The position numbers and the translations under genes are program-made. From contig CALJIQ010000098.1 in the NCBI GenBank assembly GCA_937973995.1, positions 1 to 34,719 of the forward strand: a stretch of 34,719 bases of DNA. Direction: 5' to 3'. Each line of letters begins with the position of its first letter. Position 1 is the first letter of the stretch. Shown in pieces: positions 1 to 34,719 of the stretch. The DNA comes from an uncultured Saprospiraceae bacterium. Its GTDB lineage: Bacteria; Bacteroidota; Bacteroidia; Chitinophagales; Saprospiraceae. Below the pieces are notes generated by a model. The model saw only the letters and a program-made list of their open reading frames with translations. It was not told the DNA's origin and searched no databases.

Positions 1-23
1 GGGTAAAATTATGAAAGTGAACT

Positions 24-96
24 AATTGTTTATTTGTGTAACTGTTTATTCGTTTACAAGCTATACTTAGATAAACAGTTCAACAAATAAACAATT
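24..96. repeat. 25-bp imperfect inverted repeat
   Basis: The arms at 24-48 and 72-96 are reverse complements apart from two adjacent positions, around a 23-nt loop. The arms are AT-rich, built on TGTTTATTTG-like units. No protein is encoded. Its function is unknown; it may be a dispersed intergenic repeat or a transcript-end structure. Confidence 0.7.
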
Positions 97-204
97 AAAC
101 AGTATTGTAAAATCACTTTTTTATCCCGTTCCAAGTATAAACAACTACGATAACAGACTTTCAAATAATAAGCGTGTCTAACAATCTGGGGCAGCAAAAT
201 TATC

Positions 205-276
205 AATCAGCTCACTTTGAGTGAGCAGATTGAATGATAGCGCGTCTCATCAGCTCACTTTGAGTGAGCTGATGAG
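205..276. repeat. Two tandem related hairpins sharing a CTCACTTTGAGTGAGC core
   Basis: The first hairpin has arms 205-216 and 220-231 with a TTG loop and one mismatch. The second has arms 246-259 and 263-276, a perfect 14-bp stem with the same TTG loop. The shared core points to local duplication. The T-rich stretch after the second stem fits a rho-independent terminator for an upstream gene. Confidence 0.65.
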
Positions 277-320
277 TTGTTTTATCTGACCCAATTTGTT
301 ATGCACTCAAATAATAAAAT

Positions 321-974
321 ATGAAAATACTACCATTCATCTTTTCGATCTGTTTGGTCATCACCAGCATTTCTTGTCAAACCAAAAACACCACCAAAAC
401 CTCTAACACGCCTGTAACAAAAGTAGCCAACCAAGATGGGTTAAGCAAAGCCTACTTTGCATCAGGTTGTTTTTGGTGTGTAGAAGCGGTCTATGAGAGC
501 GTGAAAGGAGTGCAAGAATCCATCTCTGGCTATTCTGGAGGGCATACGAAAGACCCTACTTATGAATCTTCCAATACAGGTCGCACAGGTCATGCAGAAG
601 CAGTAGAGATTTATTACGATCCAAAGATTGTAGATTTTGCCACTTTGGTAGATGTTTATTTTGGTTCTCAAAATATCACCCAAGTAAATGGGCAAGGTCC
701 AGATAAAGGTTCTCAATATCGGTCTATCATTTTTTATCAAACGGCAGAGGAAAAAAAAATAATTGAAGAGAAAGTTGCTGCTTTAAATAAAGCATTAGCC
801 CCTGAAAAAGTGGCCGCCGAAGTGATGGCATTCGAGAAGTTTTGGATAGCCGAAGACTATCACCAAGATTATGAAAAATTACATCCGAATCAAGGGTATA
901 TTCGGGCGGTTTCCATCCCTCGACTACAGCGATTTCAAAAGAAGTTTCCACATTTGATTAAAGAACATCATTAG
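321..974 (+). CDS. msrA: Peptide-methionine (S)-S-oxide reductase, predicted lipoprotein
   Basis: MsrA reduces methionine-S-sulfoxide in proteins, using thioredoxin or a similar donor. The protein has 217 residues. The N-terminus is a hydrophobic signal ending in a Cys (about C19, SISC-Q), so it is probably a lipoprotein in the cell envelope. The MsrA signature follows: GCFWCVEA with catalytic C50 and nearby C53, GYSGG, the TGHAEAV stretch, the YRSIIFY segment and the AEDYHQDYE segment near the C-terminus. All main catalytic landmarks are present, so it should be active. No MsrB domain is fused. The next gene is a shortened, degenerate copy of the same fold, separated by a 316-bp structured gap. 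The ATG start gives a complete signal peptide. Confidence 0.96.
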   Translation: MKILPFIFSICLVITSISCQTKNTTKTSNTPVTKVANQDGLSKAYFASGCFWCVEAVYESVKGVQESISGYSGGHTKDPTYESSNTGRTGHAEAVEIYYDPKIVDFATLVDVYFGSQNITQVNGQGPDKGSQYRSIIFYQTAEEKKIIEEKVAALNKALAPEKVAAEVMAFEKFWIAEDYHQDYEKLHPNQGYIRAVSIPRLQRFQKKFPHLIKEHH

Positions 975-1290
975 AGATAAAATTCCAAACATCAAATTTC
1001 AAATTCCAACCAGCGTTAAGCGAATCATATAGAGAATAATTAAACGCAAAGACACAAAGTCCACACTATTGTACACTTATTGAAATCGCTGCCTACGGCA
1101 GCGGGACTATAGATTTTCTGCCCCAAAAGACCCTTTCCCGTCACGTAGCATGAAGAAGTGTAAGCTTCTGAACCCGAAGGGATGGGATGCCAAGTGACGG
1201 GTTTTACAAAAAGTATACAGTAGTTTGCACAAAGTCGCAAAGAATAGTTGGGACTTCGCGTCTCTGTGTCTTTGCGTTTAAAATTTAACC
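975..1290. other. Non-coding gap holding a palindromic element
   Basis: Between the two msrA-like genes no convincing gene is seen. Most of the gap is the palindromic element at 1041-1280. A short AT-rich stretch with repeated AAATTCCAA-like units (about 980-1010) lies just after the msrA stop codon. Confidence 0.6.
1041..1280. repeat. About 240-bp imperfect palindromic element with terminal inverted repeats
   Basis: The ends 1041-1059 and 1262-1280 are inverted repeats with 18 of 19 positions matching. Further in, the ACTATTGTACACTT stretch pairs imperfectly with sequence near 1212-1225. CCCGTCAC near 1137 pairs with GTGACGGG near 1194, and small hairpins sit at the centre. The whole region could fold into one long branched hairpin. 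There is no transposase or convincing coding frame. It resembles a REP-like or MITE-like non-autonomous repeat, but this is inference. Confidence 0.6.
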
Positions 1291-1797
1291 ATGAAGCAAA
1301 GTTTGGAAAAAATCGGATTAGGAGGCGGTTGTCACTGGTGTACAGAAGCCGTATTCCAAACCATCAAAGGCGTACAATTAGTCGAGCAAGGATGGATTAG
1401 TTCAACGACACCTAATGATACTTTTTCGGAAGCAGTAATCGTTCATTATAGGAAAGAACAAATTGACTTGTTAACTTTGCTTCAAATTCATCTGCATACC
1501 CATAGCAGTACGTCCCAACATACAATGAGAAAAAAATATCGGTCCGCTATTTATAGTTTTTCCAAAATGCAAATGCAAGATATTTTGGAACTCTTTCCAG
1601 TTCTGCAGCGAGCATTCGATCAACCGCTAATTACACAAGTGCTACCCTTCCAGGGTTTTAAGAAGAATATAGAAAAATACCAAAACTACTATTCCTCCAA
1701 CCCACAATTGGCTTTTTGCCAAACCTACATCGAACCCAAATTATCCTTTTTGCAAAGACACTTTTCCTCATCTATTTCTAAAGCAAAAAAGGAGTGA
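1291..1797 (+). CDS. MsrA-like protein, short and degenerate
   Basis: This 168-residue protein begins with GLGGGCHWCTEAVFQTIKGVQ, clearly related to the MsrA active-site segment (GCFWCVEAVYESVKGVQ in the preceding gene), and keeps Cys14 and Cys17. A KKYRSAIYSF stretch matches the MsrA YRSIIFY region. However, GYSGG is replaced by GWISST, the GHAE segment is reduced to FSEAV, and the C-terminal AEDYHQDY has become NIEKYQNYY. There is no signal peptide, so it is cytoplasmic, unlike its neighbour. Its stop codon overlaps the GTG start of the flippase gene, so the two are probably translationally coupled. Whether it still reduces methionine sulfoxide is uncertain. Confidence 0.8.
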   Translation: MKQSLEKIGLGGGCHWCTEAVFQTIKGVQLVEQGWISSTTPNDTFSEAVIVHYRKEQIDLLTLLQIHLHTHSSTSQHTMRKKYRSAIYSFSKMQMQDILELFPVLQRAFDQPLITQVLPFQGFKKNIEKYQNYYSSNPQLAFCQTYIEPKLSFLQRHFSSSISKAKKE

Positions 1798-3125
1798 CAG
1801 CAGTAAGAATTTGGGATCAATTCCAACAAGTTTTTTCCTTAAATGCACTGCAATTTTATCAAGTTATTCGCATAAGCACTACCCTATTGATTGGTATTGG
1901 CTTAGCCAAAATTTTTGGTGTATCGACTGCTGATATCGCCTTATATGAAATCGTACTTTTTTTAGGGAATGCCCTTTCTTTTTTCTGGATCTCGGCAGGA
2001 CAAAAAGGCTTACTTAGCTTATACCCTACCTATACCCAACAGGAACAAGGAAAGGTGATTTTTAATTTCTTCCTCTTATTATTAGGTGCAGCCCTGATAG
2101 CCGCTGTTGGCTTATACGTAAGTCAATCCTTCCTCTTAAAAAATTTGACACAATACCAAGAAATAGAATTTCTTTATTTAATTTCTTGGTATATTTTGTT
2201 CAATGCTCCAGCACAATTAATTGAATATATCTATGTCCTTAAAAAACAATCCCAAGCCTTAATTCAATATGGGTGGATAATACACGGCATACAATTGTTA
2301 GCGGTATTTATTCCGATCTATCTAGGTTGGAATCTTAAAGGGGTTTTCCTTTGTTTGGTGGGATGGAGTCTGATCAAAATGAGCTGGTTAATTGGTTTAT
2401 TAATCAGATATGGAGAAGCAAAGTTGGATAACGATATTTTGAACAAAATACTGTTATTTATCGCTCCTCTATGCCTGCATATGTTGTTGGGCAGTGGGAT
2501 GGAATATGTGGACGGTTTTTTAGTGGCAAGATACTTCGAAGAAGAACAATTTGCTATTTTTAGATATGGTGCTAGAGAGTTACCATTTGTAAGTATTTTG
2601 ATTGGTGCTTTAGCAGCTACGATGATTCCATTAGCCGTAGAAAATGAGAAAGAAGCCCGTTCCCAAATCAAGCAGCAAATAAGGCGACTCTCCTATTGGA
2701 TGTATCCCTTAACCATCCTTTTGATGATCCTTAGTCCTTATCTTTTCCCTTTGGTATATAATGATTCCTTTCAACCATCTGCCTATATATTTAACAGCTA
2801 TTTGTTAATTATTAGTAGCAGAATTCTATTACCTCAGGTCTTTTTGTACAGTCGGCAGCATACCCATATACTCGTGGTTAGTGCTTTCTTTGAACTGCTA
2901 CTCAATTTGGGGCTTAGTTTGTGGTTATTAAAAATATACGGATTATTGGGAATAGCTTATGCCACCGTTATCGCTTACCTTTTTAACAAAATTTTATTGC
3001 TAGTATATATTTGGAAACGCTTAGATATAAATATCAATGAATACCTTGATTGGCGAATGTATATAGTCTGCAATGGCATACTAACAGTTGTCTTTTGGTG
3101 GACTATGTCGTCAATCAGCAATTAA
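1794..3125 (+). CDS. MOP-superfamily flippase-like membrane protein (polysaccharide or lipid export)
   Basis: This 443-residue protein has about 12 hydrophobic segments spread along its length and no signal peptide. The pattern, size and charged turns (for example YGARELPFV in the middle) suit the Wzx/MurJ/MATE (MOP) superfamily, which flips lipid-linked sugars or exports polysaccharide across the inner membrane. The start is GTG at 1794, overlapping the TGA of the MsrA-like gene; no nearby ATG would preserve the N-terminus. No glycosyltransferase genes are nearby, so its substrate cannot be guessed. A terminator-like hairpin follows at 3241-3280. The superfamily call is firm; the exact subfamily is not. 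Confidence 0.75.
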   Translation: MTAVRIWDQFQQVFSLNALQFYQVIRISTTLLIGIGLAKIFGVSTADIALYEIVLFLGNALSFFWISAGQKGLLSLYPTYTQQEQGKVIFNFFLLLLGAALIAAVGLYVSQSFLLKNLTQYQEIEFLYLISWYILFNAPAQLIEYIYVLKKQSQALIQYGWIIHGIQLLAVFIPIYLGWNLKGVFLCLVGWSLIKMSWLIGLLIRYGEAKLDNDILNKILLFIAPLCLHMLLGSGMEYVDGFLVARYFEEEQFAIFRYGARELPFVSILIGALAATMIPLAVENEKEARSQIKQQIRRLSYWMYPLTILLMILSPYLFPLVYNDSFQPSAYIFNSYLLIISSRILLPQVFLYSRQHTHILVVSAFFELLLNLGLSLWLLKIYGLLGIAYATVIAYLFNKILLLVYIWKRLDININEYLDWRMYIVCNGILTVVFWWTMSSISN

Positions 3126-3240
3126 TACATAAGCAGCAATACATATAAATTCTATTTGGCATCCTTTTTGGATTTCTAAAAGCGGAACATGTATTTTATA
3201 GATTTACTATACAAGTTTCAAATGTGAGTATGTATTAAAT

Positions 3241-3280
3241 AGCGGTAGTTCTTGTAAGAAAGAGCTACCGCTACTTTTTT
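3241..3280 (+). terminator. Rho-independent terminator of the msrA-like/flippase operon
   Basis: Stem arms 3241-3253 and 3260-3272 pair over 13 positions, one of them a G-U pair, with a 6-nt loop. A T6 run follows at 3275-3280. It lies between convergent genes. Confidence 0.8.
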
Positions 3281-3303
3281 GGATGCTGGATATAATTGTT
3301 GAT

Positions 3304-4623
3304 TTATTCCTCGTTACTAACTTCCACTTCTTTTTTTGGGCTTTTGGCTTTCATGATTAATCGTAAAGATTGGTCATAGGTGAAGTAATTCCATATCCAA
3401 TTGATAAATACAATCACCTTATTGCGTCTGCCAATAATCGCTAATAGATGGATAAACAGCCAAACAAACCAAGCGAAAAAACCCGTAAATGAAAAATTTG
3501 GTAAATCTACTACGGCAAGATGTCTACCTATCGTTGCCATAGAGCCTTTATCCTTGTAGCTAAACGGATGTAATTCCTTCTGCTTTAAAGTATTTTTAAG
3601 ATTCTTGGCTAGTTGCCTGCTTTGTTGAATGGCTACTTGGGCCACCTGAGGATGCCCTTGGGGAAAATTCTCTTCCTCCATATAAGCTACATCCCCTATC
3701 GCATAGATATTTTTGAGTCCTTCTACTTGATTAAACCGATTCACTTTAATTCGATTGCCTCTCACCATACTCTCTTCTGGCACACCTGCTATCGTATTGC
3801 CTTTGATACCAGCTGCCCATATTACTTTTTTCGCCCGTATGGAAGTTCCGTCTTTTAAATAAACAAACTCACCGTCCACATTGACTACCCTAGAATTCAA
3901 TTGAACTTTTACACCTAACTTGGTTAAAAATTTTAAAGCAGCAGCGGAAGCTTTCTCTGACATCCCTTTTAGTAAGACCGGCCCACTTTGAATGAGGTAT
4001 ATATCCACCTCCTTAGAATTCAATTCTTTATAGTCTTTTGGTAAGATATAAGCCCGCATTTCTGCTAGGGCGCCTGCCACTTCTACTCCCGTAGGGCCAC
4101 CTCCTACAATAACGACATCTATATAGCCCTGTCGCTCTTCGTATTCCCTAGTGGAAAGGGCATATTCATAATCTTTTAAAATCTCATTTCTTAGGTGAAG
4201 TGCCTCCCCCATTGACTTCATGGGCAGGCAATGCTTTGCCAAGTTTTCGTTACCAAAAAAATTGGTATCTGCTCCACTAGCAATCACTAGATGATCGAAA
4301 TTCATCACGCCTAGTGAAGTTTCCAGAAATTGCTCCTTCGCATTAACAGAGCTTACCTCCGCAATACGTATATAAAAATCTCTTTTCTCTGATTGAAATA
4401 ACTTCCGAAAAGGGAAAGCAATGGAACTCGGTTCCAAGCCAGCAGTAGCCACTTGATAAAATAGTGGTTGAAATTGGTGATAGTTATATTTATCTACCAA
4501 CACCACCTGGTAATCCAATTTACAGATCTTTTTCGCTAAGTTAAGCCCAGCGAATCCTCCTCCAACAATTACTATTCTCTCCTGATTAGACTCTGGAATA
4601 TTTACTTTCATGTATGTGGTCAT
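3304..4623 (-). CDS. ndh: Type II NADH dehydrogenase (NAD(P)/FAD-dependent oxidoreductase)
   Basis: This enzyme passes electrons from NADH to quinone without pumping protons, at the inner face of the cytoplasmic membrane. The 439-residue protein has the FAD-binding motif VGGGFAGLNLA at about 20-30, a second dinucleotide motif VIVGGGPTGVEVAGALAEM at about 171-189, and the AIGDVAYMEE segment that contacts FAD. The C-terminus (about 375-425) is rich in Trp and Phe with amphipathic or hydrophobic stretches, as in membrane-associated NDH-2. The OmpA-family gene lies upstream on the same strand, 63 bp away, with small repeats between. Co-transcription is possible. Confidence 0.93.
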   Translation of the reverse strand: MTTYMKVNIPESNQERIVIVGGGFAGLNLAKKICKLDYQVVLVDKYNYHQFQPLFYQVATAGLEPSSIAFPFRKLFQSEKRDFYIRIAEVSSVNAKEQFLETSLGVMNFDHLVIASGADTNFFGNENLAKHCLPMKSMGEALHLRNEILKDYEYALSTREYEERQGYIDVVIVGGGPTGVEVAGALAEMRAYILPKDYKELNSKEVDIYLIQSGPVLLKGMSEKASAAALKFLTKLGVKVQLNSRVVNVDGEFVYLKDGTSIRAKKVIWAAGIKGNTIAGVPEESMVRGNRIKVNRFNQVEGLKNIYAIGDVAYMEEENFPQGHPQVAQVAIQQSRQLAKNLKNTLKQKELHPFSYKDKGSMATIGRHLAVVDLPNFSFTGFFAWFVWLFIHLLAIIGRRNKVIVFINWIWNYFTYDQSLRLIMKAKSPKKEVEVSNEE

Positions 4624-4686
4624 TGGTCATTGGTCATTAATCATTGGTCATTTGTAGCAAGAGCCTAATGACAAAGGACAAATGAC
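4621..4686. repeat. Short ATTGGTCATT-type repeats between the OmpA-family gene and ndh
   Basis: The gap begins with repeated TCATTGGTCATT units. It also holds a 9-bp inverted repeat (4647-4655 against 4678-4686). This is one of several low-complexity repeat patches that mark gene boundaries in this window. Confidence 0.55.
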
Positions 4687-5865
4687 TCAATTCCCCTTAT
4701 TCTTAATCTGTTCTGGTATCTTTCCACCCTTAGGAACTTCAATAATTTCAGAATCTTGAATTTCCCGCATTAACCTTTCTTCTTGCAAAATATCCGCCAA
4801 GGATCGATTTTTAAAAGGATCATGGTCTTCAAAACCTAATATTCTAAGTTCCGTTCGGCGATTTTTTGCATGTTCTGCTTCGGAACATTTTCTGCACTTA
4901 GTGACTCGCTTTGTTTCCCCATATCCCTGTGACTTGAGCCTAGTCGGGCTTATATTCCCCTTCGTAATAATATAGTCCACTGCCTGATCTGCCCTAGCTT
5001 GAGAGAGTTCCATATTCGATTCATTCCCTCCTCTTGAATCCGTATGAGAGCCTAATTCTAGGATAATCGAAGGATTGTCCTTCAACACGCCAATCAATTT
5101 TTGTAATTCAAGCGCAGCATCTGCTCTTATATCTGAGCTATTGTAATCATAATAGATATTATCAATGGTAATGGTCTTACCAATTTGAGCAGGTTCTAAT
5201 TCTATATTTGCTAAGACGGAGCCCATTTGAAAACCTTCTGTCATCACATCAGAAACACCTGGTGTTATACTTCCTACGCCTTCAAAACACAAAATACACC
5301 CTTCCACATCCACATAGGCTTCTAATCTTTTATTAAAATATCCATCTTTTCTAATCATGACCGTATAGTGATTTCCCCGTTCAAAAGTTACATCAAAATT
5401 GGGAGCTGTAATTGAATCAATAATTAAGGTTTCTTCATCCCTTGTGTTATTATACACTTCTATTTGTGCCCCAGTAATGGCGTTTACATTTTCCGCATTT
5501 CTTGCTTCCGCAAGGGTTACATCGAAAATATAACCCGGTTTACGCTCCATTTTGGATTTAAGATATACTTTGCTTTCTTGTCCTTTGGTAGATACTATTT
5601 CTTGTTTGGCTACAAACAAATCTTTAGAAAGTTTGACGAGTAGGTCTTTTCCGGCAGGTACGGTGGCAGAGAAAAAACCGTCTTTATTAGTCGTATAAGT
5701 GCCTATTTGGGTAGTAGTAGTTTGGTCTATAATGGTTACTGTAACTAGATTTAAGTATCCACGATTATTATCTTCAAACACATAACCTTCTAAGGTTACA
5801 TTTTGGGCAGAAAGTTGAAATAAGAAGCATATAAATATGCTCATCAATAAGGATTGCTTTTTCAT
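4687..5865 (-). CDS. OmpA-family outer membrane/peptidoglycan-binding protein with N-terminal carboxypeptidase-regulatory-like domain
   Basis: The 392-residue protein starts with a signal peptide (MKKQSLLMSIFICFLFQLSAQ). A beta-sandwich of the carboxypeptidase regulatory-like type follows (about 22-110: VTLEGYVFEDNNRGYLNLVTV), then a second similar segment (about 115-190). The C-terminal OmpA domain (about 235-345) has IYYDYNSSDIR, the SHTDSRG motif with the peptidoglycan-contacting Asp, and the NRRTELRI motif with the Arg. The OmpA domain should bind the diaminopimelate stem of peptidoglycan, so the protein likely tethers the outer membrane to the wall. A promoter-like sequence lies about 50 bp upstream. 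Confidence 0.9.
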   Translation of the reverse strand: MKKQSLLMSIFICFLFQLSAQNVTLEGYVFEDNNRGYLNLVTVTIIDQTTTTQIGTYTTNKDGFFSATVPAGKDLLVKLSKDLFVAKQEIVSTKGQESKVYLKSKMERKPGYIFDVTLAEARNAENVNAITGAQIEVYNNTRDEETLIIDSITAPNFDVTFERGNHYTVMIRKDGYFNKRLEAYVDVEGCILCFEGVGSITPGVSDVMTEGFQMGSVLANIELEPAQIGKTITIDNIYYDYNSSDIRADAALELQKLIGVLKDNPSIILELGSHTDSRGGNESNMELSQARADQAVDYIITKGNISPTRLKSQGYGETKRVTKCRKCSEAEHAKNRRTELRILGFEDHDPFKNRSLADILQEERLMREIQDSEIIEVPKGGKIPEQIKNKGN

Positions 5866-5916
5866 AGTTTCTTTATTAGTGATGTTAATAGCCGCCTAAT
5901 ACTAGGCACATAAGCA

Positions 5917-5950
5917 CAAAGTTACGCTAAAATCTATCAGAATTAAACAA
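5917..5950 (-). promoter_or_regulatory. Bacteroidota-type promoter for the OmpA-family gene
   Basis: On the minus strand TAACTTTG (5917-5924) matches the Bacteroidota -7 consensus TAnnTTTG exactly. A TTG at 5948-5950 lies 23 nt upstream in the -33 position. The implied leader is about 45 nt. The consensus is established knowledge; use of this site is inferred. Confidence 0.5.
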
Positions 5951-5996
5951 GATTTCTTCGAATACCTTTTTCACCCAAGGCCCATAAAACACAGAA

Positions 5997-6022
5997 ACCT
6001 AGCCTGAAAAATCAGACTAGGT
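5997..6022. terminator. Hairpin, possible transcript end
   Basis: ACCTAG-C-CTGA pairs with TCAG-A-CTAGGT (6012-6022) across a 4-nt A loop, giving ten base pairs and one mismatch. There is no long T run on either side, so a terminator role is tentative. Confidence 0.4.
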
Positions 6023-6355
6023 CTCAAATATTAATAGGTCTGGGATTCATTAAATTAAGCAAACCTAATTTATCTGTACAAGGGATATGACTCCCTTAGA
6101 CTTTTATACACTAAAATATATAAACAAATTATTGTGATTGAAAAATCTATTTACTAATACAATGGTGAGAACAAAAGAGTGTTGATAGGGAAAATATTAT
6201 TTAAATTTGTACTATATAATTGAATGGGTTGTAGTAAATTATTTGTTTAGGTTTTTAGGTGTTTATGTGCGGCTTGATATTTCAAAAGTATCGGTCTTCT
6301 GTATGTTAACCAAATAAGTCCTACTACATGTTTGGGTAGTACTAGGTAATTGTTG

Positions 6356-6997
6356 CTAAAAAAAGTCTAGTTGACCATCTATGTACAACTTCATTAATTG
6401 TGGGCGAGCATTGATATGCAGCTTCTTGTATATATTTTTCACATGATATCTTGCCCCATTAATCGTTATTTCCATCTGGCTGGCTATTTCTTTATAGCTT
6501 AACCCTTGTACTAACAGCTTTAATACTTGTACCTCTTTTGTAGTCAATTGTTGTTTCTGAATGACTTGTGAAGACGAGGCATCAAAATATTTAAATATAC
6601 GTTTAGCGATGGCAGGAGATAAAGGAGGGGTACCTTTCTTAACGTCAATGAGTTGCTGTTCAATTTCTTCCAAAGGAGTATCCTTTAAAATATACCCCGT
6701 TGCCCCTGCCCGAAGTGCCTTAAAGACGGTATCGTTATCATGAAAGGAAGATAGTACAATCGCATCTGTATCAGGACTAATCCCCTTTACCTTCATAATG
6801 GCTTCAATGCCAGATTTGCCTGGCAGGTTTATATCCGTTAATAAAATATCTAACAGGGTCTCTTTTTTGTAATATTTAAAAAAGTTCTCAGCAGAACTAG
6901 CCGACATAATACATTCGAGATGTTCAGACTTATTAACTATGGAAACCAACTCTTCTAGTATAAAAGTATCATCTTCTATAATTGCAATTTTTATCAT
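6356..6997 (-). CDS. LuxR/NarL-family response regulator
   Basis: This 213-residue protein has an N-terminal receiver domain (about 1-120) with the acidic pair D9-D10, the phospho-acceptor D55 in LLTDINLPGKSG, and a Lys in the YILKDTPLEE stretch. A C-terminal LuxR-type helix-turn-helix follows (about 148-205: LTTKEVQVLKLLVQGLSYKEIA, then NIYKKLHINARPQL). It should be phosphorylated by the kinase encoded just upstream and then bind DNA. Its ATG overlaps the kinase stop codon (ATGA), so the pair is translationally coupled. The targets are unknown. The divergent GG-leader peptide gene beyond the kinase is a natural candidate, but that is inference from position. Confidence 0.94.
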   Translation of the reverse strand: MIKIAIIEDDTFILEELVSIVNKSEHLECIMSASSAENFFKYYKKETLLDILLTDINLPGKSGIEAIMKVKGISPDTDAIVLSSFHDNDTVFKALRAGATGYILKDTPLEEIEQQLIDVKKGTPPLSPAIAKRIFKYFDASSSQVIQKQQLTTKEVQVLKLLVQGLSYKEIASQMEITINGARYHVKNIYKKLHINARPQLMKLYIDGQLDFF

Positions 6998-8904
6998 AAT
7001 GGAACTTTTAAAGTTACTCTATAGGTTTGATCAAATTCTTGAATTTCTACTTTTCCGTTTATGGTCGCTGCTCGATTACGAATACTTTTGAGACCTATTT
7101 GAGAGGAAGAAGACGGGGTTTTCAAATGTTTCGTATTGTTTTTAACACTCATGTATAAAACATCCTTTTCCAAAGAAAAATAGATTTCTACATCGGTAGG
7201 ATGTGTATGCTTAATTATGTTATTGATTACTTCTTTAAAGATAGAGTAAATATTATTTTTCACATCTGTCTTCATCGTAATATTAGAGGACTCTATTTCA
7301 TTATCTAAAAAGTAAGAGACTTTAAGTGAGGAGAAAACATTACTTGCATGATCTTCCATTTTGTCTAACAAGTCAACCAATTTGGTTTTGTTGTCATCCA
7401 AAGTCCATATTAAATCATGCATATTATTCACAAGATCATTACTAATACTTCGGATACGTTGAAGGTTATCCTGCTTTTCAGTAGGAGAATATGCTCCTCT
7501 ACTCAGACGCCCCGCTATTATTTTTATATGGTTAAGTGAACTATTAACATTATCGTGTAAATCATGTGTTAGTTGAACTCTAAGTTGTTTATTTTCTTCC
7601 AGTGATTTGTTTTTCAAATAAAAATATCCTGCACTAATGAAAGCCAAAAGCATTAAAAAACCACCGATTAACAACCTAATAATGCTTTTAGATTGATTGA
7701 TTTCCATTTGCTTAGAAGCGTTCTCTACCTTGAGTTCAGCTATTTCTACTTTCTTCTTTTCGGATTCGTACAAATGAGTAAATTGGGCAATTTTATTGGA
7801 TTTTTCCTCTTCCAATAAATTATCTTTTGCCAATAAATAGAGTTGAAAATTTTGATAGGCTACTTCATATTTTTGTTGCTTTTCATAGCTCGATGCTAAT
7901 ATTTGGTAGAGTTCTTTCTTGTATAATTTAGTATCGATCTGCTCAAGGATTTTCAACCCCTTCTTAGCTACCTCAATAGCTTTTTGATATTTTTCTTGTT
8001 CCACATAACTCTCAGCAAGACCTGTAAGAATCATTACTTCTCTATTCTTATTATCAATTGTTTGATTTAATTCTAAAGCTTTTATATATAGGTCAACTGC
8101 TTCATTATTATGTTTTAAGATGTAATGGTTTTTAGCTATATTGTAATACACCAAACTTTTCCAGTCATTGTCTTCTAACTCTTCAAATACTTCTAGGGCT
8201 TGATTAAAATATATAGCAGCAGAATCCATCTTCAGGTCATCCCGATGCGCCTTGCCCATATTATTTAATAATACTCCTTTCACCCGTTTTCTTTGTAAAG
8301 TATCTGCTATGGGGATCGCAGTACGATAAAACATCAATGCTTTAGCATTGTCACTTTCTTCATTATACAACACCCCCAAACTCATACAGGTTTTCATGAT
8401 TAGTCTTGGATGTTTTAACCGCTGCGCTAGTTGGTAGGCACGAAAGTGATGATCCGCAGCTTGAATGCTTAGTCCTTTATTCCAGTATAAAACACCTAAA
8501 TCACTCAATAGGTAAGTAAAAGAAACGGTGTCTTTATGTTTGTTGGCAATATCACAGGCTTCTTCAAAATAATTTAAGGCCTTTTTATAATTGGAAGAAC
8601 GTTTTGAAAAGGTATAACCTAGACTTCTTAAAGTAGAAATATGCCCCCTGCTATATTTTAAATCCCGAGCAAAATCAATAGCTCTATGATAATAAATTAC
8701 GGTACTATCAAGATTTACATCATAATAAGCGTCTCCAATTTTTTTGCATATTTGATAGCGAATACTATCAGAATTTGTTGTCAATAAAACTTGCTTTAAA
8801 CTATCAATTGTTGCATCTTTGGCAGACAGATGCTGCAACGCACTACAGCACATCAAGAATACTACCCATCTTATCGTACCAAAATAACCTATCTTTCCCT
8901 TCAT
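6994..8904 (-). CDS. TPR-containing sensor histidine kinase (LytS/DesK-like), G1 box degenerate
   Basis: This 636-residue sensor kinase has an N-terminal signal sequence (about 1-28) and a long array of tetratricopeptide repeats (about 45-370), probably periplasmic. A coiled-coil linker and one transmembrane helix (about 407-429) follow. The dimerisation/phospho-acceptor segment is QLTHDLHDNVNSSLNHIK, with H450 the likely phosphorylated His. The ATPase domain keeps an N box (E558, N561, N562 in KEVINNIIKH) and a G2-like QIGLKSIRNRA (G604). The expected Asp-x-Gly-x-Gly G1 box appears as VKNNTKHLK, so ATP binding may be altered. It overlaps the downstream regulator gene by 4 nt. On the minus strand TAGTTTTG at 8954-8961 matches the -7 consensus, but no -33 element is clear. 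Confidence 0.9.
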   Translation of the reverse strand: MKGKIGYFGTIRWVVFLMCCSALQHLSAKDATIDSLKQVLLTTNSDSIRYQICKKIGDAYYDVNLDSTVIYYHRAIDFARDLKYSRGHISTLRSLGYTFSKRSSNYKKALNYFEEACDIANKHKDTVSFTYLLSDLGVLYWNKGLSIQAADHHFRAYQLAQRLKHPRLIMKTCMSLGVLYNEESDNAKALMFYRTAIPIADTLQRKRVKGVLLNNMGKAHRDDLKMDSAAIYFNQALEVFEELEDNDWKSLVYYNIAKNHYILKHNNEAVDLYIKALELNQTIDNKNREVMILTGLAESYVEQEKYQKAIEVAKKGLKILEQIDTKLYKKELYQILASSYEKQQKYEVAYQNFQLYLLAKDNLLEEEKSNKIAQFTHLYESEKKKVEIAELKVENASKQMEINQSKSIIRLLIGGFLMLLAFISAGYFYLKNKSLEENKQLRVQLTHDLHDNVNSSLNHIKIIAGRLSRGAYSPTEKQDNLQRIRSISNDLVNNMHDLIWTLDDNKTKLVDLLDKMEDHASNVFSSLKVSYFLDNEIESSNITMKTDVKNNIYSIFKEVINNIIKHTHPTDVEIYFSLEKDVLYMSVKNNTKHLKTPSSSSQIGLKSIRNRAATINGKVEIQEFDQTYRVTLKVPL

Positions 8905-9005
8905 TTTACATTAGTATAACTCCTTTTCTTGTATTAAGCCATTCCCTCCAATTCAAAACTAATTATATCCTCCCTTTCATATTCTCCTATTCTAGATCAA
9001 AAACT

Positions 9006-9032
9006 ATGTCAAACAAAGGTTTGATTGAATAA
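9006..9032 (+). other. Eight-codon mini-frame repeating the start of the downstream peptide gene
   Basis: It encodes MSNKGLIE and then stops. Its first 12 nt, plus the T before them, are identical to the start of the GG-leader gene at 9224. A GATCAAAAA word also precedes both. It may be the remnant of a duplicated precursor gene or a leader peptide; chance is not excluded. Confidence 0.35.
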
Positions 9033-9053
9033 TTTCTAAGCTATCTACTTTTA
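9020..9053 (+). promoter_or_regulatory. Candidate Bacteroidota-type promoter for the GG-leader peptide gene
   Basis: TTTG (9020-9023) is followed after 22 nt by TACTTTTA (9046-9053), which matches the TAnnTTTG consensus except at the last base. The same -7 variant occurs before pyruvate kinase. The leader would be about 165 nt. Confidence 0.35.
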
Positions 9054-9223
9054 TTTTGTAAATAAACGGAGTTAACTAAGTAAGCATCTACAGGAGTAGA
9101 GAATAGGTTTTAAAAATAAAATACGTTCCTATTAATTTTCCCCCCCCTTTTACACTATTTATTAATTTTAGACGGTCTCATTAAATTCTCGATCAAAAAT
9201 GAGCACCGCAAAAACAATCTATT

Positions 9224-9484
9224 ATGTCAAACAAATCTAATTTAAACACATTTCAATCTTTTGAATTATCACAAGACAACCAGCGAATGGTGAGTGGTGG
9301 AGCAGCACCTTCAGTTGAATCTTTAGAAGCTGAATTAAAGGAATTACAGCTTGAATACAATTCTTTGACTAGTACTAGCAAACAAGAGGCAAAATCTGAT
9401 TACTTCATAACACGCGATGTAATCAGATGTGAAATTGATAGATTATCAAAAAGTGGTGGCGGAAACGGAGATGGAGTTTGGTAA
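9224..9484 (+). CDS. Double-glycine leader peptide (bacteriocin or natural-product precursor type)
   Basis: This 86-residue peptide has an N-terminal segment LNTFQSFELSQDNQRMVSGG. This looks like the GG-type leader used by Bacteroidota precursor peptides, cut after G25-G26 by C39-peptidase transporters. The 60-residue remainder is an acidic, probably helical segment (SVESLEAELKELQLEYNSL) with a single Cys, ending in a flexible Gly-rich tail (GGGNGDGVW). No transporter, modification enzyme or immunity gene is in the window, so it is an orphan if the leader is real. It sits divergently from a two-component operon that could control it. A strong hairpin follows within 5 nt. Its product could be a bacteriocin, a signal peptide, or another exported small protein. 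Confidence 0.7.
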   Translation: MSNKSNLNTFQSFELSQDNQRMVSGGAAPSVESLEAELKELQLEYNSLTSTSKQEAKSDYFITRDVIRCEIDRLSKSGGGNGDGVW

Positions 9485-9525
9485 AAAAAAAGCGGGGAGA
9501 TACCAACATGGCATCTCCCCGCTTT
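9482..9525. terminator. Bidirectional rho-independent terminator
   Basis: A perfect 13-bp GC-rich stem (9489-9501 against 9513-9525) has an 11-nt loop. The A run on its left (9483-9491) becomes a U run for minus-strand transcripts, so it ends the molybdenum hydroxylase operon, whose stop codon is about 30 nt away. It also lies right after the GG-leader peptide gene. Confidence 0.85.
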
Positions 9526-9556
9526 ACCCCAACTTTCTATGGAAAGAAATTAAAAG

Positions 9557-11875
9557 CTATACAAAAGTATAACCATGTTTTATAAGAGGAAGAGATCGTA
9601 CTCTTTCTCCAGTAGCAGCAAATACAGCATTGGCAACTGCAGGCGCAGCAGGTGGCGTTGCTGGCTCTCCTACCCCACCTGGATATTCATCTACTTCCAT
9701 GATATGTACCTCTACTGTCGGAGAGGTTTGCATTCTCACCATTTCATATTGTGGGAAATTCTGTTGGTCAATCTGCCCATTGGTCATGGTAATTTCGCCA
9801 AATAAAGCAGCCGATAAACCATAGATAATACCTGATTGCATTTGCGCTTCTACCGTATCTGGATTTACGATTCGTCCACAGTCAATAACACAATAGACTT
9901 TATCAACTTTTATTTGCTTCTCTCCTAATTTTGTAATTTCTGCTACTTGTCCGACAATAGACCCAAAGGATTTTAAGATAGCAATCCCTCTTGATTTACC
10001 TGCTGGTAAAGGAGTAGACCAATTGGCCATACTGGCTACTTTATTCAAAACACCTAAGTATCTATCCGCATCTGGTAAATCACTTTGCTCCATATGTTTC
10101 TTTCTAAATTCATACGGGTCTTGACCTGCGGCATGAGCCATCTCATCCATGAATGATTCTGTAAAGAATCCATTTTGAGAAGCACCCACACTACGCCAAT
10201 TACCTACCTGCATAGCAGGTAAGTCTAATTCTCCAAACGCTACTGAATTATTCTTGAATGCATAAGGTAATTCTACCGCACCTTCAGAGGACTGAGGATC
10301 ATTTTCAGGACTGTCTGCCATAGCAGGCATAATCCGCATCATGGAAGAATACCCAACGGATTGCAATGCCATTTTATGTTCCCAAGCGTTTATCATTCCA
10401 TCCGCTCCAACAGCCCCTCTAAACTTACTAGCTACTGCTGGACGATACATGCCGTTTTTCATATCTTCTTCTCGGGTAAAGACTAATTGAACAGGGGTCC
10501 CCATCATCTGCTTACCAACCATCGCAGCTTTCTTCACAAAATCCAATTCTGCTCTTCGCCCAAAACCACCTCCTAAATAGGTAATATTGACTTTGATTTT
10601 ATCTTTAGGAGTACCTGTTACTGCATTGATCGCATCCCTTACAAGGGAACCGCCTTGGTGACCAACCCACGCTTCTGCACTTCCCTCATTGATAACCAAT
10701 GTACAGTTGAGTGGTTCCATGGTACATTGAGATAAATAAGGCACTTCATAAGCTGCTTCTACTACTGCTCCTTCTGCATTAGACAAAGCCTCAGATACAT
10801 TTCCATGTGCCTCCGTCGGTGCAAATAAATTATTCTCAATCACCTCATTGAGCATATTAGAAATATCTGTTGAAGAAACCTTTTCCAAGGTATTTGCTTC
10901 CTCCTCTAAATCTAATGCCATTGCTGCATTCTTAGCTCTCCAAGTATTGTCAGCTATTACTGCTGCACCAATACCGTCGTCCAATAGCACTACTTTTTTG
11001 ACGCCCCGCATCTGGAGCACTTCTTCTTCATTCGAGATACCATTAACAGTACCACCGACTGTAGAAGCATGTCGAATAGCTGCAATGACCATTCCTTCAG
11101 GTCGAGCATCAATACCAAATTGAGCTGCCCCAGTCACTTTCTCAGGAATGTCCAATCGTTGTACTCTTTTACCTATTACCTTGAAGTCTTTTTGTTCTTT
11201 TAATGGCGGATTCTCCGATAATTCTACTTTTGCCGCTGCTTCTGCTAAAGAACCATAAGACATTTTCTCTTTGGTACTTTTATTGATTACATAAGCACTT
11301 TCTGCATAGCAATCTTCGGGTTTCACTCCCCATTTATCCGCCGCTGCTTTTATCAACATTTCTCTTGCCGTAGCTCCCATTCCTCTTAAATGGTCATATA
11401 AGTCCTTAACTGACGTACTTCCACCCGTACCCACTACTGGCAGAAAAGCAGACACTTTCTGCATGACTGAATAGCTAGCATAGGCTTTTCTAGGATTGGG
11501 GTCTAAGAAAGCAGTATTAGCATAAGGGGATTCTGGTTGTGGATGTATCACCTTTATGGAGTTCATGTCCACTTCCAATTCTTCTGCCAGTAACATGGGT
11601 ATAGAAGTATAGACCCCCTGCCCCATTTCCGAACGTGGAACGGCTAAGGTAATCGTATTGTCAGGTGCTATTCGCACCCAAGCGTTCAAAGATTCTCCGT
11701 CACCCATTCCCTCTCCCGAATATTTTGTAATGGCATTGTTTAAGTACATATTACCCGCAACACCCGCTATCACTAAACCACCACCTAATACACCGGTTGC
11801 AATAAATGCTCGGCGAGTCCACTTACCCATTCCTTTTTTTTCTTTCTTATGATTGTTATCTCTTATTTCAGACAT
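9557..11875 (-). CDS. iorB: Molybdenum hydroxylase large subunit (isoquinoline 1-oxidoreductase beta-like, xanthine dehydrogenase family)
   Basis: This subunit binds the molybdopterin cofactor and hydroxylates an N-heteroaromatic or aldehyde substrate with water as oxygen source. The 772-residue protein begins with a twin-arginine signal (KWTRRAFIATGVLGGG, R21-R22), so it is probably exported folded by Tat. Family landmarks are SEMGQGVYTSIPMLLAEEL, GGGFGRRAELDFV (the Arg-containing variant typical of IorB-like proteins), GNWRSVGASQNGFFTESFMD, and GVGEPATPPAAPAVANA with the catalytic Glu (about E737). The iron-sulfur subunit is encoded upstream, separated by an unrelated S23-type gene. The physiological substrate cannot be told from sequence; many IorB-like proteins of Bacteroidota are uncharacterised. 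Confidence 0.9.
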   Translation of the reverse strand: MSEIRDNNHKKEKKGMGKWTRRAFIATGVLGGGLVIAGVAGNMYLNNAITKYSGEGMGDGESLNAWVRIAPDNTITLAVPRSEMGQGVYTSIPMLLAEELEVDMNSIKVIHPQPESPYANTAFLDPNPRKAYASYSVMQKVSAFLPVVGTGGSTSVKDLYDHLRGMGATAREMLIKAAADKWGVKPEDCYAESAYVINKSTKEKMSYGSLAEAAAKVELSENPPLKEQKDFKVIGKRVQRLDIPEKVTGAAQFGIDARPEGMVIAAIRHASTVGGTVNGISNEEEVLQMRGVKKVVLLDDGIGAAVIADNTWRAKNAAMALDLEEEANTLEKVSSTDISNMLNEVIENNLFAPTEAHGNVSEALSNAEGAVVEAAYEVPYLSQCTMEPLNCTLVINEGSAEAWVGHQGGSLVRDAINAVTGTPKDKIKVNITYLGGGFGRRAELDFVKKAAMVGKQMMGTPVQLVFTREEDMKNGMYRPAVASKFRGAVGADGMINAWEHKMALQSVGYSSMMRIMPAMADSPENDPQSSEGAVELPYAFKNNSVAFGELDLPAMQVGNWRSVGASQNGFFTESFMDEMAHAAGQDPYEFRKKHMEQSDLPDADRYLGVLNKVASMANWSTPLPAGKSRGIAILKSFGSIVGQVAEITKLGEKQIKVDKVYCVIDCGRIVNPDTVEAQMQSGIIYGLSAALFGEITMTNGQIDQQNFPQYEMVRMQTSPTVEVHIMEVDEYPGGVGEPATPPAAPAVANAVFAATGERVRSLPLIKHGYTFV

Positions 11876-11880
11876 GATTT

Positions 11881-11912
11881 AATTTTGAATTTTGAATGAA
11901 TGAATTTTGAAT
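11881..11912. repeat. AATTTTGAAT-type repeat patch, left of the S23-type gene
   Basis: Three AATTTTGAAT-like units occur here. The same units occur in inverted orientation at 12381-12410 on the other side of the S23-type gene, so the gene is bracketed by them. Confidence 0.6.
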
Positions 11913-11941
11913 ATGGCGTTTCGGTCAATAATTAGTTAAGG

Positions 11942-12331
11942 TTATTTCTTATGGCTATTTCCTCTTGAGTTATATCTTGCAGTGGCAAGGATTCTAACTA
12001 TTTCGTCAGCTTCTTTAATTAACCAATTAAGTTCATTGTTATTACACGAAATACCTTTTTCAGCAATGATCTCCAACCAATACAATGATTCATCTCCTTC
12101 TTCAACTGCTACACTCATTTTTGAGTAGAATTCATTATCAGACCTTGATCTACAAGCTGCCCTATGATTCGCCCCAGTTGAGGTTGCAGACTTTATTAAT
12201 TGAAAATTGATTACCCTAGTAGTGGTAGATTGCGGTAATTGTTCACAAAGATTTAAAACCCTAATCACCCAATCTTTAATACGCTTCTTTAAACGTATGA
12301 TAAACTCTTTCTTTTCTTGTTCTGTTCTCAT
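11942..12331 (-). CDS. Four-helix bundle protein, S23 (23S rRNA intervening-sequence) family
   Basis: With the start chosen here (MRTEQEKKEF) the protein has 129 residues, normal for the family. The landmarks are the INFQLIKSATSTGANHRAACRSRSDNEFYSKMSVAVEEGDESLYWLE-type helices, followed by ISCNNNELNWLIKEADEIVRILATA. This family was first found inside 23S rRNA genes of Leptospira and is widely scattered in Bacteroidota; the fold is a pentamer-forming four-helix bundle of unknown role. An in-frame ATG at 12397 exists, but the extra residues would be translated from a repeat patch, so 12331 is preferred. The gene sits between the two molybdenum hydroxylase subunit genes, an unusual place that suggests insertion. 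Confidence 0.88.
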   Translation of the reverse strand: MRTEQEKKEFIIRLKKRIKDWVIRVLNLCEQLPQSTTTRVINFQLIKSATSTGANHRAACRSRSDNEFYSKMSVAVEEGDESLYWLEIIAEKGISCNNNELNWLIKEADEIVRILATARYNSRGNSHKK

Positions 12332-12380
12332 AGCTAGCTTAGATTTTATTTTGAATGAAAATTTTAATGACCAGTAAGCC

Positions 12381-12410
12381 CATTCAAAATTCATCATTCA
12401 AAATTCAACA
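12381..12410. repeat. AATTTTGAAT-type repeat patch, right of the S23-type gene
   Basis: It holds ATTCAAAATTCA units, the inverse of the patch at 11881-11912, and directly follows the stop codon of the iron-sulfur subunit gene. Another single unit lies near 12347-12364. Confidence 0.6.
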
Positions 12411-12884
12411 TTACCCCGGTAGGGTCGTTTGCTCCGCTCGCCACTTAGCCGCCGTATGAATAGCAGCCCTTACTCTTTGATAGGTTCCACAACGACATAT
12501 ATTAGTCATAGCCTTATCAATATCTTCGTCTGTAGGAGTAGGATTGCTATCTAGCAATGCTTCCGCCACCATTATTTGCCCTGATTGGCAATACCCACAT
12601 TGTGGTACTTGGTGCTCAATCCAAGCTTTTTGAACGGCGGATAATTGTCCACCCTGTGCCACTCCTTCTATCGTTCTAATATCTTTCCCCGCTGCCGTAG
12701 AGGCAGGTAGCGTACAAGTACGAGTAGCTTCACCGTCAATCATAACCGTACAAGCTCCACAGGAGGAAACTCCACAACCATATTTAGTACCTGTCATATT
12801 CAATTCATCCCTGAGCACCCATAGCAAAGGCATGCCATCTTCCACATCTACATTATGGATTTTTCCGTTAATTTTTAATTCCAT
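12411..12884 (-). CDS. iorA: Molybdenum hydroxylase 2Fe-2S subunit (isoquinoline 1-oxidoreductase alpha-like)
   Basis: This 157-residue subunit carries two [2Fe-2S] clusters and passes electrons from the molybdenum centre. The plant-ferredoxin-type cluster has C37, C42, C45 and C57 ([20 protein letters not shown]). The second has C96, C99, C130 and C132 ([11 protein letters not shown] and [15 protein letters not shown]). Size and motifs match XdhC/CoxS/IorA small subunits. There is no signal peptide of its own, so it could travel with the Tat-signalled large subunit. It is the first gene of the operon. No FAD subunit is nearby, as expected for Ior-type enzymes that use membrane cytochromes as acceptors. 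Confidence 0.93.
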
Positions 12885-13024
12885 GATGAAAGTCTTTGAT
12901 AAAAAGTTGTTGGTCTTGTTTTAAAGCGACCTAATAAATAAATAATGCTAAAGATATATAAAAAAAGGTGAATTCAGGTATAGGAACCGCTTGAATTATG
13001 GACTTTTGGCGGTGCTGTGTACAT

Positions 13025-13504
13025 TTATAAGGATGAATTGGATAAATGGGTTAGCATTCCCTTTGTCACTTTCTGTAAATCGGCAGGAGATAGTCCTACT
13101 AATAGGCCCCTTTGCCCTGCATTGACATAAATTAATTCTTGGGCATCCATACTTTGATCTAAGAAGACAGGATAGGGCTTTTTCATCCCCATAGGAGAAC
13201 AGCCGCCCCTTATATATCCCGTTAATCCTTGTAGTTCTTTCACAGGGACTAAGGTCATTTTTTTATTTCCAGCAGCCTTACAACAGGCTTTGAAATCTAA
13301 AGTACTTCCACTGGGAATGACGGCAACGATAATCCCCGTTTTATTTCCCTTGCCTACTAAGGTCTTATATACCTGCTTGAGCGAAATACCATTATTGGCA
13401 GCTATCGATTTAGCAGATAAATGGTCGGGGTCATATTCATATTCAAAAGTGGTGTATGTTATTTTTGCCGCATCTAATAAGCGCAAGGCATTTGTTTTTT
13501 TCAT
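13025..13504 (-). CDS. ybaK: Cys-tRNA(Pro)/Cys-tRNA(Cys) deacylase, YbaK/EbsC type
   Basis: YbaK hydrolyses Cys-tRNA(Pro) formed by mistake by prolyl-tRNA synthetase. The 159-residue cytoplasmic protein covers the whole family length. It has the N-terminal ALRLLDAAKITYTTFEYE, the SAKSIAANNGISLKQVYKTLVGKG segment, an IPSGSTLDFKA stretch with the conserved Lys, and the typical GYIRGGCSPMGMKKPYPVFLD block that forms the tRNA-cysteinyl pocket. It is an isolated gene, with a structured repeat on its upstream side. Confidence 0.92.
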   Translation of the reverse strand: MKKTNALRLLDAAKITYTTFEYEYDPDHLSAKSIAANNGISLKQVYKTLVGKGNKTGIIVAVIPSGSTLDFKACCKAAGNKKMTLVPVKELQGLTGYIRGGCSPMGMKKPYPVFLDQSMDAQELIYVNAGQRGLLVGLSPADLQKVTKGMLTHLSNSSL

Positions 13505-13593
13505 AAATGAGCAGATTTATAGGAATTGTACAAAAATAGTGGCTATTGGTTTTAGTATATCACCTACTTCTTTTTAATTTTAGGACAATTCAT

Positions 13594-13687
13594 AATTAGA
13601 GTTTTGACAACTCCGCTTTTTTTGCTCGACGGTTAGTCGCCGTCTCGCAAAAGGGTTCTTAAATGAGTTTTTGTCAAAACTTCAATT
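13594..13687. repeat. Composite inverted-repeat element containing a dispersed GC-rich hairpin
   Basis: Outer arms 13594-13610 and 13671-13687 are inverted repeats with 15 of 17 positions matching. Inside lies a GC-rich partial hairpin (about 13624-13650), followed by GGGTTCTT. The same core occurs in reverse orientation at 28539-28580, so this is a dispersed repeat family. Confidence 0.6.
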
Positions 13688-13709
13688 AATAACTAACTAA
13701 ACAAGAATC

Positions 13710-13937
13710 ATGAAAATTAAAAACGTCTTATTACCCTGCTTACTATTTGTAGGCTTATTAACTGCTTGCAGAGGAGGTGCTACTAAAAATGCTACGGAAG
13801 CGACTGCAGATACTACCGAACAAGTGGAAAGCTTAGAGGAATCCAGTGAAGAATTGGATGCAGCTACCAATGATATTGAAGCAAAAGAGGCAGCTTTAGA
13901 AAGTGCCTTGAAAGAATTAGATGATATAGATAATTGA
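13710..13937 (+). CDS. Small acidic lipoprotein
   Basis: This 75-residue protein has a lipoprotein signal (KNVLLPCLLFVGLLTAC) with the lipidated Cys at about residue 20, followed by GGATKNATEA. The mature part is acidic and helix-prone (VESLEESSEELDAATNDIEAK), suggesting a short coiled coil in the envelope. It is reminiscent in style, though not in sequence, of small Lpp-like envelope proteins. Its function is not recognised. The downstream gene also encodes an exported, highly charged protein, 348 bp away. Confidence 0.75.
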   Translation: MKIKNVLLPCLLFVGLLTACRGGATKNATEATADTTEQVESLEESSEELDAATNDIEAKEAALESALKELDDIDN

Positions 13938-14285
13938 AACTAGACCTTCGCTGTATCTCTTAATTTATGTTAAAAAAAATATTAAATTAGTTAAGTAGTT
14001 TTAAAGTTGGGGATACGCCTACCTAAAAAATTCTGTTTTTTTTTGAATTTAATCAATAATAAATTCCTCTTAACCAACTCACGATCAGTTTATTAGATAG
14101 TTTTATCATAATCCAATTTTAATTAAATAAATTGAAAAATCCGACTTTTTGTAATTGGGAAAGAATCCGATGAAGGATACATTTGCTCTATCAATTAGTC
14201 ATAAGATCAATTGAATTCATTTTCTTAAATGGATTAAATTATTCACCTTCTTTGGAACTATAACCAAAGACAAAATTTTGAAGCC
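13938..14285. other. AT-rich intergenic region before the charged secreted protein gene
   Basis: No gene or clear repeat is seen. A 6-bp hairpin (CTTTGG 14250-14255, CCAAAG 14264-14269) lies just upstream of the next start codon and might affect translation. A T9 run near 14035-14043 is not preceded by an evident stem. Confidence 0.45.
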
Positions 14286-15029
14286 ATGAAAAATTTTAAA
14301 GTAGTTTGGATAGGCAGTCTGATACTAAGTATCTTTTTTTTAAGTGGAGGGGCTTTACTTGCACAACCTGCTCACGCTAAAGCAAAAAATAAAGCGAAGG
14401 AGGTCAAAGAAAAAACACAAGATGCTGCTCAAGACGCAGCAAAAGACATGGAGGAAGCTATGGAAGAAGCCAAGGCGAAAGGGAAAGGCAAGGGAAAAAA
14501 TAAAGCAAAGAAGCAAAAGAACAAAGGAAAAGGCAAGAATAAGGTAAAAGGAAATAAGGATAAAGAAAGACAGGACAACGATGAGGAGGAGGAATTAGAA
14601 TATGAAGACGACGAGGACGATGATGATGATGAATATGACGAAGAGGAGGAAGAAGGAAAAGCACTTGGTAAAGGTAAAGACAAGTCAAAAGGAAAAGGAA
14701 AAGGCTACGGTAAAAGTAAAGGAGATAAGAAAGGTAAAGCATTTGGACAAGCTAGATCAAAAGAGGCAAAAGCTAAAAATGCTGATAAAAGGCAAAAGGC
14801 AAAAAATTCAGTAGCAAATGCAGAAAAAAGAATTGAAAAAAGTAGAGCTAGAATTGCTAGAGCAAAAGATAAAGTAGCAGCAGCTAAAGCAGATGGTAGC
14901 ATGACACCTGAAGAAATTTCTGATAAGGAAGCTGCGATTCAACGGGCAGAAGCTAGATTAGCAGACTTAGAAGAAAGCGTGCTTACCGGGAAAAAGAAGA
15001 TAAAAAAGAAGGTAAAAACAATCGAATAG
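14286..15029 (+). CDS. Highly charged exported low-complexity protein (Lys-rich blocks around an acidic run)
   Basis: A signal peptide (about 1-31, MKNFKVVWIGSLILSIFFLSGG then LLAQPAHA) precedes a 216-residue mature part of very biased composition. First come Lys/Ala blocks (about 32-90, GKGKGKNKAKK type). An acidic run of Asp and Glu follows (about 98-124). A second Gly/Lys block (about 125-160) comes next. A C-terminal helical coiled coil (about 160-247) carries regular Ala/Arg/Lys spacing (NAEKRIEKSRARIARAKDKV, AAIQRAEARLADLEESV). It is a polyampholyte likely to be disordered in the middle. No family is recognised. A role in binding envelope polymers or other charged partners is possible but not shown. 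A strong terminator follows. Confidence 0.75.
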   Translation: MKNFKVVWIGSLILSIFFLSGGALLAQPAHAKAKNKAKEVKEKTQDAAQDAAKDMEEAMEEAKAKGKGKGKNKAKKQKNKGKGKNKVKGNKDKERQDNDEEEELEYEDDEDDDDDEYDEEEEEGKALGKGKDKSKGKGKGYGKSKGDKKGKAFGQARSKEAKAKNADKRQKAKNSVANAEKRIEKSRARIARAKDKVAAAKADGSMTPEEISDKEAAIQRAEARLADLEESVLTGKKKIKKKVKTIE

Positions 15030-15468
15030 ACAATAGCAATAGTAAGTAAGAACACAAATAATGGAATTCGCAAATCGTGTGAGCGTACGCTCACGCGATT
15101 TTTTTATTATGCTATCTCTAGGTCTAATAAAGTCGAACAAAAAAATATTATCTCACTAAGGATTTTTTAACAACATTAAATTGTTTTTTATTATTAAATT
15201 TAATATATTACATCTGGTATTAAAAGTATAGCTAAGAACCTCGAAACCAATAAATTTTAAGAAAACATAAAACAAATCTTAAAAAGATCGTATAACAAAT
15301 AAGCAATATATCTCCTCCCTAAATATTTATATTGCTTCACTCCTCTTTACGACCTGTGGTTTCCAACGAGAAGGATAAGTTAAAATAAAAATTCCCGGTA
15401 TAGGGTCCAGTAATAATTTTTTAAACACTTAATAGTAGAGCCAATTAGGCTTTAGGAATTTATATCTC
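15030..15468. other. Intergenic region before the GH3-like/beta-lactamase gene
   Basis: It contains the terminator at 15072-15105 and a 10-bp hairpin (15301-15310 against 15328-15337). The rest is AT-rich without a gene. No clear TAnnTTTG promoter was found for the downstream gene. Confidence 0.45.
15072..15105 (+). terminator. Rho-independent terminator of the charged secreted protein gene
   Basis: The stem is built on GTGAGC-GTAC-GCTCAC, flanked by AAATCG and CGATTT with one unpaired position per side. A T run follows. It is symmetric and could work in both directions. Confidence 0.85.
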
Positions 15469-18324
15469 ATGAACAATATTAACTGCAGGTGCTTCTGCCT
15501 CTTAGTGGCTATTAGTATATATGCCACTACGGGTCTTGTCGCAGAATCCTCCTTCCTTTCTGACACCACCACCACACAACTTAATACCCCTTGGGTCGAT
15601 TCTACGCTGAATGCCTTAACCTTAGATGAAAAACTAAGTCAGCTCTTCATTATTCAAGCTCAACAGGAACTAGATAATCAACTAATTGAAAAGATTCAAG
15701 ACCTTCAACCCGCAGGCATTCTATTAAAAGATCTGTCACTTCATTCTTATATTACCAGTATTAATAAATTGAGAAGAAACCCCACTATCCCCTTATTGGA
15801 GGTTTCAGATCAAACGGTTTCTCTTCATAATCAATTTAAAGATTTACCCAAGCTTCCTACTCCAGCTACCTTAAGTGCTATTAATGATACCCCACTAAAG
15901 GAAGCATTGCAAGATCAATTGTTAGCAGACATAACGACCTTAGGTATTAATTGCAGTTTCGCCCCTAATATTCATTTCCACCAATCTGGAGAACAGGCAT
16001 ATTCTGATTTAAATAATGAGACAAACCCTTCTGCCATTTTTAGAAGAGCCAGTAATCAAGTAGCTGCCCTGAACGATCGAAAGACACTCTCCATCCTACA
16101 AGGACTCAAATGGTCGTTTGTATATGATGAAAGTTTTCCAAAGCAATTTTCCTATTTAAAGCACAATGGTTTATCTGGAATTTTATTAGATGATCAAATT
16201 CTAAATACCGATCATCTTTCAGAAAAGGGGCCTGAATTTTTAAAGAATTACCTTCAGGATGAATTACACTTTGAAGGATTAATCATCGGAAAATTATCTC
16301 CCAAAGCGACCTTTATTGATTATTATTGGGCAGGTGCAGATGCATTCGTAGTGCCAATAGAGGAAGTAGATCAAGTACTAAAGCAACTGAAGCAATTGGT
16401 CAATCAAAATATTATTGACATAAAAAGAATTGAAGAAAAAGTAAGAAAAATATTATTATTAAAGGCAGACCTAGATCTTCCGAATCAACAACTAGCATCT
16501 TTAGATAGAGATAAAGTAATTGCTAGACTATACCCTACTCCAGAAAGTCATATCGAAAAATTATATGAAAAATCAGGAGTCATTATTCCTTCTCAGAAAC
16601 ATGCGCTTCCATTGCCAACGACCTATGGTCTTAATAGACATATCATTCATGTGAGCCATGAAAAATTAAGCACTTTACAGCGAACTGCTTTTGAATTTGT
16701 TAATTCAACGCCTCATCTATATCGACCAAAAAAAGAGAACGGCATCATCAATCCATTAGCTTTTGAAGGAAAGGATAAAATTTATTTAATTGCCATAGAT
16801 CATATTGATCTATCTACAGAAAAGAATAAAATCTTTTTAAACTCCATTTACGAATTAGCGAAGGAAAATGAGGTGGCTATTATCAATTTTGGTAATCCTT
16901 TGAACCTTAACTTATTTTCAGAGGACTTTACCCAAGTTCAACTATTTGAAAAAAATAAAAAAACGGAGCGATTGGCCATTCAATTATTGTATGGCAGTGC
17001 AAAGGCTAGTGGAAGTATGCCAGTTGGAATTTCTACTCAGATACCGTATGCATTTAGCCACACCACCCAAATCAATAGACTTAGACGAACTACTCCTGAA
17101 AAAGTAGGAATGAATAGCGAGGAATTATATAGAATAGATGAAATAGTAGATCAAGCGATTAGACAAAGAGCAATACCTGGCTGTCAGGTTTTAGTAGCGA
17201 AGGCGGGTCATATTGTCTATTCCAAAAGTTTTGGACACCATACCTATGAGATGCAACATCGAGTAGAACGGTCGGATGTATATGATGTGGCATCTGTAAC
17301 TAAAGCAGCAGCTACTACGCTGGCTATGATGAAATTACAAGAAGATGGAATGGCTTCCATTGATGAAAAAATAGGGAACCAAATGAGTTTACCCGCTCAT
17401 TCTTCCCTAAAAAATATCACCCTCAAACAATTCCTTATTCACAAATCAGGTTTGCAAAAGAATATGCCCATTAGTCCTTATTTAAATAAAAGGAATGGCA
17501 CAGATTGTACGACCTATTTTTGTAATACCCAAACAGAAGCACATAGTCAAAAAATAGCCGACCAGATATACTTCAACCCACAATATCAAATGGATATTTG
17601 GAAAGCGGTTAATCGATTAGACTTACCAAATAAGTACAGATACCGAAAGTTTCTTTATAGCGATGTGAATTTCTACATCCTACAACAATTTATCGAAGCA
17701 ACAACAGGAATGGGATTGGATGAGTATGTCAATGAGCAATTTTATAAGCCGCTAGGTTTGCGCTACTGTTTATACAATCCATTGAACCGTTTTCCTAAAT
17801 ATATGATTGTCCCAACGCAGGATGACCAAAAATGGAGAAATACGTTGGTGCAAGGAACGGTACATGACGAAACGGCTGCTTTACATAGTGGCATAGGAGG
17901 GAATGCAGGATTATTTTCTAATGCGGAAGACTTAGCCATCCTTTTTCAAATGTTACTAAATGGTGGGAACTATGGCGGGAAAGAATACTTACAATCAAAA
18001 ACCATCAAGTATTTCACAACTGCCAAACACGGCAATCACAGAGGATTAGGTTTTGATATGCCTTTGCAGACTAGCACTATTTCTTCCAATGCTTCTGCCA
18101 GCACGTTTGGTCATAATGGTTTTACAGGGACTTGTGTTTGGGTGGATCCTGAGAATCAATTGATCTACATTTTCTTAGCCAATAGAATTCATCCAGAAGT
18201 CCATAATCGAGCGTTGTCAAAACTAGGCGTTCGCAGAAAAATACATGATGCTATCTATAATGCGATAGATAGAGACTTCACTAGAGAAGAGACTATTTTA
18301 GTGAATTTGAGTGGAAGGGAATAA
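15469..18324 (+). CDS. Degenerate GH3-like domain fused to serine beta-lactamase-like (class C/esterase) domain
   Basis: The 951-residue protein has an N-terminal signal sequence. Residues about 40-335 follow the outline of NagZ-type GH3 (LNALTLDEKLSQLFIIQAQ, then AGILL, IPLLEVSDQ, LGINCSFAPNIHF), but key sites are lost. DQEGG reads SDQTVS, the KHFPGHGDT dyad region reads KTLSILQGLKWS, and the nucleophile position (GLIIGKLSP, about K275) lacks Asp. A GH3-C-like part spans about 335-530. The C-terminal domain (about 545-935) has S609-x-x-K612, YSDVN (730-734) and FGHNGFTG (H882), all expected for an active serine hydrolase. GH3/beta-lactamase fusions are known in Bacteroidota. A likely role is acting on peptidoglycan or related substrates in the periplasm, with the GH3 part as a scaffold. 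Confidence 0.87.
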   Translation: MNNINCRCFCLLVAISIYATTGLVAESSFLSDTTTTQLNTPWVDSTLNALTLDEKLSQLFIIQAQQELDNQLIEKIQDLQPAGILLKDLSLHSYITSINKLRRNPTIPLLEVSDQTVSLHNQFKDLPKLPTPATLSAINDTPLKEALQDQLLADITTLGINCSFAPNIHFHQSGEQAYSDLNNETNPSAIFRRASNQVAALNDRKTLSILQGLKWSFVYDESFPKQFSYLKHNGLSGILLDDQILNTDHLSEKGPEFLKNYLQDELHFEGLIIGKLSPKATFIDYYWAGADAFVVPIEEVDQVLKQLKQLVNQNIIDIKRIEEKVRKILLLKADLDLPNQQLASLDRDKVIARLYPTPESHIEKLYEKSGVIIPSQKHALPLPTTYGLNRHIIHVSHEKLSTLQRTAFEFVNSTPHLYRPKKENGIINPLAFEGKDKIYLIAIDHIDLSTEKNKIFLNSIYELAKENEVAIINFGNPLNLNLFSEDFTQVQLFEKNKKTERLAIQLLYGSAKASGSMPVGISTQIPYAFSHTTQINRLRRTTPEKVGMNSEELYRIDEIVDQAIRQRAIPGCQVLVAKAGHIVYSKSFGHHTYEMQHRVERSDVYDVASVTKAAATTLAMMKLQEDGMASIDEKIGNQMSLPAHSSLKNITLKQFLIHKSGLQKNMPISPYLNKRNGTDCTTYFCNTQTEAHSQKIADQIYFNPQYQMDIWKAVNRLDLPNKYRYRKFLYSDVNFYILQQFIEATTGMGLDEYVNEQFYKPLGLRYCLYNPLNRFPKYMIVPTQDDQKWRNTLVQGTVHDETAALHSGIGGNAGLFSNAEDLAILFQMLLNGGNYGGKEYLQSKTIKYFTTAKHGNHRGLGFDMPLQTSTISSNASASTFGHNGFTGTCVWVDPENQLIYIFLANRIHPEVHNRALSKLGVRRKIHDAIYNAIDRDFTREETILVNLSGRE

Positions 18325-18358
18325 GATATTAAGTTCAAACACCAATAGCAAATTCAAG

Positions 18359-18399
18359 TTCAAGTTCAAGAACATCTGAATGTAGTTCTTGAACTTGAA
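18359..18399. terminator. Hairpin between convergent genes, likely bidirectional transcript end
   Basis: A perfect 15-bp stem (18359-18373 against 18385-18399) has an 11-nt loop. It is built from TTCAAG units repeated three times on the left side. It separates the beta-lactamase fusion (+) from pyruvate kinase (-). No strong T run follows. Confidence 0.6.
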
Positions 18400-18455
18400 T
18401 TTGATGTACTGAGACCGTCCACCGTCAGCGAAGCGTCCGTCCACCATCTACCAAA

Positions 18456-19889
18456 TCAGTCAACTAGAGTCAGCTTAATCATATTTGTACGAAAGCGTTT
18501 ATGGATAGGCATACTAGCTAAATTAACAATCATTTCCCCTTTCTTGATCTCCCCTGCATCTTTCAAAATTTTTACTACATCTTCGATTGTACCATCCGTG
18601 GTAGAAAACCGATCGTAGTAAAAGCATTTTACACCCCACACTAAATTAAGTGTCCCAAGCATATGGACTTGATCTGAAAAGATAAAAATTTCACTGGAAG
18701 GTCTAAAACTTGATACCTTAAAGGCGGTATATCCAGAGGTGGTCATGCCAATGATGGCTTTGGCATTGATATCCGTTGCCATTTTGGAAGCATTCAAACA
18801 AATGACATCAGAATAATAAGTTCTGGACTTCTTAGATGGCTTGGGCATTCTTCCAGCTATGGAATAATGTTTTTCTGTTTCTGCAATAATTTTATTCATC
18901 GCCTCCACTACCTTGACGGGGTGTGCCCCCACAGAAGTTTCTCCACTAAGCATGACGGCATCCGCCCCATCCCAGACGGCATTTGCCACATCTGTAATCT
19001 CTGCCCTGGTAGGGGTAGGGTTGGTAATCATACTATCCATCATTTGGGTAGCTACGATAACGGGTCTAGCTCTTTGGATACACTTATTGATAATTTCCTT
19101 TTGAAGAGAAGGCAATTTTTCCATCGGCACTTCGATCCCCAAATCCCCTCTAGCTACCATAATTCCGTTAGAATACTTTATGATTTTATCAATTCTTTCA
19201 ATTGCCTCTGGTTTCTCAATTTTTGCAAGAATTTTCGCTGGATGATTTTTTTCATCTACCCTTTTTTGCAAATCTCGCATATCCTTTCCAGAGCGTACGA
19301 AAGAAAGGGCAATCCAATTGACGGGTTGTGTTAAGATAAAATCGAGGTCTTTTATATCCTTTTTGGTGAGAGAGGGTAAGGAGATTTTTGTATTTGGTAG
19401 ATTTACCCCTTTATTAGATTTAAGCACGCCACCGAAGGTAACCCTTAATTTCACGGTATCCTTACCATTGGTACTATCTACTACAAACTCTAATTTTCCA
19501 TCATCTACCAGCACCTTTTCGCCTGGAGACACATCTTTGGCAAACCGCTTATAACTCATGTAGATTTTATCCTTATTCCCGATACATTCCTTATTCACAA
19601 AGGTTAATATATCTCCTTTTTTCACAGGAAGTCCATCTTTTTCCATCTTCCCAACTCTCAGCTTAGGGCCTTGTAAATCCGCCAATATGCCTAAATATAA
19701 ATTATGCTTTTTATTGATGGCAGTAACATGCTCTATTACCTTTAAATGATCTTCATGGGTACCATGAGAAAAATTCAATCGGAAAATATTGACACCTGCA
19801 TGGGCTAGTTCTTTCAACTTTTCATAAGAGCTACAAGCGGGTCCAACGGTCGCAACAATCTTCGTATTCTGATGATCTACAATCTTCAT
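18456..19889 (-). CDS. pyk: Pyruvate kinase
   Basis: It converts phosphoenolpyruvate and ADP to pyruvate and ATP, the last step of glycolysis. The 477-residue length is normal. The N-terminus TKIVATVGPACSS and FRLNFSHGTHEDH are the substrate and nucleotide site segments. ILAKIEKPEAIERIDKII contains the catalytic Lys, and IMVARGDLGIEVP is the Mg-binding loop. DAVMLSGETSVGAHPVKVVE follows. The C-terminal domain lacks the extra PEP-utiliser domain seen in some Firmicutes. The gene lies beside acpP-fabF-rnc but on the opposite strand. A good promoter match is directly upstream. Confidence 0.97.
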   Translation of the reverse strand: MKIVDHQNTKIVATVGPACSSYEKLKELAHAGVNIFRLNFSHGTHEDHLKVIEHVTAINKKHNLYLGILADLQGPKLRVGKMEKDGLPVKKGDILTFVNKECIGNKDKIYMSYKRFAKDVSPGEKVLVDDGKLEFVVDSTNGKDTVKLRVTFGGVLKSNKGVNLPNTKISLPSLTKKDIKDLDFILTQPVNWIALSFVRSGKDMRDLQKRVDEKNHPAKILAKIEKPEAIERIDKIIKYSNGIMVARGDLGIEVPMEKLPSLQKEIINKCIQRARPVIVATQMMDSMITNPTPTRAEITDVANAVWDGADAVMLSGETSVGAHPVKVVEAMNKIIAETEKHYSIAGRMPKPSKKSRTYYSDVICLNASKMATDINAKAIIGMTTSGYTAFKVSSFRPSSEIFIFSDQVHMLGTLNLVWGVKCFYYDRFSTTDGTIEDVVKILKDAGEIKKGEMIVNLASMPIHKRFRTNMIKLTLVD

Positions 19890-19925
19890 AGGGGAGTTAG
19901 TGTAAAATTTACAATAATTACTTTG

Positions 19926-19957
19926 TAAAAGTAGCAGATTACCTTTACAGAAGCAAA
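19926..19957 (-). promoter_or_regulatory. Bacteroidota-type promoter of pyk
   Basis: On the minus strand TTTG (19954-19957) is followed after 20 nt by TACTTTTA (19926-19933). This matches TAnnTTTG at all fixed positions but the last. The spacing suits the known 17-23 nt range. The implied leader is about 30 nt. Confidence 0.55.
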
Positions 19958-20057
19958 GAATTAAATTAAAGCAGCAATAAATAGCACAAATAACTATTCA
20001 TAATTAACTTTTTACGAGACACTTGTAGTTTCGGTTGACAAAAAAATAGAAAAAACC

Positions 20058-20089
20058 TTTGGTTATCCTGTAATGAATGATTTACTTTG
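20058..20089 (+). promoter_or_regulatory. Bacteroidota-type promoter of acpP-fabF
   Basis: TTTG (20058-20061), 20 nt, then TTACTTTG (20082-20089), one base off TAnnTTTG. It lies 160 bp before the acpP start codon. Confidence 0.5.
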
Positions 20090-20250
20090 CACTGCATTTA
20101 AAGAGTGCAGTAATTGAAAATACTATAAGGATCAGTTAAAATAAATTCCTGATTTAGAAGTGATTACTCTTTCATAATGGGATAAAACCTATTTGAAAGT
20201 AAAATCTAGAAAATGGAAGATATTATTAACTACTACTAAATTAATTTGCT

Positions 20251-20487
20251 ATGGCAAACATTTCAGAAAGAGTAACAAAGATCATCATTGATAAGCTTGG
20301 TGTTGACGAGTCTGAAGTTACTGCAGAAGCTAGTTTTACGAATGATCTAGGAGCAGATTCCCTAGATACAGTAGAATTAATCATGGAATTTGAAAAGGAA
20401 TTTGATATTTCAATTCCGGATGAAAAAGCAGAAGCAATCGCTACCGTAGGCGATGCAATTGCCTACCTTGAAGGTGCTGCTAGTTAA
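20251..20487 (+). CDS. acpP: Acyl carrier protein
   Basis: This 78-residue acidic protein carries growing fatty acyl chains on a phosphopantetheine arm. The attachment site is S37 in [21 protein letters not shown], an exact family motif. Helix I ([19 protein letters not shown]) and helix III ([19 protein letters not shown]) are also typical. It is followed after 185 bp by fabF, as in many Bacteroidota, and the two probably share a transcript despite the long gap. Confidence 0.98.
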
Positions 20488-20506
20488 GGCACCTTAATAA
20501 ATTATA

Positions 20507-20626
20507 AGACCACAAAATTGAAGATATAGCCTTCCTACTCTAAAATTGGAAGGTGTGATAAACAATGACTTTGACTTTACTTGAAGGGAAAAAGTTTGTA
20601 TATTGCTTCTATGAATTTTGTGGTCT
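20507..20626 (+). repeat. 13-bp perfect inverted repeat spanning the acpP-fabF gap
   Basis: AGACCACAAAATT (20507-20519) pairs with 20614-20626. The 94 nt between them contain a smaller CCTTCC/GGAAGG stem. It may form a transcript structure that attenuates or protects the acpP message relative to fabF. The second arm is followed by a short T-rich run. Confidence 0.5.
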
Positions 20627-20672
20627 TTTCCTTTTCCATCCCATTCCATAAAATCATCCACTCCTTAATTTA

Positions 20673-21914
20673 ATGAAGCGAGTTGTTGTTACAGGTCTAG
20701 GCGCCATCACTCCTATCGGAAATACCCTCAAAGATTATACTGATGGTCTAAGAAATGGAAGAAGCGGGGCTGGTCCGATCACCCACTTCGATACCACAAA
20801 TTTTAAAACTAAATTTGCTTGTGAGGTAAAAGACCTCAATATGGCAGATCATCTGGATCGTAGAGAAATCCGTCGAATGGATCTTTTCACCCAGTATGCG
20901 TTGGTTATTGCTAAAGAAGCAATAGAAGATAGTGGTATTGACTTGGAACAAATAGACTTAGATCGAGCAGGTTGTATTTGGGGATCAGGTATCGGTGGTT
21001 TAGGGACTTTAGAATCAAATGTCTCGGAACATGCCACCGGAAAAGGCATCCCTCGCTATAATCCATTCATGATTCCTCGAATGATACCAGATATTGCGCC
21101 TGGGTTGATTTCCATTAAGTATGGATTGCGAGGCATTAACTATGCTACGGTTTCCGCTTGTGCCTCTGCCTCTCATGCCATTATCAACTCCTTTGACTAT
21201 ATTCGTATGGGCAGAGCAGATATGATTCTAACGGGCGGATCTGAGGCGGTAATTACGATGACAGGCATTGGGGGATTTAATGCCATGAAGGCGCTTTCCA
21301 CTCGAAATGATGATCCTAAAACCGCTTCTAGACCTTTTGATGTAGATAGAGAAGGCTTTGTATTGGGAGAAGGAGGAGCTGTTTTAATTTTAGAAGAATA
21401 TGAGCACGCCAAAAAAAGGGGTGCTAAAATATATGCAGAAGTTGCAGGCGGGGGGATGACAGCAGATGCCCACCACATGACGGCTCCTCATCCAGAGGGC
21501 TTGGGCGCTAGAAATGTGATGAAGATGGCATTAGCTGATGCTAAACTGAACCCAGAAGACATTGCCTACGTAAATGTACATGGCACTTCTACAAAGTTAG
21601 GGGATATAGCAGAATCCAAAGCAATTCAGAAGGTCTTTGGGGACCATGCTTACGATTTAAACATTAGCTCTACCAAATCCATGACAGGTCACTTATTAGG
21701 GGCAGCAGGGGCGGTAGAAGCCGTAGCAGGGATCATGGCCATTCAGGAAGGATTTATACCCCCTACGATTAATCATTTTACAGACGATCCTGCAATTGAT
21801 AATAAATTGAATTTTACATTTAACGAGGCACAGTCCCGGAAAGTAAATGCAGTATTGAGCAATACTTTTGGTTTTGGAGGGCACAATGCATCTGTAATTT
21901 TCAAAAGACTATAA
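20673..21914 (+). CDS. fabF: Beta-ketoacyl-ACP synthase II
   Basis: FabF condenses malonyl-ACP with acyl-ACP in fatty-acid elongation. The 413-residue length is standard. The active-site Cys is C163 (VSACASASHAI); the two His are H303 (VNVHGTSTKLGD) and H340 (KSMTGHLLGAAGAVEA), with K335. The N-terminal VVVTGLGAITPIG and C-terminal NTFGFGGHNASVIFK are typical. It lies between acpP and rnc, the usual Bacteroidota order. Confidence 0.98.
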   Translation: MKRVVVTGLGAITPIGNTLKDYTDGLRNGRSGAGPITHFDTTNFKTKFACEVKDLNMADHLDRREIRRMDLFTQYALVIAKEAIEDSGIDLEQIDLDRAGCIWGSGIGGLGTLESNVSEHATGKGIPRYNPFMIPRMIPDIAPGLISIKYGLRGINYATVSACASASHAIINSFDYIRMGRADMILTGGSEAVITMTGIGGFNAMKALSTRNDDPKTASRPFDVDREGFVLGEGGAVLILEEYEHAKKRGAKIYAEVAGGGMTADAHHMTAPHPEGLGARNVMKMALADAKLNPEDIAYVNVHGTSTKLGDIAESKAIQKVFGDHAYDLNISSTKSMTGHLLGAAGAVEAVAGIMAIQEGFIPPTINHFTDDPAIDNKLNFTFNEAQSRKVNAVLSNTFGFGGHNASVIFKRL

Positions 21915-21972
21915 ATGTCCAACGAGGAATATTTTATTAAATGGGATTTGTATTTACCTTATGCTACATTGA

Positions 21973-22020
21973 GGTGATCAAAAAATAACCAAGCCTTGAT
22001 TTGCTTGTTTTTTGACCATC
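21973..22020 (+). terminator. Hairpin after fabF, likely terminator
   Basis: TCAAAAAA (21978-21985) pairs with 22008-22015. An inner CAAGC/GCTTG stem (21990-21994 and 22003-22007) is separated from it by a 4-nt bulge on one side. The stem itself carries the T run. Confidence 0.5.
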
Positions 22021-22230
22021 AGAAAAGTTAAATACCAGCCTTTCAGAAGTATTCTTACCCGTTCGTCTTTGCTGGTCTTTTTAGATTACTTACCTCCTTC
22101 TTTAAAGGTAATTCTCTTTACTTCCTACTTTTTCAGTGACTATCAAAGCGTAGTCTTGATCTAGCCTCTATCAATCTGATTAAAATTTTAGAACAGTCAA
22201 TGCTATTTTTTCCTAGAAAAGGTGTGCCCC

Positions 22231-22297
22231 AGCAAACGTCAATAGAAAGGACTATTAACGTCTGCTGTTAGTTATCGTATAAAGCCGTGCTTTATAC
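22231..22297 (+). promoter_or_regulatory. Two tandem hairpins in the possible rnc leader
   Basis: The first stem is 22231-22245 against 22252-22266, with 13 of 15 positions paired and a 6-nt loop. The second is a perfect 8-bp stem, 22277-22284 against 22290-22297, with loop CCGTG. They lie 168-234 nt before the RNase III start codon. In Escherichia coli RNase III cuts a stem in its own leader; a similar loop here is only an inference. Confidence 0.45.
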
Positions 22298-22464
22298 CTT
22301 CTATACTTTCTCGGAATCAATACAGGACTTTTCATTTTTAGTACTGATGAAAGAATAATTTCTCCTATGATGTTTTCAAGTGATTGTTGTTGGGTTTCTA
22401 CCTTTAAAGACCATCATTTAAAAGCAGAGAACTTATTTTTCGTCCTTGCTTAAACTCATTTATT

Positions 22465-23208
22465 GTGTTTAACATTTTTAAACAGTTCTTCAATCTTTAT
22501 TTTTCAAGCAATGAAGACCGAGAATTTACCCGCAGACTCCGAAGTATTTTAGGATACATTCCTTGTAATTTGGGATTATACAAATTGGCTTTCTTTCATA
22601 AGTCAAATAATTCTCAAAAAGGATATGCCATTCAAAACAATGAACGGCTAGAATACTTGGGAGATGCCGTACTTGGTACCATTGTAGCGGAGTACCTTTT
22701 CAAAAAGTATCCTAACAGCAACGAGGGGTTCTTAACTAAAATGCGTTCCAAAATTGTCAAGCGTAAATCCCTAAATATCATTGGGGATAAGATGGGGCTA
22801 GACGTTTTATTATCGGAGTATAATAAAACTCGTTTAAGCCGCTCTATGCTTGGGAATGCTGTGGAAGCATTAGTTGGAGCAATCTACATTGAAAAAGGCT
22901 ATGTACAAACGAAAAAGTACGTAGTCAAAAACTTGCTCAGAAGGTATCTGGATATCCATGAACTGGAAATCACAGATGATAACTTCAAGAGTCAGTTATT
23001 AGAGTGGTCTCAAAAGAATGGGAAACAAGTAAGCTATAAAGTGCTTGCTCGTTACAAATTCGAGAAGAGAGACCGATTCAAGGTAGCCGTTTTAGTTGAT
23101 GGAGAGAAAGTCGGCACTGCCGATGACTTCAACAAGAAAAGCGCCGAACAGATTGCCTCAGAAAGAGCGTTGAGTGCATTAGGAATTCCTGCTCCGCATC
23201 ATGGATAA
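22465..23208 (+). CDS. rnc: Ribonuclease III
   Basis: RNase III cuts double-stranded RNA, notably in rRNA maturation. The 247-residue protein has the signature NERLEYLGDAVLG (E60, E63, D67), and the second metal-site segment GNAVEALVGAIYIEKG (E134, with N131 where E. coli has Asp, a replacement also frequent in relatives). A double-stranded-RNA-binding domain (about 172-243: NFKSQLLEWSQKNG, then KKSAEQIASERALSALG) completes it. The start used is GTG at 22465; no better in-frame ATG precedes the nuclease domain. The upstream neighbours acpP and fabF support the call. Confidence 0.96.
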   Translation: MFNIFKQFFNLYFSSNEDREFTRRLRSILGYIPCNLGLYKLAFFHKSNNSQKGYAIQNNERLEYLGDAVLGTIVAEYLFKKYPNSNEGFLTKMRSKIVKRKSLNIIGDKMGLDVLLSEYNKTRLSRSMLGNAVEALVGAIYIEKGYVQTKKYVVKNLLRRYLDIHELEITDDNFKSQLLEWSQKNGKQVSYKVLARYKFEKRDRFKVAVLVDGEKVGTADDFNKKSAEQIASERALSALGIPAPHHG

Positions 23209-23214
23209 GGTCTT

Positions 23215-23282
23215 ATTATTGGTTATTTATTATTCATTATTGGCTAAGCTAATAATTAATAATCAGTAATTAATAATTTTAC
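23215..23282. repeat. AT-rich ATTATT/AATAAT inverted repeats between rnc and the next gene
   Basis: The gap is made of TTATTATT- and AATTAATAAT-like units, centred on a 10-bp near-palindrome (ATTATTGGCT-A-AGCTAATAAT, about 23240-23260). It is another low-complexity repeat patch at a gene boundary. Confidence 0.45.
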
Positions 23283-23285
23283 AAC

Positions 23286-24242
23286 ATGTCTAAAAGTACC
23301 TTATCCACCAATCAGTCTTCTAGTTTTTCCAAGCGACTCGAACAAATGAGTAGTGGCTTGGAAGAACTAGAGAACTGGTTACAAGACACCCTTCGACAAG
23401 GTCTCGCCTCTTTAGAACAACAACCTGATTTTTGGAAAGATATTTCGGCTCGCATGGTGGACGCCAAGCTAGGGGCCATTGGCAGACGACTCAAAACCAT
23501 CCGATTATTGATCGGTCAGCAAGAAAACTGGTATGAGCAGGTGACCCAAGAACTAGGCAATATCTATCTCCTCATTAGAGCCTTAAAAAATATAGACCAA
23601 CTCTCGCCCCCACTCCAACGAGATGTGCTCACCATGTCCGGCGTCACCATTCGCAAAAATGAATTGGATCAAGAAGGAATACCCGTTACGGATGTTTGGA
23701 TGATCTTAGCAACTTCCGAAAAAGAAGAAGATAATCTCAGATCGAGAAGAACTTGGGTATATGGTTGGAAAACCAAACGCTATGGATTGGTACTAGACTT
23801 TGCTTGGGGTAGAACTGATTTTACCGAATTTTATACCGCAGGTGCGGTCTTCAGTGGAACCCTTATTTATTATCCATCTAATGCGCCCATCCGAGTCCTA
23901 GTAAAGGACAAAAAGATCATTAAGGAGCGACCCATTAAAAGGATTATTGGCTTCGCTGACCTAGAAGCCTTTTTAGAAAATTATGCGATTGCCTTGGCTG
24001 CTAATCCCTGGTTATTAGAATTTCCCTGTGCCATTGAAGATATAGTCCCCGTAATGGAAGGCAATCAATTGCTGTTAATGGATACCAATAAACATATCTT
24101 ACCTAATAAGATGAGTACTTTCAAACAGATGAAACTATTAGCACTCAGCGGTGGGCATCCAATCAACCTGTTTGGAGAATGGTATGGGAAAACTTTTATT
24201 CCTTTGAGTGTTAGTGTGGATGATCGATTTGTGGTGTTGTAG
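23286..24242 (+). CDS. Protein resembling the C-terminal part of SWIM zinc-finger family proteins, zinc finger absent
   Basis: This 318-residue protein has no signal peptide or membrane segment. Its N-terminal part (about 15-110: SGLEELENWLQDTLRQGL, DISARMVDAKLGAIGRRL, ELGNIYLLIRAL) resembles the region that follows the SWIM zinc finger in proteins of the SWIM/DUF5691/MoxR-ATPase/VWA clusters, as far as I recognise it from memory. The SWIM motif itself (CxC...CxH) is absent, and nothing upstream restores it. The remainder (about 130-318) has a WVYGWKTKRYGLVLDF stretch and an FGEWYGKTFIPLSV end. None of the usual cluster partners is in the window. Its function is unknown. It may be a standalone or truncated form. 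Confidence 0.6.
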   Translation: MSKSTLSTNQSSSFSKRLEQMSSGLEELENWLQDTLRQGLASLEQQPDFWKDISARMVDAKLGAIGRRLKTIRLLIGQQENWYEQVTQELGNIYLLIRALKNIDQLSPPLQRDVLTMSGVTIRKNELDQEGIPVTDVWMILATSEKEEDNLRSRRTWVYGWKTKRYGLVLDFAWGRTDFTEFYTAGAVFSGTLIYYPSNAPIRVLVKDKKIIKERPIKRIIGFADLEAFLENYAIALAANPWLLEFPCAIEDIVPVMEGNQLLLMDTNKHILPNKMSTFKQMKLLALSGGHPINLFGEWYGKTFIPLSVSVDDRFVVL

Positions 24243-24350
24243 GTTGTAATAGAAAGAGCAAAGAGTATTTCATAAACAGAGGCTGGTACTTTTTATTCAA
24301 ACTCTATTGACAAGGAAAATATTGTATGCAGATTTTATTGCTAAAAAGGA

Positions 24351-24707
24351 CTAGGCAGCTTTATCGCCGATACCCCAACCGCTATGTTCACGGGCATATT
24401 CCGGCAACCAACCGAAAACGATATCAGATTTTGGAATCCCTAATTTTACTAATTCTTCTTCGATTAATAAATCAGTGTAATTGCATTGAAACCATACTTT
24501 GTCGCCTATGATGTCGAAGTGGAAAAGAATATTACAAGAATAGGCTTCCGTCTCTGCCTGAAATCCACGGATGAGTGCTTGATAATGATGGTGTTTCTTA
24601 TCTATAATTGCTATAGTTGTAAACCCACTTAGGGATTGCTGATGCTTTTTCTCAAAGTCTTTTAAAAATTGACTTAGAATTTTAGAATATTTATCTGTCT
24701 TTTTCAT
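24351..24707 (-). CDS. xisI: XisI-like protein
   Basis: This 118-residue protein matches the XisI family in length and pattern: an N-terminal helix (KYSKILSQFLKDFEKKH), a TIAIIDKKHHHYQALIRGF strand pair, then HFDIIGDKVWFQCNYTDLLIEEELVKLGIPKSDIVFGWLPEYAREHSGWG. XisI was named as a control factor for excision of the fdxN element in the cyanobacterium Anabaena, acting with XisF and XisH. Here no site-specific recombinase or nif gene is present, so element excision is not supported. Its start overlaps the xisH stop codon by 4 nt (ATGA), showing a tight pair. It is convergent with the preceding gene. Confidence 0.9.
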   Translation of the reverse strand: MKKTDKYSKILSQFLKDFEKKHQQSLSGFTTIAIIDKKHHHYQALIRGFQAETEAYSCNILFHFDIIGDKVWFQCNYTDLLIEEELVKLGIPKSDIVFGWLPEYAREHSGWGIGDKAA

Positions 24708-25111
24708 CTTATTATTTCTTTTTTGATCGGGTGAAAAGGAAGCAATTTTAATTCATATTTTTCAATTAAAAATTGCATAAATGATCGCTGAAACAATGAT
24801 TTATAAATACTAATTGGAACAGCAAGAAATATTTCTTTATCGAATTTCAAGTATTCGAGCGCCGTTTTATAAACCAAGTATTGGCCGATACTACTGTGCA
24901 ATTCATAAGTATTGGACTGGCTAATAAAACTCTTTACTTCTACAAGTATTACTTGCGTCTTCTTTTTTGCTAGAACAAACTTCTCCGCTTGTACATCCAC
25001 ATAAAAAGTGAGTTTGGGATCTGGTTTTAATTGATAATTTTCATCAATTATCATCCAACCTTCCTTCATCAAAGCCGTCTTCACCGCATCGTGATATAAA
25101 TCTTTCGCCAT
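24704..25111 (-). CDS. xisH: XisH-like protein, predicted PD-(D/E)xK nuclease fold
   Basis: This 135-residue protein begins MAKDLYHDAVKTALMKEGWMI, the XisH family start. It has a D39 strand (FYVDVQAEKFVLA), the E58-V-K60 motif in VILVEVKSFISQSN, and GQYLVYKTAL (about 76-85). Together these form a D...ExK pattern of PD-(D/E)xK nucleases. XisH is encoded beside XisI in many cyanobacteria, usually far from any excision element, and the pair's general function is not settled. Here it is the first gene of a two-gene operon with a near-consensus promoter. Lateral transfer from cyanobacteria or another XisHI carrier is plausible, but needs a tree. Confidence 0.9.
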   Translation of the reverse strand: MAKDLYHDAVKTALMKEGWMIIDENYQLKPDPKLTFYVDVQAEKFVLAKKKTQVILVEVKSFISQSNTYELHSSIGQYLVYKTALEYLKFDKEIFLAVPISIYKSLFQRSFMQFLIEKYELKLLPFHPIKKEIIR

Positions 25112-25185
25112 AGTATGTTTGTTCGTTTAAACAAATATAACCAAAAGCCAAGATTTTTAGTACATTTGAACAAAATATAAATATT
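25112..25185. promoter_or_regulatory. Compact divergent promoter region for xisHI and the molybdopterin oxidoreductase gene
   Basis: On the minus strand TATATTTG (25132-25139) and on the plus strand TACATTTG (25161-25168) both match the TAnnTTTG -7 consensus exactly. A -33 element is unclear for both. An inverted repeat TTTGTT-6 nt-AACAAA (25118-25135) overlaps the xisH start region and could be an operator. Leaders would be only about 10-15 nt. Confidence 0.5.
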
Positions 25186-27330
25186 ATGTCCACACCGTCT
25201 ACCCACTACCGCACTTGCCATCTCTGCGAAGCCATGTGCGGCTTAGAAATCCAAACCCAAGACCAAGAAGTAGTAAGTATCCGAGGCGACAAAAAAGACC
25301 CTTTGAGTAGAGGGCATATTTGCCCAAAAGCATTGGGGTTAAAGGATATCTATGAAGACCCAGACCGTTTGAAATATCCTATTAAAAAGACAGAATCAGG
25401 GTGGCAGCAAATTAGTTGGGAAGAAGCATTTGATGAAGTGGCAAAACGGCTACAAGAAGTACAGCAAAAACACGGTAAAAATTCGGTGGGCGTCTATCAA
25501 GGAAATCCTTCGGTGCATAATCTCGGTACGACCTTATTCTCTCCTAATTTTGTCCGGGCATTAGAAACCAAGAATCGCTTTTCGGCTACTTCAGTAGATC
25601 AATTGCCGCATCATTTGGCGGGCATGTATCAATTTGGTCATCCTAGTTTATTGCCTATTCCAGATATTGATCGGACGGATTTTTGGATCATTATGGGTGG
25701 AAATCCATTGGTCTCCAATGGAAGTATTATGACGGCGCCAGATATTGCTAAGCGCATTCGAGCCATCCGAGAACGAGGAGGAAAAGTGATTACGATTGAT
25801 CCTAGATTTACAGAAACTTCTGCCAAAGTGGATCAACATATTTTTGTAAAACCAGGTAAAGATGTGTGGCTCTTATTAGCCATGATACGAGAGGTCTTTG
25901 AAAAGAATTGGGTGCAGTTAAATCACTTGAAGGAATTAGTTAGTGCTGAAGAAATAGCGCAACTCCAACAATTAGTCGAACCCTACACCATAGCAATTGC
26001 CGCTGCTAAAACAGGTGTTCCTGCCGATACGATTGCCACTTTAACTAAAGAATTTACCGCTGCTAACTCTGCCATCATCTATGGGCGTTTAGGCGTTTCT
26101 GTCGTCGAATTTGGTGGTTTAAGTCATTGGTTACTCAACTGCCTCAATATCATTACCGGCAATATGGATGTGCCTGGAGGAATGATGTTTCCAACGCCTG
26201 CATTTGATGCCATCGGTAATAAGCCGAAAGGCAAAATCCGATTTAATCGCTGGCAAAGCAGGGTCAGAGGCTTACCAGAATTTGGAGGCGAACTCCCCTC
26301 CTCTACCCTAGCAGAAGAAATTTTGACGGAGGGCGAAGGACAGATCAAAGCGATGGTCACCTCTTGTGGCAATCCAGTTTTATCCGTCCCGAATGGCTTG
26401 AAAATGGAAGCAGCATTCGAGCAGTTAGAGTTCATGGTTTCCATAGATATTTATTTAAATGAAACTACTCGCCATGCAGACATTATTTTACCACCTGCTG
26501 CGGGCTTAGAAGTACCGCACTATGACATCGCCTTCCATCAATTAGCGATCAGGGATACGGTCAAATTCTCCCCTCCTGTATTTGAAAAAAGCGAGGGTAC
26601 TAAATACGATTACGAAATCTTTGTGGAATTAACAAAAAGGCTGCAGGCCGATACACTTCCTGAAGATCCCGCCATGCGTCAAAAAATAGAATTTTCCTAT
26701 CAACTCACGCCAGAAAGGATTTTGGACACGGGTTTACGAAAGGGCGGTTATGACTTAACATTAGACCAAGTAAAAGCCCAACCACATGGTATTGATTTAG
26801 GTCCTTTAAAAACGAGATTCCCAGATAGACTGCATACTTTGGATAAAAAAATAAACCTCTTACCTGAACTATATATCAAGGATTTACAAAGATTAAACGA
26901 TAGCCCAGATACCAACGGCCAACTATTATTAATCGGTCGCAGACACCTAAGAAGTAATAACTCTTGGATGCACAATAGTCAACGATTAGTAAAAGGAAGA
27001 GATCGTTGTACCTTACTCATTCATCCCAATGATGCAAAAAACCGACAATTGGAAAAAGGAGATACGGCTATCGTTCAATCAAGAGTGGGTCAGGTAGAAA
27101 TACCCATTGAAATAAGCGACGAAATCATGGAAGGCGTAGTGAGTATTCCTCATGGTTGGGGGCATCATCGGAAGGATATTCAGTTAGGTATTGCCCAAGC
27201 ACATGCTGGAATTAGTGTAAATGATTTGACAGATGAATTGTTTGTGGATGAACTCTGTGGCAATGCGGCTGTTAATGGAGTACCCGTTGAAGTATTTGTA
27301 AAAGTACCCTTGGCTGTAAGCCCAGCGTAA
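25186..27330 (+). CDS. Molybdopterin oxidoreductase (DMSO reductase family, formate dehydrogenase/assimilatory nitrate reductase-like)
   Basis: This 714-residue enzyme has an N-terminal [4Fe-4S] motif with C11, C14, C18 and C46 (CHLCEAMC and GHICPKA), then the molybdopterin-binding core and a C-terminal molydopterin dinucleotide-binding domain (about 590-705: LLIGRRHLRSNNSWMHN, IPHGWGHH). The segment TKNRFSATSVDQLPHHLAG corresponds to the region with the protein ligand to molybdenum; the ligand is not clearly a Cys or selenocysteine. There is no Tat signal, so it is cytoplasmic. No partner subunits, ferredoxin or maturation genes are next to it. Substrate is unknown; proteins of this type in Bacteroidota are mostly uncharacterised. 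Confidence 0.88.
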   Translation: MSTPSTHYRTCHLCEAMCGLEIQTQDQEVVSIRGDKKDPLSRGHICPKALGLKDIYEDPDRLKYPIKKTESGWQQISWEEAFDEVAKRLQEVQQKHGKNSVGVYQGNPSVHNLGTTLFSPNFVRALETKNRFSATSVDQLPHHLAGMYQFGHPSLLPIPDIDRTDFWIIMGGNPLVSNGSIMTAPDIAKRIRAIRERGGKVITIDPRFTETSAKVDQHIFVKPGKDVWLLLAMIREVFEKNWVQLNHLKELVSAEEIAQLQQLVEPYTIAIAAAKTGVPADTIATLTKEFTAANSAIIYGRLGVSVVEFGGLSHWLLNCLNIITGNMDVPGGMMFPTPAFDAIGNKPKGKIRFNRWQSRVRGLPEFGGELPSSTLAEEILTEGEGQIKAMVTSCGNPVLSVPNGLKMEAAFEQLEFMVSIDIYLNETTRHADIILPPAAGLEVPHYDIAFHQLAIRDTVKFSPPVFEKSEGTKYDYEIFVELTKRLQADTLPEDPAMRQKIEFSYQLTPERILDTGLRKGGYDLTLDQVKAQPHGIDLGPLKTRFPDRLHTLDKKINLLPELYIKDLQRLNDSPDTNGQLLLIGRRHLRSNNSWMHNSQRLVKGRDRCTLLIHPNDAKNRQLEKGDTAIVQSRVGQVEIPIEISDEIMEGVVSIPHGWGHHRKDIQLGIAQAHAGISVNDLTDELFVDELCGNAAVNGVPVEVFVKVPLAVSPA

Positions 27331-27383
27331 AATTTGCGCTAAAGCTATATAGAATGGGATATTTGTAGGATATTTACGCATCA

Positions 27384-27456
27384 ATTTTGAATATTGAATG
27401 AGAGAATTTTGAATAGATACACTCATTTATCATTCAAAATTCAACATTCAAAATTA
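27384..27456. repeat. AATTTTGAAT-type inverted repeat before the desaturase gene
   Basis: AATTTTGAATATTGAATGA on the left and its approximate reverse complement (about 27431-27456) could form a long AT-rich stem. The units are the same as those bracketing the S23-type gene. Confidence 0.55.
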
Positions 27457-27461
27457 GTCGA

Positions 27462-28397
27462 ATGACAAAACCAGCAGACGATTTTTATTGGGTAGATGAT
27501 AGAGAACCCCATTTTGCGAGAAGAAAAGAGATATTAAAGGCGCATCCTGAAGTAAAAGAGTTATTCGGATCAGACCCAAAGTTAAAATACATCACCGTTG
27601 CATTGGTCATCATCCAATTGACCGTGGCGCTTACCATTCATCATCTCTCTTGGTTGCCTTTCTTATTGGTTACTTATATTGTGGGGGCGACGATTTCTTC
27701 CGCTTTATTTCTAGCCATTCATGAAATCACGCACTATTTAGCGTTTAAATCAAAAAGGAATAATAATATTCTAGCACTTATAGCTAACCTACCTATTGTT
27801 TTTCCTTATGCCATGTCTTTTCAGGTGTATCATGCCCTACATCATTGGGATCAGGGAAGAGATGGAGTTGATGTAGATATTCCTACGGTGGTAGAAGCTA
27901 AAACATTTAAAGGCTTTATTGGGAAGTTTGTCTGGTTCATCAATCAAATTTTGGGCTATGCCTTTCGTCCTATTTTTGTAAAGCCCATCAAAATTGAAAA
28001 ATGGCAAATCTATAATATTGCCTTCCAAGTCCTAGCGATGGCAATTTTCTTACCATTTGCAGGTTGGACGGGTTTACTATACTTGTTATTATCCTTGTTT
28101 TTTGCGGGCAGTATCCACCCCACTGCTGGGCACTTTATCTCAGAACATTATGTTTTTGAGGAAGGACAAGAGACCTATTCCTACTATGGTCCATTGAATA
28201 AGATTACCTTTAATGTGGGATACCACAATGAGCATCATGATTTTCCCAACATCCCTGGCAGTCGCTTACCTGAACTAAAAAAATTAGCTCCTGAACAGTA
28301 TGACCACCTTCATTCTTATAATTCTTGGGTAGGAGTTATTATCGGGTTTTTATTTAATAAAGATATTTCTTTGTTCTCTAGAACTAAAAGAAAGTAA
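27462..28397 (+). CDS. Sphingolipid (dihydroceramide) delta-4 desaturase-like fatty acid desaturase
   Basis: This 311-residue membrane protein has the three His boxes of front-type desaturases: H87-E-I-T-H91, H124-A-L-H-H128 and H255-N-E-H-H259. The last lies in TFNVGYHNEHHDFPNIPG, which from memory is essentially the stretch in animal DES1 dihydroceramide desaturases, preceded by TYSYYGPLN and GHFISEHYVF. The N-terminal 40 residues (DDFYWVDDREPHFARRKEIL) also match the DES1 N-terminal lipid-desaturase segment, and GRDGVDVDIPT is shared. It should introduce a 4,5-trans double bond into a dihydroceramide-type lipid, in the inner membrane. Bacteroidota make sphingolipids, so substrate is likely available. 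No sphingolipid-synthesis gene is adjacent. Oxygen and an electron donor are required. Confidence 0.92.
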   Translation: MTKPADDFYWVDDREPHFARRKEILKAHPEVKELFGSDPKLKYITVALVIIQLTVALTIHHLSWLPFLLVTYIVGATISSALFLAIHEITHYLAFKSKRNNNILALIANLPIVFPYAMSFQVYHALHHWDQGRDGVDVDIPTVVEAKTFKGFIGKFVWFINQILGYAFRPIFVKPIKIEKWQIYNIAFQVLAMAIFLPFAGWTGLLYLLLSLFFAGSIHPTAGHFISEHYVFEEGQETYSYYGPLNKITFNVGYHNEHHDFPNIPGSRLPELKKLAPEQYDHLHSYNSWVGVIIGFLFNKDISLFSRTKRK

Positions 28398-28471
28398 GTT
28401 TTAAGCATGCCCTAAATCTGTCGAGCTAGGTCTTTATATTTCATGCCTCGCTTGCTGCGCAAGCTCGGCAT

Positions 28472-28546
28472 AGGTTCTTTTAGAGGCATAGAATTAATAA
28501 GATTTTTTTAAAAAATCTTATTAATTCTATGCCTCTAAAAGAACCT
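28472..28546. repeat. Near-perfect 37-bp inverted repeat with 1-nt spacer
   Basis: Arms 28472-28508 and 28510-28546 are exact reverse complements around a single T at 28509, with the centre formed by T6-T-A6. It contains the word AGAGGCATAGAA. On RNA it would fold into a very stable hairpin, and on DNA it could extrude as a cruciform. It does not encode a protein. It lies between the desaturase and CPBP genes, and may act as a transcript end. Confidence 0.9.
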
Positions 28547-28580
28547 TATTGCGAGGCGGCGTTAGCCGTCGAGCAATAAA
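28539..28580. repeat. Dispersed GC-rich hairpin repeat, second copy
   Basis: The stretch AAGAACC, then TTGCGAGGCGGCG and CCGTCGAGCAA, closely matches the copy near 13624-13660 in reverse orientation. It overlaps the right arm of the 37-bp inverted repeat. A related palindrome CTTGCTGCGCAAG lies near 28450-28465. Confidence 0.6.
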
Positions 28581-28621
28581 TTAGTCCATATCATTCCGAA
28601 TTTTTCACCCAACAAAAAGCA

Positions 28622-29359
28622 ATGAACGAAATAGCCCTAAACACCTCAGACCATATACTTTTGTTCATTATGGGTGTGGTCTTACCTCTCTTTGCTGTTT
28701 TCCAATCCCAACCACAAATAAAAGAAATGGAGTTCTCTACCTCCGAGAAGCTTCAAATATATTATGGCAATGGTATATTTCAATGGATAGGGACGGCAGC
28801 TATTATTGCCTTATGGTGGATCAATAGTCGTTTTTATACAGATCTAGGATTTGGATGGCCCAAAATGAGCGGCTTAGCTTGGGGCTTGACCCTATTATCT
28901 ATTGCCCTCTATGCATTGAATACTTGGTGGGAATTAAGAAATGAGGAGAAAGTACAGCAAACCAAAGAAAAATGGGAAAAAGACATTCCATTTCTACCAG
29001 CTGATGGGAGAGAATATAAACACTTTCTTTTTGTAGCCTTTACCGCAGGAGTATGTGAAGAGATTATCTTTAGAGGCTTCTTTATTCAATATTTCTTAGC
29101 GTGGAACCAAGATAATCTAATTGGCAATTGGCTTTCTATTCTTATTCCAGGCTTTTTATTTGCCTTTGGTCATATCTACCAAGGACACCAAGCAGTGATT
29201 AAGATTATGTTGATGGCTATTATATTTGGATGGATATTCATCCTCACAGAGTCTCTGTGGATTCCAATCGTTTTACATATTTTGGTAGATGCTGTTAGTG
29301 GCTACTTTGCGATGCGCATATTAGGGAGTGAGGAAGTGGTAGTGGAGAGTGAGGAGTGA
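28622..29359 (+). CDS. CPBP-family intramembrane metalloprotease (Abi/CAAX protease type)
   Basis: This 245-residue protein has several membrane helices, and the family motifs in order: E146-E147-x3-R151 (VCEEIIFRGFF), F-x3-H (FLFAFGHIYQG, H184), and H219-x3-D223 (LHILVDAVSG). These form the glutamate/histidine active site of Rce1-like intramembrane proteases. The cellular role in Bacteroidota is not known; roles in bacteriocin immunity, prenyl-protein-like processing or membrane-protein regulation occur in the family. The gene is 224 bp after the desaturase gene, with the 37-bp palindrome between, so co-transcription is uncertain. Confidence 0.93.
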   Translation: MNEIALNTSDHILLFIMGVVLPLFAVFQSQPQIKEMEFSTSEKLQIYYGNGIFQWIGTAAIIALWWINSRFYTDLGFGWPKMSGLAWGLTLLSIALYALNTWWELRNEEKVQQTKEKWEKDIPFLPADGREYKHFLFVAFTAGVCEEIIFRGFFIQYFLAWNQDNLIGNWLSILIPGFLFAFGHIYQGHQAVIKIMLMAIIFGWIFILTESLWIPIVLHILVDAVSGYFAMRILGSEEVVVESEE

Positions 29360-29879
29360 GGTAGGTACAAAAAAAAACTCCTGCATCTTAAGAGGAAATC
29401 CAAGATGCAGGAATCAACAACTAAAATAAACAAACATACTATGAGAAAACTTTGACAAATATATATATAAATAACTATATATTAAAGAAATTAGTAGGTA
29501 ACTACCTTAAAATCACTTTTTTTGATCCATTTTGCCTATAAGTGGTAGGTTTTCGACCAAAAGTGGTGCAAAAAAATTAGGCAAGTTTTTGACAACTATC
29601 TGAAAGAGTAATTTTTTAGAAGCCTTTAGGCTGAAAATGAAAATCACTCCTCACTTCCTACCAAAGTCCTTTAATCTACTCTATATTTGCGGCTTGTTTT
29701 TATTTGGTTCAACTCTCAGGAATGAGGTATAAATAAATGTTCTTTTTTGAGGCAGAAAATTTTTTCTCTTTCAAGGCATAAAAACCGCACATAGCCTAGC
29801 TACGTAAGGCTTTTTATAACGAAGAAAGAGGAAAAATTTACAAGTCAAAATGTATAGTTATTTTTAACTCATTCCTTTA
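29360..29879. other. Intergenic region between convergent genes
   Basis: No gene is seen. The hairpin at 29368-29412 is the main feature. The rest is AT-rich. Nothing else is supported. Confidence 0.5.
29368..29412. terminator. Terminator hairpin, best suited to minus-strand transcripts
   Basis: A perfect 11-bp stem (29379-29389 against 29402-29412) has a 12-nt loop. The A run on its left side (about 29369-29377) becomes a U run for transcripts from the minus strand, though the nearest minus-strand gene ends 470 bp away. It lies only about 20 nt after the CPBP gene and may also end that transcript. Confidence 0.7.
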
Positions 29880-32800
29880 CTACTTTGTATAAATCATCTT
29901 TCGAGTAGCTATCTGTGTAGGGGTTGCCAATTGGTAATATAAAGCACCATACTGAGTCAAATCTTGGCTGCTAATAATCAATTCATTATAGCCACGCTCG
30001 TAAGCACCTTTGTATTCTTTAATAATTCTGCCTTCTGTATTGAAAATTCTCATAGCAATAGTCGTTGCTTCTGGCAGGTTAAATCCAATAGTCGTCTTGC
30101 CTGTAAATGGATTCGGACGATTTTGAAATAATTCAAATTTATCCGTCGCTACTTCAGGTACCACTAATTCCTGTTTCAAAGTCACCTCTAGTACTTCTCC
30201 ATCCGCTTGGTAAGCTTCCGCTTCTAGTTTGTTAGAATTGATCTGGAGTAAGTCATCCGTAGTTATTTTTCCTTTCACTTTAAACGCCAAACTAAATATC
30301 GTCGCTTCTTGTGATAGGTCTATAGCCTCCCCTGTATTCCAACTACTCATGAGTACTCCTTCATCAATGTACTCCAGACCGAAGTACTCCTCCCCTACCC
30401 AATCAGTAGCTATCACACGATCAAATGCTAATACGCTTGGATCGAATTCCATCGTAAATTGATACCCATTGATGGCAGTAAAATTTTCTGAACTAAAATG
30501 ATAAATTAATGTTGATTCATCTTTGTCCAATTCTTGCCTAGTAGTAAATGATAAGGTACCAGCCTTACTCCGAGTAGTCGAAGGTGTCAGACTATTCGGT
30601 TGAACACTTCCATTCAAATCTCCTATCTTAATCGCCACAAAATCCAGCCAAGTCATATCCGTCTCCAAATCCGTAATCTCGTAGGTTTCTGGGATGGCCT
30701 CTACAAATGGATTAGTTGGATCTTGGAAATCGTATGCTGCATCTACAAACCTCCATGACGTATTGTTCGGAAATTTGTCTGTAATATTTAAAATCAATTT
30801 TCTCAGTTGTACCATGTCAAAGGCAGTAATAGTCCCTGACTGATTGATGTCTGCGGCGATTAATTTATAAGGAGAATCTAATTCCTTAACTCCTAGTATA
30901 TGCTTACTCATTAGCACCAAATCAAAAGTGGAAACTCCATTTAATGGATTCATATTCTTCTCTGGTGTTACGGTATAGTTATCATACATCGGTACTTCTG
31001 TAAACTCGTAGTTGCCTGTTGCGCCTGTGAGGGCGGGTGGCATGTCGTAGCCTGTTAGGCTGATGGTGGTTTGCTCTACTACTTGTCCTTGTTCTGTTTG
31101 GATTTTTCCTGAGAGGGTGGACATTAGAGGTGGTGGAATTGTTGGCTTCCCTATTTCATCATCAGATTCTGTACATCCATTAGATAGACTAAAGGCTGTA
31201 ACCATGAAAGTTACTTCTGTTGGATCATCAGGACGATATGTAATTGTGTTAGTAGTACTATTACCAAAATTAGGGTCTTCTGGACTTAGAGACCAAAGAA
31301 ATTCATAGGAATCTAATGGATCACCATCACTAATTTCTGCAATAATTTCATTATCTTCACTTATCTTCAATACCCCTGGATTGATGTTAACCAAAAATTC
31401 AGGATGAATTTTAATTTCTAATTCCTCACTCACATTTCGACAACCTAAATTATTTGTCACTTCTAATTGAAATACATCTCCTTCAATTGGATCATCTTCC
31501 AGGAATGCAGAATTAGTAATCGGTTCGCCATTTTTAGTCCAACTATATCCAAATAAAGTTAAGTCAGAAGCACTTAATTTTAATGTTTCACCACCATTAA
31601 AATCTGAACAAATTATTCCATCTTCCCTATCGTCATTTCCTTTTGTTTCCTCTACAACAAATGAAGCATCAGGAATAGCTACTTCTATACTTACCGCCGC
31701 AGACTCAGCTGTACAACCATTATCATCTCTTACTGTAAGTACATATGTCTCATTAGTAGTAAGGATGTCAATAATGTTATCTTCTCCTTCATTAATAACC
31801 CCAGCACTATTTCGCCATTCATAATGGGCAAAATTATCTGGAGCTTCTAAAGACAGGATATCATCAGAACATACAATGGCAACTCCCTCGGTATTCGGTT
31901 CCAAATCTGGTATATTAACTGATTTAGGTTCTATGCTAACCGATGGATTAATCGTAACATCAATAATTGCCTCTCCACATTCCTCCCCGCTAGTAATAGT
32001 AACAGTATAAGTGCCACTTTCCGTAACAGATATAGATCTAGTATCCTCTCCATCTCCCCATTCATAAGTAATACCATCCGCATCATTAGGATCAATAGGG
32101 TCACTATCTGCCCCTCCATCATCATCTGAAAGAATAGTAGCTGTAAGTGCAAGAGGACCATCTGTACAAAGAGGAGACTCAATTCCTTCTGGCAGTTCAA
32201 TTATAGTATTTAGGTTACAATCACATACACCATTATTATCCACAATTATCACTTCTGTCGTAACAGTTGCTATATTCCCACATTCATCTATTACATATAG
32301 CTCCACTTCAATTGTATCCCCTAAATCAGCGCAAGTAAATCCTAGCGCTTCTGTGGAATCTGCATCAGGTTCATCCAATCTTCTAGCAAGAATTTGATCA
32401 ATCCAACAGTTGTCGGTACTACCATTGTCGAAGGAGGTAGCATATACCCAAGTAAAACTATCGTTCGTTAAAGATACATTGGAACGTTCGTCAGCAATCG
32501 CAGTAGGACTTATGGTATCTTTTAACTCAAGTGAAATGGTTTTAGTAGTCTGGTTCCCACAATCGTCTTGACCTATATAGAAAAAATCATGCTTTCCAAA
32601 AGGTACATTCCACATCGTATCGGGTTCAGTACTTCCTACTTCGTGATGAATGGTAGCAAACGGACCTACCACTTTATAACTAGTGGCAGATTGACAATCA
32701 TCTACAACAGTTATGGGTGGAAAAATGATATGCGCTGAACATGCACCATGTTCTGAATATCCTAATAAAGTATCTGGCACGCCTATTAATTCAGGTGCAA

Positions 32801-34595
32801 TAGTATCCAACACCTTTATGTATTGGGTGTCAGATAGAATAACAGAAGGTCCAGTTCCACTTCCACACCAATCAATAATCGTCCACATCCTACCAAATTT
32901 TCTGACTCCATCGCAATCCGTAGTAAAATCTAAAACCTTTGGTTCAATCCCAAATAAGCAACTGTATTCTATTGGTATTGTATCATTATTAACTTTGAAA
33001 GAAGGAACACCTGTTTTACCAGTTGATATTAGAGAAGGATCATAACAACCATAAAACACGGTATCGTCTGGCCAAATAATAGTACTAGCAGTTAATTTTG
33101 GTTTTAGTTGATATACCTTTTGAACACATACATTAGATCTATTTCCAAATGTATCTATTGCCGTCCAAGCTAGCTCCGTCACCCCAATAGTATCAGGATC
33201 ATTATTCATTCCCATTCGCTCCGAACCACATCCGAAACTTATGGCAGGACGAGGTACTACCTCATAAGTAAATTCTGTACAATCTTTTCCATCCGACGGG
33301 TATAGAGAAGCTATATTAGCATGAATATTTATACCACAATAAAGGGCGGTGTCCGGACAAGTAAAGATAGGAGGTGCTTTGTCCTCTACTAAGACTTTTC
33401 CCCAACAACGGTTTCCAAAAGGCGTAACCACTTCTACTTTTAACAGCCTACCAACACTCTCATAAGTAAGTATATCACTGCCCTTATCTGGTCCTTCTAA
33501 AATATTGACAGTATAGCCGTTGTTACATTCATCTCCTTCCATCAAATCGTCGGGAAGTATTATCTTACTACAACTTCCTGAATTTAAACTCACATTTATC
33601 TGGTTGTTACATACGGGCGCGATTTCGTCTACTTCAACTTCAAATTCGCAAAATGGTAGTGGTGATGTAGCTGGAATATTCATGTATTCATATCTGAATG
33701 TATATTCGCCCATCAATAGATATATTGTGTCTCCAACTTCAAGACTTCCATTATTATTTGGATCCGTAAAATCAAAATTATTAACTAAGCTTGTACTAAG
33801 TGTTTTTGCAGTAAATCGCGAAGTTGGGATGGTTACTCCTGCACTATCAATAGTGACATTTCCCATGATCACAGGATCATAACTACAGGTATCAGTAGGG
33901 GCAGGAATTACAAACAATGCTGCAACTCCATCTGAATTATTTAAATCACAAATACTTGGAAGGTTGACATCACTTGGACAAGTAATATCTATTTCTCTAT
34001 CTTCACAACTAATATCGAATAAGATTCCTTTGCCTTTTCCTTTAATGTCTCCATTCGGTGAAAATACAATAGTTAAACAACCGTCATCATTATCACAACT
34101 CGCTTTAAACCAAGTACCTGGTAAGTTAAATTTTGGGTTCCCTTTATAGAAAGGGAAACCATCTAATATTTCTCCATCAGTTCCACATCCTTCATAAATG
34201 GTTAAGGTATCTCCTTCTGCTACATCAAAGTCAACAATACCAACTTTTACAACTTCCTTATTACTCTTATTAGGACAGGCTGTATATTGTATTTTTCCAA
34301 TTGTAGAATCATCATTGTAAAAAGAATTATTTGACTGGCCTTCATAATCATCAAATGTTCCATTATTATTTAAATCTTCGAATTGGCCTATTTTAAAGAA
34401 AGTACCACAGATAGAAGAACCACTGCCAGTTGCAGTTCCACCTCCGTCAAAAACCTTCTGAGCAATTAAATAATCAGTTGAAGCAAATAGTAAAAGTAGG
34501 AATGCAAACATTGTCCTACCTAGAATAAGCCTTCTTCTATCCTTATAGAGAAGCATCCTTATTCTATCCGTGTTAAATAAACTTGTGTGTTTCAT
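29880..34595 (-). CDS. Giant secreted multidomain protein with T9SS type A sorting tail
   Basis: The 1571-residue protein has an extended signal region (about 1-46, hydrophobic core LFAFLLLLFAS-like, ending YLIAQ). A CUB-like domain follows (about 85-200: VVKVGIVDFDVAEGDTLTIYEG). HYR/Ig-like repeats (about 205-780) contain paired Cys and motifs such as DTIAPELIG and DKAPPIFTCP. Further Ig/PKD-like modules span about 790-1140. A CnaB-like fold (about 1158-1215) comes next. A dockerin-like segment (about 1216-1290: IAADINQSGTITAFDMVQLRKLIL) and a cohesin-like domain (about 1348-1486) follow. The C-terminal 85 residues (FELFQNRPNPFTGKTTIGF, then MIYTK) are a T9SS type A sorting signal. It is likely exported through the outer membrane and attached to the cell surface or released, as an adhesin or matrix protein. 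Its ligand is unknown. Confidence 0.9.
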   Translation of the reverse strand: MKHTSLFNTDRIRMLLYKDRRRLILGRTMFAFLLLLFASTDYLIAQKVFDGGGTATGSGSSICGTFFKIGQFEDLNNNGTFDDYEGQSNNSFYNDDSTIGKIQYTACPNKSNKEVVKVGIVDFDVAEGDTLTIYEGCGTDGEILDGFPFYKGNPKFNLPGTWFKASCDNDDGCLTIVFSPNGDIKGKGKGILFDISCEDREIDITCPSDVNLPSICDLNNSDGVAALFVIPAPTDTCSYDPVIMGNVTIDSAGVTIPTSRFTAKTLSTSLVNNFDFTDPNNNGSLEVGDTIYLLMGEYTFRYEYMNIPATSPLPFCEFEVEVDEIAPVCNNQINVSLNSGSCSKIILPDDLMEGDECNNGYTVNILEGPDKGSDILTYESVGRLLKVEVVTPFGNRCWGKVLVEDKAPPIFTCPDTALYCGINIHANIASLYPSDGKDCTEFTYEVVPRPAISFGCGSERMGMNNDPDTIGVTELAWTAIDTFGNRSNVCVQKVYQLKPKLTASTIIWPDDTVFYGCYDPSLISTGKTGVPSFKVNNDTIPIEYSCLFGIEPKVLDFTTDCDGVRKFGRMWTIIDWCGSGTGPSVILSDTQYIKVLDTIAPELIGVPDTLLGYSEHGACSAHIIFPPITVVDDCQSATSYKVVGPFATIHHEVGSTEPDTMWNVPFGKHDFFYIGQDDCGNQTTKTISLELKDTISPTAIADERSNVSLTNDSFTWVYATSFDNGSTDNCWIDQILARRLDEPDADSTEALGFTCADLGDTIEVELYVIDECGNIATVTTEVIIVDNNGVCDCNLNTIIELPEGIESPLCTDGPLALTATILSDDDGGADSDPIDPNDADGITYEWGDGEDTRSISVTESGTYTVTITSGEECGEAIIDVTINPSVSIEPKSVNIPDLEPNTEGVAIVCSDDILSLEAPDNFAHYEWRNSAGVINEGEDNIIDILTTNETYVLTVRDDNGCTAESAAVSIEVAIPDASFVVEETKGNDDREDGIICSDFNGGETLKLSASDLTLFGYSWTKNGEPITNSAFLEDDPIEGDVFQLEVTNNLGCRNVSEELEIKIHPEFLVNINPGVLKISEDNEIIAEISDGDPLDSYEFLWSLSPEDPNFGNSTTNTITYRPDDPTEVTFMVTAFSLSNGCTESDDEIGKPTIPPPLMSTLSGKIQTEQGQVVEQTTISLTGYDMPPALTGATGNYEFTEVPMYDNYTVTPEKNMNPLNGVSTFDLVLMSKHILGVKELDSPYKLIAADINQSGTITAFDMVQLRKLILNITDKFPNNTSWRFVDAAYDFQDPTNPFVEAIPETYEITDLETDMTWLDFVAIKIGDLNGSVQPNSLTPSTTRSKAGTLSFTTRQELDKDESTLIYHFSSENFTAINGYQFTMEFDPSVLAFDRVIATDWVGEEYFGLEYIDEGVLMSSWNTGEAIDLSQEATIFSLAFKVKGKITTDDLLQINSNKLEAEAYQADGEVLEVTLKQELVVPEVATDKFELFQNRPNPFTGKTTIGFNLPEATTIAMRIFNTEGRIIKEYKGAYERGYNELIISSQDLTQYGALYYQLATPTQIATRKMIYTK

Positions 34596-34632
34596 AAAAA
34601 ATTTAATGGTTTAGTGAATAATTCGGTTTAAC

Positions 34633-34671
34633 AAAAAATGGAGGTACCGCTTGTAGATACAAGCGGTCTCC
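34633..34671. terminator. Terminator hairpin upstream of the T9SS gene
   Basis: A perfect 10-bp stem ACCGCTTGTA-GA-TACAAGCGGT (34646-34667) is extended by GGAG/CTCC after a 2-nt bulge. The A6 run on the left (34633-34638) acts as U run for minus-strand transcripts, so it likely ends a minus-strand gene located beyond the window's right end. Confidence 0.75.
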
Positions 34672-34719
34672 CTTTTCATAGGATTATAATTGGGTATAGA
34701 TTGTTATATCCATACCACG

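Follow-up and report, generated by a model that had tools for sequence, protein, structure and literature searches.

The xisHI Gene Pair of an Uncultured Saprospiraceae Bacterium and the One-Sided Decay of Its Family, Suggestive of a Toxin-Antitoxin Role

Organization of the xisHI Locus

The window analyzed here, a stretch of 34,719 nucleotides from an uncultured Saprospiraceae bacterium (contig CALJIQ010000098.1), carries the genes xisH (24704..25111, minus strand; 135 aa) and xisI (24351..24707, minus strand; 118 aa), both of which were read directly as intact open reading frames of the same operon. XisH, the proposed toxin, resembles nucleases of the PD-(D/E)XK type (D39, E58, K60 and Q77-x3-Y81) and matches Pfam PF08814 at 142.6 bits (cut-off 25) over profile positions 3-134 of 134. 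XisI, the proposed antitoxin, is assigned to its family by PDB homologues, by alignment and by Pfam PF08869, which it matches at 88.9 bits (cut-off 25) over profile positions 1-109 of 110. Direct reading revealed that the xisH stop and the xisI start overlap by 4 nt (ATGA; 24704..24707, minus strand; context ...AATAAGATGAAAAAG...), coupling xisH to xisI. The tight overlapping XisH-XisI operon described in an earlier note on this DNA was correctly placed. The family norm is an overlap of 13 nt, the length seen in 76 of 83 cyanobacterial pairs and 8 of the 11 host-family loci checked. Compared with this norm, the 4-nt overlap indicates that the end of the window XisH has been shortened, with loss of the usual tail and its Trp.

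Upstream of xisH lies an AT-rich, divergent intergenic region of 74 nt (25112..25185, minus strand; GC 0.216). Direct reading of this region revealed a TATATTTG box about 20 nt before the xisH ATG and a dyad, TTTGTT-TAAACG-AACAAA, near the xisH start. The box fits TAnnTTTG, the Bacteroidota -7 consensus, and box and dyad together may represent a candidate promoter with an operator for autoregulation.

The left neighbor of the pair (23286..24242, plus strand) encodes a 318-aa protein without a Pfam family, and the right neighbor (25186..27330, plus strand) encodes a molybdopterin oxidoreductase; both are outside the module. The GC content is lower in xisH (0.32) and xisI (0.36) than in six flanking genes (0.38-0.43). 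A search of the host assembly found a single XisH copy. Between the two flanks searched, no direct repeat of at least 8 nt that could mark the borders of an inserted element was detected, nor was any terminator-like site found at the flanks of the locus. In at least four genus relatives, the side upstream of the molybdopterin oxidoreductase gene holds other genes or lacks xisHI. A different small nuclease-like ORF, which by eye resembles GxxExxR/PD-(D/E)XK, occupies the position upstream of the same gene in a genus relative (locus L205, G001:C200, 1929-2258, minus strand), and this spot may therefore be an entry point for small modules. Elsewhere in the window, a 951-aa protein (15469-18324) combines a GH3 N-terminal domain with a beta-lactamase-type domain.

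Fold and Active-Site Pattern of XisH

The residues D39, E58 and K60 are invariant in 18 aligned XisH sequences from two phyla and in 70 further XisH, which bears out the D...ExK nuclease-like pattern that had been noticed in the sequence. G76 and Y81 are likewise invariant in both sets, and Q77 is invariant in the set of 70, with K at this position in two of the 18 sequences. Together, D...E-x-K and Q-x3-Y make up the PD-(D/E)XK site in its RecB-like form. By sequence, the homologues of solved structure are 2okf (E 3.5e-25) and 2inb (E 3.6e-22). In a fold search, an AlphaFold (AF2) model of the window XisH (pLDDT 84.6, pTM 0.79) matched 2okf with a TM score of 0.85; the next matches, to Nt.BspD6I, PaqCI and a splicing endonuclease, were weak (E 0.01-0.05). 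The core fold of the PD-(D/E)XK group is present in the model and the catalytic D...E-x-K in the sequence. These data support the assignment of a PD-(D/E)XK-type fold and active-site pattern to XisH, as modeled, with cleavage itself being a prediction, and the absence of any nuclease fold, which would have spoken against the nuclease reading, is contradicted by the model. The nuclease fold of XisH is already known from 2okf and 2inb, and XisH was treated as a known PD-(D/E)XK member as early as 2005 (PMC1189080). XisH shares with the RecB-like motif group the D...ExK and Q-x3-Y residues, a mixed helix-strand core and the weak fold matches to Nt.BspD6I and PaqCI; it differs in being a stand-alone domain of 135 aa with a dedicated partner.

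XisI and a Natural XisH-XisI Fusion

The window XisI has homologues of solved structure by sequence (2nlv, 3d7q, 2nwv and 2nvm). A fold search of the PDB with XisI returned only other XisI proteins and no known antitoxin fold. In PADLOC-DB 2.0.0, XisI gave one weak, short match to the candidate defence protein PDC-M16A (E 8e-4 over 37 residues, corresponding to residues 535-570 of 687). A natural fusion of the two proteins, 248 aa in length and retaining the XisH catalytic residues, is encoded in Plectonema cf. radiosum (L070, 6995-7738; G080:C253). Both domains of the fusion fold well in an AlphaFold model, in which the domain orientation is not fixed (pTM 0.57), so that the model lends no structural support to inhibition by contact. 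XisI-like domains also occur within long open frames of 375 aa (G062:C18:190138-190413) and 371 aa (G063:C1:1154696-1154974), which are possibly larger proteins with a XisI domain.

Distribution and Probable Horizontal Spread

XisH was found in 11 of 61 near relatives of the host, and XisI is present in exactly the same 11 genomes. Within the host family, XisH occurs in 40 of 298 genomes (18 of 112 genera), and elsewhere in the phylum in only three other genomes among the 395 drawn. The window XisH is only 32-35% identical to the XisH of its genus-mates, against 44% to a Nostoc plasmid copy, whereas the flanking orthologues within the genus are 69-80% (oxidoreductase) and 51-65% (318-aa gene) identical. 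This patchy presence, together with the divergence of XisH beside conserved flanks, fits horizontal spread. The tree joins the window XisH to a copy from the host family (support 98/87), on a long branch and apart from its genus-mates; the genus copies differ strongly from one another and form no group. Phylogenetic comparison with cyanobacterial copies had been proposed to distinguish mobility from long vertical inheritance in Bacteroidota; the sparse occurrence of xisHI and the ungrouped genus copies argue against such inheritance, with the reservation that a clade of the genus copies stayed formally compatible with the data in an AU test (p = 0.10). The sequence comparisons point to separate acquisitions of the xisHI copies in the host genus.

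Thirty-eight plasmids, nearly all cyanobacterial and 13 of them conjugative, carry XisH. On pAQ6 of Picosynechococcus, xisHI is located between HigB and PIN/VapC toxin-antitoxin genes. XisH had no match among 50,697 phage records, and only two viral contigs carry it. Across 26 genomes, approximately 300 XisH and 396 XisI matches were counted, with up to 36 XisI in one genome. Taken together, these observations support the view that xisHI moves as a unit, patchily distributed and often on plasmids, with no fixed recombinase partner.

The occurrence of xisHI outside cyanobacteria has been reported previously (PMC4853749, PMC4679880). In the giant sulfur bacteria Beggiatoa and Thiomargarita (PMC4853749, PMC4914600), the pair resembles that of the window in being found outside cyanobacteria, and it was reported without XisF (PMC4853749); the difference is that those hosts belong to another phylum, and that the pair was attributed there to gene exchange with cyanobacteria and was not read as a toxin-antitoxin system. 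Compared with the XisH/XisI pair encoded in the Nostoc fdxN element and with its paralogues in cyanobacteria (PF08814/PF08869), the window pair agrees in families, gene order, the presence of an overlap, catalytic residues and the TM score of 0.85 to 2okf. It differs in the length of the overlap (4 nt versus 13 nt) and in that no fdxN element or XisF was seen nearby. In addition, the window XisH is at most 44% identical to cyanobacterial XisH, and its host is a Bacteroidota-like heterotroph.

Gene Neighborhoods and Alternative Roles

The earlier note had also reported that recombinase and nif genes are missing, and indeed none was found among the scanned window ORFs, a scan that covered all but a few small ORFs. 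In particular, fdxN excision involves a XisF-type serine recombinase encoded next to the pair, together with a nif gene that is interrupted, and neither was present among these ORFs. These results bear on the possibility that XisHI is a recombination helper, consisting of a nuclease and a directionality factor, that works with resident serine recombinases as it does with XisF in the Nostoc fdxN element. Excision of the fdxN element in Nostoc 7120 depends on both xisH and xisI (Ramaswamy 1997, as cited in PMC4874684; PMC2674450), and XisI has been listed among recombination directionality factors (PMC5311408). However, the window ORFs that were scanned include no recombinase, the 25 commonest neighbor families of cyanobacterial xisHI include no recombinase family either, and the numbers of XisH and XisI in the 26 genomes are far above those of developmental elements. 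A helper role also gives no reason why XisI is never broken beside an intact XisH, as described below, and we consider it an unlikely explanation of the family; assistance in fdxN excision may instead be one recruited use of XisHI.

The 140 immediate neighbors of cyanobacterial xisHI were annotated by Pfam and PADLOC scans, a descriptive survey from which neither enrichment nor depletion of defence genes is claimed. Uma2 was found six times, GNAT four times and methylases twice, and most of the remaining families once or twice. No fixed partner, and no recurrent defence partner, was found among these 140 genes. Alternatively, XisHI could be an anti-phage or anti-plasmid nuclease unit of a restriction-like kind, with XisI as a sensor or specificity subunit, and not an addiction pair. 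The PD-(D/E)XK fold, the weak similarity to nickases and restriction enzymes, and the methylase and DpdF-type genes that adjoin some xisHI copies are in line with this possibility. On the other hand, the neighbors are very diverse and include no constant methylase or other partner, XisH matches no family in PADLOC-DB 2.0.0 and thus no anti-phage system known to it, and the near absence from viral records noted above adds to these objections, which make a restriction-like unit very improbable. The mobile nuclease-partner module envisaged in the earlier note, perhaps a defence or toxin-antitoxin unit, is accordingly upheld in its mobility, by the patchy occurrence and the plasmids, and its toxin-antitoxin side is suggested by the decay described below, whereas its defence side found no backing.

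One-Sided Decay of xisHI Pairs

The decay of xisHI loci was surveyed in six genomes from the cyanobacterial search (cyanobacteria and relatives; the cyanobacterial set) and in 18 contiguous host-family genomes. Only XisHI loci were considered; every XisH or XisI match was listed, split matches were merged, each gene was scored as intact or broken, and broken and doubtful loci were re-read from DNA. The copy G028:C594, on a contig that ends just past XisH, is outside the 24 counted genomes. Both genes were intact at 100 loci (62 in the cyanobacterial set and 38 in the host family). A broken XisH beside an intact XisI was found at 33 loci (21 and 12, respectively), and an intact XisH with a broken or absent XisI at none in either set, these being loci in genomes picked for carrying XisH, where loci within one genome share a history and are not fully independent. 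At most four of the 62 intact cyanobacterial pairs bear one in-frame XisH stop; if this stop is internal, the same side gains. Both genes were broken at four loci of the cyanobacterial set and one of the host family. Solo intact XisI, which include those at contig ends since several of the assemblies are fragmented, numbered 53 (23 and 30), in addition to solo remnants of XisI (21 and 7) and of XisH (4 and 2).

Re-reading of the 33 XisH-only losses revealed mostly frameshifts, stops and truncations, with the start and stop of XisI kept. These losses differ from one another, the identity of the accompanying XisI exceeding 70% in no more than two pairs; after these pairs were collapsed, the asymmetry was 31 to 0 (P ~9e-9 under a length-weighted null). 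XisI was broken at 0 of the 100 loci with an intact XisH and at 33 of the 119 loci without one (Fisher P ~2e-10), implying that XisI may decay, but only after the loss of XisH. Re-reading also ruled out G062:C18 as a case of intact XisH with broken XisI, as it has a stop at the XisH catalytic Glu; L353 and L350 were ruled out as intact pairs, with XisH or both genes broken, and both genes are broken at L333.

In a separate, XisH-anchored set of 80 loci there was one exception, L084 (Okeania sp.), where an intact XisH adjoins a XisI with one premature stop, although there is an intact XisI at a distance of about 230 bp. This locus (6917-8742) comprises two convergent xisHI copies, the other of which has a disrupted XisH and an intact XisI; possibly, the neighboring copies complement each other.

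Six of the 40 solo XisI checked retain a C-terminal scrap of XisH directly upstream. No alternative partner recurs among these 40, the upstream ORFs being unrelated housekeeping or hypothetical genes, and among the 61 near relatives solo XisI was seen only in genomes that also have XisH. It is conceivable that XisI is selected for a function of its own, with XisH as a dispensable accessory that needs XisI; the 53 intact solo XisI and the frequent occurrence of a broken XisH beside an open XisI would agree with this. Such a function is difficult to reconcile with the breakage of XisI at 33 of the 119 loci that lack an intact XisH and at none of the 100 that have one, or with solo XisI that have no recurrent neighbor and are confined to XisH-bearing genomes, and is judged decidedly unlikely.

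For the window copy itself, a neutral relic of a mobile pair, inactive in its host, could be imagined from its single copy, its long tree branch, its shortened overlap and lost XisH tail, and from the many decaying xisHI copies in relatives. Both frames are nevertheless intact and all catalytic residues are kept, which leaves this explanation hardly credible.

XisHI as a Candidate Toxin-Antitoxin Family

One-sided decay is what a toxin-antitoxin pair predicts, and it favors a nuclease toxin with its antitoxin; a toxin-antitoxin role of xisHI is strongly suggested by this asymmetry in the gene sequences. The two genes are kept together, in that all 100 intact XisH have an intact adjacent XisI, with L084 as the exception in the 80-locus set. 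The putative toxin is lost first (33 to 0) and orphans of the putative antitoxin are frequent (53 intact solo XisI). Orphan antitoxins are abundant in known systems and are a recognized outcome of decay (PMC7192599). Further features pointing in the same direction are family membership, catalytic residues, the nuclease-like fold, the conserved overlap, the patchy spread, the fusion, the shared occurrence of both genes in the 11 near relatives, the carriage of XisH by plasmids and the toxin-antitoxin neighbors on pAQ6. We regard it as probable that xisHI comprises a nuclease toxin and a protein antitoxin forming a self-contained, horizontally spread two-gene module similar to a type II pair. 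In common with type II systems, xisHI is a small two-gene operon, patchy and plasmid-borne, with a toxin-like partner that decays first and a frequent orphan partner. It differs in that a PD-(D/E)XK-type toxin would be unusual, and in that XisI is without a known antitoxin fold or DNA-binding domain.

In the proposed mechanism, XisH would be a small PD-(D/E)XK nuclease that depends on metal and, when unrestrained, damages its cell, presumably by cutting DNA. XisI would be co-translated from the same mRNA by way of the overlapping frame and would bind and restrain XisH directly. Loss or degradation of XisI, through plasmid loss or infection, would then free XisH. In the Nostoc fdxN element, xisHI was seemingly recruited as an excision helper.

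The gene family to which the window xisHI belongs is known, and this member of it is new and slightly atypical; there is strong comparative evidence that the family behaves like a toxin-antitoxin system. We lean slightly towards the broader proposal that XisHI is a large toxin-antitoxin family in which the toxin is a PD-(D/E)XK nuclease and XisI represents a new antitoxin fold. The family would have been amplified in cyanobacteria to dozens of copies in a single genome and would have reached other phyla, its fdxN role being a late recruitment. If true, both a nuclease toxin and an antitoxin of new fold would be gained, and the excision helper of the fdxN element would have a plausible ancestry. 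Among the small genes of filamentous cyanobacteria that lack an explanation, XisH and XisI rank with the more numerous, and their role beyond fdxN excision has been termed undisclosed (PMC2674450); the decay pattern narrows the question to the toxicity of XisH without XisI. In the papers searched, neither an experiment on XisHI toxicity or binding nor a paper calling XisHI a toxin-antitoxin pair was found. One of these papers counts XisH and XisI domains among the cargo toxins predicted for contractile injection systems (PMC11297309).
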